Of a stretch of DNA of 64,000 nucleotides, positions 1-64,000 are shown in pieces. This DNA is from Mycobacterium sherrisii (lineage in GTDB: Bacteria > Actinomycetota > Actinomycetes > Mycobacteriales > Mycobacteriaceae). How positions within the stretch are numbered: the first letter of the stretch is position 1; each line of letters begins with the position of its first letter. The translations under genes were made by a program, and so were the position numbers. The notes below the pieces were generated by a model that searched no databases, had not been told where the DNA came from, and saw only the letters and a program-made list of their open reading frames with translations. The DNA lies in the NCBI RefSeq assembly GCF_002102355.1, contig NZ_LQPT01000019.1, forward strand, positions 186,001-250,000, written 5' to 3'.

Positions 1-356
1 ACTCCGCCGACATACAGGCCATATTGCGCCGACACCGGCGGGTGGACGTTGAGCTTGTAGTACCACGCCACGAGCACCGCGATCAGCAGCGAAATGACCA
101 GCGCGGCAACCGAAGCAAGCCGCGCCGACAACCCACGGCCGAGCATGGCACCGGACACCAGCAACACCGAGGACAGCAAGGTGATGAGCTGGCCCGCGCC
201 GAAACCGGGGGGCAGCTGCAGGCTGCCGTGCCTACCCCCGATGGCGCTGGCCCAGCCGCCGCCACCGGCCGAGGTGGTGAGCCAGGGCAGCCAAACGCTG
301 GCCGCAACCACCAAGGCAAACAGCGCCACCAACCATCCGGGGCGCAGGCGGGTCAT
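1..356 (-). CDS. Membrane protein, 3' end cut off by window edge (Rv0912-like)
   Basis: An open frame starts at the ATG at 356-354 and runs off the left edge with no stop (118 codons visible). The start has the sequence MTRLRPGWLVALFALVV, giving a short basic N-terminus followed by a first hydrophobic segment (about residues 8-25). A Gly/Trp-rich loop follows, then two more hydrophobic segments (about 54-70 and 78-98) and a YYKLNVHPP stretch. It is probably a small multi-span inner-membrane protein. From memory it resembles the uncharacterised Rv0912. It is on the same strand as the downstream toxin-antitoxin pair, 84 bp away. In H37Rv, Rv0911 lies between these genes and is missing here. No function can be assigned. 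Confidence 0.75.
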   Translation of the reverse strand, partial: MTRLRPGWLVALFALVVAASVWLPWLTTSAGGGGWASAIGGRHGSLQLPPGFGAGQLITLLSSVLLVSGAMLGRGLSARLASVAALVISLLIAVLVAWYYKLNVHPPVSAQYGLYVGG

Positions 357-440
357 GGTGCGACCTTAATAGGCCGTCGGACCGGCCATCGTGCGCCACG
401 CAGGCCCGGCCGCAAGCCGGGCACCGGATCAGTGACCGGA

Positions 441-914
441 TCAGTTACCGAGGCCGCGGGCTCCGTTCATCCCGGGGTCGGCACCGGTGAACACGGTGAC
501 GAACCTTTCCAGGGACTCGTCGATGTCACTGCGCAGCGCGGCGGCGACGATCATGCCGATCGGCCCGAACAGGGCCGGTCCGCCGAGATGCACGTCGAAG
601 CTGACCACCGAGCCGTCGTCCTTCGGCTTGACCTTCGCCAGCAGCTTGACCCTGACCCCGCCGACACCGTCGCCGTTGAGGGTCATCGCCTCCGGCGGTT
701 TGTAGTGCACGATCGTCCACTTGATCCGGTTGAGCATGCCCTTGACCTCGACGATCGACTCGATCACCGTGCCCTTTTGCAGCTCGTCGGGAAGCTTGCT
801 GCGCCAAACCCGGTGGATGCTCAGCCAGTCCTTGTAGCGGGACAGGTCGGAGGCGTGCTTCCAGGCCTGTTCTGGTGACAGGGGTACGTCGATGGATCCG
901 GAGAGTTTCGCCAT
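441..914 (-). CDS. SRPBCC-fold toxin of Rv0909/Rv0910-type TA pair
   Basis: 157-aa protein beginning MAKLSGSIDVPLSPEQAW, a polyketide-cyclase/START-type (SRPBCC) fold. Its ligand-cavity strand pattern is recognisable (WRSKLP, TLNGDGVGG, HLGGPALFGPIGM). It resembles Rv0910, described in M. tuberculosis as the toxin partner of Rv0909. The start at 914 was chosen because it follows the antitoxin stop by only 4 bp and matches the family N-terminus; a longer frame reaching back to 1130 only reads through the antitoxin gene. The C-terminal tail beyond FVTVFTG is a few residues longer than I remember for Rv0910. Three other SRPBCC paralogues lie at the far end of this window. Confidence 0.85.
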   Translation of the reverse strand: MAKLSGSIDVPLSPEQAWKHASDLSRYKDWLSIHRVWRSKLPDELQKGTVIESIVEVKGMLNRIKWTIVHYKPPEAMTLNGDGVGGVRVKLLAKVKPKDDGSVVSFDVHLGGPALFGPIGMIVAAALRSDIDESLERFVTVFTGADPGMNGARGLGN

Positions 915-918
915 GTGC

Positions 919-1104
919 CTAGTTGTGCTGGTCGCCCTTGGCAGAGTCGGCCGCCTTCTTGGCCTCCTCCTGCACCTTGTGGATGGTGTCGGAATATTTG
1001 CCCTGCGTCTTGTCGTCGACGAACTCGCCGGCCTTGTCGATCGCCGTCTCGACCTTGTCGGCATGCTGCGCCAACAGATCCTTGGCCTTGTCCAGGAACC
1101 CCAT
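919..1104 (-). CDS. MT0933-like antitoxin (Rv0909-like)
   Basis: 61-aa, highly charged protein starting [19 protein letters not shown] and ending in a Lys/Ala/Asp-rich helix. This is the pattern of the MT0933-like antitoxin family (Rv0909). It is predicted to be almost entirely helical and acts as the antitoxin for the protein encoded 4 bp downstream. The ATG at 1104 is preceded by a purine-rich stretch (GGGAAAGGGA on the minus strand). It lies 86 bp downstream of ctpE on the same strand, so it may be co-transcribed with ctpE or have its own promoter in that gap. Confidence 0.85.
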
Positions 1105-1190
1105 CGGTTATCCCTTTCCCCGCGGATCACCCGGGGCCGCCGGGGATCCTCCTTGCTGGCAGAACCCTACTTGCCGGGGGCGGTGTGGGA

Positions 1191-3596
1191 CTAATCACCC
1201 CGGTCTGTCGGCCGTCGCCACAATTGCGGCTCGATCCCGAGGATCCGGGCCCGGATCCACCAGGTGGCCTCGATGGCCGCCGCACCCAGGACCCCGATCT
1301 GCAAAGCGGTGGCCGTCACCACCGGATTCGAGAAGTCCAGCAGAAACTTCTGCTGCGCGAACGGGATGCTGAAGATCGCGACGTAGGCCAAGGCGCTGGC
1401 GGCCACCAGCGCCACCCGCCACCATTGGTAGGGACGCGCGACCACGGCCAGCACCCACAGCCCGGTCACCAGCAGCGTGATGAGCGCGGCGGTCGACGCC
1501 TGCTCCTGTTCGGTGAAGCTGGCGTGGCGGCCCTGGTACGCCACCAGATACGAGACGAAGGTAGCGGTGCCGACGATCACGCCGGACGGCACCGCCGAGG
1601 TGAGCACGCGCCGGACGAAGCGCGGATGGGCACGCTCGTTGTTGGGCGCCAGCGACAGGATGAACGACGGGATTCCGATGGTGAACCACGCGGCGATGGT
1701 GACGTGGATCGGTTGGAACGGATAGAGCAGCGGGTCGGCCCGCAGCGGTGTGGACAACAAACACTCGAGACCGACCAACAGCGCGAGCAGCACCGAGTAC
1801 ACCGTCTTGGTCAAGAACAGATTGGCCACCCGCTCGATGTTGCCGATCACCCGCCGACCCTCTCCCACGACATAGGGCAGCGTGGCAAACCTGTTGTCCA
1901 GCAACACTATCTGGGCTACCGCGCGCGAGGCCGGACTACCGGCGCCCATCGCGACACCGATGTCGGCATCCTTGAGCGCCAGCACGTCGTTGACGCCGTC
2001 GCCGGTCATGGCCACGGTATGCCCATGCGCTTGCAGGGCATGCACGATGGCGCGCTTCTGATCCGGCCGCACCCGCCCGAAGGTGGTGTAGGTGTCCAGC
2101 GCGTCGGCCAGGGCGGCGGGGTCTTCGGGCAGTTGCCGCGCGTCCAGCGCGTCTCCGCGCAGGCCTAGCCGGGCCGCGACGGCACCGACCGACACCGCAT
2201 TGTCCCCGGAGATCACCTTGACCGAAACATGCTGGGCTGCAAAGTATTCCAGCGTCGGACGGGCGTCCGGGCGCACCTTTTGCTCCAGCACCACCAGGGC
2301 GGCCGGCGTCAGGCGGCCCGGCGCGGCCGGGTCATCCACAGCGACGTCCGCGGCACCGAGCAGCAGCACCCGCAGTCCGCGCGCCCCGATCTCTTCGGCC
2401 TGCACGGCGGCCGGTGTCGCCGGGTCGAGCAGCACATCGGGTGCACCGATCACCCAGTTGCCGTGCTCGCCGAAGGACACCCCGCTCCACTTGGTGGCCG
2501 ACTTGAACGGTGCCCGGGCCGTGGCGGTCCAGCCCGGCGGCCGGCCGAAGGCATCGGCGATCGCCCGCATGCTCGCGTTGGGGCGTGCGTCGGCCGCGGC
2601 CAGCGCGGCCAGCGCTTCGGCCACCGCGGCCGGACGGTCACCGGCGAGTTCGACCACCTCGGCGACGGCCATCCCCGTTTCGGTCAGGGTGCCGGTCTTG
2701 TCAGCGCACACCACGTCGACGCGGGCCAATCCCTCGATGGCCGGCAATTCTTGTACCAGACAACGACGTTGGCCAAGCCTGATCACGCCGACCGCGAACG
2801 CGATCGACGTCATCAGCACCAGACCCTCGGGCACCATCGGCGCCAACGCCCCCACCGTTCGCAGCACCGACTGGCGCCAATGCGCGTGGGTGGTGAACAA
2901 CTGCGTGTAGACCGTCAGCAGGCCGGCAGGCACCAGGAGGTAGGTGATGAATTGCAGGATCCGGTTGATGCCGTTGCGCAGTTCGGATTTCACCAGGGTG
3001 AACTTGCTGGCCTCCGCCGCGAGCTTGGCCGCGTAGGCCGCCGCGCCCACCCTGGTCGCGCGGTAGGCGCCGGTGCCGGCGACGACGAAGCTTCCCGACA
3101 TGACCGCATCGCCGGCGTGCTTGTCGATCGGGTCGGCCTCCCCGGTCAGCAGCGACTCGTCGACCTCCAGGTTGGCCTCCTCCAGGACCTCGCCGTCGAC
3201 CACGATTTGGTCCCCCGGGCCCAGCTCGATGATGTCGCCGAGCACCACGTCGCCGGGCGCCACTGTGCGGGTACCGGATTGCCTGCGCACCAACGGTTTT
3301 GCCTGGCCGACGATGGCCAGCGCGTCCAGCGTCTGTTTGGCGCGGATCTCCTGCACCATGCCGATGACGCTGTTGGCGATGATCAGCAGACCGAACAGGC
3401 CGTTGATGAGCGAACCCGTCGCCACCACGATCAGCAGCAGCACACCCAGGATCGCATTGATCCGGGTGAAGACGTTGGCGCGAACGATATCGGGGATGCT
3501 GCGGGTGGCGCGTGCCGGAAGCGCGTTGCTTCGCCCGTCGGCCACCCGCTGCGCCACCTCGGCATCGGTGAGGCCTGCGGCGGCGGCACGGGTCAT
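1191..3596 (-). CDS. ctpE: P-type ATPase CtpE, calcium transport
   Basis: 801-aa P-type cation ATPase. Visible elements: an N-terminal actuator part, paired membrane helices at about 47-80, a TGE loop at 151-153, MVPEGL in the fourth transmembrane helix (about 254-259), phosphorylation motif DKTGTLT with Asp299, and the hinge [16 protein letters not shown], followed by C-terminal membrane helices. Length and sequence fit mycobacterial CtpE (797 aa in M. tuberculosis), reported as a calcium-uptake ATPase. The start codon overlaps the stop of the upstream beta-lactamase-like lipoprotein gene by 4 bp (ATGA), so the two are translationally coupled. The ion specificity rests on family knowledge, not on residues I could verify. 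Confidence 0.92.
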
Positions 3597-5179
3597 CGGA
3601 CGAACGTTCCCAGCTTGTCCGTGTCGTAATACTCGAGGTTGAGCGTGGCCTCGCGAGACCCGGAAAACACCGCCTTGGAAATCGTTCCGGGCGGCGCATT
3701 TTCGTCAGTGATCGAGAAGACGAAGGTATCCCCGTCCCAGTGGGTGAGCGGGAACGTCCGGTTCTTGGGTCCCAGTGCAAGCTCGAGGCGGCCGTTGTTC
3801 TCGGTGACGACGGCCGGTCCCCAGTAGTCGTTGGCGTAGACGCCGAGGTAATCGGTGAGCGGCCGGGCCGGGCCGGGGTGCACGGGTGGCGGCCGGCCGA
3901 CCAGCGAGCCCTGCGGGTTGTTCATCCAGCCGAGTGCGTGGTTGTACAGCGTCGGCCAGTCCTGCCGGAGCTGGCCGTACTGCACCAGGTCCATGAATTG
4001 TGCGGTCAGCGCCTCCGGAATGCCGTACGGTGCGCCGTTGGTGAGCGCGATGATGCCGATGTCTTCCGACGGCAGGACAACGAAGTTGGTCGCCGCGCCC
4101 GACGAGAACCCACCGGAGTGGCTGTACTGGGTGCGCCCCGACGAGGTCACCGTGGCGTTGAACGCGTGACCGTAGCTGCCGGCGCGGGCTTTCGGCGATG
4201 CGGCAGGCATCGAGATGACCTGCGGAGTGATCGCGGGCAGCAGCGCCTCCGGCGCCGTGATCCGCTGACCGTTGTAGGTGCCGTTGGCCATCACCATGGC
4301 CAGCCAGCGCGCCAGGTCGTTGACCGACGAACTCACCCCGCCGGCGGGGGTCTGCGCATCGGCGTCGCGCTGGAAACGCGGTTCCCATTTGTCGCCGCTC
4401 TTGACGTGCAGCACCGCGCGGTTGGGCCGGGCCAGATAGTCGGCGTATCTCGAACTCGTCGACGTCATCCCCAGTGGGCGATACAGCACCTCGTCGGACA
4501 GGTCTTCCCAGGACTTACCCGCGGCACCGGCCACCGCCTCGGCGGCGGCGGTCAAGCCGAAGTTGGTGTAGCCGTAACTGCTTCGAAAAGCCGTCAGCGT
4601 CAACAACTTCAGCCGCTCCAGCACTTCCCGCCGGTCGTAGCCCAGATCCTCCAGCTTGTCGCCGGCGTGGTCGGGCAGTCCGGAGCGGTGCGAGTACAGG
4701 TCGGCGACGGTCACATGACTGGTGACGTAGGGGTCCGACAGCGCGAACCACGGCAGCTTGGCAACGACCGGGGTGTCCCAGGAAACGAGATGGTCGGTCA
4801 CCGCATGGGCTACCACGGTCGCGCCCACCGACTTCGACACCGACGCCAGTTGAAACACCGTATCGGCGTCGACCTGGTTGTCCTTGCCGTTGCCTTTTCT
4901 GGCGTCCTTGATTCCGAAACCCTTGGCGTACACGGTCTTCCCGCCACGGACAACCGCCACCGACATCCCTGGAACGCCGGTGTTGCGCATCAGGTCGCCG
5001 ACCAGGCCGTCGACCTTGGCGATGGCGTCGTCGATGCGTCGGGGCGGAATGTCCAGGCCGGACACCTCGTTGGGGGCCGCCGTGGACAACGCGGACGGCG
5101 ACACGGGTTGTCCGGCTCCGCATCCCACCAGCGCCGGCAGCATCGCGATGACGACGGCAAACACAGCGCGTTTCGTCAT
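3593..5179 (-). CDS. Serine beta-lactamase-fold lipoprotein (Rv0907-like)
   Basis: 528-aa protein of the class C beta-lactamase/penicillin-binding family. A lipoprotein signal peptide ends in ALVGC, with lipidated Cys20. The active-site motifs are visible: SVSK (Ser113/Lys116), YTN (Tyr204-x-Asn206) and an HSGG box about 150 residues further on. A C-terminal beta-rich domain follows. It is expected to face the periplasm as an esterase, D-amino-peptidase or peptidoglycan-modifying enzyme; true beta-lactamase activity is uncertain. It resembles Rv0907. It is the first gene of a ctpE operon, with a 4-bp overlap, and is divergent from the mug gene. Confidence 0.88.
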
Positions 5180-5259
5180 GCTCGCAGACTCTAGCGCCCC
5201 GCGCCTACGATGGATGCGCTCTGGTGGCGCGCCGCACCCTCGCAGGGAGGAGCACCGAT

Positions 5260-5814
5260 ATGGTCGGATACCGCCCGGATGTCCTCGCCCGAGGCCTCGA
5301 TGTGGTCTTCTGCGGTGTCAACCCGGCGACGACGGCGGCCGTCGACGGTCACAACTTTTCCAACCGCAGCAACCGATTCTGGTCGGTCCTGCACTTGGCG
5401 GGCTTCACCGACACCCGATTGCTGCCAATCGACGAGCGCCGCTTGCTCGACTACGGGTGCGGCATCACGGCGGTCGTAACCCGGCCGAGCAGGCGGGCAA
5501 GCGATGTCCCCGCGGAGGAGTTCCGGGTCGCACGACCCCAGTTCGAGGCGAAGATGCGGCGCTACGCTCCGCGGGTGGTGGCGTTCCTCGGAAAACGTGC
5601 CCTGACCGCGATGACCGGACAACCACGAATTGGCTGGGGTCGCTATTCCCCCGGGTTCGCCGGCACCGCCGCGTGGGTGTTGCCGAACCCGAGCGGGCTC
5701 AACAGAGCCTTCGCGCTCGACGACCTGGTCCACTCGTACAGCGAATTACGTTGCGCGCTAGAACAGTCCGGTTCCGGGCGACTACATTCGCCACCACGGG
5801 TTGAGTCGGGCTGA
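5260..5814 (+). CDS. mug: Mug/TDG-family mismatch-specific DNA glycosylase
   Basis: 184-aa protein with the two hallmarks of the Mug/thymine-DNA glycosylase branch of the uracil-DNA glycosylase superfamily: CGVNPATTAA near the N-terminus (catalytic-water loop) and LPNPSGLNR near the C-terminus (intercalation loop). It removes uracil or other lesions from G mismatches in base excision repair. The ATG at 5260 was preferred over an in-frame GTG at 5224 because a strong ribosome-binding site (GGGAGGAG) sits about 7 nt upstream. Its 3' end overlaps the convergent gene by 33 bp. As I remember the H37Rv order, no such gene lies between Rv0906 and Rv0907, so this is a lineage-specific insertion or loss. 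Confidence 0.88.
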   Translation: MVGYRPDVLARGLDVVFCGVNPATTAAVDGHNFSNRSNRFWSVLHLAGFTDTRLLPIDERRLLDYGCGITAVVTRPSRRASDVPAEEFRVARPQFEAKMRRYAPRVVAFLGKRALTAMTGQPRIGWGRYSPGFAGTAAWVLPNPSGLNRAFALDDLVHSYSELRCALEQSGSGRLHSPPRVESG

Positions 5815-6900
5815 CCCGGCCGCATCGACGCGCTGGCCGGGGGCGGGGACCGCAACCTGGACGGCGGCGCTCTCCGCGGCCGTCAGCAGCCGTTCGACCG
5901 GCTCGGCCCACGGGTGTGGCGCCAACCGGAAGGTGCCCCAATGGACGGGCATCATCAGCCCGGACCCGCCGACGGTGAGGTCGCGGTGGGCCCGCACCGC
6001 TTCCTCGGGATTCATATGGATGTCGGGCCACGCGGCGTTGTAGGCGCCGACCGGCAACAGGGTCACATCGAAGGGTCCGTGGTCGGCGCCGATCTGCTCG
6101 AAACTTTTCGTGTATCCGGTGTCCCCGCCGAAGTACACCCGACGGGTAGGACCCATGATTGCCCAAGAAGCCCACAGGGTGGTGTTGCGGTCGGTGAATC
6201 GGCCCGAAAAGTGCCGCGCCGGAAGGCAAATCAGCGACAACTCGCCAACGTCGCCGCTTCCGTGCCAGTCGAGTTCGACGATTCGGTGCCCGGGGATGCC
6301 CCACGCGCGCAGATGGGCACCCACGCCGAGCGGCACGAAGAAGGGAGCCCACTGGGTGCGGGCCAGCGCGAGGATCGTGTCCATGTCCAGATGGTCGTAG
6401 TGGTCATGGCTGATGACCACGGCGTCGACCGCGGGCAGCGCCTCCAGCGCCACCGGCGGCGGGTGTAGACGCTCCGGACCGACCACGTGCGACGGCGAGC
6501 ACCGGTGACTCCACACCGGGTCGGTGAGCACCCGGTAACCGTCGATCTCCAGCAATGCCGTGGAGTGGCCGAGCCAGGTGACCGCCAGGCGGCCAGGGTC
6601 GCCGTCGAAGGTGCCCGGCGCCGCCAACGGGATCAAGTCGGGCGGTCGGCTCCGACCCCGGGCGCCGACGAACTCCCACGCGATCAGCGCGAGTTGCTCG
6701 CGGTTGAGGTTGTTGTTCGACGGCGCCTCGAGGTTGACGAACGACCCGTCGCGGCAATTGGGCGAGTGCCGGGTGACGGCAAGAATCGACGACGGGTCGG
6801 CCCCCAGGGCGGCGGGCGCGCCGCGCAGGGCTCGCAGCGCCCACCCGCCCGCGGCAAGCGTGAGCGTGCCGGCGGCCAGGCGCAGTGCTGCGGGCGCCAT
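5782..6900 (-). CDS. Metallo-beta-lactamase-fold hydrolase (Rv0906-like, NAPE-PLD type)
   Basis: 372-aa metal hydrolase. An N-terminal Ala/Leu-rich hydrophobic segment (about residues 5-28) may be a membrane anchor or signal. The metal-binding motif SHDHYDHLD is present, followed by FGGDTGY (bridging Asp), HMNPEEA and VHWGTF, which supply the remaining ligands. The layout matches the NAPE-phospholipase-D/UlaG-like branch rather than class B beta-lactamases. Length equals the 372 aa I remember for Rv0906. It begins 5 bp after the echA6 stop on the same strand, so it is very likely co-transcribed with echA6, which suggests a lipid-related substrate. The exact reaction is unknown. Confidence 0.88.
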   Translation of the reverse strand: MAPAALRLAAGTLTLAAGGWALRALRGAPAALGADPSSILAVTRHSPNCRDGSFVNLEAPSNNNLNREQLALIAWEFVGARGRSRPPDLIPLAAPGTFDGDPGRLAVTWLGHSTALLEIDGYRVLTDPVWSHRCSPSHVVGPERLHPPPVALEALPAVDAVVISHDHYDHLDMDTILALARTQWAPFFVPLGVGAHLRAWGIPGHRIVELDWHGSGDVGELSLICLPARHFSGRFTDRNTTLWASWAIMGPTRRVYFGGDTGYTKSFEQIGADHGPFDVTLLPVGAYNAAWPDIHMNPEEAVRAHRDLTVGGSGLMMPVHWGTFRLAPHPWAEPVERLLTAAESAAVQVAVPAPGQRVDAAGSARLNPWWRM

Positions 6901-6905
6901 TGCTG

Positions 6906-7637
6906 TCAGGCCCCCTGAAACCTCGGTGGCCGCTTCTCGACCCGGGCGACCTGCGCCTCGATGACATCCTGGCTGGCCCAGGCCTTGTCGAACAGTTCCT
7001 TGTGCACCGGCCAGGCCTCCTCGATCGCGCCGTCGTCGTTGAGTACCCGTTTGGCGTGCTGAATAGCCAGCGGGGCCAACCCGGCGATCTCGGCGCCCCA
7101 GGCCTGGGCGTCCTGCAGCGTGCCGATCCGGTTGGCCATTCCCGTCAGCAGCGCCGTGTCGGCGGTCAACTTCTCGGCGGCCAGCAGCATCGCGCGTGCC
7201 CGACCGTGCCCGACCAGCGTCGACAGCCGCCGAATGCTCCAGTTATCAAGGGCCAGACCGTATTTCGAGGTGGGGAACTGAAAGAACGCATCCGGAGCCA
7301 CGACGCGGAGGTCGCACTGCATGGCAAGCTGCAGGCCCGCGCCGATGGCCGGTCCGTTGATGGCGCCGATCACCGGGATGGGAGCCGCGTCCAGCGCCTT
7401 GTGCAACTCGATCAGCCGGTCCGGATAGTCGGCGGCGAAGGCGTCACCGGACAGGTCCGCGCCCGCGCAGAACACCGTGCCCTGGCCGGTCAGCACGACC
7501 GCTCGGGTGGACCCCTCACTGGCCTTCAGCACGGCCTCGCGCAGTTCCTCGACCAGTTGGGAGTTGAGGGCGTTGCGACGCTCCGGGCGCTGCAACTCGA
7601 TGGTCATAACGGCTTCTGCCTGGGTGATACCGATCAT
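6906..7637 (-). CDS. echA6: Enoyl-CoA hydratase-fold acyl-CoA carrier EchA6
   Basis: 243-aa crotonase-fold protein, the same length as M. tuberculosis EchA6. The oxyanion-hole motifs are present ([25 protein letters not shown]), but the usual catalytic glutamates of active hydratases are not in place. This fits reports that EchA6 is not a hydratase but binds long-chain acyl-CoA and hands it to FAS-II for mycolic acid synthesis. Trp133, in the stretch ALDNWSIRR, is conserved; this is the residue reported to contact tetrahydropyrazopyrimidine inhibitors. The ATG at 7637 lies only 26 bp from the divergent accD3 start. Confidence 0.92.
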
Positions 7638-7663
7638 AGCGCCACCCTATATAGCCTCATGGC
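7638..7663. promoter_or_regulatory. Symmetric bidirectional promoter echA6/accD3
   Basis: The whole intergenic gap is 26 bp. Its centre is the perfect palindrome CTATATAG (7647-7654), with exactly 9 bp on each side before the two start codons. Mycobacterial leaderless genes have a -10 hexamer about 6-9 nt upstream of a start codon that is also the transcript start. This element could therefore serve as a shared -10 box in both directions. No -35 box is apparent, and it would have to lie inside the coding sequence of the opposite gene. Confidence 0.5.
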
Positions 7664-9166
7664 GTGAGTCGCATCAAGACCAAACAACTACGAGACGCAG
7701 TGCTGGACGAGGGCTCGTTCGTGAGCTGGGACAGCGCGCCGCTCGAAATACCAATCAGCGAGGCCTATGCCCAGGAGCTCGCCGGCGCCCGGGCCGCCAC
7801 CGGCCTCGACGAGGCCGTATTAACCGGCGAGGGGCGCATATTCGGGCGGCGAGTGGCACTCGTGGTGTGTGAGTTCGGATTCCTCGGCGGGTCGATCGGC
7901 GTCGCGGCGGCCGAACGGATCACCAACGCGATCCAACGGGCCACGGCCGAACGCCTTCCACTGCTGGCCTCGCCGAGTTCCGGCGGTACCCGGATGCAGG
8001 AGGGCACGGTCGCGTTCCTGCAGATGGTGAAGATCGCCGCGGCGGTCACCCTGCACAAGCAAGCTCACCTGCCCTACCTCGTCTACCTGAGAAACCCCAC
8101 CACAGGCGGGGTTTTCGCGTCCTGGGGGTCGCTGGGGCACGTCACCGTGGCCGAACCCGGCGCGCTGATCGGCTTCCTGGGACCGCGGGTGTACGAACAG
8201 CTCTACGGCGAGCCTTTCCCGAAGGGCATTCAGACCGCGGAGAATTTGCACCGCCACGGCGTGATCGACGGCGTGGTGTCCATCGACGAACTGCGCCGCA
8301 CGACCGATCGCGCGCTGAAGGTCATCGCCGACGCCCCGGAGGAGCTACGCGCGCCTCAGCACGCCGAGCCGATTCCCGATGTGCCGGCATGGGATTCGGT
8401 GATCGCATCGCGGCGCCCCGACCGTCCGGGTGTTGGGCATTTGCTGCGGCACGGCGCCACCGACCGGGTGTTGCTGTCGGGCACCGGCAGCGGCGAGGCG
8501 GCGACCACCCTGTTGGCGCTGGCCAGGTTCGCCGGCCAACCGGCGGTCGTCCTCGGCCAGCAGCGTGTCACCGGCGGGCTCGTCGGGCCCGCATCGTTGC
8601 GGGAGGCCCGACGCGGCATGGCGTTGGCCGCGGAGCTGCGGCTGCCGCTGGTGCTGGTCATCGACACCGCCGGCCCGGCACTATCCGCCGAAGCCGAGCA
8701 GGGCGGGCTGGCCGGTCAGATCGCCCGATGCGTCGCGGAATTGGTGACGTTGGACACCCCGACGGTGTCGGTACTGCTCGGTCAGGGCAGCGGCGGCCCG
8801 GCGCTGGCGATGGTGCCCGCCGACCGGGTGCTGGCCGCCCTCAACGGCTGGCTGGCTCCACTGCCGCCGGAGGGCGCCAGCGCGATCGTGTTCCGCGATA
8901 CGGTGCATGCTCCCGAATTGGCTGCCGCGCAAGGCATTCGATCGGCCGATTTGCTGCGCTCGGGAATTATCGATGCCATCGTGCCGGAGCACCCCGATGC
9001 GGCGGAGGAACCGATCGAGTTCTCCCAACGGCTGTCGCGCGCGATCGCCACGGAGGTCAAGGCGTTGCGCGATATCCCCGGCGACGAACGGATGGCCGCG
9101 CGATTGCGCCGCTATCGCAACATCGGGTTGCCCGCGGCGACGTCGGCCTCCGGCGCCGCGAGGTAA
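7664..9166 (+). CDS. accD3: Acetyl/propionyl-CoA carboxylase beta subunit AccD3
   Basis: 500-aa carboxyltransferase with two crotonase-like halves: an N-terminal acyl-CoA-binding half (SSGGTRMQEG, PTTGGVFASWGS) and a C-terminal biotin-binding half (LIDTAGPALSAEAEQGG, GQGSGGPALAM). It lacks the N-terminal zinc ribbon of the E. coli AccD type. Length fits mycobacterial AccD3 (495 aa in H37Rv). It would transfer carboxyl groups from a biotinylated AccA subunit encoded elsewhere, to make malonyl-type building blocks. It starts at a GTG with no leader space for a ribosome site, suggesting leaderless translation. The last 55 bp overlap the convergent TetR gene. Confidence 0.9.
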   Translation: MSRIKTKQLRDAVLDEGSFVSWDSAPLEIPISEAYAQELAGARAATGLDEAVLTGEGRIFGRRVALVVCEFGFLGGSIGVAAAERITNAIQRATAERLPLLASPSSGGTRMQEGTVAFLQMVKIAAAVTLHKQAHLPYLVYLRNPTTGGVFASWGSLGHVTVAEPGALIGFLGPRVYEQLYGEPFPKGIQTAENLHRHGVIDGVVSIDELRRTTDRALKVIADAPEELRAPQHAEPIPDVPAWDSVIASRRPDRPGVGHLLRHGATDRVLLSGTGSGEAATTLLALARFAGQPAVVLGQQRVTGGLVGPASLREARRGMALAAELRLPLVLVIDTAGPALSAEAEQGGLAGQIARCVAELVTLDTPTVSVLLGQGSGGPALAMVPADRVLAALNGWLAPLPPEGASAIVFRDTVHAPELAAAQGIRSADLLRSGIIDAIVPEHPDAAEEPIEFSQRLSRAIATEVKALRDIPGDERMAARLRRYRNIGLPAATSASGAAR

Positions 9167-9690
9167 CGCTGGATCGTCGGGCCGAGCCACTCGACCACCT
9201 CGTCGTTGCTCATCTGCACGACAGGCGGAAGCCGTAACACGAACCGGCACAAGGCCATACCGAGGATTTGCGTCGCGACCAGCCCGGCGCGGGTGGCGGC
9301 CTGCGCTTCGGGCACCAGCGCCGCGGCCAGCGGTTGGATCTGCGCTTGGAAGATGTCCTGCATGCGTTGGGCGGCCTCGGTGTTGGTGGCGCTCGAGCGC
9401 AACAGGATGACCAACGCGTCGTCCTCCCAACGTTGCAGAAAGTGCCGGACCAGCGATCGTCCGAGCTGGGTCCGGTCCAGCGCTGCGACGTCGGGAAATC
9501 GGAGGTCGAACTCCGCCGCGGCAGCGAACAGTTTGTCTTTGCTGCCGTAGTAACGCATCACCATTGCCGGGTCCACCCCGGCGTCGGCGGCGATGCCGCG
9601 GATCGTGGTCCCTTGGAAGCCGGCCGACCCGAATCGCTCCCGGGCCGCCGCCAGGATTGCCGCCTTGGTCCGCTCCGCGCTGCGCCTCAT
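9112..9690 (-). CDS. TetR-family transcriptional regulator
   Basis: 192-aa regulator starting MRRSAERTKAAILAAARERF, with a classic N-terminal TetR helix-turn-helix (GTTIRGIAADAGVDPAMVMRYYGSK, residues about 27-51) and a C-terminal ligand domain rich in Ala, Leu and Gln. A frame open further upstream was rejected because it runs through the operator region into the neighbouring gene. It is divergent from an FAD monooxygenase 108 bp away. Three copies of a CAACA-NN-TGTTG dyad lie in the shared gap, so it probably represses itself and the monooxygenase. Its 3' end overlaps accD3. It is not in the H37Rv order and belongs to the accessory block between accD3 and prrA. Confidence 0.88.
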   Translation of the reverse strand: MRRSAERTKAAILAAARERFGSAGFQGTTIRGIAADAGVDPAMVMRYYGSKDKLFAAAAEFDLRFPDVAALDRTQLGRSLVRHFLQRWEDDALVILLRSSATNTEAAQRMQDIFQAQIQPLAAALVPEAQAATRAGLVATQILGMALCRFVLRLPPVVQMSNDEVVEWLGPTIQRYLAAPEADVAAGNPMLR

Positions 9691-9768
9691 GTCAACAATT
9701 GTAGGCCAACAAGTGTTGACATCCGGTCCTCGCCGCGCCAGCATGGAGCTATGCCAACAAGCGTTGAC
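9691..9768. promoter_or_regulatory. Three TetR-type operator dyads
   Basis: Three 12-bp dyads of form CAACA-NN-TGTTG lie in the divergent gap. 9693-9704 has one mismatch (TGTAG right arm), 9707-9718 is perfect (CAACA-AG-TGTTG), and 9755-9766 has one mismatch (CGTTG). The second and third sit in a 15-bp near-identical repeat (9706-9720 and 9754-9768, 14 of 15 positions). The first two are centred 14 bp apart right at the regulator start, where binding would block its own transcription. The third precedes the monooxygenase gene. Confidence 0.65.
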
Positions 9769-9798
9769 TAACGCCGAACTCCGGGAGAGGAGCCGACC

Positions 9799-10950
9799 AT
9801 GAATGACGTCGATGTTCTGGTGATAGGTGCCGGCCCCACCGGCCTCACCCTTGCCGCGTCGCTGATCGACCGCGGCCTGCGGACGGTCGTGGCCGACAAG
9901 CAGCCCGAGGGAGCGAACACCTCGCGCGCCGCCGCCGTCAACGCGCGCACGCTGGAGGCGCTCGACCACCTCGACGTGTCGCGGCGCATGGTCAAAGCCG
10001 GACTGATCGCGCCGCGCTTCACCATCCGACAGGGCCGGCAGATCCTGATTCCGGTCCACTTCGACGGGCTCCCGACCGAGCATCCGTACACCCTGATGTT
10101 GTCGCAGGCCGAGACCGAGCGGTTGCTGCTGGAGCGCCTGCACGAACTGGGCGGCGCGGTGCTGCGTCCGAAGGTCCTGGACCGTTTCATCCAGGACGCC
10201 GACGGTGTGACCGCCACCTTTACCGACGGCGAGCGCATCCGCGCCGGCTACCTCGTCGGGGCCGACGGCATGCACAGCACCGTTCGCGCTCAGGCCGGAA
10301 TCGGGTTCGCCGGCGGCGAATTCAGCGAATCCTTCACGCTGGCCGACGTGCGGCTTTCCGGCGAGGCGCCCCGCGACGAGGTCGTCCTGTTCTACGCCAA
10401 GGACGGTTTGACGGTGCTGGCGCCATTGCCAGGCAATATCTTTCGCGTCGTCGCGCCGACGGCGCACGCCCCGCAGGTACCGTCGCTTGAGTTCGTCCAG
10501 TCATTGTTGGACAGCAGGGGCTTCGGCACGGGAGCCACGGTGGTCAGCCAGCTACTGTGGGGAACCCGATTCCGGATTCACCACCGCGTCGCCGACAGCT
10601 ACCGACGCGGCCGCGTGCTGCTCGCCGGCGATGCCGCCCACGTGCACAGCCCCGCCGGTGGCCAGGGCATGAACCTCGGGATCGTCGACGCGACCTCGTT
10701 GGCGGCAGCCCTTTCCGAAACCCTTTCCGGCGCCCTGACGACAGGAACCGACGCCGCCCTGGACCGCTATTGCAGCGTCCAGCGGGACCAGGCCCAACAT
10801 GTCTTGCGGTTGACCGGCCGACTCACCCGGGTCTCGACACTGCCGCGGCCGTTGCGCCCGGTGCGTAACGCCGGGATGCGCCTGGCCGCGCGGGTTCCCG
10901 CGGTGCGTCAGCAGCTGGCGCTGGAGCTGAGCGGCCTGAGCCGCGGTTAA
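9799..10950 (+). CDS. FAD-dependent aromatic monooxygenase (class A)
   Basis: 383-aa flavoprotein of the PHBH/TetX-like group A monooxygenases. Visible motifs: GAGPTGL at about residues 9-15 (Rossmann FAD site), a YLVGADGMHSTVR segment (the DG fingerprint), and RVLLAGDAAHVHSPAGGQGMN (the GD motif that binds the FAD ribityl and pyrophosphate). It would hydroxylate an aromatic or xenobiotic substrate with NAD(P)H and O2. It lacks the extra C-terminal thioredoxin-like domain of phenol- and rifampicin-type enzymes. The ATG has a good ribosome site (GGGAGAGGAG). It is divergent from, and probably repressed by, the adjacent TetR protein. Its TAA stop overlaps the convergent gene's stop within a shared TTAA. 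Confidence 0.85.
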   Translation: MNDVDVLVIGAGPTGLTLAASLIDRGLRTVVADKQPEGANTSRAAAVNARTLEALDHLDVSRRMVKAGLIAPRFTIRQGRQILIPVHFDGLPTEHPYTLMLSQAETERLLLERLHELGGAVLRPKVLDRFIQDADGVTATFTDGERIRAGYLVGADGMHSTVRAQAGIGFAGGEFSESFTLADVRLSGEAPRDEVVLFYAKDGLTVLAPLPGNIFRVVAPTAHAPQVPSLEFVQSLLDSRGFGTGATVVSQLLWGTRFRIHHRVADSYRRGRVLLAGDAAHVHSPAGGQGMNLGIVDATSLAAALSETLSGALTTGTDAALDRYCSVQRDQAQHVLRLTGRLTRVSTLPRPLRPVRNAGMRLAARVPAVRQQLALELSGLSRG

Positions 10951-13076
10951 CCGGCGACGTTGTCGGGTGTCAGCAGCTGCCAGTCGTCGGACAGGCCGTG
11001 CGCCTTGGCGGTCTCGCCCTCGGCCTCCAGGTGCACGGTGCTGGAGCCCAAGCGCAGATTGGTCAACGCGATCCGTCCCCACTCGACCGGCAGCCGCGGC
11101 GCGATCGACAGGGTACGGTTCGGCACATGCGGGTCCAGCCCCAGCGCCGACCGCAACAGCAACAGCGGAGCCGCGCTGGCCCACGCCTGCGGTGAGCAGG
11201 ACGTGGGATAGGGCACCGGCGCGGCGAACTGGGTACGGGGAAAACCGCAGAACAACTCGGGCAGCCTTCCGCCGAAAGACGTTGCGGCATCGAGAAGTTC
11301 ACTCGTTAGACGGTGCGCCAAATGCACCGCGCCCGGCACGTGGCCGTAGCGCAGCAACCCGGCCACCGCGATGGCGGTGTCATGCGGCCACACCGAGCCG
11401 TTGTGGTAGCTCATGGGGTTGTACGCCCCCATGCCGGTGGCCAGCGTCCGCAGCCCGAAACCGGAGTCCATCTCCGGACCGGACAACCGCTCCACAATGG
11501 CCGCGGCGTGTTCATCGGTCGCAATTCCGGTCCACAGGCAATGGCCCACATTGCTCGTCAACGCGTCGACAGGGCGCTTGTGCCTATCCAATGCGACCGC
11601 ATACCAACCCTTTTCGGGCAGCCAAAACTTTTGGATGAACCTGTCCCGCAGCAGCTGGGCACGCGCGCGCAGCCGGTCAGCGCGGCCGGTGTCGCCCATC
11701 GCCTCGGCGAGTTCGGCCCGCGCCAGCAGCGCGGCGTATACGTAGCCTTGCACTTCGCACAGCGCGATCGGCGGCTCGGCGATGCGGCCGGCGGCGTCGT
11801 TGATCCCGTCGAAGCTGTCCTTCCAGCCCTGATTGATCAGCCCACGGTCGGTGGCACGCTGGTATTCCACGAAGCAATCGCCGTCCTGATCGCCGTACTC
11901 CTGCGCCCAGGCCAGCGCCGCGTCGGCCGCCGGCAGCAACGCGCGGATGACCGCCTCGTCGGCGCCCCACCGCCAGCATTCGGCAAGCAGCATCACGAAC
12001 AGCGGCGTCGCATCGGCCGTCCCGTAGTAGACGCCACCGCCCAGCACGTCGGCACTGTCGGGGCCGTGCCTGAGCTCATGCATGATGCGGCCGGGCTGTT
12101 CCTCGGTGACGGCATCGACGCGCCGGCCCTGCAGGTCCGCAAGCCGCTGCAGGGTACCGATGGAGAGGCCGACGTCCAGCGGGAGAGCCATCCAGGCGGT
12201 GAGCAAACTGTCCCGGCCGAACAACGTCATAAACCAGGGCGCTCCCGCGGCGACATACGACCGGCGACCGTCGGCGTCGTGGATCAGCAACGCCCCCAAG
12301 TCACTCTCGGTCTGGCCGAGCACGCGGGCCAGCACGGTGTGGTCGGTGTCGACCGTGGTCGCGCTGTCGCGCCACGCCTCGATCTTGCGGGCCGGCGCGC
12401 TGTTTCGCGCGGTCTCCCCGCGCGGGGTGCCGGTGCGGACCTTGTGATTCGCCCACGTCGGTTGCGCCGTGATCTCGGTCTGCCAGCGCCCCCCGGGCGG
12501 CACCACCACCCGCCAGTTCAGCGACCCGGGTACCACCACCGGGTCACCGGTCGCCGACACCGTGAGGCCCCGCAGCCGGTCGCCCCGGCCGCGCAGCACG
12601 AGTTCGCCTGCGGCCACCGCCTTTTCGGCCCCGCCGACCGGTACTCGTCCCTCCTTGACCGCGAACAGGTCCGCGAAGTCCGCGTCGGCGTGCAGCTCGA
12701 GGGACACGACGGTGCTTTCCTTGTCCATGTTCTGCAGCCAGATCGTTTCCCGCAGCCCGTCGGTCACCAGCCGTTCGCGCACGACCAGCAGTGTGCTGTC
12801 CGGCCCCGAACGCGGTGGCCGTCGCAGAATGAACTGCGCGGCAAACGCTTCCGTCGATTCGACCGACAGCGCCTCGGCGGTTTCCCCGTCGATGCGCAGC
12901 TCCCAGCGCGACAGCACCCGCGCGTCGCGGAAAAACAATCCGTGTGACCTGCCGACCATCACGTTCCCGTGCCGGTCGGACAGGCAGAACGTCGCGCCGT
13001 CGACCAGCGTCACCGTGTCGCCGCCGGAGCCGATCTGGACCGGTGAGCCGCTGTTGAAAGGCGTCGGAGCCGTCAC
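10947..13076 (-). CDS. Glycogen debranching-type amylo-alpha-1,6-glucosidase
   Basis: 709-aa protein with an N-terminal debranching-enzyme beta domain (from about residue 10, SGSPVQIGSGGDTVTL to RGLTVSA) and a C-terminal (alpha/alpha)6 glucosidase domain. Recognisable blocks are AAGAPWFMTLFGRDSL, INQGWKDSFDGI and NPMSYHNGSVWPHDTA. It probably hydrolyses alpha-1,6 branches or terminal glucose of an alpha-glucan in the cytoplasm. The GTG at 13076 was chosen because it forms a 4-bp GTGA overlap with the stop of the upstream glycosyltransferase gene; the longer open frame reads back into that gene. The pair forms an operon behind a CIRCE-like element. It is not at this place in H37Rv. Confidence 0.87.
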   Translation of the reverse strand: MTAPTPFNSGSPVQIGSGGDTVTLVDGATFCLSDRHGNVMVGRSHGLFFRDARVLSRWELRIDGETAEALSVESTEAFAAQFILRRPPRSGPDSTLLVVRERLVTDGLRETIWLQNMDKESTVVSLELHADADFADLFAVKEGRVPVGGAEKAVAAGELVLRGRGDRLRGLTVSATGDPVVVPGSLNWRVVVPPGGRWQTEITAQPTWANHKVRTGTPRGETARNSAPARKIEAWRDSATTVDTDHTVLARVLGQTESDLGALLIHDADGRRSYVAAGAPWFMTLFGRDSLLTAWMALPLDVGLSIGTLQRLADLQGRRVDAVTEEQPGRIMHELRHGPDSADVLGGGVYYGTADATPLFVMLLAECWRWGADEAVIRALLPAADAALAWAQEYGDQDGDCFVEYQRATDRGLINQGWKDSFDGINDAAGRIAEPPIALCEVQGYVYAALLARAELAEAMGDTGRADRLRARAQLLRDRFIQKFWLPEKGWYAVALDRHKRPVDALTSNVGHCLWTGIATDEHAAAIVERLSGPEMDSGFGLRTLATGMGAYNPMSYHNGSVWPHDTAIAVAGLLRYGHVPGAVHLAHRLTSELLDAATSFGGRLPELFCGFPRTQFAAPVPYPTSCSPQAWASAAPLLLLRSALGLDPHVPNRTLSIAPRLPVEWGRIALTNLRLGSSTVHLEAEGETAKAHGLSDDWQLLTPDNVAG

Positions 13077-14263
13077 ACGGCGGCCTTGTGGATGAAGTCG
13101 TGGGTGCGTCCGTCGTGCCCGAGGGATTCGACGACGCCCATGCCGCGCACGCCGCGAGGGGCGTCGCCCGTCCGCTCCAGGACGCCGCAATAGATCTGTT
13201 CGTATGCCGAGCCGAACTGTGCCACATCGAAATTGGCGGCAACATGTCGCCGGCACGCGTGCGGATCCAGTGTCTGCGCCCGGTCGATAGCGGCAGGCAG
13301 TTCGTCGGCGTCTTCGCATACCACGCCCGTCACACCGTCGACGATCACTTCCGGTACCGACCCGCCGCGCAGCGCGACGACCGGCGTGCCGCAGGCCATC
13401 GCCTCGAGCATCACGATCCCGAATGGCTCCTCCCAGTCGATCGGGAACAGCAGACAACGGGCGCGCGACAACAGCTTTCGCTTGCTGACCGCATCGGCCT
13501 CACCGAACACGTGGTCGCTGTCGGTGAGCAGCGGGCGCACGCACTCCTCGAAGTATTCCTTCTCTGCAGGCTCGCTGCATTTGCCGGCGAGCACCAGCGG
13601 GATCCCGGCCTCGTGTGCCGCCCGCACCGCGCGATGAGCGCCTTTATAGGGCGCGTACCGGCCCAAAAACAGCGCGTAATCGTGCTTCTCGGTCTCGAAA
13701 GGCCATTCGTCGATCCGCAGCGCATTGTGCACGCGGCCAACCCAATTCAGATCGGGAGCCAGTTCCTGTTGCCGGTCGCTGATTGCCACCAGCCCGACAT
13801 CGCCGCTGAGCTCCCGGTAGTAGGGGTACAGATCGTCGTCGATGGGGCCGTGCACCGTGACCACCGTCGGCACCCGAAGCGCGTGATAGGCCGGGGCGTT
13901 GATGGGTCCGGCGAAGGTGTGGTCGTGCACGATGTCGACACCGTCGGTCGCGGCGATCCGGGTCACCGCGCTACGCACCTTCAACGCGTGCATGACCTCC
14001 GGGTACGGCTGGCCCAGCCGGTCGGGCAGGGTGCGATCCCACAGCGGGACGAAGTCGGCCGCCGTACCAGGCCGGCCGGCGCCGAGCAGCGTGACGTGGT
14101 GCCCGCGGGCCACCAGCGTGTCGGCCAGGTCGGCGACGACCGCTTCGACGCCGCCGTAGCCGTTGGGTGGAACATCGAAATACGGCGGGGCGACCAGCAC
14201 GATCCGGATGGGCCGCCCGGACTCCACTTTGCTGGCGGGCAAGACGAAATCGGCAGCGCGCAT
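13073..14263 (-). CDS. GT4-family glycosyltransferase
   Basis: 396-aa GT-B-fold glycosyltransferase. The N-terminal half has the GYGGVEAVV glycine-rich acceptor loop after VLVAPPYFDVP. The C-terminal half has FLGRYAPYKGAH and the family motif EEPFGIVMLEAMACGTPVV (E-x7-E), which binds the nucleotide sugar. The ATG at 14263 is preceded by GAGGAGGAG, a strong ribosome site. It is the first gene of a two-gene operon with the debranching enzyme, consistent with building or remodelling an alpha-glucan or glucose-containing solute. The donor and acceptor cannot be read from the sequence. A CIRCE-like operator lies 35 bp upstream of the start. Confidence 0.88.
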   Translation of the reverse strand: MRAADFVLPASKVESGRPIRIVLVAPPYFDVPPNGYGGVEAVVADLADTLVARGHHVTLLGAGRPGTAADFVPLWDRTLPDRLGQPYPEVMHALKVRSAVTRIAATDGVDIVHDHTFAGPINAPAYHALRVPTVVTVHGPIDDDLYPYYRELSGDVGLVAISDRQQELAPDLNWVGRVHNALRIDEWPFETEKHDYALFLGRYAPYKGAHRAVRAAHEAGIPLVLAGKCSEPAEKEYFEECVRPLLTDSDHVFGEADAVSKRKLLSRARCLLFPIDWEEPFGIVMLEAMACGTPVVALRGGSVPEVIVDGVTGVVCEDADELPAAIDRAQTLDPHACRRHVAANFDVAQFGSAYEQIYCGVLERTGDAPRGVRGMGVVESLGHDGRTHDFIHKAAV

Positions 14264-14297
14264 TGACGTTCTCCTCCTCACAGCCGCACGGCACGCG

Positions 14298-14324
14298 TTA
14301 GCAATCTCATCCGATGAGTGCCAA
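14298..14324. promoter_or_regulatory. CIRCE-like HrcA operator
   Basis: TTAGCAATC (14298-14306), a 9-bp spacer, then GAGTGCCAA (14316-14324). The classical CIRCE element is TTAGCACTC-N9-GAGTGCTAA. This site has the exact 9-9-9 layout and matches 16 of 18 conserved arm positions. It lies 35 bp upstream of the glycosyltransferase ATG, a usual position for CIRCE near a transcription start. The element is palindromic and could also affect the MFS gene on the other side. Confidence 0.65.
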
Positions 14325-14351
14325 TTATGGCCGTTATCGCCCCGTCCGCAA
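14324..14351 (-). promoter_or_regulatory. Possible sigma-A promoter of glycosyltransferase operon
   Basis: Reading the minus strand, TTGCGG (14351-14346) and CATAAT (14329-14324) are separated by 16 bp, a plausible -35/-10 pair. The -10 box abuts the CIRCE-like element, so a bound repressor would cover the transcription start. The -35 is weak (about half the consensus). Confidence 0.4.
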
Positions 14352-14396
14352 GCGTCGAGTTGCGCTGTGCCGCTGCGGTTTCGCCACAATCGAGGC

Positions 14397-15644
14397 ATGC
14401 GTTGTCGAGACCAGGCTGTGGTTTTCGGTCGCGACCGGGTCGCGCTGCAGTCGCTGAATTTCTTCATGGCGGATATGGAAGCCGGCATGGGCCCTTTCCT
14501 CGGCGTATTGCTCGCCGGGCGCGGCTGGACCACCGGCACCATCGGCGCGGTCATCACCCTGGGTGCGATCGTCGGCATGATCAGCGTCGCTCCGGCGGGC
14601 GCACTGGTCGACGCCACCTCCCGCAAACGGACCTGCGTCATCGTGGTCGGCCTGGGCGCCGTCGCGGCCTCGGCCGTCATCCTCACCTGCGGACACTTCT
14701 GGGTCGTCGCCGCCGCGCAGTCCGTCATGTGCGTCTCGGGCGCCACCATCGCCCCGGCCGTGATCGGCATCACCCTCGGGCTGGTGGGACAAGCCGGCTT
14801 CACCGCGCAGAACGGGCGCAATCAGGCCTACAACCACGCCGGCAACCTGGTCGGCGCCGGGGCGTCCGGGCTCGTCGGCTGGATCTTCGGGTATGCCGGA
14901 GTGTTCTGGCTGGCCGTGGGATTCGCCGGGCTGGCCATCGTGTCCGTCCTGGCGATCCCCGCCGGCCGGATCAACGATCACATCGCGCGGGGCGAGGCGA
15001 CCGCGGGCGGCGCCCCGGTCAGCAGGATGCGCGTGCTGCTCGAATCCAAACCGCTGCTGGCGCTGGCCGCCGCCCTGGTGCTGTTCCACCTCGGCAATGC
15101 GGCGATGCTGCCGCTCTACGGGCTGGCCGTGGTCGCCACCCACGCCAACCCGTTCATCACGGTGGCTGAAACGGTGGTCGTGGCGCAGGGGGTGATGATC
15201 GTCGCGTCACTGGCGGCCATGCGGATCGCCCAGACCCGTGGCTACTGGTGGGCCATCCTGATCGCGTTCAGCGCGTTACCGGTGCGCGGGCTGCTCGCCG
15301 CCGGCCTGATCACCAGCTGGGGCGTCATTCCGGTGCAGATGCTCGACGGCGTCGGGGCCGGCATGCTCTCGGTCGCGGTACCGGGCCTGGTGGCCCGGCT
15401 GCTCGACGGTACCGGCCACATCAATGTCGGCCAGGGCGCCATCATGGCGGCGCAGGGCCTCGGCGGCGCGCTGAGCCCGATCCTGGGCGGGGTGGTGGCC
15501 CAGCACCTCGGATACCCGGCCGCCTTCCTGTTGCTCGGTGCAATTTCGGTGGGATCGCTGCTCATCTGGCTCGGGTTCGCCACCACGCTGCGCCGAGTCG
15601 ACGGTGGCCCCGCCCGGCCTCCCGCGGTCGCCGACGCGGCCTGA
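14397..15644 (+). CDS. MFS transporter
   Basis: 415-aa integral membrane protein with about 12 hydrophobic segments, a cytoplasmic DATSRKRT loop after the second helix (typical MFS motif-A position) and a hydrophilic central loop ([15 protein letters not shown]). The ATG at 14397 was chosen because the protein then begins at a plausible cytoplasmic N-terminus ([14 protein letters not shown]). Earlier starts read through the intergenic region that contains the CIRCE-like site. It is divergent from the glycosyltransferase operon and upstream of prrA. The substrate is unknown; the neighbours hint at a sugar or solute, but there is no direct evidence. Confidence 0.85.
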
Positions 15645-15694
15645 GCACGCCGACCCGGTCGGCATCCCGCAGCCGACGCCAAGAATCCGGCAAA

Positions 15695-16405
15695 ATGGGC
15701 GGCATGGACTCTGGTGTGACCTCACCGCGGGTTTTGGTCGTCGACGACGACTCCGACGTGCTCGCCTCCCTGGAACGCGGGCTGCGGCTGTCCGGGTTCG
15801 AGGTTTCGACCGCAGTCGACGGCGCGGAAGCCTTGCGCAGCGCCACCGAGACCCGGCCGGACGCGATCGTGCTCGACATCAACATGCCCGTGCTGGACGG
15901 TGTCAGCGTGGTGACGGCACTGCGGGCGATGGACAACGACGTGCCGGTCTGCGTGCTGTCGGCGCGCAGCTCGGTCGACGACCGGGTGGCCGGGCTGGAG
16001 GCGGGCGCGGACGACTACCTGGTCAAGCCGTTCGTGCTGGCCGAGCTGGTCGCGCGGGTCAAGGCGTTGCTGCGCCGTCGCGGCGCCACGGCGACGTCTT
16101 CGTCGGAAACCATCACGGTAGGGCCGCTCGAAGTGGACATTCCCGGCCGGCGCGCCCGGGTGAACGGCGTCGACGTCGACTTGACCAAGCGCGAGTTCGA
16201 CCTGCTGGCGGTCCTGGCCGAGCACAAGACCGCGGTGCTGTCCCGCGCGCAGCTGCTGGAGCTGGTGTGGGGTTACGACTTCGCCGCCGACACCAACGTG
16301 GTCGATGTCTTCATCGGTTACCTGCGCCGCAAGCTGGAGGCCAACGGCGGCCCCAGACTGCTGCACACCGTCCGCGGCGTGGGGTTCGTGCTGCGCATGC
16401 AATAG
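15695..16405 (+). CDS. prrA: Response regulator PrrA
   Basis: 236-aa OmpR/PhoB-type response regulator, the same length as M. tuberculosis PrrA and almost identical to the sequence I remember. The receiver domain has acidic residues VVDDDSD and phospho-acceptor Asp61 in [11 protein letters not shown]; the switch Thr/Ser is in LSARSS and the conserved Lys in LVKPF. The C-terminal winged helix ends [13 protein letters not shown]. The start MGG at 15695 matches the known protein. It is paired with prrB, 14 bp downstream. The PrrAB system is essential in M. tuberculosis and controls respiration and dormancy-associated genes. Confidence 0.96.
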
Positions 16406-16419
16406 GTGCAGCCACCGCC

Positions 16420-17760
16420 ATGAACTTCCTGTCGCGGATCTTGGCCCGTACACCGTCCCTGCGGACCCGGGTGGTGCTCGCGACAGCCATCGGCGCGGCG
16501 ATCCCGGTGCTCATCGTCGGCGCCGTGGTCTGGGTCGGCATCACCAACGACCGCAAGGAGCGGCTGGACCGCCGGCTCGACGAGGCCGCCGGATTCGCGC
16601 TGCCGTTTCTGCCCCGCGGCCTCGAGGAGATCCCGCGTTCGCCCAACGACCGCGACGCCATCATGACGATCCGGCGCGGCAGCCTGGTCAAGTCGAACTC
16701 CGACGTGACGCTGCCCCAGCTGGACGTCGACTACGCCGACACCTATGTCCACGGCGTGCGCTACCGGGTCCGCACCGTGGAGATCCCCGGACCGGAGCCG
16801 ACCACGCTCGCGGTGGGCGCGACCTACGACACCACCCTCGCCGAGACCAACAACCTGCACCGGCGGGTGCTGCTGATCTGCGGGTTCGCCATCTTCGCGT
16901 CGACGGTGTTCGCCTGGTTGCTGGCTTCCTTCGCGGTGCGCCCGTTCAAACAGCTGGCGCAGCAGACGCGCCTGATCGACACCGGTGACGAGGCGCCACG
17001 GGTCGAGGTGCACGGCGCCAGCGAGGCCGTCGAGATCGCCGAGGCCATGCGCGGCATGCTGCAGCGCATCTGGGACGAGCAGAACCGGACCAAGGAGGCG
17101 CTGTCCTCGGCACGTGACTTCGCCGCCGTGTCCTCACACGAACTGCGCACCCCGCTGACCGCGATGCGGACCAACCTCGAAGTGCTGTCGACCCTGGATC
17201 TCCCGGACGATCAGCGCAAAGAGGTGCTCGGCGACGTCATCCGCACCCAGTCCCGGATCGAAGCCACGCTGACCGCGCTGGAGCGGTTGGCGCAGGGCGA
17301 GCTGTCCACCTCCGACGACCATGTGCCCGTCGACATCACCGAGCTGCTGGACCGCGCCGCCCACGATGCGATGCGGATCTATCCCGGCCTGGATGTGTCG
17401 CTGGTGCCCTCCCCCACCTGCATCATCGTCGGGTTGCCGGCCGGGCTGCGCCTGGCCGTGGACAACGCGATCGCCAACGCCGTCAAGCACGGCGGCGCCA
17501 CCCGGGTCCAGCTCTCGGCGGTCAGCTCGCGCGCCGGGGTGGAGATCGCCGTCGACGACAACGGCAGCGGCGTGCCCGAGAGCGAGCGGCATGTGGTGTT
17601 CGACCGGTTCTCCCGCGGGTCGACGGCGTCGCACTCCGGGTCAGGGCTGGGGTTGGCGCTGGTCGCCCAGCAGGCCCACCTGCACGGCGGCACGGCGTCG
17701 CTGGAAGACAGCCCGCTTGGTGGTGCCCGGCTGCTGCTACGACTGCCCGCCCCCCGCTGA
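16420..17760 (+). CDS. prrB: Sensor histidine kinase PrrB
   Basis: 446-aa membrane sensor kinase, identical in length to M. tuberculosis PrrB. First transmembrane helix about residues 18-40, an extracytoplasmic sensor domain of about 105 residues, a second helix about 149-172, HAMP (VRPFKQLAQQ onward), dimerisation/phospho-acceptor helix with His240 in SSHELRTPLTAM, and an ATPase domain with N box (DNAIANAVKHGG), G1 (DDNGSGVP) and G2 (GSGLGLALV). It phosphorylates PrrA. It is co-transcribed with prrA. In H37Rv ompATb and its accessory genes are close by; they are absent here. Confidence 0.96.
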   Translation: MNFLSRILARTPSLRTRVVLATAIGAAIPVLIVGAVVWVGITNDRKERLDRRLDEAAGFALPFLPRGLEEIPRSPNDRDAIMTIRRGSLVKSNSDVTLPQLDVDYADTYVHGVRYRVRTVEIPGPEPTTLAVGATYDTTLAETNNLHRRVLLICGFAIFASTVFAWLLASFAVRPFKQLAQQTRLIDTGDEAPRVEVHGASEAVEIAEAMRGMLQRIWDEQNRTKEALSSARDFAAVSSHELRTPLTAMRTNLEVLSTLDLPDDQRKEVLGDVIRTQSRIEATLTALERLAQGELSTSDDHVPVDITELLDRAAHDAMRIYPGLDVSLVPSPTCIIVGLPAGLRLAVDNAIANAVKHGGATRVQLSAVSSRAGVEIAVDDNGSGVPESERHVVFDRFSRGSTASHSGSGLGLALVAQQAHLHGGTASLEDSPLGGARLLLRLPAPR

Positions 17761-17810
17761 GACAAGCCGACGGCCCGGTGCCGGCAACGTGCATCGGGCA
17801 CACTGGAGCG

Positions 17811-18074
17811 ATGAGCGATGGCACCCAACCGACCGACAGCGACACCCTCGCACGCATTCGCTCCCTGGTGGCCGAGGAAAAGGACCTCAGGGCGCAGCTG
17901 CAGCACCGCGACATCAGCGAGTCCGAGGAAAACGATCGGCTGCGGCGGGTCGAGGTCGAACTCGACCAGTGTTGGGATCTGCTGCGACAGCGGCGCGCCC
18001 TGCGCGAAACCGGCGGTGACCCGCGGGAGGCGTCGGTGCGTCCCGGCGACCAGGTCGAGGGATACCTGAACTAA
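17811..18074 (+). CDS. DUF2630 small protein (Rv0898c-like)
   Basis: 87-aa acidic, mostly helical protein beginning MSDGTQPTDSDTLARI, with a conserved central LVAEEKDLRAQLQ and DRLRRVEVELDQCWDLLRQRRALR. This is the pattern of the DUF2630 family (Rv0898c in H37Rv). The heptad-like leucines suggest a short coiled coil. No activity is known. The ATG at 17811 is preceded by a weak purine tract (GGAG). It stops 3 bp before the next gene, so it is likely co-transcribed with it. Confidence 0.85.
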   Translation: MSDGTQPTDSDTLARIRSLVAEEKDLRAQLQHRDISESEENDRLRRVEVELDQCWDLLRQRRALRETGGDPREASVRPGDQVEGYLN

Positions 18075-18077
18075 CTC

Positions 18078-19637
18078 ATGCCCCTCGATGACGCGGCCGA
18101 CTGTGACGCGGTCGTCGTGGGTGGCGGCCACAATGGCCTCGTCGCCGCCGCCTACCTGGCCCGCGCGGGCCTGCGAGTGCGGCTGCTGGAACGGCTGGGC
18201 CACGTCGGTGGCGCCGCGGTCTCCGCGCAGGCCTTCGCAGGGGTCGACGTGCGGGTCTCGCGGTATTCCTACCTGGTCAGCCTGCTACCGGCCCGCATCG
18301 TCGAGGATTTGGGCGCGCCGATCCGGCTGGCCCCGCGGCGGTTTTCGTCGTATACCCCCAATCCCGTGACGGGCGGCCGTGATGGTCTGCTGATCGGGTC
18401 GCCCGGCAGTTCCGTCGGCGCCATCGGCGCCGACGAAGACGGGTACACCGCGTTCTACCGGCGTTGCCGGCTGGTGACCGAGCGGCTCCGCCCAACACTG
18501 CTGCAACCGCTGCGCACTCGCACGGACGCGCGGCGGCTGGTCGTGGACGACAACGGCCCCGAGGCTGCCGCGGCGTGGCGGGCGCTGATCGAGGAACCGA
18601 TCGCGCATGCCATCGCCGACGCGGTGCGCGACGATTTGGTCCGCGGTGTGATCGCCACCGATGCGCTGATCGGCACCTTCGCCCGTCTGGATGAGGCTTC
18701 GCTGCGGCAGAACATCTGTTTCCTGTACCACCTGATCGGCGGCGATTGGGACGTCCCGATCGGCGGAATGGGCGCGGTGACCGCCGCCCTGGCCGCCGCG
18801 GCCGTGCGCTATGGGGCCGAAATAGTAACCGGCGCAGAGGTTTTCCGCATCGAGCCGGACGGCTCGGTGTGCTTCCGCCGCGACGGCGAAGAGCACCGGC
18901 TGCGGGCCCGGTTCGTGCTGGCCGGCGTGACACAGGCGGTCTTGGCCGCACTCCTGGGCGAAGCGCCGCCGCCGCTGACGCCGGGAGCGCAGGTGAAGGT
19001 GAACATGGTGCTGCGCCGTCTGCCCCGGCTGCGTGACCCGAATGTCCATCCCGAGCAAGCCTTCGCCGGGACATTTCACGTCAACGAGACGTGGCGGCAA
19101 CTGGACGCCGCCTACGCGCAGGCCGCGGCCGGGCAACTACCGAATCCGTTGCCGTGCGAAGCGTATTGCCATTCGCTGACCGACCCGAGCATCCTGTCGG
19201 CCGGACTGCGGGACTCGGGTGCCCAGACGATGACGGTGTTCAGCCTGCATACGCCCCACCGACTGGTCACCGCCGACCCGCCGGTTTCCCGCGACCAGCT
19301 CACCGAGGCGGTGCTGGCATCGCTGAATTCCGTTCTGGCCGAGCCGATTCAGGACGTGCTAAGTACCGACCCCCAGGGCCGGCCCTGCCTCGAGACAACA
19401 ACCACCCTGGATCTCGAGCACTCCCTGGGTATGACCGGCGGCAACATCTTTCACGGCGCGTTGTCCTGGCCGTTCGCCGATGACGACGACGCGCTGGACA
19501 GCCCGGCCCGGCGCTGGGGTGTGGCCACCGCCCATCAGCGAATCATGTTGTGCGGCTCCGGTACTCGCCGCGGTGGCGGCGTGTCGGGTATCGGCGGGCA
19601 CAATGCCGCAATGGCGGTGCTGGCCTCGCTCGACTAG
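18078..19637 (+). CDS. FAD-dependent phytoene-desaturase-like oxidoreductase (Rv0897c-like)
   Basis: 519-aa flavoprotein. The N-terminal Rossmann fingerprint is VVVGGGHNGLVAAAYLARAG (residues about 12-31), and the C-terminal FAD motif is around LCGSGTRRGGGVSGIGGHNAA. The overall pattern is the CrtI/PYROXD2 family of FAD-dependent desaturases and oxidoreductases, as in Rv0897c. Its substrate is unknown; no carotenoid genes are adjacent. It starts at an ATG 3 bp after the DUF2630 gene. A palindromic dispersed repeat lies just past its stop, between it and the convergent gltA2. Confidence 0.85.
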   Translation: MPLDDAADCDAVVVGGGHNGLVAAAYLARAGLRVRLLERLGHVGGAAVSAQAFAGVDVRVSRYSYLVSLLPARIVEDLGAPIRLAPRRFSSYTPNPVTGGRDGLLIGSPGSSVGAIGADEDGYTAFYRRCRLVTERLRPTLLQPLRTRTDARRLVVDDNGPEAAAAWRALIEEPIAHAIADAVRDDLVRGVIATDALIGTFARLDEASLRQNICFLYHLIGGDWDVPIGGMGAVTAALAAAAVRYGAEIVTGAEVFRIEPDGSVCFRRDGEEHRLRARFVLAGVTQAVLAALLGEAPPPLTPGAQVKVNMVLRRLPRLRDPNVHPEQAFAGTFHVNETWRQLDAAYAQAAAGQLPNPLPCEAYCHSLTDPSILSAGLRDSGAQTMTVFSLHTPHRLVTADPPVSRDQLTEAVLASLNSVLAEPIQDVLSTDPQGRPCLETTTTLDLEHSLGMTGGNIFHGALSWPFADDDDALDSPARRWGVATAHQRIMLCGSGTRRGGGVSGIGGHNAAMAVLASLD

Positions 19638-19656
19638 GAGCCGCGCTTATTCGACG

Positions 19657-19700
19657 GCGGCGACCCGCATCGCCCGGCTACGCCGCGCTCGCGATCTCCG
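19657..19700. repeat. Dispersed palindromic repeat, copy A
   Basis: A 44-bp G+C-rich element whose core CGACCCGCATCGCCCGGCT is followed by ACGCCGCGCTCGCGATCTCC. It closely resembles the two tandem units found in frame in far (60873-60974), where the core is GGACCCGCAGCGCCCGGCT. It can fold into an imperfect hairpin and lies in the convergent gap between the oxidoreductase gene and gltA2, where it might also help transcription end. Confidence 0.6.
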
Positions 19701-20993
<1,293 letters not shown>

Positions 20994-21234
20994 GAGAACC
21001 CCTTTGCGCTCTGGCTGGTATGGCTGCCCCTGACTAGGTGCGTATAGCTGAAGGTAGTCGTTATCGCGGCGGCGCGCCCGCCCGGGGTCTCCTCCGTTGA
21101 GCCGACGGCTCACTGCCGGGTGAACCGGGCCTTGTCGTGCGGTGTTGCTGGTCTGCGGCACCCGGGAAATCGACGATTCGGGGTGCCGGCGTGAGGCAAT
21201 TATCACTCCCGATATCACTCCCGAGCGCCGCGGG
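20994..21234. other. gltA2 upstream region, no gene
   Basis: 241 bp between the pdxH stop and the gltA2 start, both read on the minus strand. An open frame crosses it, but its predicted protein lacks family resemblance. It presumably holds the gltA2 promoter and a 5' leader; an AT-richer patch around 21045-21070 (GCTATACG on the minus strand) is the best -10 candidate. I saw no clear terminator for pdxH. Confidence 0.4.
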
Positions 21235-21906
21235 CTAGGGCTGGAGACGCTCGACCTTCCCGTCCGCGACGCGAATCCGGTTGTGCAGCCGGTTTTCCCG
21301 CCCCTGCCAAAATTCGACCACCTCGGGCGCGATCAGGTATCCGCCCCAGTTGGGCGGCACCGGAACTTGTTCGGCGTCGGCGAAGCGTTGGGTCACCTCG
21401 GCGAGCTGCTCGATCAGCGCAGCCCGCGACGCGATCGGTTGCGACTGGTGCGAGGCCCACGCTCCCAGCTGCGAGCCGCGCGGTCGTTTGGACCAGTAGT
21501 CTTCGGTGGCCTTCCGGTCGACCTTGGTCACCGTGCCGCGCACGTGCACCTGCCGCCCCAGCAGATACCAGGGGAAGGTCGCCGATGCATACGGGGTGCG
21601 CGCCAGTTCCAGGCCCTTGGCCGAGTCGTAGTTGGTGAAGAAGGTGATCCCGGTCTCGTCGACGCTCTTGCACAACACCGTGCGGCTGACCGGTCGGCCG
21701 TCGGCTACGGTAGCTAGCACCATGGCGTTGGGCTCGGCGACCCCGAACCGCTCGGCGTCCCGGATCCAGGTGCGCAGCAACGCAAGCCATCCGCCGTCGA
21801 GCCAGGAAGCGTCGAGGTCGGAACTGCCGTCCCGTTCGGACGAGCCGTATTCCACGCGCATCCGCTGCAAGTGATCCCGATCCGTTGCGGGGTCTGGTCC
21901 TGCCAT
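21235..21906 (-). CDS. pdxH: Pyridoxamine 5'-phosphate oxidase
   Basis: 223-aa FMN enzyme that oxidises pyridoxamine or pyridoxine 5'-phosphate to pyridoxal 5'-phosphate. Family signatures are visible: [55 protein letters not shown] and the C-terminal [15 protein letters not shown]. Length matches the family. In H37Rv the pdxH gene is elsewhere (Rv2607), so its place between two citrate synthase genes differs, although I recall a similar neighbourhood in M. smegmatis. It is divergent from citA across a 71-bp gap with an extended inverted repeat, and it probably has a leaderless transcript. Confidence 0.93.
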
Positions 21907-21913
21907 CGGGCCA

Positions 21914-21946
21914 ACGCTACCGGCGCTTGCTACCGGCCGGTAGCGT
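21914..21946. promoter_or_regulatory. Inverted-repeat divergent promoter pdxH/citA
   Basis: ACGCTACC (21914-21921) and GGTAGCGT (21939-21946) form an inverted repeat. Each arm contains a TAGCGT hexamer, a TANNNT -10 match, pointing outward. For pdxH the hexamer ends 7 bp before the ATG, fitting a leaderless start; for citA it lies about 31 bp before the ATG. A perfect 16-bp palindrome (GCTACCGGCCGGTAGC, 21929-21944) overlaps the right arm and could be an operator. Confidence 0.5.
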
Positions 21947-21977
21947 CGGCCCGGAGGCGGAGTGCAAGAATTTTCCC

Positions 21978-23099
21978 ATGACTGTGGTCCCGGAAGATTT
22001 CGTCCCCGGCCTCGAAGGTGTGGTCGCGTTTACCACCGAGATCGCCGAGCCGGATAAAGACGGTGGCGCGCTGCGCTACCGCGGGGTCGACATCCAAGAC
22101 CTGGTGAACCAGCAGGTCACCTTCGGTGACGTCTGGGCGCTGTTGGTCGACGGTAGATTCGGCCACGGTTTGCCGCCCGCCGAGCCGTTCCCGCTGCCGA
22201 TCCACACCGGCGACGTCCGCGTCGACGTGCAGGCGGGCCTGGCCATGCTGGCCCCGATCTGGGGTTACAAGCCGCTACTCGACACCGACGAAGGCACCGC
22301 CCGCGACCAGTTGGCCCGCGCCTCGGTGATGGCGCTGTCGTACGTCGCGCAGTCCGCGCGCGGCATCTATCAGCCGGCCGTGCCGCAACGGGTGATCGAC
22401 GAATGCCAAACGGTGACAGCACGTTTCATGACACGTTGGCAGGGTGAACCCGACCCTCGCCATGTCGAGGCCATCGACGCCTACTGGGTGTCGGCGGCCG
22501 AGCACGGCATGAACGCCTCGACGTTTACCGCGCGGGTGATCGCGTCCACCGGCGCCGACGTCGCCGCGTCGCTGTCCGGGGCGATCGGGGCGATGAGCGG
22601 GCCCCTGCACGGCGGCGCTCCGGCCCGCGTGCTGCCCATGCTCGAAGAAGTAGAGCGCACCGGCGACGCGCGTGGCCTGGTGAAAAAGATTTTGGACAGC
22701 GGCGACAAGCTGATGGGGTTCGGGCACCGCGTCTACCGGGCGGAGGACCCGCGGGCCCGGGTGTTGCGCGCGACCGCCGAGCGACTGCGCGCCCCGCGCC
22801 ATGAGGTCGCGGTGGCGTTGGAACAGGCGGCCCTCGCCGAATTGCGCGAGCGCCGTCCGGATCGGGCCATCGAGACGAACGTCGAATTCTGGGCGGCGGT
22901 GATTCTCGACTTCGCCCAGGTACCGGCGAACATGATGCCGGCGATGTTCACCTGCGGGCGCACCGCGGGCTGGTGCGCGCACATCCTTGAGCAGAAGCGG
23001 CTGGGCAAGCTGGTCCGCCCGTCGGCCATCTACGTGGGGCCGGGGCCGCGCAGCCCCGAATCCGTCGAGGGCTGGGACCGGGTACTCGCCCACGCCTGA
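21978..23099 (+). CDS. citA: Second citrate synthase CitA
   Basis: 373-aa citrate synthase homologue, the same length as M. tuberculosis CitA (Rv0889c). Catalytic regions: [34 protein letters not shown], and [18 protein letters not shown]. It is shorter than GltA2, lacking the N-terminal beta extension, as in archaeal-type and 2-methylcitrate-synthase-like enzymes, so it may also use propionyl-CoA. The ATG at 21978 gives [18 protein letters not shown], the family N-terminus. It is divergent from pdxH. Confidence 0.92.
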
Positions 23100-23225
23100 C
23101 GGTTTTGTCGGTGGCCGGCGATTGACTGGTCTTCGCCGCGATGAGTTTGCGTCGCGGTGCCGGTCAGTACCGTGAGCCAGCCTCCGCCCGAGGTTGGACC
23201 GCGCCACGACAGCAAGGAGACCGCA

Positions 23226-23675
23226 ATGGCCATCAACATCGAACCCGCAGTATCCCCGCACCTGGTGGTGGACGACGCCGCCGCGGCGATCGACTTCTAC
23301 GTCAAGGCATTTGGCGCCGAGGAACTCGGACGCCTGCCCGGGCCGGACGGCAAGCTGGTGCACGCCGCGCTGCGGATCAACGGCTTTTTGGTGATGCTCA
23401 ACGACGACTTCCCGGAGACCTGCGGCGGCAAGTCCATGAGCCCGAAGTCGCTGGGCGGCACGCCGGTAACGATTCATCTGACGGTCACCGACGTCGACGC
23501 CAAATTCCAGCGCGCGGTCGACGCCGGAGCCACGGTCGTCGCCCCGCTGCAGGATCAGTTCTGGGGGGATCGCTACGGGGTACTGGCCGATCCGTTCGGC
23601 CACCACTGGTCGCTGGGACAACCGGTGCGTGAGGTCAGCCCGGAGGAAATGCAAGCCGCGATGTCGGCCGGCTAA
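23226..23675 (+). CDS. VOC/PhnB-like glyoxalase-fold protein (Rv0887c-like)
   Basis: 149-aa protein of the vicinal-oxygen-chelate superfamily: paired beta-alpha-beta-beta-beta units from SPHLVVDDAAAAIDFYVKAFG to VTIHLTVTDVDAKF, ending in the DRYGVLADPFGHHWSLG signature of PhnB/glyoxalase-like proteins. The usual metal ligands are only partly recognisable, so it may be a dioxygenase-like, glyoxalase-like or ligand-binding member. The ATG at 23226 has a ribosome site AAGGAGA. The 3' end overlaps the convergent fprB by 4 bp. It resembles Rv0887c. Confidence 0.85.
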   Translation: MAINIEPAVSPHLVVDDAAAAIDFYVKAFGAEELGRLPGPDGKLVHAALRINGFLVMLNDDFPETCGGKSMSPKSLGGTPVTIHLTVTDVDAKFQRAVDAGATVVAPLQDQFWGDRYGVLADPFGHHWSLGQPVREVSPEEMQAAMSAG

Positions 23676-25354
23676 CCGAGCAGCCGCGCCAACAGCCGGC
23701 GTGGCGGTGCCGGCTGCGCGGTCGCGGCGGTCGCCAGCATGTCGGACACCGCGGTGAACTTCTTGCGCGGCCGCCCGTCGTCAACGCCGCGCGCAATCTC
23801 GGCGGCGTCGATGGCGCGCCAGCCCGCCGCGTCGACGACATCGGGCACGCGGCCGCGGACCAGCTCCTCCAGCGCCGCGCGCGGGCCGACGGGGTCGGTC
23901 AGTCCGCCGGCATTGAAATCGGCGACCAGCGCCTGCACGGTCTGCAGCGAGCAGGACTTGTTGGTGCCGATGAAGCCGGTGGGCCCGCGCTTGATCCAAC
24001 CCGCGACATAGGCGCCCGGCACCGGGTGACCGGAGTCGGGGTCGACGACACGACCCTGCGCGTTCGGCACCACGGCGGCCGCTTCGTCGAACGGAAGATC
24101 GCGAATGCGCTTGCCGCGGTATCCGATCGACGTCAGCACCAGGCCGGCGTCGATGCGCCGCGCCTGGTCGGTGCCCGTCACCGAGAACTCCATACCGGCG
24201 GCGCGACGCTCGCCCAGCACGCGTTCGGGAGTGAGCTCATAGGTCAGCCGGATGCGGGGACGGTCGCCGGGAGCAGAGGCATCGGCGAGCCTGGTCAAGA
24301 TTTCGAGCTTATGCCGGGTCAGCCGGTCTGGCGCGGTTGGGAGATCCCGTGCCACCAGAGCGTGGTCGTGCGCGTCGAGCACGACGTCGGATGCGTGGGT
24401 GAGTCCGATCAATTCGGGAAGGGTGAACGCAGAGTGGGCAGGACCCCGGCGCGCCGCGATGACGACCTCACGGATCGCGGAGCCGCGCAGCGCGGCAAGG
24501 GCACGGTCGGAAATGTCGGTGCGGGCCAGATCGTCCGGGTCGGCGGTGAGCACCCGGGCGACGTCCAGGGCGACGTTGCCGTTGCCGATCAACACCACCC
24601 GTTCGTGGCTGAGATCGATTGGCAGATCGCTGAAGTCAGGGTGGCCGTTGACCCACGCGACGAATTCGGTCGCCGTGCCGGTCCCCGGCATTCCCATGCC
24701 GTCGATGTCCAGTCGTCGGTCGTTGGGCGCGCCGACCGCGTAGAGCACGGCGTGATGATGAGCCAGCAATTCGGCATGGCTCAGGTGCCTGCCGACCTCG
24801 ACATTGAGGTAGAAGCGGAAGTGGCGATGACGCGAGACCCGGTCGAAGAGGTCGGTGACCCGTTTGGTGTTCTGATGGTCGGGCGCCACTCCCGCACGCA
24901 CCAAACCGTAAGGTGTGGGCAGCTTTTCGAAAATGTTGACCCGCACACCATGCTGGGTCAACAGTTCGTCGGCGGCGTACATCGCCGCCGGCCCGGAACC
25001 GACGATCGCCACCGTCAGCGGCTGGCGGCGGGGCCGCACCTGCGGGGCCGGCAGCACCGGCGCCAGTTTGGACGTCGGCGGCAGCTTCACGTCCGCGGGC
25101 CGGTCGGGATAGAACGAGGCGTTGATCTCGACGAACGGCAGTTGCTTGCCGTCGAGCCGGTTGTCGGGGACGATCGCCCCCACAGGGCACGCGCTCACAC
25201 AGGCACCGCAGTCCACGCAGGCGTCCGGATCGATGTGGAGCATCTCGGCCGTGGCGAAGCCCGGCTCATCCGGCGACGGGTGGATGCAGTTCACCGGGCA
25301 GGCGAAAACACAGGACCCGTCGTTGCAACACGACTGGGTGATCACATGCGGCAT
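23672..25354 (-). CDS. fprB: Ferredoxin/ferredoxin-NADP reductase FprB
   Basis: 560-aa fusion. The N-terminal ferredoxin domain starts MPHVITQSCCNDGSC and carries two iron-sulfur motifs, the second being canonical Cys46-x2-Cys49-x2-Cys52-x3-Cys56-Pro. An adrenodoxin-reductase-type flavoprotein follows, with VAIVGSGPAAMYAADELL (FAD, about residue 115), VVLIGNGNVALDVARVL (NADP) and GWIKRGPTGFIGTNK. It transfers electrons between NADPH and ferredoxins or P450 systems. FprB of M. tuberculosis is 575 aa. The ATG at 25354 was chosen by the ferredoxin N-terminus. It is 17 bp downstream of the diiron oxygenase gene on the same strand and is a plausible electron donor for it. Confidence 0.93.
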   Translation of the reverse strand: MPHVITQSCCNDGSCVFACPVNCIHPSPDEPGFATAEMLHIDPDACVDCGACVSACPVGAIVPDNRLDGKQLPFVEINASFYPDRPADVKLPPTSKLAPVLPAPQVRPRRQPLTVAIVGSGPAAMYAADELLTQHGVRVNIFEKLPTPYGLVRAGVAPDHQNTKRVTDLFDRVSRHRHFRFYLNVEVGRHLSHAELLAHHHAVLYAVGAPNDRRLDIDGMGMPGTGTATEFVAWVNGHPDFSDLPIDLSHERVVLIGNGNVALDVARVLTADPDDLARTDISDRALAALRGSAIREVVIAARRGPAHSAFTLPELIGLTHASDVVLDAHDHALVARDLPTAPDRLTRHKLEILTRLADASAPGDRPRIRLTYELTPERVLGERRAAGMEFSVTGTDQARRIDAGLVLTSIGYRGKRIRDLPFDEAAAVVPNAQGRVVDPDSGHPVPGAYVAGWIKRGPTGFIGTNKSCSLQTVQALVADFNAGGLTDPVGPRAALEELVRGRVPDVVDAAGWRAIDAAEIARGVDDGRPRKKFTAVSDMLATAATAQPAPPRRLLARLLG

Positions 25355-25371
25355 AACCGATCTCGCGGTCC

Positions 25372-26397
25372 TCAGGCGGCCGGCGCGGCCGTCAGGTGCT
25401 GCCGCTGCGGCTCGCTGCGGTAGCGCGACGGCTTCCCGTTGATCTTGCAGATGCGCCACATCAGCCGCGCCGACCGGTTGTCCATCAGCCCGGTGTCGTA
25501 GGCCAGCATCCGCACATCGCCGAACATGTCGGACAGCCACTTGCGCGATTCCGGCGACCGGAAGAACAGTTCCTTTTTGACCTCGCGCGGAATGTCGAAC
25601 TCGCGCCAGAACTGCTTGGGCGGCACCACGATTGCCCGGCACAATACTTTCATGGTCAACGGCAGGAACAGGGCGGTGAAAAATCGCTGCCGTTTGCTCA
25701 ACTCCGGTATCCGCCTACGCAGGAACTCGTGCGCGAAGGAGATGTGCCGCGCCTCCTCGGCGACGTGGATCGCCATCACCCGCTCCATGATCGGATGCAA
25801 TGACTTGCCTTCGCGCAGAACATTTTTCTGAGTGTGATCGATCGGTTCCTCACCCGCGAGCACACCGATGAAGAAAGCCACCGGCAGCGGTCCGGCCGCC
25901 AGTGGAACCAACGGCGAGATCCACTTGAGCAGCCGCGGCATGCCCGGCACGTCGGCGCCGATGCGGTTGACCATTTCCTGGAACATCATGGTGTGGTTGC
26001 ACTCTTCAACCGACTCATGCAAGCAGTACCGGTATTCCGGCGATCCGTTGGGCACCCAGAACGTGTAGTTCATCAGGCCCCGGATCAGGATGGACTCGAA
26101 GTGCAGGCCGACCTTGGCCACGTTGGCCTGGCGCCACATGCCGATCTTGATCTTGCGGTCTTCGGATTGCGCCCGATACCAGGGATGGCGGCCCAGCGGG
26201 TCGGTCGCCGGAAGAATCCACCGGGGATCATTCTCGGTGACCGCGAACTCCGGCGACTCCCAATCGATGTCGGTGTACGGGTTGAAGTTTCGCCGCACCG
26301 ACCCCTCAGACAGTGTGGCGAGCGTTTTCACGTACTCGGCGTCGTGGCGCACTTCCATATTGCGGCGCCAGCGCCGGACCATTCGCGTCCTGGCCAT
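25372..26397 (-). CDS. AurF-like diiron oxygenase (Rv0885-like)
   Basis: 341-aa protein of the AurF (p-aminobenzoate N-oxygenase) diiron family. Ligand motifs are visible: LHESVEECNHTMMFQEM (E-x2-H type) and IHVAEEARHISFAHEFL (EE-x2-H), typical of four-helix-bundle carboxylate-bridged diiron enzymes. It would oxygenate or desaturate an unknown substrate. The start ATG at 26397 (MARTRMVRRWRRNME) was chosen because the frame upstream runs through a dyad likely to be regulatory. It is co-directional with and 17 bp from fprB, an electron-transfer protein, which fits an oxygenase needing reduced ferredoxin. It resembles Rv0885. Confidence 0.87.
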   Translation of the reverse strand: MARTRMVRRWRRNMEVRHDAEYVKTLATLSEGSVRRNFNPYTDIDWESPEFAVTENDPRWILPATDPLGRHPWYRAQSEDRKIKIGMWRQANVAKVGLHFESILIRGLMNYTFWVPNGSPEYRYCLHESVEECNHTMMFQEMVNRIGADVPGMPRLLKWISPLVPLAAGPLPVAFFIGVLAGEEPIDHTQKNVLREGKSLHPIMERVMAIHVAEEARHISFAHEFLRRRIPELSKRQRFFTALFLPLTMKVLCRAIVVPPKQFWREFDIPREVKKELFFRSPESRKWLSDMFGDVRMLAYDTGLMDNRSARLMWRICKINGKPSRYRSEPQRQHLTAAPAA

Positions 26398-26424
26398 ATC
26401 CAAGCCTCCCCAACGAGGTTTACA

Positions 26425-26445
26425 TTTGGACGTGCAATGTCCAAA
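26425..26445. promoter_or_regulatory. Inverted-repeat operator upstream of diiron oxygenase
   Basis: TTTGGAC (26425-26431), 7-bp spacer, GTCCAAA (26439-26445): a perfect 7-bp inverted repeat in an AT-richer patch 28 bp upstream of the oxygenase ATG. The size and symmetry suit a dimeric TetR/GntR-type regulator. The remainder of the 26398-26641 gap holds a GGTACC doublet (26448-26453, 26457-26462) and the serC upstream region. Confidence 0.55.
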
Positions 26446-26518
26446 ACGGTACCGCAGGTACCGGGAATTAGCTAGGCCTGGCCGGTCCCTGTTGCCTGAC
26501 CGGGGGTCACCGCGGTGA

Positions 26519-27772
<1,254 letters not shown>

Positions 27773-27906
27773 CGTTTCGCCGGCCATCGACGCGCAACCG
27801 CCCAGCGTGTCAGCACAGTTGTGGGCGTTAGCTGGACTAGAGTGCGGCAGAGTGATGGGTCCGGAGAAATCGAAGCTGGCCTGCACGAAGCCTGCGAGGA
27901 GAAGCC

Positions 27907-28707
27907 ATGCGGGAACTCAAAGTGGTTGGGCTCGACGCCGACAGCAAATACATCATCTGCCACGGTGATGATCCCGCGGAACAATTCAAGCTGGCGGCCA
28001 ACGACCGGCTCCGGGATCTGCTGCGCAAGGAACCGGCATCGCCCGAGCAACCGCACCTCGACATCGAGGTCACCAACATGCTGAGCCCCAAGGAGATTCA
28101 GGCCAAGATCCGCGCCGGCGCCTCGGTCGAGCAGGTTGCCGCCGCCTCCGGCTCCGACATCTCGCGAGTGCGCCGGTTCGCCCACCCGGTGTTGCTGGAG
28201 CGGTTCCGCGCCGCCGAGCTGGCAACCGCGGCGCATCCCATGCTCGCCGACGGGCCCGCGGTCATGACGCTGCTGGAGACCGTTAGCGCCGCCATGGTCA
28301 CCCGCGGCCTGGATCCCACCGGCCTCAGCTGGGACGCGTGGCGCAACGAAGACAACCGGTGGACCGTGCAACTGGCGTACAAGGTCGGCCGCGGGGACAA
28401 CCTCGCGCATTTCCACTTCACCCCCGGCGCGCACGGCGGGACGGTCACCGCCATCGACGACGGCGCGAGCGAGCTGATCGATCCGGACTTCGAGCGACCG
28501 CTGCGGCCCCTCGCCCCGGTGGCCCACGTCGAGTTCAACGGGCCCGCCGCGGCTGCTGCGCCGGACCCGGCGGAGACGCCGGAGCGGGTGCAGGAGCGGC
28601 CGGAAGAAGCGCAGCGACCGCAGCCGGTGCACAGCCGTCGGGGCAGGCCGGTCATCCCGGCGTGGGAGGACGTGTTGCTCGGCGTGCGTTCGGGCGGTCA
28701 GCGCTAG
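27907..28707 (+). CDS. sepH: Cell division regulator SepH
   Basis: 266-aa protein with the DUF3071 N-terminal region (MRELKVVGLDADSKYIIC) that contains a helix-turn-helix (SPKEIQAKIRAGASVEQVAAASGSDISRVRRF, about 60-92). A conserved middle block follows (WTVQLAYKVGRGDNLAHFHFTPGAHGGTV), then a Pro/Glu-rich tail ending in RRGRPVIPAWEDVLLGVRS. This is SepH, reported to bind FtsZ and stimulate its assembly in Streptomyces and mycobacteria (Rv0883c). A good ribosome site (GAGGAGAA) precedes the ATG. A TAGAGT -10-like box lies at 27838-27843. Confidence 0.92.
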   Translation: MRELKVVGLDADSKYIICHGDDPAEQFKLAANDRLRDLLRKEPASPEQPHLDIEVTNMLSPKEIQAKIRAGASVEQVAAASGSDISRVRRFAHPVLLERFRAAELATAAHPMLADGPAVMTLLETVSAAMVTRGLDPTGLSWDAWRNEDNRWTVQLAYKVGRGDNLAHFHFTPGAHGGTVTAIDDGASELIDPDFERPLRPLAPVAHVEFNGPAAAAAPDPAETPERVQERPEEAQRPQPVHSRRGRPVIPAWEDVLLGVRSGGQR

Positions 28708-28718
28708 CCAGGACCTAG

Positions 28719-29006
28719 CTAAGACAGGGTGTGCGCGACCAGCGCCAGCCACGCGACCGCCACCCCGACCCCCGCGCCCAGCACGAACCAACGCAGCACC
28801 GGCGTGCGCCGCCAGCCCCACAGCGTCGGCGCCAGCCCGCCGGCGGCCACCGCGTTGAGCCCCACGGCCAGCAGCACATGCACCCGGATCAGACCGAGAC
28901 TCAGCACCACAATCGCCACGCCGGTCACCGCCGCGACGAACCCCGCCACCGTCAAACCCGTTGCCCAGGGCACTGACTGGGCACTGCGGCCGAGTTTGTC
29001 GCTCAT
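28719..29006 (-). CDS. DUF2537 membrane protein (Rv0882-like)
   Basis: 95-aa protein with three hydrophobic helices (about residues 15-35, 40-60 and 70-92) separated by short basic loops (WGWRRTPVLRW). It fits the DUF2537 family of actinobacterial membrane proteins and Rv0882. The ATG at 29006 gives MSDKLGRSAQSVPW. It is convergent with sepH, 11 bp apart, and downstream of the RNA methyltransferase on the same strand. No function is known. Confidence 0.85.
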   Translation of the reverse strand: MSDKLGRSAQSVPWATGLTVAGFVAAVTGVAIVVLSLGLIRVHVLLAVGLNAVAAGGLAPTLWGWRRTPVLRWFVLGAGVGVAVAWLALVAHTLS

Positions 29007-29059
29007 TCGGCGAGCCTAACCCGGGTGTCCGGTTCCAGCTCCGGCCGCGGCCGACGTCG

Positions 29060-29887
29060 TCACCGGGCGATTCGCTCGTAGAAGGCCAGCGCCGCGGCGG
29101 TGGCAACGTTCAACGAGTCGGTGCCCCGCGACATCGGGATGCGCACCCGCATGTCGGCCAGGCGCAGGGTGGTCGGGGTGAGCCCGGGGCCCTCGGCGCC
29201 CACCAACAGGGCGACGCGGTCGTCGCGCGCGGCGCGCATCGCCTCGGCCAGAGGGCGGGCGGTGTCGTCCGGAGTCATTGCCAGCAGCCGGAAACCGTGG
29301 TCTTGCAGCTTCACCAGGTCGGCGGGCCAGTCGGTGGAGCGCGCGTAGGGCACCAGCAGGGCATGCCCCATCGACACCCGCACCGCGCGGCGGTAGAGCG
29401 GATCGGCGCAGCCGCTGCCGAACACCACCGCGTCCACGCCCAGCCCCGCCGCGTTGCGGAAGATCGACCCCAGGTTCTCGTGGTCGTTGACCCCTTCGAG
29501 CACGGCGATGGTCCGGGCGTTTTCGACCAGCTCTGCCACGCTCGGCTCGGGCACCCGCCGTGCGACGCCCAACACCCCGCGATTGAGGTGAAACCCGACC
29601 ACCCGCGCCATCACGTCCGCAGCGACGCGGTAGTACGGCGCCCCCAAACCCTCGGCGCCGAGCAGGTCGTCCCTGAGCTCCTCGAGCCGGCGCTGGGTGC
29701 CGAGGAAGGCGTGCGGCGTGAACCGGGAGGCCAGCATGCGCTGCACGACCAGCACCCCCTCGGCGATCACCAGGCCCTTGCCGGTCGGCAAATCGGGCCG
29801 CCGGTCGATGCTGTTCAGGTCGCGGAAATCGTCGAGCCGTGGATCGTCGGGATCGTTGACGTCCTGGACATCCAGGCCAGCGCTCAC
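29060..29887 (-). CDS. SpoU/TrmH-family RNA 2'-O-methyltransferase (Rv0881-like)
   Basis: 275-aa methyltransferase of the SPOUT superfamily. An N-terminal RNA-binding domain (about residues 1-110) is followed by the trefoil-knot catalytic domain with three motifs: [26 protein letters not shown] and [18 protein letters not shown]. It would methylate a ribose in rRNA or tRNA. The start is GTG at 29887, overlapping the stop of the MarR gene by 4 bp (GTGA), so the two are coupled. Slightly shorter than the 288 aa I remember for Rv0881. The target nucleotide cannot be read from the sequence. Confidence 0.9.
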
Positions 29888-30315
29888 GGGCTTTCGTCGA
29901 CCAGCGCCAACATCAGGTCGGCCGCCTGGCGAAGGATGGCGCGCTTGTCGTTGTCCAGCGTCGCGAGTTGCTCGGCCAGCCACTCCTGCCGGGCCCGGCG
30001 GGCCACTTTGACCAATTCGGCGCCGGACTCCGACACCGATACCAACACCTGTCGGCCGTCGACCGGGTGCGGCGTGCGATCCACGAAGCCTTCGTCCGCC
30101 AGGGATGCGATGACCCTGGTCATCGACGGGGGGCGGACGCGTTCGCGAATCGCCAACGCGCCCGGCGTCATCGCGCCCTCGTTGGCCAGAGTCGTCAATG
30201 CCGACAGCTGCGATAGCGACACCGGAGAGGATGGATTTCGAAACCGCAGTTGGCGCGCCAGCCGCATGACCGCCAGTGACAGATCGGCCGCCAGCCGCGC
30301 ATCGCTGTCAGGCAT
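29884..30315 (-). CDS. MarR-family transcriptional regulator (Rv0880-like)
   Basis: 143-aa MarR protein, the same length as Rv0880. A winged helix spans about residues 33-105, with recognition region [32 protein letters not shown] and wing [12 protein letters not shown]; the terminal helices form the dimer. It is divergent from the Rv0879c-like gene. In the gap are a perfect palindrome CCGACGTCGG (30395-30404), a candidate operator, and a TAACCT -10-like hexamer (30327-30322) 6 bp from its start codon, suggesting a leaderless transcript. It is translationally coupled to the downstream RNA methyltransferase. Confidence 0.92.
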
Positions 30316-30423
30316 GGCGCGAGGTTACATCGGAACGCGAGAATTCGGGTCGAGAAACGTCGAAGGGTGGCCTAACACGCACCGCGTACAACCGCCGACG
30401 TCGGTTCGGGCGGGGCGCCTGGG

Positions 30424-30429
30424 TAAATT
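30424..30429 (+). promoter_or_regulatory. -10 box for Rv0879c-like gene
   Basis: TAAATT ends 7 bp before the ATG at 30437. This spacing and the TANNNT pattern fit a mycobacterial leaderless promoter; no ribosome site is present. Confidence 0.5.
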
Positions 30430-30436
30430 GATCGCG

Positions 30437-30712
30437 ATGAGCGCCGAATCCGGGGCGAGCCCGCAGCCGCCGCCGCTGCCGCCCGCGCTGCTTCGGGTGT
30501 GGCCGTTCATCATCGTCGGCGCGCTGGGCTGGCTGGGCGTCGCGGTCGCCGCGTTCCTGGTTCCCTCGCTGGAGAGTTGGCGTCCGGTGGCGCTGGCCGG
30601 GCTGGGCACCGGCGTGGTGGGCACGTCGATCTTCTTGCTGCAGCTGGCCGGGGCTCGCCGCGGCGAACGCGGCGCGCAGACCGGCCTGGAGAACTTTGTC
30701 GACCGTAAGTAG
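30437..30712 (+). CDS. DUF2530 membrane protein (Rv0879c-like)
   Basis: 91-aa protein: a proline-rich N-terminus (ASPQPPPLPPALLRVWP), two hydrophobic helices (about 22-42 and 50-70) and a charged C-terminus (RRGERGAQTGLENFVDRK). This pattern fits the DUF2530 family and Rv0879c. It is probably an inner-membrane protein; function unknown. The ATG at 30437 was chosen because it directly follows a leaderless-type -10 box; the longer frame upstream is antisense to other genes. It is convergent with the DUF3027 gene. Confidence 0.82.
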   Translation: MSAESGASPQPPPLPPALLRVWPFIIVGALGWLGVAVAAFLVPSLESWRPVALAGLGTGVVGTSIFLLQLAGARRGERGAQTGLENFVDRK

Positions 30713-30760
30713 TTGCGACAAGCGAGAACCCGCGGACCAACGCCGGCACGCCGGGAACGG

Positions 30761-31690
<930 letters not shown>

Positions 31691-31755
31691 CGCGTCTCAA
31701 TAGTAGGTTGGCGAGCCACGCCCGGTTGACCCTCGCCATGAGACAGAATTGATTC

Positions 31756-33453
31756 GTGTCTGGGCAGCGGCGTGACGATGCGGGCCGGTTGGGCCCCTAC
31801 CAGGGCCGCCGCGGCCGTACGGGGTTGTCGAACGAGCATCCGGGCATGGCCAATTACCCCGCCAATTACCCCGCCGACGACGCTGCCCGGCGCACCCGCC
31901 GCCCGCCGCCTCCGCCGAGCGCCAATCGTTATCTACCGCCGCTGGGCCGGCAGAAAGGACCGGACGGGCCCAACCCGCCACCGCGCCGTCCGCCGTCCGG
32001 GGAACGAATCACCGTCACCCGCGCGGCGGCCCTGCGCAGCCGCGAGATGGGTTCGCGGATGTATTGGATGGTGCAGCGGGCGGCCACCGCCGACGGCGCC
32101 GACAAGTCCGGTCTCACGGCGCTAACCTGGCCGGTGGTGGCGAACTCCGCCGTCGACTCGGCCATGGCGGTGGCGCTGGCCAATACCTTGTTTTTCGCCG
32201 CGGCCAGCGGCGAGAGCAAATCCAGGGTGGCGCTGTACCTGTTGATCACCATCGCGCCCTTCGCGGTGATCGCCCCGTTGATCGGCCCGGCGCTGGACCG
32301 GTTGCAGCACGGCCGCCGCGTCGCGCTGGCAATGTCGTTCGGGCTGCGCACCGCGCTGGCGGTGCTGCTGATCATGAATTACGACGGGGCGAGCGGCAGC
32401 TTTCCCTCTTGGGTGCTCTATCCCTGCGCGCTGGCCATGATGGTGTTCTCCAAGTCTTTCAGCGTGCTGCGCAGCGCGGTGACACCGCGGGTCATGCCGC
32501 CGACGATCGACTTGGTCCGCGTCAACGCCCGGCTGACCATGTTCGGTCTGCTCGGCGGCACCATCGTCGGCGGGGCGATTGCGGGGGGAGTCGAGTTTCT
32601 CGGCACACATCTGCTCAAACTGCCCGGGGCATTGTTCGTCGTCGTTGCCGTCACGATCGCCGGCGCCATGCTGTCGATGCGGATTCCGCGATGGGTGGAG
32701 GTTACCGCGGGCGAGGTCCCCGCCACGCTGAGTTATCACCAGGACAGCGAGCCGCAGCGGCATCGCTGGCACCGGGAGGTCAAGAAGGTAGGCGGGGCGT
32801 TACGACAACCGTTGGGCCGCAACATCATCACCTCGCTGTGGGGCAACTGCACGATCAAGGTGATGGTCGGCTTCCTGTTTTTGTATCCCGCGTTCGTCGC
32901 CAAGGCACACGACGCCAACGGGTGGATACAGCTTGCGATGCTGGGGATCATCGGCGCGGCGGCCGGCATCGGTAACTTCGTCGGCAACTTCATCAGTGCC
33001 CGGCTGAAACTGGGTCGCCCCGCCGTGCTCGTCGTCCGCTGCACGGTGGCGGTATGCGCGGTGGCGCTGACCGCCTCGGTGGCCGGCACCCTGATGGCGG
33101 CCACGATCGCAACCCTGGTCACCTCGGGGGCCAGCGCGATTGCGAAGGCTTCGCTGGATGCGTCGCTGCAAGACGACCTGCCGGAGGAATCCCGGGCGTC
33201 GGGCTTTGGCCGCTCCGAATCGACGCTGCAGTTGGCCTGGGTGCTCGGCGGGGCGCTGGGTGTTCTGGTCTACACCGAGCTGTGGGTAGGCTTCACGGCC
33301 GTCAGCGCGATATTGATTTTGGGGTTGGCGCAGACCGTGGTCAGCTTCCGCGGCAACTCCTTGATCCCGGGCCTCGGAGGAAACCGGCCGGTGATGGTCG
33401 AACAAGAAGGCATGCGCCGGGGAGCCGGCATGACCGCTGCGGCGCCCCAGTGA
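31756..33453 (+). CDS. MFS-type transporter (Rv0876c-like)
   Basis: 565-aa membrane protein. A long hydrophilic, proline-rich N-terminal tail (about 90 residues, including NYPANYPADDAARRTRRPPPPP) precedes about 12 hydrophobic segments, starting ALTWPVVANSAVDSAMAVALANTLFF. The layout is MFS-like and matches Rv0876c. The substrate is unknown. The GTG start at 31756 gives MSGQRRDDAGRL; some annotations may start later because the N-terminal tail is poorly conserved. It is followed 18 bp downstream by the Rv0875c-like gene, so the two form an operon. Confidence 0.82.
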   Translation: MSGQRRDDAGRLGPYQGRRGRTGLSNEHPGMANYPANYPADDAARRTRRPPPPPSANRYLPPLGRQKGPDGPNPPPRRPPSGERITVTRAAALRSREMGSRMYWMVQRAATADGADKSGLTALTWPVVANSAVDSAMAVALANTLFFAAASGESKSRVALYLLITIAPFAVIAPLIGPALDRLQHGRRVALAMSFGLRTALAVLLIMNYDGASGSFPSWVLYPCALAMMVFSKSFSVLRSAVTPRVMPPTIDLVRVNARLTMFGLLGGTIVGGAIAGGVEFLGTHLLKLPGALFVVVAVTIAGAMLSMRIPRWVEVTAGEVPATLSYHQDSEPQRHRWHREVKKVGGALRQPLGRNIITSLWGNCTIKVMVGFLFLYPAFVAKAHDANGWIQLAMLGIIGAAAGIGNFVGNFISARLKLGRPAVLVVRCTVAVCAVALTASVAGTLMAATIATLVTSGASAIAKASLDASLQDDLPEESRASGFGRSESTLQLAWVLGGALGVLVYTELWVGFTAVSAILILGLAQTVVSFRGNSLIPGLGGNRPVMVEQEGMRRGAGMTAAAPQ

Positions 33454-33471
33454 GACCACAGTGAGGTCACA

Positions 33472-33960
33472 GTGAGACCCCGTGTGGCCGCCGCGCTCGC
33501 GGCGGTGGTGCTGCTGCTGGCCGCCGGCGCCGGGCTCGGCACCTGGTGGCTGCTGCGCAAGCCGGGCCCGCAAGCACCCGAGATCAGCGCATATTCGCAC
33601 GGGCAGCTGGTCCGCGTGGGACCCTACCTGTACTGCAATGTGCTCAACCTCAACGACTGTCGGCAGCCGCAGGCGCAGGGCGAGCTGCGCGTCAGCGATC
33701 GCTACCCGGTACAGCTTTCGGTGCCGGCCGCGATTGCGCGAGCGCCGTGGCGGCTGTTGCAGGTGTATGAGGATCCGGCCAACACCGCCACCACCATGTT
33801 CCGTCCCAACACCCGGTTCGCCGTCACGATCCCCTCAGTCGACGCCCAGCGCGGACGCCTGACCGGAATCGTGGTGCAGTTGCTGACCCTGGTGGTCGAC
33901 CCGTCGGGTGAGCTGCGCGATGTCCCGCACGCCGAGTGGTCGCTGCGGACGGTCTTCTGA
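33472..33960 (+). CDS. Exported DUF2771-type protein (Rv0875c-like)
   Basis: 162-aa protein with an N-terminal signal anchor (MRPRVAAALAAVVLLLAAGAGLGTWWLL). The extracytoplasmic part has a conserved Cys pair (LYCNVLNLNDCRQ) likely to form a disulfide, and strands such as YPVQLSVPAAIARAPWRLLQVYED. It is the same length as Rv0875c. Function unknown; it may act in the envelope together with the transporter encoded just upstream. The GTG at 33472 lies in a short AGTGAG repeat, and no good ribosome site is visible. Confidence 0.82.
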   Translation: MRPRVAAALAAVVLLLAAGAGLGTWWLLRKPGPQAPEISAYSHGQLVRVGPYLYCNVLNLNDCRQPQAQGELRVSDRYPVQLSVPAAIARAPWRLLQVYEDPANTATTMFRPNTRFAVTIPSVDAQRGRLTGIVVQLLTLVVDPSGELRDVPHAEWSLRTVF

Positions 33961-34001
33961 CTGTCCTCTATAACCCTCGAGTCGTTCGGGCCAACAGCGC
34001 G

Positions 34002-35006
34002 CTAGGCGCCGTGGCCGGGTGGCACCCGCTCCCCTTCGCGCGGCGGGCCGGGAGGGCTTCCATCACCGAAAGGCCTGCCCCCCAAAGCTTCTCGGCCGTG
34101 CGAGGAAAGCCACTCGGTCAGGTCCGGCCCCCTCGGCACGATCCCGGTCGGATTGATATCGGCGTGCACGATGTAGTAGTGCTGTTTGATTTGAACGAAG
34201 TCGGTGGTATCGCCAAAACCGGGCGTCTGGAACAGATCCCGGGCGTACGCCCACAGCACCGGCATCTCGGACAGCTTCCTGCGGTTGCATTTGAAGTGGC
34301 CGTGGTAGACGGGATCGAACCGGGCCAAGGTGGTGAACAGCCGCACATCGGCCTCGGTGATGGTGTCGCCCACCAGGTATCGCTGGTTGCTCAGGCGATC
34401 GCTCACCCAGTCCAGCGCGGTGAACAGCCGATCGTAGGCGGCGTCGTAGGCCTCCTGTGAGCCGGCGAATCCGCATCGGTACACGCCGTTGTTGATTTCG
34501 GTGTAGACGCGCTGGTTCACCTCGTCGATCTCGTCACGCAGATGTTCCGGGTAGAGCGCGGGCGCACCCGCGCGGTGGTAGGCGGTCCATTCGGTGGATA
34601 GATCCAGCGTCAGCTGCGCGAAGTCGTTGGTGACGACGGCGCCGGAGGGCACGTCGACGATCGCCGGCACGGTGATCCCTTTGGGGTAGTCGGGGACCCG
34701 TTTGAAATAGGCATCTTGCAGCCGCGGAATCTTCAGGACGGGGTCAACGCCGCCGGGGTCCAGGTCGAAGGTCCAACTGCGTTCGTCATGCGTGGGCCCG
34801 CAAAACCCAATGGATAGAACATCTTCCAGGCCCAGTAGGCGCCGCACGATGATGGCGCGGTTGGCCCACGGACAGGCCCGGGCCACCACCAGTCGATACC
34901 TACCAGGTTGCACCGGATAGCCGTCGCGGCCATCGGCGGTGATGCGGGTGGTGATGTAGTTGGTGTCACGGGTGAATTCGCCGGCGCCGGCAACGTAGGT
35001 GGCCAT
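34002..35006 (-). CDS. Glutathionyl-hydroquinone reductase family (ECM4/YqjG-like)
   Basis: 334-aa protein of the xi-class glutathione transferases. An N-terminal thioredoxin fold has the catalytic Cys45 in ARACPWANR, then GLEDVLSIGFC, HDERSWTF and TVPAIVDVPSGAVVTNDFAQ (cis-Pro region), and a helical C-terminal domain ends near HYYIVHADINPTGIVP. The family reduces glutathionyl-hydroquinones. Mycobacteria make mycothiol rather than glutathione, so the natural substrate is probably a mycothiol conjugate (inference). An in-frame GTG two codons upstream (35012) is an alternative start. It is on the same strand as fadE10, 13 bp downstream. I do not recall it at this place in H37Rv. Confidence 0.85.
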   Translation of the reverse strand: MATYVAGAGEFTRDTNYITTRITADGRDGYPVQPGRYRLVVARACPWANRAIIVRRLLGLEDVLSIGFCGPTHDERSWTFDLDPGGVDPVLKIPRLQDAYFKRVPDYPKGITVPAIVDVPSGAVVTNDFAQLTLDLSTEWTAYHRAGAPALYPEHLRDEIDEVNQRVYTEINNGVYRCGFAGSQEAYDAAYDRLFTALDWVSDRLSNQRYLVGDTITEADVRLFTTLARFDPVYHGHFKCNRRKLSEMPVLWAYARDLFQTPGFGDTTDFVQIKQHYYIVHADINPTGIVPRGPDLTEWLSSHGREALGGRPFGDGSPPGPPREGERVPPGHGA

Positions 35007-35019
35007 GGCCACAATTGTG

Positions 35020-36999
35020 CTACCGGGCCATTGAGCTCGTCGATGCCGACTCCGACGCCGAGTCCGATGTCGATGCCGTCAGGAACCGCCGGGCCAGGTT
35101 GGTCTCGGTCGACTCGCCCGCTTCCCAATGCGCGATCCACGGCCCGGTACCCTCCGACTGGTCGACGATGCCCTCCTCCAGCCAGGTGTAGCGATCCTGC
35201 AGCACCTGGCCGGTCAGTTTCACATCACCGTCGTCGGTGTTGGCCCACAACGCGTCGAACAATGCCTGGACCCGCAAAGTTGCTTGCCGACAGAACATTT
35301 CGGCCAGCGCGTACGCCTGCTCCCCCAGCTGTGGATCGGCCACGCGCTGACCCTCGGCCCGCACACACACCGCCGACATGGCGAACAGCTCGGCTCCGAT
35401 GTCGACGATGCGTCCCAAAAATCCTTGCTTTTGCTCGAGCTTGGCCTGCCAGCGCGCCATCCCGGAGAAGGTGTTGCGGGCCAGCTTGCGGGTGCATCGT
35501 TCGACAAACCGCAGGTGCGCGGCCAGCGGGCCGAACTCGCTGTAGGCCTTGGGCCGCTGCCCTTCGCCAAAGACCAACTGGGGCAACCACTTTGCGTAGA
35601 AGCCGCTCGCGCCGACAGCCGCCGCTGCCTTTTCACGCCACCCCGTGTCGGGTTTCGCGAGGTCACCGGCCGCATTCAGGTGGGCATCCACGGCCTCCCG
35701 GGCGATCAGCAGCCGCATGATCTCGCTGGACCCCTCGAAGATGCGGTTGATTCGCAGATCGCGCAGCATCTGCTCGGCGGGTACGGCGCGTTCGCCGCGC
35801 GCGCCGAGCGATTCGGCCGTCTCGTAGCCACGTCCGCCGCGGATCTGCACGAGGTCGTCGGCGATGGCGCACGCCATTTCGCTGGACCACAGTTTGGCCA
35901 GCGCCGCCTCGATACGGATGTCGTTGCGGCCCTCGTCGGCCATTTGCCCCGACAGTTCCAGCACGGCGTCCAGCGCATAGTTGGTGGCCGCGATGAACGA
36001 GATTTTGCGGGCCACGGCTTCGTGTTTGGCCAACGGCTTGCCCCACTGCACCCGCTCGCCGGACCATTCGCGGGCGATCTTCAACGCCCATTTCGACGAG
36101 CCGGCCGCGTTCGCGGGGATGGACAACCGTCCGGCGTTCAACGTCGTCAGCGCGATCTTGAGGCCGTCGCCTTCACGCCCGATCAGATTCTCCCGGGGCA
36201 CCCGCACGCCGTGCAGGCGGGTGAGGCCGTTCTCGATCCCGCGCAAGCCCATAAAGGAGTTACGCCGTTCCACCGTGATGCCGGCCGAATCCGCTTCGAC
36301 CACAAACGCGCTGATGCCGCCACGGTGCCCGTCGCTCTGGGGCACGCGGGCCATCACCACCAGAAGTTCGGCGACGACACCGTTGGTGGTCCACAGCTTC
36401 ACGCCCTCGAGCTCGTAGGCCAGCCCGTCCTCGACCGGTGTCGCCGTCGAGGCCAACCGCGCGGGGTCCGAACCCACGTCAGGTTCGGTGAGCAGAAAGG
36501 CCGAGATCGCGCCGGCGGCGCACCGCGGTAAGAACCGCCGTTTCTGCTCCTCGGTGCCGGCCAGTTTCAGCGGCTCGGGCACCCCGATCGACTGATGCGC
36601 CGACAGCAACGCCCCGAGGCTGGGGTGCACCGACGAGATCATCATCAGGGCCCGGTTGTAGGCCACCTGCGACATGTTCAGCCCGCCATACTCGGACGGG
36701 ATCTTCATGCCAAAGCAGCCCAACGCGGCCAGTCCCCTGACGTAGTCATCGGGAATCCGCGCATCACGCTCGATGACGCTGCCGTCGACCGTGTTCAGGA
36801 ATTCCCGCAGCTTGCCCAGGAACTCGCGGGTACGCGCCTCGTCCTGGTCGGACGGTTTCGGGAACGGATGGATGAGCTCCAACGGGAAATGGCCGAGAAA
36901 CAGCTCCTTGGCGAAGGACGGTTTGTCCCAACCACTTTCGCGGGACTCTTCGGCCAGTGCTCTGGCTTGCTCTTCGGTGACCTGCGCTTGCTGTGCCAT
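35020..36999 (-). CDS. fadE10: Acyl-CoA dehydrogenase FadE10
   Basis: 659-aa acyl-CoA dehydrogenase with a long N-terminal extension (about 60 residues), the ACAD core (LLTEPDVGSDPARLASTATP flavin-binding segment; RRNSFMGLRGIENGLTRL; ERVQWGKPLAKHEAVARK) and a large C-terminal domain after the catalytic-base region IFEGSSEIMRLLIAREAVD. The size is typical of very-long-chain-type or FadE10-type enzymes (650 aa in H37Rv). It would introduce the alpha-beta double bond in acyl-CoA. A strong ribosome site (GAGGAGG) precedes the ATG. The C-terminus ends in a Ser/Asp-rich tail. Confidence 0.92.
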   Translation of the reverse strand: MAQQAQVTEEQARALAEESRESGWDKPSFAKELFLGHFPLELIHPFPKPSDQDEARTREFLGKLREFLNTVDGSVIERDARIPDDYVRGLAALGCFGMKIPSEYGGLNMSQVAYNRALMMISSVHPSLGALLSAHQSIGVPEPLKLAGTEEQKRRFLPRCAAGAISAFLLTEPDVGSDPARLASTATPVEDGLAYELEGVKLWTTNGVVAELLVVMARVPQSDGHRGGISAFVVEADSAGITVERRNSFMGLRGIENGLTRLHGVRVPRENLIGREGDGLKIALTTLNAGRLSIPANAAGSSKWALKIAREWSGERVQWGKPLAKHEAVARKISFIAATNYALDAVLELSGQMADEGRNDIRIEAALAKLWSSEMACAIADDLVQIRGGRGYETAESLGARGERAVPAEQMLRDLRINRIFEGSSEIMRLLIAREAVDAHLNAAGDLAKPDTGWREKAAAAVGASGFYAKWLPQLVFGEGQRPKAYSEFGPLAAHLRFVERCTRKLARNTFSGMARWQAKLEQKQGFLGRIVDIGAELFAMSAVCVRAEGQRVADPQLGEQAYALAEMFCRQATLRVQALFDALWANTDDGDVKLTGQVLQDRYTWLEEGIVDQSEGTGPWIAHWEAGESTETNLARRFLTASTSDSASESASTSSMAR

Positions 37000-37083
37000 C
37001 GCAGCCTCCTCGCTACATGACTGTCGCGAAGAGGTGAGTACCCAAACTGGCGCGTGGTACGCGGCGATCCGCCCGGCGCGGCG

Positions 37084-37491
37084 TCAGGCGTCGAGCTCGC
37101 GGGCGACCGCCTTGACCACCTCGGAGACCCGGCGCGCCACCTTGCGGTCGGGGTATCGGCCCTTGCGTAACTCGGGCTGCACGGTGCTCTCCAACAAGGT
37201 GATCATGTCCTCGACCATGCCGTGCAGCTCGTCGGGGCTGTGCTTGTGCTCGACGGGGGTCTCGCGGCGGGTCCTGGCCAGGCTGGGCGGCGGATCGATC
37301 AGCTTGAGACTCAGTGCCTGCGGGCCGCGTCGGCCGGAGGCCACGCCGAACTCCACCCGCTGCCCGGTCTTGAGTCCCTCGACCCCCTCGGGCAACGCCG
37401 ACGAGCGGACGTACACGTCCTCACCGTCTTCCTGTGACAGGAAGCCGAATCCCTTTTCGGCGTCGTACCACTTAACCTTGCCGGTCGGCAC
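37084..37491 (-). CDS. cspB: Cold-shock-domain protein CspB
   Basis: 135-aa protein, the same length as M. tuberculosis CspB. The N-terminal cold-shock domain has RNP1-like KGFGFLSQ and RNP2-like VYVRSSAL motifs for single-stranded nucleic acid binding. An additional conserved C-terminal domain ([41 protein letters not shown]) is not found in classical CspA. The start is GTG at 37491 (protein [13 protein letters not shown]); a longer frame to 37536 adds residues absent from the family. It is divergent from the YccF gene. Confidence 0.92.
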
Positions 37492-37654
37492 TGGTCTCAC
37501 CTGCTTGTCTGACGGAATAGCTAGGAATGGACACACAAGAAGCGCCCCGCAAATGCAGGACGCGATGCGGATTCAGATCCTACTCGGGTGGTTGCCCGGC
37601 CAGCACCCCCGTTTCCGCGTTACTCGCTACGCTGGCAGTACCGCGGGAGGTGAA

Positions 37655-38059
37655 ATGCGCCTGGTTCTCAACATCATCTGGCTGGTGTTCGGTGGCCTTT
37701 GGATGGCCCTCGGCTACCTGGCGGCGGCGCTCATCAGCTTCGTGCTCATCATTACGATTCCGTTCGGGTTCGCGTCGCTGCGGATCGCCTCCTACGCGCT
37801 GTGGCCTTTCGGCCGGACGATCGTCGACAAGCCGAGCGCCGGCACCGGCGCCCTAATCGGGAACGTCATCTGGGTGCTGCTGTTCGGTATTTGGCTGGCG
37901 ATCGGCCATCTGATCAGCGCGGCGGCGATGGCCATCACGATCATCGGCATTCCCCTTGCCCTGGCCAATCTCAAACTCATCCCGGTGTCGCTGATGCCGC
38001 TGGGTAAGGAGATCGTCCCGGTCGCCGCGCCGGCCCAATTTTCCGGAGTGCCCGCATGA
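37655..38059 (+). CDS. YccF-domain membrane protein (Rv0870c-like)
   Basis: 134-aa protein with two YccF domains, each consisting of paired hydrophobic segments. The first is LNIIWLVFGGLWMALGYLAAALISFVLIITIPFGFASLRIASYALWPFGR, and the second starts IGNVIWVLLFGIWLAIGH. It is an inner-membrane protein of unknown function (Rv0870c). The ATG at 37655 has a strong ribosome site GGGAGG and was chosen over longer frames that are antisense to cspB and fadE10. Its stop overlaps the moaA2 start (ATGA), so the two are co-translated. Confidence 0.88.
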   Translation: MRLVLNIIWLVFGGLWMALGYLAAALISFVLIITIPFGFASLRIASYALWPFGRTIVDKPSAGTGALIGNVIWVLLFGIWLAIGHLISAAAMAITIIGIPLALANLKLIPVSLMPLGKEIVPVAAPAQFSGVPA

Positions 38060-39147
38060 CACTGACGGCGCTCGGACTGCCGAAGGTGCGCGGCCCGGTC
38101 GCGGCCCCGCATCCCGGCACCCTCGCGGGCGCGATGCCCACCGAGGGCCCGCTGCTGGACACCTACGGGCGGGCCGCCACCGATCTGCGGATATCGCTGA
38201 CCGATCGCTGCAATCTTCGGTGCACTTACTGCATGCCCGCCGAGGGCCTGAACTGGCTGCCCGGCGACCAGCTGTTGGATTCCGACGAGTTGTCCAGGCT
38301 GATGCGCGTCGCCGTCACCCGGCTGGGCATCACCAACGTGCGGTTCACCGGCGGTGAGCCGCTGCTGTCCCGCCACCTCGAGGAGGTCGTTGCGGCGGCG
38401 TCCGAACTGCAGCCACGACCGCAGATCTCCCTGACCACCAACGGCGTCGGTCTTGCCCGGCGTGCCGCCGGCCTGGCCTCGGCCGGGCTGGACCGCGTCA
38501 ACGTCTCGCTGGACAGCGTGAATCGGGACCGCTTCGCGGCGATCACGCGGCGAGACCGGCTCGCCGACGTGGTGGCGGGGTTGGCCGCCGCCAAGGAGAA
38601 CGGTTTGACGCCGGTCAAGGTGAACGCCGTACTGGATCCCGCCACCGGCCGTGCGGATGTCGTCGAGCTGTTGGGGTTCTGTCTCGAGCACGGTTATCAG
38701 TTGCGGGTGATCGAGCAGATGCCGCTGGACGCGGGGCATCAATGGCGCCGCGACTCAACGTTGACCGCCGACGACGTGCTGGCGGCGTTGCGGCCGCACT
38801 TCCGGCTGCGGCCGGACCCGGCACCTCGCGGTTCGGCGCCCGCCGAGCTGTGGCTGGTCGATACGGGACCGGGAACGCCGACGGGAAAGTTCGGGGTGAT
38901 CGCCTCGGTGTCGCACGCGTTCTGCTCGGCGTGTGACCGCACCCGGCTCACGGCCGACGGCCAGATCCGTAGTTGCCTGTTCTCCACCGACGAGACCGAC
39001 CTGCGCGGCCTGCTGCGCGCCGGCGGCAGCGACGACGCGATCGAGACGGCGTGGCGCGCCGCGATGTGGGGCAAGCCCGCCGGACACGGAATCAACGACC
39101 CGAACTTTGTCCAGCCCGACCGTCCGATGAGTGCGATCGGTGGCTGA
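38056..39147 (+). CDS. moaA2: GTP 3',8-cyclase MoaA2
   Basis: 363-aa radical-SAM enzyme catalysing the first step of molybdopterin synthesis (GTP to 3',8-cyclo-GTP, with MoaC). The N-terminal 4Fe-4S site is Cys52-x3-Cys56-x2-Cys59 in CNLRCTYC; the C-terminal cluster is the Cys set in FCSACDRTRLTADGQIRSC. TGGEPLL binds SAM. The C-terminus ends in Gly-Gly, needed for activity in MoaA. The first 35 residues are a family-specific extension. It overlaps the upstream YccF gene by 4 bp and the following moaD2, and forms a unit with moaD2. Confidence 0.95.
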   Translation: MTLTALGLPKVRGPVAAPHPGTLAGAMPTEGPLLDTYGRAATDLRISLTDRCNLRCTYCMPAEGLNWLPGDQLLDSDELSRLMRVAVTRLGITNVRFTGGEPLLSRHLEEVVAAASELQPRPQISLTTNGVGLARRAAGLASAGLDRVNVSLDSVNRDRFAAITRRDRLADVVAGLAAAKENGLTPVKVNAVLDPATGRADVVELLGFCLEHGYQLRVIEQMPLDAGHQWRRDSTLTADDVLAALRPHFRLRPDPAPRGSAPAELWLVDTGPGTPTGKFGVIASVSHAFCSACDRTRLTADGQIRSCLFSTDETDLRGLLRAGGSDDAIETAWRAAMWGKPAGHGINDPNFVQPDRPMSAIGG

Positions 39148-39454
39148 GTCTCCCCTCAACATCGAAGACCTCGATGGCCCCGAAGGCCCCGAAGGCCCCG
39201 ATGGCTTTGCGGTGACGGTTCGATACTTCGCCGCCGCGCGCGCCGCCGCGGGCGTCGAGACGGAAACGGTCGTCCTGCGCCCGGGCACCACTGTAGCCGA
39301 GTTGGTTCAAAGGCTCGCCGGTTCGGGTACCCGCCTTGCAACCGTGCTCGGCCGGTGCTCCTATCTCTGCGACGGCATCGCGGTTCGCGACGCAACCAAA
39401 CCGTTGCGGGCAGGTAACACGATCGACGTGTTACCCCCGTTTGCGGGTGGTTGA
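39140..39454 (+). CDS. moaD2: Molybdopterin synthase small subunit MoaD2
   Basis: 104-aa beta-grasp sulfur carrier ending in PPFAGG, whose C-terminal glycine is activated as an adenylate and then a thiocarboxylate. It works with MoaE2, encoded across rpfA on the other strand. The core from VTVRYFAAARAAAG onward matches M. tuberculosis MoaD2 (92 aa). The N-terminus is longer and contains a GPEGPEGPDG stretch made by 9-bp tandem repeats (39174-39205), absent from the homologue I remember. A GTG at 39140 was chosen; an in-frame GTG at 39131 is possible. The start lies inside the end of moaA2. Confidence 0.88.
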   Translation: MAESPLNIEDLDGPEGPEGPDGFAVTVRYFAAARAAAGVETETVVLRPGTTVAELVQRLAGSGTRLATVLGRCSYLCDGIAVRDATKPLRAGNTIDVLPPFAGG

Positions 39455-39457
39455 TTT

Positions 39458-39473
39458 TGTGAGATAACTCACG
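39458..39473. promoter_or_regulatory. CRP (Rv3676-type) binding site
   Basis: TGTGA-GATAAC-TCACG matches the cAMP-receptor-protein consensus TGTGA-N6-TCACA at all but the last position. In M. tuberculosis, CRP (Rv3676) is reported to regulate rpfA directly. The site begins 4 bp after the moaD2 stop. Confidence 0.75.
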
Positions 39474-39491
39474 TAACGGAATGATAACGGC
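39473..39491. promoter_or_regulatory. TAACGG direct repeat, possible MtrA site
   Basis: TAACGG occurs at 39474-39479 and 39485-39490, 11 bp apart (one helical turn). The flanking GTAAC/ATAAC halves resemble the tandem GTAAC-type repeats bound by the response regulator MtrA, which is known to act on resuscitation-promoting-factor genes. The repeat directly abuts the CRP site. Confidence 0.4.
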
Positions 39492-39599
39492 GCGGACACA
39501 GCCCGATATCCGGTTGTTTTGACCTGCGCAAATCCCTGATGCTCCTGCGTCTTTCGCGGACTGCCGCGCGGGAAACGCCGAGTCGCACAGAAAGTGACG

Positions 39600-39835
39600 C
39601 GGCCGACAAGACCGGTTACCGTCTCCGCAGGCTCGCCAACTGAGAACCGATGGCGGTCCTCTCTCACCCATAGCGCCGAGCTCCATCCAATGGGTGAGGG
39701 ACCCCGGAATGTGGATGGAGGCGGGGGACCCACCGGTCCGCCGAATCGGGGTCGCATGCGACTCCTTGGGGTGAAGCCGGCGTCGGCTCTTCGGCATCGA
39801 TCGAAGACGACGCTGGCCGGGTGGCCTCTCCAACC
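39600..39835 (+). ncRNA. Candidate ydaO-type cyclic-di-AMP riboswitch
   Basis: Conserved-looking blocks are GGGGGACCCACC (39723-39734) and TTGGGGTGAAGCC (39766-39778), which resemble the core of the ydaO/yuaA class known upstream of rpfA in actinobacteria. Structural support: an 11-bp stem 39661-39671/39690-39700; an alternative 8-bp stem CTCCATCC 39681-39688/GGATGGAG 39713-39720 that uses the loop of the first; a hairpin over 39748-39765 built on GTCGCATGCGAC; and a long stem GCCGGCGTCG 39776-39785/CGACGCTGGC 39809-39818. Exact ends are estimates. Confidence 0.6.
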
Positions 39836-39851
39836 CGAACCCGACAGCTGA

Positions 39852-40763
<912 letters not shown>

Positions 40764-40790
40764 CCACCGCGCTCCAGGACGGGCCGGCCG

Positions 40791-41216
40791 TCAGGCCGAA
40801 CCCACCCATTCGTCGGTGCCGTCGTCGAAAAACTGGTGTTTCCAGACCGGCAGGCGCGCCTTGATGGTGTCGACGAGGTCGGCACAGGTGGCGAACGCCT
40901 CCTGCCGATGATCGGCGGCCACCGCCGCCACCAGCGCGGCCTCCCCGATGTGTAGCGTCCCGATCCGGTGGCTGGCCGCGACCGCGCGCACGCCGGCGGA
41001 CTTCTCGGCTACCTCGGCCACCACCTCCGCCATGACCTGCGCCGCGGTCGGGTGGGCCGAATATTCGAGACGCACCACCCGGCGTCCCTCGTCGTGGTCG
41101 CGGATCATGCCGACGAACCCGACGATGGCACCGGCCGAGCGATGGCCCACCAGCTCCTCATGCTCATCCAGGGAGATGGGCTGCTCGGTCATCGCGGCGC
41201 GCAACACGACCGTCAT
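40791..41216 (-). CDS. moaE2: Molybdopterin synthase large subunit MoaE2
   Basis: 141-aa catalytic subunit that uses the MoaD thiocarboxylate to insert dithiolene sulfurs into precursor Z. Typical blocks: [58 protein letters not shown] and the C-terminal [23 protein letters not shown], which contributes active-site lysines. The start overlaps the mog stop by 4 bp. It is the last gene of the Rv0863-like/moaC2/mog/moaE2 operon. It is convergent with rpfA, 27 bp apart. Confidence 0.95.
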
Positions 41217-41695
41217 CGGTTGTGGTCTTTACCGGCGATCTGATCAAGGGCATGGTCGAGCACGTCGGCGAGCACACCCAGCCCGTCCCGTACCCCGCCG
41301 GGCGAACCCGGAAGGTTGATGACCAGGGTGCGGCCGGCCACCCCACACACTCCGCGCGACAACACCGATGTCGGCACTTTGGGGAGGCCCGACTGCCGAA
41401 TGGCATCGGCCAGACCGGGAATCAGGTAGTCCACCACCGCGACGGTCTCATCCGGGGTCGCGTCAGTCGGGGAGATACCGGTACCGCCGGAGGTGAGGAT
41501 GACGTCAACGTCGTCGTCGAGCGCGGCGCGTAGCGCCTCACCGACCGGCTTCCCGTCCGCGACCACTTCCGGCTCGGGGACCGAAAAGCCATGCTGCCCA
41601 AGCCATTCCGCGATAATCGGCCCGCACTTGTCGGTGTACACGCCACTGGAGGCTCGGGTCGAGGCGATGATGATTCGGGCGGTCCGGGCGCTCAT
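41213..41695 (-). CDS. mog: Molybdopterin adenylyltransferase Mog
   Basis: 160-aa MogA/MoaB-fold enzyme that adenylates molybdopterin before molybdenum insertion. The signature [18 protein letters not shown] binds the pterin; [16 protein letters not shown] is the second conserved block. The ATG at 41695 gives the same length as M. tuberculosis Mog and overlaps the moaC2 stop (ATGA). A start four codons earlier is possible but would run deeper into moaC2. It is the third gene in a tightly overlapping operon. Confidence 0.94.
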
Positions 41696-42222
41696 CCCCG
41701 CACCCAACTTCCGGTCTTGCCACCCTCTTTGCGAAGCACCCGGACGTCATCGATACGGGCCGCCGGGTCAACCGCCTTGATCATGTCGTAGAGCGTAAGC
41801 GCGGCCACACTCACGGCGGTCAGCGCCTCCATTTCGACACCGGTACGGTCGGTGCTGCGGACCGTGGCGACGATGTCGATGTCCGACTTGCCCACGGTGA
41901 ATTCGACGTCTACCCCTGTCAGGGCGAGCTGGTGGCACAGCGGAATCAGGTCGCTGGTGCGCTTGGCGGCCAGAATCCCGGCCACCCGGGCCGTCGCGAG
42001 AGCGTCGCCCTTGGGCAGCCCTCCCCGGGAGATGAGCTCCACCACATGCGCGGCGGTCCGCAGCGCTCCCGCGGCGACGGCGGTGCGCTTGGTGGTCTGC
42101 TTTTCGGTCACATCGACCATGTGCGCCGCGCCCCGCTCGTCGAGGTGCGAGAGCGCGGCCGGGCGCGGTTCCGCCGACTGCTCGGGCTGCGCAGGTCTGG
42201 GCGTCCCGGATAACCCGGCCAT
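41692..42222 (-). CDS. moaC2: Cyclic pyranopterin monophosphate synthase MoaC2
   Basis: 176-aa enzyme converting the MoaA product to cyclic pyranopterin monophosphate. Family motifs: [18 protein letters not shown] near the start, [22 protein letters not shown], and [27 protein letters not shown], with the catalytic Lys/Asp at its end. The N-terminus is about 9 residues longer than I remember for H37Rv (167 aa), so a later start is possible. It overlaps mog by 4 bp and follows the small Rv0863-like gene by 11 bp. Confidence 0.94.
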
Positions 42223-42233
42223 CCCGGTGCTAC

Positions 42234-42434
42234 CTACCGGTTGATGACGGTGACCGGATGGACGTAGGGCAGGTGGTCGGGGTCGACGGGGAAGACCAGG
42301 TCGCCAAACGGCGAGAGTGCACCCGTGCGATCGGTCACCAGCTCGCTCACCGCGTGGTCGTCGGGGTCCGTCGTCGGCCAGCCGTTGTCGACGTACCTGT
42401 TCTTACCTTCAGCACTGTTAGCCACGTCGTACAT
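42234..42434 (-). CDS. Small conserved protein (Rv0863-like)
   Basis: 66-aa hydrophilic protein [19 protein letters not shown]... ending in [11 protein letters not shown]. It lies immediately upstream of moaC2 (11-bp gap) and is likely the first gene of the molybdopterin operon; Rv0863 holds the same place in H37Rv. No domain or function is recognised. The start ATG at 42434 was chosen because upstream codons in frame are antisense to the divergent helicase-associated gene. Aspartate, proline and glycine content suggests a poorly structured or very small fold. Confidence 0.75.
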
Positions 42435-42549
42435 TCTGACAGGTCGCGTGCGCGCGCGTGCCGCTAGTCGGCCTCGTCCCCGCCGGTAACCCCCAGCGTG
42501 CGTGCTCGCCGCAGACCGGGATCGGCGAGCTGCTTTACGCTGGTCAGCG

Positions 42550-44802
42550 ATGACCGACAACACCCCGGATATCCCGCTGGGGTCCTGGCTTGCCGACTTG
42601 CCCGACGAGCGGCTGATCCGACTGCTGGAACTACGGCCAGACCTTGCCCAGCCGCCCCCCGGCAGCATCGCGGCCCTGGCCGCGCGCGCCGCGGTCCGGC
42701 AATCGGTCAAGGCCGCCACCGACGAGCTGGACTTTCTGCGGCTGGCGGTGCTCGACGCGTTACTGGTGCTGCATGCGGACACCGCCGCGGTGCCGACCGC
42801 CAAGCTGTTGGCCCTCCTGGACGGCCGCGCCCCCGAGGACGAGGTCATCGAGGCGCTCGACGACCTGAGGCAGCGCGCCCTGGTATGGGGGGACACCGCG
42901 ATCCGGTTGTCCGCCGACACCGGCACCGCGTTGCCGTGGCATCCCGGACAGGTGACGCTGGAAGACAATTCCAGCCCCGGCACGCAGATCGCGGAGCGAA
43001 TCGACGGGTTGAGCCAGCCGCAGCGCGACGTCCTGGACAGGCTGCTCGAGGGCTCGCCGATGGGCCGTACCCGCGACGCCGCCCCCGGCGCACCGGCCGA
43101 TCGGCCGATCCCGCAGTTGTTGGCGATGGGTCTGCTGCGACGCCTCGACGCCGACACGGTGATTCTGCCCCGCCACGTCGGGCAGGTGTTGCGGGGCGAG
43201 CAGCCCGGCCCGATGCAGCTGACGGCGCCCGACCCCGTGGTGTCGCGGACCACGGCCGAGGATTCCGACGCCGCCGCGGCCGGGGCGGTTCTCGACCTGC
43301 TGCGCGAGGTCGACATGCTGCTCGAAAGCCTCGGCACCACACCGGTTCCCGAGTTGCGCAGTGGCGGCCTGGGTGTTCGCGAGGTCAAACGGCTGGCCAA
43401 GACCACCGGCATCGACGAGCCGCGGCTGGGGCTGGTGCTCGAGGTCTGCGCCGCGGCCGGATTGATCGCCAGCGGCCGGCCCGATCCGGAACCCGAAAGC
43501 GGTGACGGCCCGTACTGGGCGCCGACCGTGGCGGCCGACCGCTTCGCCGCGATGTCCACAGCCGGGCGCTGGCACCTGCTGGCCGCCGCCTGGCTCGATT
43601 TACCCGGCCGGCCCGCGCTGATCGGGGATCGCGGCCCTGACGGGAAACCGTATGCGGCCCTGTCTGATTCGCTCTACTCGACGGCCGCGCCGCTGGACCG
43701 GCGGTTGCTGCTGGACATGCTCGCCAGCCTGCCCCCGGGCGCCGGGGTCGATGCGAGCAGCGCCTCGGCGGCGCTGATCTGGCGTCGCCCCCGGTGGACC
43801 CGGCGCCTGCAGCCCGGCCCCGTCGCGGATCTGCTGGCCGAGAGCCACGCGCTGGGTTTGGTGGGCCGCGGCGCGATCAGCACTCCTGGCCGCGCGCTGC
43901 TCGAGGAGACCGTCGATTTTTCCGCCACCCTGGACGCGATGGCGCGCGCGCTGCCCGAACCGATCGACCACTTCCTGATGCAGGCCGATTTGACGGTCGT
44001 GGTGCCGGGACCTCTGCAGCGCGACCTTGCCGACGAACTGGCGACGGTGGCCACGGTCGAGTCGGCCGGGGCGGCGATGGTGTACCGGATCAGCGAGCAG
44101 TCCATCCGGCATGCACTCGACGTCGGCAAGACCCGGGACTGGATGCACGCATTCTTTGCCGGCCACTCCAAAACGCCTGTACCCCAAGGTCTCACCTATC
44201 TCATCGATGATGTGGCCCGCCGGCACGGCCAACTCCGGATCGGGATGGCCTCGTCGTTCGTGCGCTGCGAGGACCCGGCCCTGCTGGCCCAGGCCGTGGC
44301 GGCCGCCGAGGATTTGCAACTGCGCGCCCTGGCCCCGACGGTGGCGGTCTCGCCCGCTGCGATCGGCGAGGTGCTCACCGCGCTGCGGGCCGCAGGCTTT
44401 GCCCCCGCCGCCGAAGACTCCACCGGCGCCATCGTTGACGTCCGCCCGTTGCGGGCCCGGGTGCCCACCCCACAGCAACGCCGTCCGTACCGGGCGTCCC
44501 CGCGGCCCAGCGGCGAGACCTTGACCGCCGTTGTCTCGGTGCTGCGTAAGGTCACCACCGCCCCGTTCGGCAGCAGCCGTGTCGAACCGGTGGCCGCGAT
44601 GGCGCTGCTGCAAGACGCCGCCAAAAACCAAGACACGCTGGTGATCGGGTATCTCGACGCGGCGGGCGTGGCCACCCAGCGGATGGTGTCGCCCATCGCG
44701 ATACGCGGCGGCCAGCTGGTGGCCTTCGATTCGGCGTCGGGGCGGCTGCGCGATTTCGCGATTCACCGCATCACATCGGTGGTGTCGGACCACAACGGAT
44801 AA
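42550..44802 (+). CDS. XPB-associated protein, helicase C-terminal-like (Rv0862c-like)
   Basis: 750-aa protein beginning [22 protein letters not shown]. The N-terminal two thirds are helical and Leu/Ala/Asp-rich. The C-terminal part (from about residue 440, [25 protein letters not shown]) corresponds to the XPB/Ssl2-like helicase-associated domain family, without Walker motifs. It resembles Rv0862c (756 aa). The gene ends 9 bp before the XPB helicase gene on the same strand, so it probably acts with that helicase in DNA repair. The ATG at 42550 was chosen over an upstream GTG in frame because it matches the family N-terminus. Confidence 0.88.
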
Positions 44803-44811
44803 TGGATTGTT

Positions 44812-46461
44812 ATGACTGACGGACCGTTGATTGTGCAGTCCGACAAGACGGTGCTGCTGGAAGTGGACCACGAGCAGGCCGACGCGGCGCGCGCGGCGAT
44901 CGCCCCGTTCGCCGAGCTGGAGCGAGCACCCGAGCACGTGCACACCTACCGCATCACCCCGCTGGCGTTGTGGAATGCCCGCGCCGCGGGCCACGACGCC
45001 GAGCAAGTGGTCGACGCGCTGGTCAGCTTCTCCCGATACGCGGTGCCGCAGCCGTTGCTGGTCGACATCGTCGACACCATGGCCCGGTACGGGCGGCTGC
45101 AACTGATCAAGCACCCGGCCCACGGCCTGACCCTGGTGAGCCTGGATCGCGCGGTGCTCGAGGAAGTGCTGCGCAACAAGAAGATCGCACCGATGCTGGG
45201 TGCCCGCATCGACGACGACACCGTCGTCGTGCACGGCAGCGAACGCGGCCGGCTCAAGCAGATGTTGTTGAAGATCGGTTGGCCCGCAGAGGATCTGGCC
45301 GGCTACGTCGACGGTGAGGCGCATCCGATCAGCCTCGACCAGGACGACTGGGAGCTGCGTGATTATCAGCGGTTGGCGGCGGATTCGTTCTGGGCCGGCG
45401 GGTCTGGCGTGGTGGTGCTGCCCTGTGGCGCCGGTAAGACGCTGGTCGGCGCCGCGGCCATGGCGAAAGCCAGTGCGACGACGCTGATCCTGGTCACCAA
45501 TATCGTGTCGGCGCGGCAATGGAAGCGGGAGCTCATCGCGCGAACCTCGTTGACCGAGGACGAGATCGGTGAATACTCCGGTGAGCGCAAGGAAATCCGG
45601 CCGGTCACCATCTCGACTTACCAAATGATCACCCGGCGCAGTAAGGGCGAATACCGCCATCTGGAACTATTCGACAGCCGGGACTGGGGGTTGATCGTCT
45701 ACGACGAGGTGCATTTGCTCCCGGCACCGGTTTTTCGGATGACCGCCGATCTGCAATCCAAGCGCCGCCTCGGATTGACCGCCACGCTGATCCGCGAGGA
45801 TGGCCGTGAGGGTGACGTGTTCTCGTTGATCGGCCCGAAGCGTTACGACGCACCGTGGAAAGACATCGAGGCGCAGGGTTGGATCGCCCCCGCGGAGTGC
45901 GTCGAAGTTCGGGTCACCATGACCGACAACGAGCGCATGATGTACGCCGTCGCCGAACCCGAAGAGCGCTACAAGCTCTGCTCGACGGTGCACACGAAAA
46001 TCGCCGTGGTCAAGTCGATCCTGGAGAAACATCCCGGCGAGCAGACGTTGGTGATCGGCGCCTACCTTGATCAGCTCGACGAGCTCGGCGCGGTACTCAA
46101 TGCCCCGGTGATCCAGGGCTCGACCAAGACCAAGGAACGCGAGGCGTTATTCGAGAGCTTCCGCTCCGGAGAGATATCCACGCTGGTGGTGTCCAAGGTC
46201 GCCAACTTCTCCATCGACTTGCCCGAAGCGTCGGTGGCGGTGCAGGTTTCGGGAACCTTCGGCTCACGCCAGGAGGAGGCTCAACGGCTGGGCCGGCTGC
46301 TGCGGCCCAAGGCCGACGGTGGCGGGGCCATCTTCTACTCCGTGGTGGCCCGCGACAGCCTGGACGCCGACTATGCCGCGCACCGGCAGCGCTTCCTGGC
46401 CGAGCAGGGCTACGGTTACATCATCCGCGACGCGGACGATCTGCTGGGCCCCGCGATTTGA
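44812..46461 (+). CDS. ercc3: XPB/ERCC3-type DNA helicase
   Basis: 549-aa superfamily-2 helicase. An N-terminal XPB damage-recognition-like domain (about 1-175) precedes the motor domains with Walker A CGAGKT (Gly206-Thr210), DEVH box (298-301), LGLTATLIREDG (motif III), and motifs V/VI in STLVVSKVANFSIDLPEA and GSRQEEAQRLGRLLRPK. M. tuberculosis XPB (Rv0861c, 542 aa) is reported to be a 3'-5' helicase and ATPase. It would act in DNA repair or transcription-linked unwinding. The last 41 bp overlap the convergent STAS-like gene. Confidence 0.95.
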   Translation: MTDGPLIVQSDKTVLLEVDHEQADAARAAIAPFAELERAPEHVHTYRITPLALWNARAAGHDAEQVVDALVSFSRYAVPQPLLVDIVDTMARYGRLQLIKHPAHGLTLVSLDRAVLEEVLRNKKIAPMLGARIDDDTVVVHGSERGRLKQMLLKIGWPAEDLAGYVDGEAHPISLDQDDWELRDYQRLAADSFWAGGSGVVVLPCGAGKTLVGAAAMAKASATTLILVTNIVSARQWKRELIARTSLTEDEIGEYSGERKEIRPVTISTYQMITRRSKGEYRHLELFDSRDWGLIVYDEVHLLPAPVFRMTADLQSKRRLGLTATLIREDGREGDVFSLIGPKRYDAPWKDIEAQGWIAPAECVEVRVTMTDNERMMYAVAEPEERYKLCSTVHTKIAVVKSILEKHPGEQTLVIGAYLDQLDELGAVLNAPVIQGSTKTKEREALFESFRSGEISTLVVSKVANFSIDLPEASVAVQVSGTFGSRQEEAQRLGRLLRPKADGGGAIFYSVVARDSLDADYAAHRQRFLAEQGYGYIIRDADDLLGPAI

Positions 46462-46915
46462 CGAAAAGACCGGGCAGGCCGGCGATGCCGGCGGCGATTC
46501 CGCCGACGTAGGCTGTGGCGACCGCGAGCGATGAAACGGCGTGGCCGGGCGGCAGCGCGGTCAGCCATGCCACGGCATCGTCACGGTTGTCGTTGTCGTA
46601 CACCCGGATTGGGAAGGGAAGCCGGGCCCCGATGGCACGGCTCGGTGAGCGGATCCAGCCGATGTCGCTGACGACGGCGCACCCGTCGAGCAATCGCAGG
46701 TAGCTGATGCCCAGTCGCGCGTCGGCCCACAGCGCTCCCAGCGTGATGCGCCGGAAACCCGGCCCGAACATGTAAAGCAGCCGTAGTCGCTCCCCGGTCC
46801 GACCGGCGTGATCGACCATGGGGGCCAGCACCCCCGCGTAATCCGCTGCCGTCACCGTCCCGACGGCTTCCAACCCCCGCACACCGTCGGGCAGGCCGGG
46901 GAGTTCCTTGAGCAC
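46421..46915 (-). CDS. SpoIIAA/STAS-like protein
   Basis: 164-aa protein beginning (GTG start) MLKELPGLPDGVRGLEAVGTVTAADY. This is the characteristic start of the SpoIIAA-like (PF11964-type) STAS fold found in many bacteria. A later RLLYMFGPGFRRITLGALWADAR and conserved Asp/Trp positions (VVSDIGWIRS) follow. The C-terminal part (HAVSSLAVATAYVGGIAAGIAGLPG) is hydrophobic. Such proteins are thought to bind lipids or partners; the function is unknown. It is the first gene of the accessory block between ercc3 and fadB, overlaps the 3' end of ercc3, and is divergent from an FAD monooxygenase. I do not recall it at this site in H37Rv. Confidence 0.72.
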   Translation of the reverse strand: MLKELPGLPDGVRGLEAVGTVTAADYAGVLAPMVDHAGRTGERLRLLYMFGPGFRRITLGALWADARLGISYLRLLDGCAVVSDIGWIRSPSRAIGARLPFPIRVYDNDNRDDAVAWLTALPPGHAVSSLAVATAYVGGIAAGIAGLPGLFVKSRGPADRPRRG

Positions 46916-46954
46916 TGCGGTCCTGCCTTGGTTTGTATCCTAGTGCAATTATTT

Positions 46955-46966
46955 TATAGTGCTATA
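46955..46966. promoter_or_regulatory. AT-rich palindrome upstream of FAD monooxygenase
   Basis: TATAG-TG-CTATA is a perfect 5-bp-armed dyad in a notably AT-rich patch (about 46935-46975) in the 85-bp divergent gap. TAGTGC also occurs twice as a direct repeat (46941-46946 and 46957-46962). It is probably an operator overlapping the promoter of the monooxygenase and/or the STAS-like gene. No adjacent regulator gene is seen. Confidence 0.45.
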
Positions 46967-47000
46967 GTAGTACCACTCCAGCTCGTCAAGAGGTCATCGC

Positions 47001-48200
47001 ATGAAGATTGCCGTCGTCGGTGCCGGCATCGCCGGACCCACGCTTGCATACTGGTTGTCCCACTACGGTCACGAACCGACCCTTATCGAAAGGTCGCCAA
47101 GGCTGCGCACCGGCGGCTATGCGGTGGATTTCTGGGGTGGCGGGTACGCCGTTGCCGAACGTATGGGGCTCGCGGCCGACCTGCACACCGCCGGGTATGC
47201 CGTGCAAGAAGTGCGTCTGGTCGACCGCAATTCGCAACGAGTGGGCGGCTTTTCGGCCGACGTGTTCCGCCGCCTCGTCGACGGCAGGTTCGTCACCATC
47301 CCCCGCGGCGCCCTGGCGGCACTGATCTATCGATTGATCGACGGGCGCGTCGAAACCCTGTTCGGTGAGCGCATTTCGTCCATCGTGCACGACGACGCCG
47401 GTGTACGAGTAACACTCGAGCGGGGCGGGCCAAGAGACTTCGACCTGCTGATCGGGGCAGACGGAATCCATTCGCCGGTAAGGGATTTGGTGTTCGGTCC
47501 AGAATCACGCTTCGCGGCGGACCTCGGCTACCGGGTTGCGGCGTTCGAAGCCGAGGGCTACCGGCCGCGCGATGAACTCGTATACCTCGCCTACACCATG
47601 CCCGGGCGGATGGTGGCCCGGTTTGCGATGCGTGACGACAAGACGATGTTCCTCTTCGTTTTCACCTCGGATCGCCTCGGTGACCCCGACCCCGACGACG
47701 GATCCCAAATCAAGGCCGCACTGCAGCAAGTCTTCGGCGAAAAGGGTTGGGAATGCCAAGAAATCTTGCGCAGACTCGACGACGCCCCCGACGTGTACTT
47801 CGACCGCGTCAGCCAGACCGTGATGGACCGCTGGTCGCACGGGCGGGTGGCGCTGATCGGTGACGCCGCGGCCGCGGTCTCGTTGCTGGCCGGCGAGGGT
47901 GCCGGTCTGGCGATGGTGCAGGCCTACACACTGGCGGGTGAGCTCAATCGCGGCGGGGCCGACCACCAGGACGCGTTTCGTCGGTATGAAAGCCGGCTGC
48001 GTCCGATCGTCGAAATGCGACAACGGTCGGCGCGAGGTTTCGCCACGATCTTCGCACCCAAGACCGCACTGGGCGTGTGGACGCGCAATCAAACATCCAA
48101 ACTACTCAACGTGCCACGGCTGGCCGAATGGGTCCTGCGCCGCGAATTCCGCGACGACATCGCGCTACCGGAGTACGCGGAGTCGCCCAGCGCGCATTGA
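47001..48200 (+). CDS. FAD-dependent monooxygenase (TetX/PHBH-like)
   Basis: 399-aa class A flavoprotein monooxygenase. The Rossmann motif is VVGAGIAGPTLAYWLSHYGHEPTLIE at residues 5-30, followed by FDLLIGADGIHSPVRDLVFG (DG motif) and RVALIGDAAAAVSLLAGEGAGLAMVQAYTLAGEL (GD motif). The relatives include TetX-like and oxidoreductases that hydroxylate small aromatics or drugs; the substrate is unknown. The ATG at 47001 has an AAGAGGT ribosome site. It is convergent with the thiolase gene, 17 bp apart, and is the second such enzyme in this window (compare 9799-10950), with only general similarity. Confidence 0.85.
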   Translation: MKIAVVGAGIAGPTLAYWLSHYGHEPTLIERSPRLRTGGYAVDFWGGGYAVAERMGLAADLHTAGYAVQEVRLVDRNSQRVGGFSADVFRRLVDGRFVTIPRGALAALIYRLIDGRVETLFGERISSIVHDDAGVRVTLERGGPRDFDLLIGADGIHSPVRDLVFGPESRFAADLGYRVAAFEAEGYRPRDELVYLAYTMPGRMVARFAMRDDKTMFLFVFTSDRLGDPDPDDGSQIKAALQQVFGEKGWECQEILRRLDDAPDVYFDRVSQTVMDRWSHGRVALIGDAAAAVSLLAGEGAGLAMVQAYTLAGELNRGGADHQDAFRRYESRLRPIVEMRQRSARGFATIFAPKTALGVWTRNQTSKLLNVPRLAEWVLRREFRDDIALPEYAESPSAH

Positions 48201-48217
48201 CCCACGACGGGAATCAC

Positions 48218-49363
48218 TCAGAGCGACAAGATCGTTGCCGATGCGGTACCCGGGGCGCCGTACACCTGCGCGAGGCCGACCCGCGGGTTGCCGGGCACCT
48301 GACGCTCCCCCGCCTCGTTGCGCAGCTGGCGAACCAGCTCGTGCACCTGCCGCAGACCCGACGCGCCGATCGGCTCGCCGTTGGCGATCAGACCGCCGTC
48401 GGTGTTCACCGGAATTGAGCCGTGAATTTCGGTGGCGCCGTCGGCCAGCAACTTCTCCTGCTCCCCGTCGGCGCACAGACCGGTCTCGGCCATGTGGATG
48501 AGCTCGGCGCCCGCGTCGGTGTCCTGCAACTGCGCGATGTCGACGTCCTCGGATCCGATGCCCGCGGCCTCGTAGGCCGCCTTGGCCGCATACACCGTCG
48601 GGGACGAATCCTCCTCCAGCGGTGCCGACGTGGCATGCACTTCGTAGGCACCGAAGCGGCGGGTGCGGATCTCGCTGGCCCGGACGTAGACCGGCTTGTC
48701 GGTGAACTTGTGCGCGATGTCGGCACGGCACATGACGACGGCCGCTGCCCCCTCGTCGGGCGCGCAGAACATGTACTGCGTCAACGGGTAGTTCAGCACC
48801 GCCGAGTTCAGGATTTCCTCGACGGGGATCTCCTTGCGCCGGAAGGCATTTGGGTTCAGCGCACCGTTGCGGAAGTTCTTGTTGGCCACCCGTGCCAATG
48901 TCTGCTGCGAAATGTTGTGGTCGTGCAGGTATTTGTTGGCCTTGATGCCGAAAAACTTGGTGGTGACGAACTGCCCGTTTTGGGCGTACCACTGCGGCAG
49001 CGCCAACTTGGCAGGGTCGTCGGTGAAGGCGCCGCGCGGGTGCTTGTCCAGGCCGATCGCGATGCCGAGGTCGTACTTGCCCAGGCGGATCGTGTCGGCG
49101 GTCTGTTGGATCGCGCTGGCCGCGGTGGCACAGGCGTTGAACACATTTGTGAAGGTGATGCCCGTCAGCCCGACCAATCGCGTCACGGCGTCGGGGTTGG
49201 ACACCTCGTAGCTACCGCCGAAGCCGAATTGGATGTCCTTCCATGCCACGCCGGCGTCGGTGAGCGCGAGCTGGATGGCCTCGGCGCCCATCTGCATCGC
49301 GGTTTTGTCGAACCTGCCGAAGGGGTGCAGGCCAACACCGATGATGGCTACGTCGTTGGTCAT
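48218..49363 (-). CDS. Thiolase-fold lipid-transfer/acetyl-CoA acetyltransferase-like protein
   Basis: 381-aa SCP-x/Ltp-type thiolase-fold protein. The nucleophilic Cys79 lies in FNACATAASAIQ. The canonical C-terminal motif GHPxGASG is replaced by NGEPIGASG (His to Glu), and the second catalytic Cys is absent (VYGAPGTASATIL). It is therefore unlikely to be an ordinary thiolase; Ltp-type proteins paired with DUF35 partners are known to act as aldolases in steroid side-chain degradation. It starts at ATG 49363, 14 bp after the DUF35 gene on the same strand. This pair belongs to the accessory block. Confidence 0.85.
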   Translation of the reverse strand: MTNDVAIIGVGLHPFGRFDKTAMQMGAEAIQLALTDAGVAWKDIQFGFGGSYEVSNPDAVTRLVGLTGITFTNVFNACATAASAIQQTADTIRLGKYDLGIAIGLDKHPRGAFTDDPAKLALPQWYAQNGQFVTTKFFGIKANKYLHDHNISQQTLARVANKNFRNGALNPNAFRRKEIPVEEILNSAVLNYPLTQYMFCAPDEGAAAVVMCRADIAHKFTDKPVYVRASEIRTRRFGAYEVHATSAPLEEDSSPTVYAAKAAYEAAGIGSEDVDIAQLQDTDAGAELIHMAETGLCADGEQEKLLADGATEIHGSIPVNTDGGLIANGEPIGASGLRQVHELVRQLRNEAGERQVPGNPRVGLAQVYGAPGTASATILSL

Positions 49364-49377
49364 TGGTGGCTCTCTTT

Positions 49378-49803
49378 CTAGACCGGCTGGAACGCAAAGG
49401 TGACGATCTCGTTGCCGTCGGCGTCGGTGGTGAACGGCACCATGGTGAGCTCGACCTGCTGCCCGAACTTCAGCTTGGCGGGGTCGTTCTCGGTCAGCCG
49501 ACCCTCGACACGGATCACCGCCTCGTCCCCCAAACCCAGCTGGACCAGGCCCACACCGAACGGCACGAAATCCTTCCCGGTCGGGCCGGCATACGGGGCA
49601 CCCGGCGGGAAGCCTTGCGTCGTCCAGGCCACCAGGGTTCCGGTGCGCGGCAGCAGCACTTCGCTCATCGCCGCAGCGCTGCAGCGGGGGCATCGCTCCT
49701 GCACCGGGAACGCGGTGGCGCCGCAGTCGCCGCACCGGCTGCCAATCAGCTGCGGAGTGTCCTCGGGCCAGGTTGAGATCTCCGGGGCGAGTGCCTTCTG
49801 CAT
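49378..49803 (-). CDS. DUF35 OB-fold/zinc-ribbon acyl-CoA-associated protein
   Basis: 141-aa protein: an N-terminal rubredoxin-like zinc ribbon (SRCGDCGATAFPVQERCPRC, four cysteines at about residues 23-41) and an OB-fold (EVLLPRTGTLVAWTT to FGVGLVQLGLGDEAVIRVEG). This is the DUF35 architecture that supports thiolase-fold partners, for example the C-terminal part of ChsH2 with Ltp2. It lies 14 bp upstream of the thiolase-like gene, so the two probably form a complex. The ATG at 49803 has a GGAGGAT ribosome site. It is divergent from the ABC importer. Confidence 0.87.
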   Translation of the reverse strand: MQKALAPEISTWPEDTPQLIGSRCGDCGATAFPVQERCPRCSAAAMSEVLLPRTGTLVAWTTQGFPPGAPYAGPTGKDFVPFGVGLVQLGLGDEAVIRVEGRLTENDPAKLKFGQQVELTMVPFTTDADGNEIVTFAFQPV

Positions 49804-50023
49804 CGAAAGATCCTCCGACGGTCGAACAGAACTTTGCTCACTGAACCGTATAACAGCCTTCCGAAAAGTGGAAACGGCATTCTCTTTCGGGTAGCGCGAA
49901 CGCCTCCGGAGGTCACTGACATCGCATTCCCGTCACCCGGAGCCAAACCCTTATCCCACGCCGCGCCGCGGCCTAGCGTCGGGCACGGCCAGTTCCCGCC
50001 GTCCCCCCGAGGTTGTCCAAACG
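49804..50023. promoter_or_regulatory. Divergent promoter region DUF35/ABC importer
   Basis: 220-bp gap with a perfect palindrome CCTCCGGAGG (49903-49912) and a short dyad TTCC-N7-GGAA near 49858-49875. For the ABC operon TTATCC (49951-49956) and TAGCGT (49974-49979), 17 bp apart, are a weak -35/-10 pair. The palindromes are candidate operators. No regulator gene is adjacent. Confidence 0.35.
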
Positions 50024-50832
50024 ATGGTGAGCATCCCCGCCGAGGCGGTCGCCGCGCCGCCGTCGGCGGCCGGCCGAGCGCGCAGGCAGCGCCGCTGGAC
50101 GGTCCTGCGGATCTTTTCACCGGTGCTGCTGGTGGTGTTGTGGCAATTCTTCAGTGCCACCGGGCTCATCCCCCAGGACGTCCTTCCGGCCCCGCAGCTG
50201 ATCTTCGACGCCGGTCTGCAGCTCATCCGCAACGGCAAGCTCGCCGAGGCGCTCGAGGTATCCGGGCTGCGCGTCGTCGAAGGCCTCTTGCTCGGCGGCG
50301 TGATCGGGGTGGCGCTGGGTGCGGCGGTGGGGTTGTCGCGCTGGTTCGAGGCAACGTTGGACCCGCCGCTACAGATGGTGCGGGCGCTGCCCCACCTGGG
50401 TCTGATTCCGCTGTTCATCCTGTGGTTCGGTATCGGCGAACTACCCAAAGTGCTGCTGGTCGCGCTGGGCGTCAGTTTCCCCCTCTACCTGAACACCCTC
50501 TCGGCGATCAAGCAGGTCGATCCGAAACTACTGGAAACCGCTGACGTCCTTGGCTTTCGCTGGGGCAGCGACTGCGCACCATCATCTTGCCGAGCGCGGC
50601 GCCGCAGGTGCTGGTCGGGCTGCGACAGTCGCTGGCCATCGCGTGGTTGACACTGATCGTCGCCGAACAGATCAACGCAGACAAGGGCATCGGGTTTTTG
50701 ATCAACAACGCCCGCGACTTTCTGCGCATCGACATCATCATCTTCTGCCTGGTCGTCTACGCCTTGCTCGGCATCGGCACCGACGCCATCGTCCGAGTGC
50801 TGGAACAGCGAGCTCTGAGGTATCGGACATGA
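50024..50832 (+). pseudogene. ABC transporter permease (SsuC-like), frameshifted
   Basis: Reading in one frame from the ATG at 50024 gives about 181 residues of a binding-protein-dependent permease: an N-terminal transmembrane helix, GVIGVALGAAVGLSRWFEATLDPPLQMVRALPHLGLIPLFILWFGIGELPK (the EAA-type cytoplasmic loop follows), then FPLYLNTLSAIKQVDPKLLETADVLGFRWG. The protein continues in another frame: QRLRTIILPSAAPQVLVGLRQS onward to RYRT, ending 50832. Insertion of one base after 50566 (GGGGC-AGCGA) restores a continuous SsuC-like permease of about 269 aa. The stop overlaps the next gene start (ATGA), so the intact gene was part of the operon. It is either a true null mutation or a sequencing error. 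Confidence 0.82.
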
Positions 50833-51566
50833 CAGTGACATCCGAACGACAGATCGCAGTCGTCGGCAAGCTCACCAACATCGACAAGTGGTATGGCACC
50901 CGCAAGGTACTCGACGGCGTCTGTCTCGAGATCCGCGCCCACGAGATCGTCGCGCTGGTGGGCCGCAGCGGGTGTGGCAAATCGACCGTATTACGGGTGC
51001 TAGCCGGGCTTTCCGCTGACCACACCGGTGAGCGCGAGGTCGCCGGTGCACCCGCGGTCGCGTTCCAGGAGCCTCGACTTTTCCCGTGGCGCGACGTGCT
51101 CACCAATGTGCAGTACGGCGTCAACCGCGCTCGGCTTTCCCCCGATGCCGCCCGCGCCCGGTCCGAGCGGGCGTTGGCCGAAATCGGGCTGACCGACCAT
51201 GCCAAAGCGTGGCCGCTGACCCTGTCCGGCGGTCAGGCGCAACGGGTTTCGCTGGCACGGGCATTGGTGGCCGAACCCCAGCTGCTGTTACTGGACGAGC
51301 CGTTCGGTGCGCTCGATGCGCTCACCCGGCTCTCGATGCGGGCGTTGTTGCTCGATTTGTGGCGCGCCCACGGATTCGGCGTGCTGCTGGTCACGCACGA
51401 CGTCGACGAGGCCATCGAGCTGGCCGACCGGGTGCTGGTCCTGGAGAACGGCCGGGTCGCTCACCGGTTAGAGATCGAGGCCCCGCGGCCGACCGCGGCC
51501 GAGCGCGCCGCCCAGCACGATCGTTACCGCGCCGACCTCCTCGATAAGCTCGGCGTTCGGCATTGA
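50829..51566 (+). CDS. ABC transporter ATP-binding protein (SsuB/TauB-like)
   Basis: 245-aa ATPase of the nitrate/sulfonate/taurine importer group. Walker A GRSGCGKST (about residues 44-52), Q-loop FQEPRLFPWRDV, signature LSGGQAQRVSLARAL, Walker B LLLLDEPFGALD, H-loop VTHDVDEA. It powers uptake together with the adjacent permease and binding protein. The ATG at 50829 overlaps the permease stop by 4 bp, and its stop overlaps the TTG start of the binding-protein gene. Because the permease is frameshifted, the ATPase may lack its usual membrane partner. Confidence 0.9.
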   Translation: MTVTSERQIAVVGKLTNIDKWYGTRKVLDGVCLEIRAHEIVALVGRSGCGKSTVLRVLAGLSADHTGEREVAGAPAVAFQEPRLFPWRDVLTNVQYGVNRARLSPDAARARSERALAEIGLTDHAKAWPLTLSGGQAQRVSLARALVAEPQLLLLDEPFGALDALTRLSMRALLLDLWRAHGFGVLLVTHDVDEAIELADRVLVLENGRVAHRLEIEAPRPTAAERAAQHDRYRADLLDKLGVRH

Positions 51567-52576
51567 CAGCCTTGGGGCGCTTCGTCTTTCGCGTCGGTCT
51601 CGTGCTGGGGGTTGCGCTGTTCGCGCCGGCGTGCGTGTCCCGGTCGTTGGGGCCGCAACTGATCGGGGTGCCCGCGGCGGTACCGCTGTCCGAGCTCGCC
51701 GCCGTGACCCTGCAAGTCGGCGACCAAAAGGGTGGCACCGAAGCGCTGCTGCGAGCGGCCAATGCCCTGGACAATCTGCCTTACAAGATTACGTTTTCGA
51801 CGTTCACCTCGGGCCCGCCGCAAATCGAGGCGCTGACCGCCGGCAAGATCGATTTCGCGATCACCGGCAACACGCCGCCGGTTTTCGGCGCTGCCGCCAA
51901 CTCCAAGACGCGAGTGGTGGCCGCGTGGGATGGCGCCGCACCGGGCGAGCAAATCCTGGTCCGGGCGAACTCGCCGATCACCACGGTCCACGATCTGGCG
52001 GGCAAGACGATCCTGGTTGCCAGGGGCAGCGCCGCACACGCCAATGTGCTTGAGCACCTGGCCGATAACGGTCTAAAGCCCAAAGACGTCAAGCTGGTTT
52101 TCCTGCAGCCCGCCGACGCGCTGTCCGCCTTCGCCAACGGACAGGGCGACGCCTGGGTCGTCTGGGAGCCCTACACCGCGCAGGCCGAGCTCACCTTGAA
52201 GGTGCGCAACCTTGGCAACGCCGAAAACGGCTACTGGTTCGGCAGCGCCTCGACCCGGGCGCTGACCGACCCGAAACGCAACTCCGCGCTGGCCGACCTT
52301 CTGATCCGCTATGAACGCGCCGCCCGCTGGGCCCGGACGAACCCAGCACAGTGGGCGGCCAAGTACGGCAAAGCCGTCGGTCTCAAGCCCGAAATCGCCG
52401 CGCTGGCGCAGAGTCGGCAGGTGCGGCAACCGGTTCCCCTGGACGATAAGGTGGTCAGCGCCGAACAACGGTTGGCCGACCTGTTCGCGGCCGCCGATCA
52501 AATGCCGGAGGCGCCTGACTTTGTCAAGTGGGTTGACCGTAGGTTCAACAGCGTGCTCGCGGCCAGCGGGGCGTAA
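51563..52576 (+). CDS. ABC transporter substrate-binding lipoprotein (SsuA-like)
   Basis: 337-aa periplasmic binding protein of the NMT1/SsuA family. A lipoprotein signal ends in LFAPAC (lipidated Cys about residue 24). The mature part has LQVGDQKGGTEALLRAANAL, GKIDFAITGNTPPVFGAA (ligand-loop region) and the NGQGDAWVVWEPYTAQAEL hallmark of aliphatic-sulfonate binding proteins. The start codon appears to be TTG at 51563, overlapping the ATPase stop (TTGA). The likely ligand is an organosulfonate or related compound, by family only. Confidence 0.85.
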   Translation: MTALGRFVFRVGLVLGVALFAPACVSRSLGPQLIGVPAAVPLSELAAVTLQVGDQKGGTEALLRAANALDNLPYKITFSTFTSGPPQIEALTAGKIDFAITGNTPPVFGAAANSKTRVVAAWDGAAPGEQILVRANSPITTVHDLAGKTILVARGSAAHANVLEHLADNGLKPKDVKLVFLQPADALSAFANGQGDAWVVWEPYTAQAELTLKVRNLGNAENGYWFGSASTRALTDPKRNSALADLLIRYERAARWARTNPAQWAAKYGKAVGLKPEIAALAQSRQVRQPVPLDDKVVSAEQRLADLFAAADQMPEAPDFVKWVDRRFNSVLAASGA

Positions 52577-52597
52577 AGACGATACGAGGAGACGGCA

Positions 52598-52891
52598 GTG
52601 ACGGTCACTGTGATACTTGAGCTCAACTTCAAGCCCGAAGAAGTCGCCGCGGGGCGCGAACTGATGGGGCGCGCGCTGCAAGACACTCGAGCCTTCGACG
52701 GAAACGTCCGGACCGACGTGCTCATCGACGAGGACGACGAAGCGCACTGGCTGGTCTACGAAATCTGGGAGACGATCGAGGCCGACGAGGCCTACCGCAG
52801 CTTTCGGGCAGGCGAGGGCAAGCTCACCCAGCTTCCTCCCCTGCTGGCCAGCCCACCGGTCAAGAAGCGGTACCTCACCAGCGACGTCTGA
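52598..52891 (+). CDS. ABM-domain (antibiotic biosynthesis monooxygenase-like) protein
   Basis: 97-aa single-domain protein with a ferredoxin-like alpha+beta fold: TVTVILELNFKPEEVAAGRELMGRALQDTRAFDGNVRTDVLIDEDDEAHWLVYEIWETIEADEAYRSF. The pattern is that of the ABM superfamily, whose members degrade haem, oxidise quinols or act in unknown small-molecule oxidations. The GTG start at 52598 has a GAGGAGA ribosome site. It follows the ABC importer operon by 21 bp and is probably co-transcribed. It is convergent with the LLM gene, 6 bp apart. Confidence 0.82.
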   Translation: MTVTVILELNFKPEEVAAGRELMGRALQDTRAFDGNVRTDVLIDEDDEAHWLVYEIWETIEADEAYRSFRAGEGKLTQLPPLLASPPVKKRYLTSDV

Positions 52892-52897
52892 GTACCG

Positions 52898-53881
52898 CTA
52901 GCTCAGCGCGGGAATCACTTCGCGTTCGAACAACTCGATGCCGGAGCGGTCGTAGGCCGCCTCCGGGAAGTACACGATCGCGTATTCGCAGCCGAGATCG
53001 GCCATTTTGGCCAGCCGCTCGATCACCTGCTCCGTGGTGCCCGACGCCGAGTCCGGCAGCCTTGACGTCATCGAATCCGCCAGCGACTCAGGCACATACT
53101 CGGCCAACCGGTCGCGTACCCGTCGCTGCCGGTCCTTGACCTCGGTGTCGGAGGTGCCCACGATCGCGGTGAAGTTGGACGAGCGGACGATGGCGTCGAA
53201 GTCGGTGCCCAGGTCGCGGCAGTGCGCGGCGAGCACCTCGGACTTGTGGGTGAACGCATCGGGTTCGGCGGTGAAGTTGGTGTGCTGGGCGTATCGCGCC
53301 GCGATGCGCAGCGTCACCTTCTCCCCGCCGCCCGCGATCCACAACGGGATGCCGTTGTCCTGCAACGGTTTCGGTTCGACGATCGCACCGTCGATTTGGT
53401 AATGCTTGCCGTCGAAGCTGACTTTGCCGTCGCGCCAGGCGTCCCGCATGATCTGCACGCCCTCGTCCAGCCGGCCCAGCCGCACCCCGGCCGACGGAAA
53501 TCCGTAACCGTAGGCCCTCCATTCATGTTCGTACCAGCCGCCGCCGATGCCCATCTGGATGCGACCGCCGGAAATGATGTCGGCAGTAGCCGCCACCTTC
53601 GCCAGATACACCGGGTTGCGGTAGCTCATCGCCGTGCACATCTGCCCGAGCTTGATGCGCGAGGTGGTCGCGGCGTACGCCGACATCAGCGACCAGGCCT
53701 CGTGCGTCGCCTCGGCGCTGGGCATCGGCACGGTGTGGAAGTGGTCGTAGACCCACAGCGAGTCCCACGCGCTGCCGTCGGCGTAGGCCGCCAGGTCTCG
53801 CATCACCGCCCAGTGCTCCGCGGGGTCGATGCCTACCAGGTCCATCCGCCAGCCCTGCGGAATGAAAAGTCCAAAACGCAT
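52898..53881 (-). CDS. LLM-class F420/flavin-dependent oxidoreductase
   Basis: 327-aa TIM-barrel enzyme of the luciferase-like (LLM) superfamily. The start MRFGLFIPQGW is typical, followed by YADGSAWDSLWVYDHFHT, MCTAMSYRNPVYLAKVAATADIISGGRIQMGIGGGWYEHEW and IPLWIAGGGEKVTLRIAARYA. In mycobacteria most of these use coenzyme F420. The ATG at 53881 was chosen because it gives the standard family start and has a leaderless -10 box TAAAGT 8 bp upstream. A longer frame beyond it consists of the GGGCC repeat. It might act with the ABM protein and importer on an organosulfur compound (speculative). Confidence 0.88.
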   Translation of the reverse strand: MRFGLFIPQGWRMDLVGIDPAEHWAVMRDLAAYADGSAWDSLWVYDHFHTVPMPSAEATHEAWSLMSAYAATTSRIKLGQMCTAMSYRNPVYLAKVAATADIISGGRIQMGIGGGWYEHEWRAYGYGFPSAGVRLGRLDEGVQIMRDAWRDGKVSFDGKHYQIDGAIVEPKPLQDNGIPLWIAGGGEKVTLRIAARYAQHTNFTAEPDAFTHKSEVLAAHCRDLGTDFDAIVRSSNFTAIVGTSDTEVKDRQRRVRDRLAEYVPESLADSMTSRLPDSASGTTEQVIERLAKMADLGCEYAIVYFPEAAYDRSGIELFEREVIPALS

Positions 53882-53889
53882 AGTGAGCG

Positions 53890-53895
53890 ACTTTA
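53890..53895 (-). promoter_or_regulatory. -10 box of LLM oxidoreductase gene
   Basis: TAAAGT (minus strand) ends 8 bp before the ATG at 53881. This fits the TANNNT leaderless type. The GGGCC repeat array lies immediately upstream, in the -35 to -100 range. Confidence 0.45.
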
Positions 53896-53930
53896 GCCTG
53901 CATGGCCCGGCCGAGGGCCGAGCCGCCGCC

Positions 53931-53985
53931 GGGCCGGGCCGCGCCGGGCCGGGCTGGGCCGGGCTGGGCCGGGCCGGGCCGGGCC
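53931..53985. repeat. GGGCC pentanucleotide tandem repeat
   Basis: Eleven near-perfect 5-bp units (GGGCC, with GCGCC and GGGCT variants, some forming a 10-bp GGGCTGGGCC alternation) lie directly upstream of the LLM gene promoter. A microsatellite of this type can change length by slippage. Flanking sequence 53920-53930 and 53986-53990 is similar but imperfect. Confidence 0.85.
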
Positions 53986-54062
53986 GCGACACTTAACCAG
54001 TTGCGACGACACGCCGCGCAACGTCGCAGACGTTTAAGTTTCGCGGAACCAGACGGAGCGAC

Positions 54063-54093
54063 AAGCCCCCGAAACCAATAGTTTCGGGGGCTT
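54063..54093 (-). terminator. Rho-independent-type terminator of fadAB
   Basis: A 13-bp perfect stem AAGCCCCCGAAAC (54063-54075)/GTTTCGGGGGCTT (54081-54093) with a 5-bp loop CAATA lies 15 bp past the fadB stop. It lacks a long U tract, as is common in mycobacteria. The G+C-rich stem is the strongest hairpin in the window. Confidence 0.75.
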
Positions 54094-54107
54094 TCGCAAC
54101 CGCTGGT

Positions 54108-56252
54108 CTACGTCAGCGAGGCCGGCGGCAAGAAGCGGTCGCCGTACTTGGCCGCGAGTTCACGTGCGCGGGCCACGAAGGCCTCCTTGCCGGTACCGCC
54201 CGCCCCGGAGTAGCCGACGATGAACTGCGCGCTACCACCGGTGTACGGCGGGAAGCCGATACCCATGATCGAGCCGATGTTGGCGTCGGCCGTCGACGTC
54301 AGCACGCCCTCGTCCAGGCACTTCTGCGTCTCGAGCGCCTCGGCGAACAGCATACGGTCGATCATGTCCTGCAGCGGCGGCTGCGAAGAGCCCGACTTGA
54401 ACGTCTCGCGCAGGCCCGGCCACAACCGAGTGCGTTTGCCGTTGGCGTACTCGTAGAAGCCCGCGCCCTTCAACCGCGACGGGCGGCCGAGCTCGATCAT
54501 CTTCTCGACGACCGCCTCCGCCGGGTGCGGCTCGTAGGTGCCGCCGGCATCCTCGACACCCTTGCGAGTGGCGAGCGCGATCTTGTGCATCAGCTCCAGG
54601 TTGAGCTCGTCGGACAGCTGCAGCGGCGGAGCCGGGTACCCGGCCTGCGAACCGGCGTGCTCGATGCTGGCCGGCTCCACGCCCTCGCCCAGCATCGCCA
54701 GCGCCTCGTTGACGAAGGTGCCGATGACGCGGGAAGTGAAGAAACCGCGGCTGTCGTTGACCACGATCGGGGTCTTGCCGATCGCCAGCGTGTAATCGAA
54801 CACCCGCGCCAGCGCCTCATCGGACGTCTTTTCGCCCTTGATGATTTCGACCAGTGGCATCTTGTCGACCGGCGAGAAGAAGTGGATTCCGATGAAGTCC
54901 TCCTGCCGCTTGACGCCGGTTGCCAGTCCGGTGATCGGCAGCGTCGAGGTGTTCGACCCGAGCAGCGCGTTGGGTTCGACGATGTCCTCGATCTCACCGA
55001 ACACCTTGTGCTTGAGGTCTTGGTTTTCGAAGACGGCTTCGATCACGAAGTCGACGCCCTTGAAATCGGCGGGGTCGGCGCTGGGCTTGATCCGGTCCAG
55101 CAGCGCCTTGCTTTTCTCCTCGGTGGTCTTGCCCCGCTGAAGTGCCTTGGCCTCAAGCTTTTCCGAGTAGCCCTTGCCCTTCTCGGCGGCCTCGAGGCTG
55201 ACGTCCTTGAGCACCACGTCGAAGCCGGCCTTGGCCGACACGTAGGCGATGCCAGCGCCCATCATGCCCGCGCCCAGCACCCCGATCTTGTTGATCTTGA
55301 CCGGCTCGATGCCGTCGGGGCGGGAGCCGCCGCCGTTGATGTGCTGCAGGTCAAAGAAGAACGCCTGGATCATGTTCTTGGCTACCTGGCCGGTGACCAG
55401 CTGGGTGAAGTAGCGGCTCTCGATGCGGCTGGCGGTGTCGAAGTCGACCTGCGCACCCTCGACCGCGGCGTCCAGGATGGCCCGCGGGGCCGGCATCGGC
55501 GCACCCTTGAGTTGCTTCTTCAGCAACGCCGGGAACGACGGCAGGATACCGGCCAGCGCGGGGCTGGACGGGGTACCGCCTGGCATCTTGTAACCCTTTT
55601 TGTCCCAGGGCTGTTCGTGCGAGTCCGGGTTGGCCTTGATCCACGCCTTGGCGGCGGGCACCAATTCCTCCACCGAGCCGACGAGCTCGTCGACCAGGCC
55701 GATCTCCTTGGCCTTGGCCGGCTTGAAGCGGGTGCCCTGCGACAGGATGTTCATGAACGCGTTCTGGATGCCGAACATCCGCACGGTGCGGGTCACCCCG
55801 CCGCCGCCCGGCAGCAGACCCAGCGTCACCTCGGGCAGACCCAGCTGGCTGCCCTTGACGTCGGCGGCGATGCGGTGATGACACGCCAGTGCAATCTCCA
55901 GACCACCGCCGAGCGCGGCGCCGTTGATCGCGGCCACCACCGGCTTGCCCAGCGTTTCGAGGGTGCGCAGATCCCGCTTGATGTCTTCGACCTCCGTGAA
56001 GACATCGCCGGCGTTCTCCGGGCCGGCGTTGATCATTGCCTTGAGGTCGCCGCCGGCGAAGAACGTCTTCTTGGCGCTGGTGATCACCACGCCGGTGATC
56101 GAGTCTTTTTCTGCGACAAGACGTTCGACGGCCTTGTGCATCGACTCCTTGTAATGTTCGTTCATCACGTTGGCCGACCCGGTGGGGTCGTCAAGGGTCA
56201 GGGTGACGATGCCGTCGGCATCCTTGTCCCACTGAATGGTGTTCTCAGACAT
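54108..56252 (-). CDS. fadB: Fatty-acid oxidation complex alpha subunit FadB
   Basis: 714-aa multifunctional enzyme. The N-terminal crotonase domain (NVMNEHYKES, FFAGGDLKAM, INGAALGGGLEIALACHHRIAA) hydrates enoyl-CoA. The middle 3-hydroxyacyl-CoA dehydrogenase domain carries the NAD motif VLGAGMMGAGIAYVSAKAG (about residue 328) and GIHFFSPVDKMPLVEI (catalytic His), followed by the C-terminal HAD domain. It forms the beta-oxidation trifunctional complex with FadA, whose gene ends 9 bp upstream of the fadB start. It resembles Rv0860 (720 aa). A strong hairpin terminator follows the stop. Confidence 0.95.
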   Translation of the reverse strand: MSENTIQWDKDADGIVTLTLDDPTGSANVMNEHYKESMHKAVERLVAEKDSITGVVITSAKKTFFAGGDLKAMINAGPENAGDVFTEVEDIKRDLRTLETLGKPVVAAINGAALGGGLEIALACHHRIAADVKGSQLGLPEVTLGLLPGGGGVTRTVRMFGIQNAFMNILSQGTRFKPAKAKEIGLVDELVGSVEELVPAAKAWIKANPDSHEQPWDKKGYKMPGGTPSSPALAGILPSFPALLKKQLKGAPMPAPRAILDAAVEGAQVDFDTASRIESRYFTQLVTGQVAKNMIQAFFFDLQHINGGGSRPDGIEPVKINKIGVLGAGMMGAGIAYVSAKAGFDVVLKDVSLEAAEKGKGYSEKLEAKALQRGKTTEEKSKALLDRIKPSADPADFKGVDFVIEAVFENQDLKHKVFGEIEDIVEPNALLGSNTSTLPITGLATGVKRQEDFIGIHFFSPVDKMPLVEIIKGEKTSDEALARVFDYTLAIGKTPIVVNDSRGFFTSRVIGTFVNEALAMLGEGVEPASIEHAGSQAGYPAPPLQLSDELNLELMHKIALATRKGVEDAGGTYEPHPAEAVVEKMIELGRPSRLKGAGFYEYANGKRTRLWPGLRETFKSGSSQPPLQDMIDRMLFAEALETQKCLDEGVLTSTADANIGSIMGIGFPPYTGGSAQFIVGYSGAGGTGKEAFVARARELAAKYGDRFLPPASLT

Positions 56253-56261
56253 GCCTTTTCC

Positions 56262-57473
<1,212 letters not shown>

Positions 57474-57522
57474 ATCGACTTCCTGTTCGCAAAATGGGGT
57501 TTCGGGTCCGTCTAAGGAGCAC

Positions 57523-57561
57523 CCTAACAGGGCGTCCCGGCCAACCTGTTGGTTGGTTAGG
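57523..57561. promoter_or_regulatory. Nested inverted repeats between fadA and dapC
   Basis: CCAAC-CT-GTTGG (57541-57552) is a perfect dyad. It is flanked by a wider pair CCTAAC (57523-57528)/GTTAGG (57556-57561), and AACAGG (57526-57531) pairs with CCTGTT (57545-57550). It lies 50-90 bp upstream of fadA. The arrangement suggests a TetR-type operator controlling the beta-oxidation operon. The rest of the 57474-57750 gap is G+C-rich with no other clear element except the dapC -10 box. Confidence 0.5.
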
Positions 57562-57736
57562 TCGCGGCAGGTCAACGGGGCGAGTACGGCCGGCTCCGCG
57601 GGCAACCGTGCGCCGTGGCGTCGCGCGCGCCCGCGGCGAAGGCGCGCCGGCAGCCCCCACCACACCCGCACATCACCGTGGACGTTCGACAACGAGCATT
57701 GCGCTGGGCGTGCGGGTCGAGCCGCCGCCCTGCGCC

Positions 57737-57742
57737 TAAGCT
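57737..57742 (+). promoter_or_regulatory. -10 box of dapC
   Basis: TAAGCT ends 8 bp before the ATG at 57751, matching the leaderless TANNNT pattern. No ribosome site is evident upstream of the start codon. Confidence 0.4.
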
Positions 57743-57750
57743 CGACGAGC

Positions 57751-58941
57751 ATGACGGTGTCGCGACTGCGGCCCTACGCGACCACAGTGTTCGCCGAGAT
57801 GTCGGCGCTGGCCGCGCGGATCGGCGCGGTGAACCTGGGTCAGGGCTTCCCCGACGAGGACGGACCTGCATCGCTACTAAAGGCCGCTCAGGATGCCATC
57901 GCCGACGGCGCCAACCAGTACCCACCGGGGATCGGCATCGCGTCGCTGCGCCACGCGATCGTCGCTCAGCGCAAGCGGCTGTTCGATGTCGACTACGACC
58001 CGGACATCGAAGTGCTGGTGACGGCCGGGGCGACCGAGGCCATCGCCGCGGCGGTGATCGGCTTGGTCGAACCCGGTTCCGAGGTACTGCTGATCGAGCC
58101 GTTCTACGACTCCTACTCGCCGGTGGTGGCGATGGCCGGTTGCCGTCGCGTCCCCGTACCACTGGTCGCCGACGGCCGCGGCTTCGCGTTGGACATCGAC
58201 GCGCTCCGCGGGGCCGTCACCCCCGCGACGCGGGCGCTGATCGTCAACTCCCCACACAACCCCACCGGCGTCGTGCTGACCGCGACTGAACTGGCGGCCA
58301 TCGCCGAGATCGCGGTGGCCGCGGACCTTTTGGTGATCACCGACGAGGTGTACGAGCAGCTGGTCTTTGACGGGCATCGCCACCTACCGCTGGCCGCGTT
58401 CGACGGCATGGCCGAGCGCACCATCACCATCTCCAGCGCGGCCAAAATGTTCAACTGCACCGGCTGGAAGATCGGGTGGGCTTGCGGCCCGGCGGAACTC
58501 ATCGCGGGGCTGCGGGCGGCCAAGCAGTATCTGACCTACGTCGGCGGCGCGCCGTTCCAGCCCGCGGTGGCCGTTGCGCTGGACACCGAGGACGCATGGG
58601 TGGCCGGGCTCCGGCGCTCGCTGCAGACCCGACGCGACCGGCTCGCCGCGGGCCTGGCCGACATCGGCTTTGCGGTGCACGACAGCCACGGCACCTATTT
58701 CCTGTGCGCCGATCCGCGCCCTCTGGGCTACGACGACAGCACCGAGTTCTGCGCGGTATTACCGGAAAGGGTTGGCGTGGCGGCCATTCCGATGTCGGCG
58801 TTTTGCGATCCGGGCGCGCCGCACGCTGATCTCTGGAATCATTTGGTGCGCTTCACCTTCTGCAAACGTGACGACACGCTCGACGAGGCGGTGCGGCGGC
58901 TGGCGGCACTCAAGACCACTAAGAGCCCGTCTCTCCCGTAA
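57751..58941 (+). CDS. dapC: N-succinyldiaminopimelate aminotransferase-type PLP enzyme
   Basis: 396-aa fold-type I aminotransferase. Blocks: [40 protein letters not shown] (PLP-binding Asn), [13 protein letters not shown] (Asp and Tyr) and the Schiff-base Lys in [16 protein letters not shown]. It is most like M. tuberculosis Rv0858c (DapC, 397 aa), which transaminates N-succinyl-L,L-diaminopimelate in lysine and peptidoglycan synthesis; related enzymes act on kynurenine or methionine, so the substrate is not certain. The start ATG at 57751 is close to a leaderless -10 box. The 3' end overlaps the convergent SRPBCC gene by 23 bp. Confidence 0.9.
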
Positions 58942-59362
58942 CGCGTTTGCGGAGTCCTTCCAGCGCGGCGGACAAAATCTTGTGGCCCGCCGACCTGACC
59001 CAGAATCCGGGCAGGGGCGCCCTGAGCTCGATCGTGAGCGTGAACCGCACCCGGGTCTTGTCGTCGCCCTCGCGTTCCAGGTTGTACTCACCGTGCTGCG
59101 CATGCTGTTGGGCGGTCTTCTGCGCATCCCAGACCATCCAGTCGGCGCCCCAGTGGTATTCGACGATTTCGGTGTCGGCGATTCCGCTCACCCGGATGGT
59201 CATCCGCACGTGGTGCGGCCTGCCGTCGGCATAGCGGTCGATGACCTCGACGCGCTTGTGCAACGGCGACCACGACGGCACGGCGTCCATGTCTGCGAGC
59301 GCCTCCATGATCGCGTCCGGGGGCGCGGCTATGACGATTTCCGACGATGCGCGTATGGCCAC
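58919..59362 (-). CDS. START/SRPBCC-fold protein (Rv0857-like)
   Basis: 147-aa polyketide-cyclase/START-fold protein. Blocks: ASSEIVIAAPPDAIMEALADMDAVPSWSPLHKRVEVIDRYADGRPHHV, VEYHWGADWMVWDAQKTAQQHAQHGEYNL, and a C-terminal helix [18 protein letters not shown]. It binds a hydrophobic ligand in the internal cavity; the function is unknown. The GTG at 59362 was chosen by family length. It resembles Rv0857 and is closely related in sequence to the next gene, suggesting tandem duplication. It overlaps dapC by 23 bp. Confidence 0.85.
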   Translation of the reverse strand: MAIRASSEIVIAAPPDAIMEALADMDAVPSWSPLHKRVEVIDRYADGRPHHVRMTIRVSGIADTEIVEYHWGADWMVWDAQKTAQQHAQHGEYNLEREGDDKTRVRFTLTIELRAPLPGFWVRSAGHKILSAALEGLRKRVTGETGS

Positions 59363-59403
59363 CGCCTACAAATTAGCAACCGCGGGCCGTTTCGAACCCG
59401 GAA

Positions 59404-59859
59404 TTACGGTGCGGGCCCCGAATCGCCGCGACCGGCGACCAGTTCGCGCAGGCCATTCACCGAGGACTCCAGCACGTTTCGCATTGCGCGCCGGACGACG
59501 AAGGCCGGGATCGGTCCGGCCGGCTCGACGGTGATATCGAATCGCACTCGCGTCTTGTCGACGCCCTCCGGCTTGAGGTTGTATTCCACGTGCTGGCCGT
59601 GCTGTTGGGCCGTCCCTTTGACGTCGTAGACCACCCAGTCCGGGCCCCAGTGATATTCCAGCACCTCTTTGTCGACGAGGCCGAAGATCCTGATGGTGGT
59701 TTTCACATGGTGCGCACGGCCATCGGGGTACCGATCGACGACTTCGATCCGCTTATGCAGTGGCGACCAGGATTCCAGCACGTTGACATCCTCGAGCGCC
59801 CCCATGACCACGTCCAGCGGCGCATTAACCACAAACTCACGCGATGCCTTTACAGCCAC
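59404..59859 (-). CDS. START/SRPBCC-fold protein (Rv0856-like)
   Basis: 151-aa SRPBCC protein with the same blocks as its neighbour: ASREFVVNAPLDVVMGALEDVNVLESWSPLHKRIEVVDRYPDGRAHHV and LEYHWGPDWVVYDVKGTAQQHGQHVEYNL. It is the second of the pair flanking far on this side. It resembles Rv0856. The GTG at 59859 gives AVKASREFVV, the family start; an open frame extends 13 codons further. It might deliver or shield lipid substrates for the CoA-transferase-family enzyme encoded next to it, but this is inference from position only. Confidence 0.84.
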   Translation of the reverse strand: MAVKASREFVVNAPLDVVMGALEDVNVLESWSPLHKRIEVVDRYPDGRAHHVKTTIRIFGLVDKEVLEYHWGPDWVVYDVKGTAQQHGQHVEYNLKPEGVDKTRVRFDITVEPAGPIPAFVVRRAMRNVLESSVNGLRELVAGRGDSGPAP

Positions 59860-59917
59860 TGCCCTCAACCTAGCAATACCGCCGGGCCGGCGAAACACGT
59901 TCGGAGTAACTAACCGA

Positions 59918-61105
59918 CTACCAATTGATTTCGTCGATCGATGTGGTGGCGGCCGGCGGTGGCCCGACGGGCCCAGCGGGAGTTCGCGAGAAACGTGGAG
60001 CGGGAGCGGCCTGTTCGACGCCGTGGGCAGTGATCACCGTGGACCGCGCGGTCAAATGCTCGTCGGTGGCGGCCTCACTCCACGAGAGAACCGGGGTGAC
60101 GCAGGCGTCGGTGCCGGCGAAGACCTGTGTCCATTCGTCACGCGTGCGGGTGGCGAACCGTTCCGCGAAGATGTCGTACATCTGCTGATACGAATCGATT
60201 TCGAGTTGGCCGGGCACCTCGTCCGCGGCCAGGCCGAGCCCGTCGAGCAACGCCGCGAAAAACTGCGGTTCGATGGCCCCGACGGCCAGGTACTTGCCGT
60301 CGGCGGTTTCATAGCAGCGATAGAACGGGGCGCCGCCGTCGAGCAAAAACGATTCGCGTTCCTCCCGCAGGCGCCCAATTCCCTTCATGGTCCACATCAT
60401 TTGGGCGAGCAGGCTGACTCCGTCGACCATCGCGGCGTCGACAACCTGTCCGCTGCCCGAACGTTCCCGTTCGTAGAGCGCGGCGACGATGCCCAGCAGC
60501 ACCAGCATCGAACCGCCGCCGAAGTCGGCAACTAGGTTCAGCGGCGGTAGCGGCGGCCGGTCGGCGTAGCCCAGCGCAGACAGCGCCCCGGTCCGCGACA
60601 GATAGTTGATGTCGTGGCCCGCAGTCGGTGCCAACGGCCCGTCTTGTCCCCAGCCGGTGATGCGCGCATAGATCAGCCGCGGGTTGACCGCCGCGCAGTC
60701 GTCGGGCCCGATGCCCAGACGCTCGCAAATTCCCGGCCGGAAGCAGTCGAGGAGCACATCGGCCTTGGCGGCGAGCCCCAGCAGCACATCGCGTTGTGTC
60801 TTGACGTCCAGGTCGACGATCCGCTTACCGCGGTGCAGCAGGTCGCGTTCCTCGGGCGGCATCGCCGCGGCTGAACGGTGGGGACCCGCAGCGCCCGGCT
60901 GCGCCGCGCTTGCGATCCCCTGGGCCGAACGGTGGGGACCCGCAGCGCCCGGCTGCGCCGCGCTTGCGATCCCCACGGCTCCGGGGCGGCGCACCCGCAC
61001 CACGTCGGCCCCCAGGTCGGCGAGCACCATCCCCGCGTGTGGGCCCGGTCCAATGCCGCCGAGCTCGATGACCTTGATTCCGGCTAACGGCCCCTCGCCG
61101 GCCAT
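59918..61105 (-). CDS. far: CoA-transferase-family racemase Far with internal repeat insertion
   Basis: 395-aa member of the CaiB/BaiF family closest to alpha-methylacyl-CoA racemase. Matches: VIELGGIGPGPHAGMVLADLGADVVRVRRPG, the active-site regions AGHDINYLS (His), VADFGGGSM (Asp) and VGAIEPQF (Glu), VVDAAMVDG, and CVTPVLSWSEA. It would epimerise 2-methyl-branched acyl-CoA. H37Rv Far is about 359 aa; the extra 36 residues after VRRPGAVG are two copies of an 18-residue unit (GIASAAQPGAAGPHRSA) encoded by a 48-bp dispersed repeat present in tandem. The unit sits in a surface loop, so the enzyme may remain active. Confidence 0.88.
   Translation of the reverse strand: MAGEGPLAGIKVIELGGIGPGPHAGMVLADLGADVVRVRRPGAVGIASAAQPGAAGPHRSAQGIASAAQPGAAGPHRSAAAMPPEERDLLHRGKRIVDLDVKTQRDVLLGLAAKADVLLDCFRPGICERLGIGPDDCAAVNPRLIYARITGWGQDGPLAPTAGHDINYLSRTGALSALGYADRPPLPPLNLVADFGGGSMLVLLGIVAALYERERSGSGQVVDAAMVDGVSLLAQMMWTMKGIGRLREERESFLLDGGAPFYRCYETADGKYLAVGAIEPQFFAALLDGLGLAADEVPGQLEIDSYQQMYDIFAERFATRTRDEWTQVFAGTDACVTPVLSWSEAATDEHLTARSTVITAHGVEQAAPAPRFSRTPAGPVGPPPAATTSIDEINW
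60873..60974. repeat. Two tandem in-frame copies of dispersed repeat
   Basis: Identical 48-bp units at 60873-60920 and 60927-60974 with a 54-bp period (18 codons). Within each, GGGGACCCGCAGCGCC and GCGCTTGCGATCCCC form an imperfect hairpin. A related copy lies at 19657-19700. The 54-bp period is a multiple of 3, so the far frame is preserved. Confidence 0.85.
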
Positions 61106-61110
61106 GGCGG

Positions 61111-61554
61111 CTAGTTGCCCTTCTTCACCTGCAGCACCCGCTTGCGCAGGCCCTCGGTGCCGGTGTCGATAGTGCCCTTGACGGCGCGCTTCAACACGAA
61201 CCCGGGCAGCGGGACGACGGGATCGACGCTGATCTGAAACTTGACCCTGGTGGCGTCACCGTCCGGCGTCAGCGTGTAGGACGCGTCTTGGGAGCGTTGC
61301 TGGCCAGAGCTGACCAGCGTCCAGCTCACCTTGTTTTCGCCCCAGGTGTAGGCGATTACCTGTTCGTCGGTGATGCCCGCGGCCTTGACTTTCATCTTGA
61401 CCTTGGCGGGGCGGCCGTCGGCGTCCCTCTCGAGAACTTCGGCGCTCTGGTGGGCCGGCGACCACTCGGTCACGGTGTCGAAATCGGCAATGACGTCGAG
61501 GATCTCCTGAGGACTGGCTTCGATCACAACTTCGCGGGTTTCGTTGATCGCCAT
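61111..61554 (-). CDS. START/SRPBCC-fold protein (Rv0854-like)
   Basis: 147-aa SRPBCC-fold protein: NETREVVIEASPQEILDVIADFDTVTEWSPAHQSAEVLERDADGRPAKVKMKVKAAG, then QVIAYTWGENKVSWTLVSSGQQRSQDASYTL and a C-terminal Lys-rich helix. The same length as Rv0854. It is the first gene of the far cluster (minus strand), 5 bp before far. It is more distant from the Rv0856/Rv0857-like pair than they are from each other. The ATG at 61554 was preferred over one three codons upstream. It is divergent from the decarboxylase gene. Confidence 0.85.
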   Translation of the reverse strand: MAINETREVVIEASPQEILDVIADFDTVTEWSPAHQSAEVLERDADGRPAKVKMKVKAAGITDEQVIAYTWGENKVSWTLVSSGQQRSQDASYTLTPDGDATRVKFQISVDPVVPLPGFVLKRAVKGTIDTGTEGLRKRVLQVKKGN

Positions 61555-61606
61555 GGCCCGCACGATAGCGAAACGGCGTCCGGCCGGGAGCGGTTTCGAC
61601 TGAGCG

Positions 61607-61612
61607 TACCGT
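61607..61612 (+). promoter_or_regulatory. -10 box of keto-acid decarboxylase
   Basis: TACCGT ends 7 bp before the GTG at 61620, a leaderless-type spacing. The gap to the divergent SRPBCC gene is only 65 bp. Confidence 0.45.
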
Positions 61613-61619
61613 CGATCTC

Positions 61620-63335
61620 GTGACAGATAGCACTCTCGGCGCGGGGCCCCTCCCCGCGGATTCCGCCTACACCGTCGGCGACTATTTGTTAGACCGTCTC
61701 GCTGAATTCGGCGTCTCCGAGATCTTCGGAGTCCCGGGTGACTACAACCTGGAGTTCCTCGACCACATCGTCGCGCACCCCACCATTCGCTGGGTGGGTA
61801 ACGCCAACGAGCTCAACGCCGGCTACGCCGCCGATGGGTATGGACGGTTGCGCGGAATGTCAGCTGTGGTAACCACTTTCGGAGTGGGCGAGCTTTCGGC
61901 AACCAATGCGATCGCCGGCAGCTACGCCGAACACGTGCCCGTCGTCCACATCGTCGGCGGCCCCTCCAAAGACGCCCAGGGCACCAGACGCGCACTGCAT
62001 CATTCGCTCGGTGACGGCGACTTCGAGCACTTCGTCCGCATCAGTCGCGAAATCACCTGCGCTCAAGCCAATCTCATGCCGGCCACGGCCTGCCGGGAAA
62101 TCGACCGGGTGCTTTCAGAGGTGCGCGAGCAGAAACGGCCCGGCTACATCCTGATGTCCACCGATGTGGCCCGCTTCCCGACCGAACGTCCCGACGCCCC
62201 ACTGCCCCGCTACACCGGCGGTACCAGCCCGCGAGCATTGTCGATGTTCGTCGAGGCCGCCACCGAGCTGATCGGCGACCACCGGCTGACCGTGCTGGCC
62301 GACCTGCTGGTACATCGCCTGCAAGTGGTCAAGGAACTCGAGGCGCTGTTGACCGCCGACGTGGTGCCCTACGCCACGCTGATGTGGGGCAAGAGCCTGC
62401 TCGACGAGAGCTCCCCCAATTTCTTGGGCATCTACGCCGGCGCCGCCAGCGCGCCGCGGGTCCGCGCCGCGATCGAGGACGCACCCGTCCTGGTCACCGC
62501 CGGCGTGGTGTTCACCGACATGGTCAGCGGCTTTTTCAGCCAGCACATCGACCCGGCCCGCACCATCGATGTCGGGCAATACCAGAGCAGTGTGGCCGGC
62601 CAGGTCTTCGCGCCGCTGGAGATGGGTGCGGCGCTCGGCGCGCTGGCCGAGATCTTGACCCGCCGTGGGATCAGCTCGCCACCGGTGGCGGCGGCCGACG
62701 ATCCCGAGCCCGATCCCGGCGCCGAACCGCCCGCGCGTGACCGGGGACTGACCCAGGAGATGGTCTGGAATCGGCTGTGCCGGGCGCTCACCCCAGGCAA
62801 CGTGGTGCTCGCCGACCAGGGCACCTCTTTCTACGGCATGGCCGATCACCGGCTCCCGCGCGGCGTCATGTTCATCGGCCAACCCCTCTGGGGCTCAATT
62901 GGTTACACGCTGCCGGCGGCGCTCGGGGCGGGGGTGGCACATCCGGACCGCAGGACGGTGCTGTTGATCGGCGATGGTGCCGCACAGCTGACCGTCCAGG
63001 AATTGGGCACGTTCTTCCGCGAGGGACTGGCCCCGGTGATCGTGGTCGTCAACAACGACGGCTACACGGTGGAGCGTGCGATCCACGGGGAAACCGCCCC
63101 GTACAACGACATTGCCGCCTGGAGTTGGACCGACATCCCCAACGCGCTAGGGGTGACCGATCATCTGGCGTTCCGAGCGCAAACCTACGGCGAGCTCGAC
63201 GATGCCCTGACCGCGGCGGCACAACATCGGGACCGCATGGTACTCGTCGAGGTCGTCCTGCCGCGCCTCGAGATCCCGCCCCTGCTCGTCGAACTCGTTC
63301 AACCGATGTCGCCGGATGGCAGCCGGCGCCGGTAG
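61620..63335 (+). CDS. pdc: Thiamine-diphosphate keto-acid decarboxylase (Rv0853c-like)
   Basis: 571-aa ThDP enzyme of the pyruvate/indolepyruvate decarboxylase family. Glu64 in [16 protein letters not shown] activates the cofactor; the tandem His127-His128 in [12 protein letters not shown] are the family's HH motif. The C-terminal ThDP/Mg motif is [32 protein letters not shown]. The homologue Rv0853c (560 aa) is described as a branched-chain/aromatic alpha-keto-acid decarboxylase, so this probably decarboxylates keto acids from amino acid breakdown. The GTG at 61620 is directly behind a leaderless -10 box. A Pro/Asp/Glu-rich linker ([17 protein letters not shown]) around residue 363 joins the domains. 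Confidence 0.93.
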
Positions 63336-63336
63336 C

Positions 63337-63516
63337 TCACGCCGAGCTGCGATCCGGTTTCGATGAGTTGAGAATCGCCTGAACGGTGCGGCGGCAGCGG
63401 CCGCAGTCGGTGCCCGCCCCGCACGCCCGGGCGACCTCATTGGTCGTCGCCGCCCCCGCCTCGACGGCGTCGCACACGCTATGGCTGGTGACTCCGTTGC
63501 ACAGGCAGACGAACAT
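63337..63516 (-). CDS. Bacterioferritin-associated ferredoxin-like 2Fe-2S protein
   Basis: 59-aa protein MFVCLCNGVTSHSVCDAV... with the Bfd-type cysteine pattern: Cys4 and Cys6 in VCLC near the N-terminus, then Cys38 and Cys41 in GTDCGRC, with a helix between. In Bfd-type proteins these four Cys bind a 2Fe-2S cluster used to release iron from bacterioferritin. It begins 16 bp after the next gene's stop on the same strand and ends 1 bp after the decarboxylase stop (convergent). I do not recall this gene next to pdc in H37Rv. Confidence 0.78.
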   Translation of the reverse strand: MFVCLCNGVTSHSVCDAVEAGAATTNEVARACGAGTDCGRCRRTVQAILNSSKPDRSSA

Positions 63517-63532
63517 CGAACGGCCGGCTCGC

Positions 63533-63997
63533 TCAGCTCTCGATGCGCATGATGTTCGAGAACCGGCCGACGAACAGCGGTGGGTAGGGACCTACTCCGG
63601 CACCCGACATCCATTGCGCCGCCGCATCGGGATGATCGATCCACTCCCGGGCGCTCGCCTCGTCGGGGAACTCCTGCAGGATCAACACCTCGTGACTGTT
63701 GTCGAAAGCCCGGAATACCCAAGTCTTTCGGATGCCCGCGGCGGTGAATCTGTCCATCGCGCGGCGCACGCCGGCGGTCAGCGTCGCAACGTCGTCGACC
63801 GACGCGATGGCGGCCACCACCACTCCCGGCACCGCGGCCGTCTGCGGCGGCGCCGGAAGGAACCTGTCGACGATTTCACCGGCGAAAACCGCCGGGATGT
63901 CCTCGACACCGGCCTCGTCGAACCAATTGAAGAACACCCGCGATCGCAGCAGTTCCACGATCGGCTCGCGACTGTGCACACCGATCATCACCAGCAC
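63533..63997 (-). CDS. Conserved hypothetical protein, possibly ABM-like, 5' end uncertain
   Basis: About 154 codons, from a possible GTG at 63997 or ATG at 63988 (MIGVHSREPIVELLRS) to the stop at 63533; the frame may continue beyond the window edge. Two strand-rich halves are visible: VVVAAIASVDDVATLTAGVRRAMDRFTAAGIRKTWVF and FDNSHEVLILQEFPDEASAREWIDHPDAAAQWMSG. The second half resembles the ligand-sheet pattern of ABM/dimeric alpha-beta-barrel proteins. I cannot name it. It is probably co-transcribed with the Bfd-like gene. Confidence 0.65.
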   Translation of the reverse strand: MLVMIGVHSREPIVELLRSRVFFNWFDEAGVEDIPAVFAGEIVDRFLPAPPQTAAVPGVVVAAIASVDDVATLTAGVRRAMDRFTAAGIRKTWVFRAFDNSHEVLILQEFPDEASAREWIDHPDAAAQWMSGAGVGPYPPLFVGRFSNIMRIES

Positions 63998-64000
63998 CCG

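Follow-up and report, generated by a model that had tools for sequence, protein, structure and literature searches.

The locus lies in a 64,000-nucleotide stretch of a Mycobacterium sherrisii contig (NZ_LQPT01000019.1, positions 186,001 to 250,000), which we call the window and number from its first letter. On its minus strand two overlapping genes, gtf and agl, follow a putative CIRCE element, the operator type of the heat-shock repressor HrcA:

10947 to 13076, minus strand: agl, a glycoside hydrolase gene with GDE_N_bis and MGH1-like/GDE_C domains, 709 amino acids; closest solved structure 7vma
13073 to 14263, minus strand: gtf, a GT4-type glycosyltransferase gene, 396 amino acids; closest solved structure TeGSS (7fg9)
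14271 to 14279, minus strand: purine-rich ribosome-binding site GAGGAGGAG, assigned from sequence
14298 to 14324, minus strand: putative CIRCE operator, TTGGCACTC-N9-GATTGCTAA on the operon strand; present at the best gtf copy of all 43 carriers (congeneric genomes with a gtf ortholog, defined below)
14324 to 14329, minus strand: -10 box CATAAT, with one base in common with CIRCE; the same hexamer in 36 of 43 orthologs
14346 to 14351, minus strand: possible -35 element TTGCGG, 16-nt spacer; three of six positions match TTGACA, weak here
14397 to 15644, plus strand: divergent MFS transporter gene, a neighbour that adjoins 10 of 43 orthologous operons

Read along the minus strand, TTGCGG (14351–14346) is followed after 16 nt by CATAAT (14329–14324), CIRCE (14324–14298), GAGGAGGAG and the gtf start codon, an ATG at 14263 separated from the dyad by 34 nt. 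The agl gene starts with a GTG at 13076 and overlaps the gtf stop codon by 4 bp. Because the -10 box shares a base with the dyad, transcription starting 6–8 nt downstream would begin inside the dyad, and the placement at a promoter and transcription start that characterizes CIRCE is found here as a conserved -10 box abutting the dyad and a predicted start. The divergent MFS gene also faces the dyad.

On the forward strand the dyad reads TTAGCAATC-N9-GAGTGCCAA (in full, TTAGCAATC-TCATCCGAT-GAGTGCCAA) and departs at 2 of 18 arm bases from the CIRCE consensus, which we take to be 9-bp arms TTAGCACTC and GAGTGCTAA around a 9-bp spacer; the 9-9-9 layout is exact. It is the sole match with three or fewer mismatches in the window, and none of 100 shuffles yields one. 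At the same threshold the complete assembly, 5.56 Mb in 128 contigs, contains four sites, each with two mismatches, and a control search with the CIRCE pattern reversed returns no match across the 5.56 Mb. The other three sites stand in front of chaperonin genes, one before groES and two in tandem before groEL2. The inner core GCACT-N11-AGTGC is by itself unenriched (6 genomic sites versus 6 for the control), and it is therefore the full arms that matter. A sequence-only reading of this DNA had described a CIRCE-like 9-9-9 dyad with 16 of 18 arm bases beside a plausible -10 box; genome counts and shuffles confirm the dyad as above chance, and the -10 box proves to be fused to it.

Conservation was analysed across congeneric genomes in two draws. 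The first comprised 198 genomes including that of M. sherrisii, and all 20 further genomes with a best gtf match of at least 71% identity had CIRCE. The larger draw comprised 396 genomes, among which those of the first draw recur, and 45 had a gtf match at E ≤ 1e-120. We define as carriers the 43 genomes, M. sherrisii included, whose best gtf match reaches at least 71% identity (71.4–92.9% outside M. sherrisii itself). In every carrier a CIRCE precedes the best gtf copy, with 0 (19 genomes), 1 (20), 2 (three) or 3 (one) mismatches, corresponding to 15 to 18 of the 18 arm bases. The sites comprise 35 distinct 27-mers, and the dyad stays while the flanks diverge between orthologous loci: mean information is 1.84 bits in the arms, 0.81 in the spacer and 0.64 in the flanks (25 distinct sites from 28 loci). 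The distance from the far end of CIRCE to the position corresponding to the gtf start ranges from 40 to 128 bp (61 in M. sherrisii), and agl adjoins gtf in all 43. Beyond the recurrent CATAAT, a -35 match of 4–5 of six positions at a spacing of 15–19 occurs in 20 of 43 orthologs, versus 20 of 215 control offsets with at least 4.

Second gtf copies provide an internal control. Seven carriers have one, at 60–76% identity, and none of the seven has CIRCE upstream, including the 76%-identical copy in genome G250. Two genomes whose sole gtf match is at 54–57% identity (G028 and G079) are also without CIRCE, as are nine of nine remote gtf homologs within the genus (L056–L064). The second copies are at L145, L146, L147, L148, L149, L179 and L180; among the five inspected for it (L145–L149), those in L145 and L146 are accompanied by agl. 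In the genus as a whole, the pattern scan returned 1–8 CIRCE sites in each of the 198 genomes and 0–3 matches for the reversed control, with equal counts of three in G169, so that lone sites with three mismatches can be chance. A chance origin could likewise be proposed for the M. sherrisii dyad, given its two arm mismatches and the 0.51 sites per genome that a base-composition model predicts at three or fewer mismatches. However, the same model predicts only 0.026 sites at two or fewer, and the occurrence of CIRCE at every best gtf copy (43 of 43 carriers) and at none of the seven second copies refutes a fortuitous palindrome, to which we assign a negligible probability.

The position of the MFS gene raises the question of which gene the operator serves. 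Only 72 nt separate the dyad from the MFS start codon (14397), and regulation of this gene instead of or besides gtf would fit that proximity. Yet the MFS gene is adjacent in just 10 of 43 orthologous loci whereas CIRCE is present in all 43, and the conserved -10 box is directed at gtf. We reject MFS as the main regulated gene on these grounds, and any role of the operator at MFS appears very improbable.

A further possibility is that an ancestral operator is decaying in M. sherrisii and its relatives, leaving weak or half-site regulation here. In 8 of 43 orthologs, M. sherrisii included, the GAGTGC of one dyad half (14298–14306 in the window) has changed to GATTGC or GACTGC, and the M. sherrisii dyad has an A-to-G change as its second arm substitution. 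The change from GAGTGC may possibly reflect tuning or decay. Against decay, the M. sherrisii groES and groEL2 sites carry two mismatches each as well, and both the GCACTC half of the dyad and the -10 box are intact; we consider decay improbable, although less so than a role at MFS. As a separate observation, at least five of the eight orthologs with altered GAGTGC have the divergent MFS gene, and one locus with the MFS gene (L038) retains GAGTGC.

A contig scan found 103 relatives, and 79 loci were kept, some of which coincide with genomes in the draws. Among the Mycobacteriaceae loci, CIRCE is present in 11 of 12 with 0–1 mismatch: M. genavense, M. tilburgii, M. alsense, M. palustre, M. triplex, M. 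intermedium, M. sp. SM1, M. hubeiense, M. sp. Bu41, M. barrassiae and M. canariasense. In M. lepraemurium (L079, about 4950–5001) CIRCE, the promoter and the first 65 gtf residues are missing at a junction with the MFS gene. CIRCE is likewise absent (0 of 3) from the Nocardia orthologs, whose identity is about 71%; together with the second copy in G250 they indicate that gtf homology alone does not confer the site. Control of the Nocardia orthologs by HspR was considered and set aside, as a HAIR consensus has no match with four or fewer mismatches near the gene in any of the three. In 64 further loci (L080–L143), scanned over the whole locus at up to four mismatches, no CIRCE was found near the gtf homolog; L141 has one match with four mismatches, 3.3 kb from the homolog, and L087, L117 and L132 begin within 35 bases of the gtf match and hold almost no upstream sequence. 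The gtf-agl pair itself extends to distant phyla (L101, L102, L109, L122 and L137), where its neighbours, inspected by eye, include no clear stress marker.

Within the mycobacteria the operon occupies varied surroundings, in which neighbours were identified by eye or from similarity to the PrrA and PrrB of the window. It lies beside prrA/prrB and the MFS gene in M. genavense, M. tilburgii, M. alsense, M. palustre and M. triplex, beside prrA without the MFS gene in M. sp. SM1 and M. sp. Bu41, beside an accD3-like gene in M. hubeiense, and at other sites in M. barrassiae and M. canariasense. CIRCE travels with the operon through these changes of neighbourhood, which argues that it belongs to the operon.

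The repressor gene is present. The M. sherrisii genome encodes one HrcA (E 4.6e-57), and hrcA was found in all 21 carriers tested, out of the 43. Elsewhere in the genus, CIRCE sites were seen near groES, groEL2, a galU-region gene and Hsp20-like genes (30 loci, by eye). We take the galU-region gene to be the ruc region; several congeners have a site there, and the M. sherrisii genome has no CIRCE with three or fewer mismatches near it. By eye, sites with 0–2 mismatches stand beside Hsp20-like genes in L011, L017 and L030 and, uncertainly, in L005, L009, L012, L020, L028 and L031. In another locus (L148 of genome G002, 6867–6893) two genes again named by eye, the first peroxiredoxin-like and the next glutaredoxin-like, come immediately after a CIRCE with two mismatches, and the peroxiredoxin-like gene is possibly another HrcA target outside the chaperonins.

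In M. tuberculosis the described HrcA/CIRCE targets include groES-groEL1, groEL2, rv0991c-rv0990c (Rv0991c being ruc) and hrcA-dnaJ2 (PMC7448276, PMC8557902). The repressor family is the same, and the same dyad is found at groES and groEL2 in M. sherrisii; no carbohydrate enzyme is among these M. tuberculosis targets. They are chaperone-type genes, ruc and hrcA-dnaJ2, and with gtf-agl the chaperone regulon would gain a metabolic member. The sequence-only reading had proposed an HrcA/CIRCE operator for a glycosyltransferase and debranching operon, and that proposal withstood the comparison of orthologous upstream regions; very probably, HrcA control of gtf-agl is conserved. Literature searches on HrcA and CIRCE, mycobacterial heat shock, ctpE and debranching showed no report of gtf-agl as a target among the papers listed. 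The operator type is known and the target class unusual, and as far as those searches show this HrcA target is undescribed.

Gtf matches GT4-type Pfam models, and its best solved relatives are 7fg9 (E 3.8e-63) and 8x3q (E 8.4e-63). The former is the Thermosynechococcus enzyme TeGSS, a UDP-glucose:sucrose alpha-1,2-glucosyltransferase, and glucosylsucroses increase under salt and heat stress (PMC9909042). Gtf residues Y36, R202, K207 and E279 align with Y18, R179, K184 and E256 of TeGSS, under a numbering offset of the PDB chain that we deduced from its tag; in addition to overall homology, Gtf thus has the counterparts of catalytic Tyr18 and Arg179 and of UDP-binding Lys184 and Glu256. The last of these is Glu256 in the text and Glu265 in a figure legend of the source paper (PMC9909042). 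All four Gtf residues, and likewise E287, are invariant across the 43 orthologs, the 7 second copies and the 19 distant homologs compared. By contrast, all 43 orthologs have Tyr at the position of TeGSS W10, the residue that stacks on fructose (Trp in 7 of 19 distant homologs). No sucrose-phosphate synthase (TIGR02472) scores over the cut-off in the 21 carrier genomes searched, which give weaker glycosyltransferase matches only (control over the cut-off in 1 of 14); in a search for sucrose synthase the control matched nowhere. The lack of sucrose-phosphate synthase over the cut-off and the Tyr at the W10 position make sucrose an unlikely acceptor, and the acceptor of Gtf is probably a different molecule.

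The nearest described enzyme system, TeGSS/Tll1591 and alr1000, resembles Gtf as its closest solved homolog with the catalytic residues kept and as a source of a stress-linked oligosaccharide (PMC9909042), and differs at the W10 position and in that the 21 carriers searched have no sucrose-phosphate synthase over the cut-off. A word search of the main text of that paper also finds no mention of a debranching partner. Agl has GDE_N_bis, MGH1-like_GH and GDE_C Pfam domains over the cut-off and is homologous over residues 276–649 to 7vma, a GDE-type amylo-alpha-1,6-glucosidase (whole-sequence E 2.4e-77). It is best described as a GDE-like glycoside hydrolase with putative alpha-1,6-glucosidase activity.

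The best explanation of the locus as a whole, with its conserved fusion of operator and promoter, its two overlapping genes, the retained catalytic residues of Gtf and an hrcA gene in the genome, is that the dyad acts as a working HrcA operator of gtf-agl, a reading in which we have high confidence. By analogy with known HrcA biology, HrcA bound to the dyad would block RNA polymerase at normal temperature. Heat or misfolded protein would lower the amount of active HrcA through titration of GroEL and, in mycobacteria, also through a proposed proteasomal breakdown of HrcA, and gtf-agl would be derepressed along with groES and groEL2. From homology, Gtf would then use UDP-glucose to glucosylate a small sugar or a glucan primer, giving an alpha-glucoside, which Agl would trim or recover, so that together they may maintain a reversible, stress-induced pool. 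A heat-inducible alpha-glucoside cycle is our best inference for this output. Production or mobilization of a protective sugar, as the sequence-only reading also envisaged, is plausible; it is helped by a closest solved Gtf relative that is a stress-linked glucosylsucrose synthase and weakened by the lack of a sucrose-phosphate synthase over the cut-off.

A competing account accepts a real HrcA operator and places its output in cell-envelope or calcium homeostasis, because gtf-agl heads an operon for the Ca2+ uptake protein CtpE in some species. RT-PCR has shown that in M. smegmatis echA-bla-pbp-ctpE share a transcript with gtf and agl, within a ctpE operon of the order gtf-agl-echA-bla-pbp-ctpE-chp-chp (PMC5615198). 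By annotation this is the same gtf-agl pair, and its downstream order is nearly that of L182, where gtf and agl come after CIRCE and precede echA, bla, a methyltransferase-like gene, pbp and ctpE (echA, bla, pbp and ctpE named by eye); in L181 the order is CIRCE, gtf, agl, bla, pbp and ctpE (bla, pbp and ctpE named by eye). The M. smegmatis operon is described as Ca2+-repressed, and the word 'heat' is absent from the main text of that paper (PMC5615198). In the literature searched, no paper contains both HrcA and ctpE. Unlike this arrangement, in the M. sherrisii window ctpE (1191–3596) forms with pbp, bla and echA a separate unit beyond accD3 (named by eye), and a FAD-enzyme-like open reading frame (9799–10950, plus strand) and accD3 (7664–9166, plus strand) intervene between it and gtf-agl. 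In L068, L072 and L073, moreover, agl is followed directly by a gene on the opposite strand. Envelope or calcium homeostasis as the output instead of a protective sugar seems unlikely, though far from negligible. The glucoside-pool reading can be made more specific: in many non-tuberculous mycobacteria, release of HrcA would induce a hydrolase and an alpha-glucosyltransferase that depends on UDP-glucose and belongs to the glucosylsucrose-synthase clade, with an undescribed thermoprotectant oligosaccharide as the product, and some species would also raise CtpE-mediated Ca2+ uptake. This fuller proposal we advance only tentatively, as conceivable rather than probable.

The presence of CIRCE before two sugar-enzyme genes in dozens of non-tuberculous mycobacteria suggests that a protective sugar is made or remodelled when these cells are heated, and CIRCE control would offer a role for the gtf-agl gene pair. 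In species with the M. smegmatis type of arrangement, heat may be a second input to the operon in which the Ca2+ importer CtpE is encoded. The CIRCE-gtf-agl unit offers a precise and inexpensive test for a mycobacterial stress sugar. If the interpretation is correct, an operator of this kind in front of a glycosyltransferase gene and its glycosidase partner would couple carbohydrate chemistry directly to the quality control of proteins.
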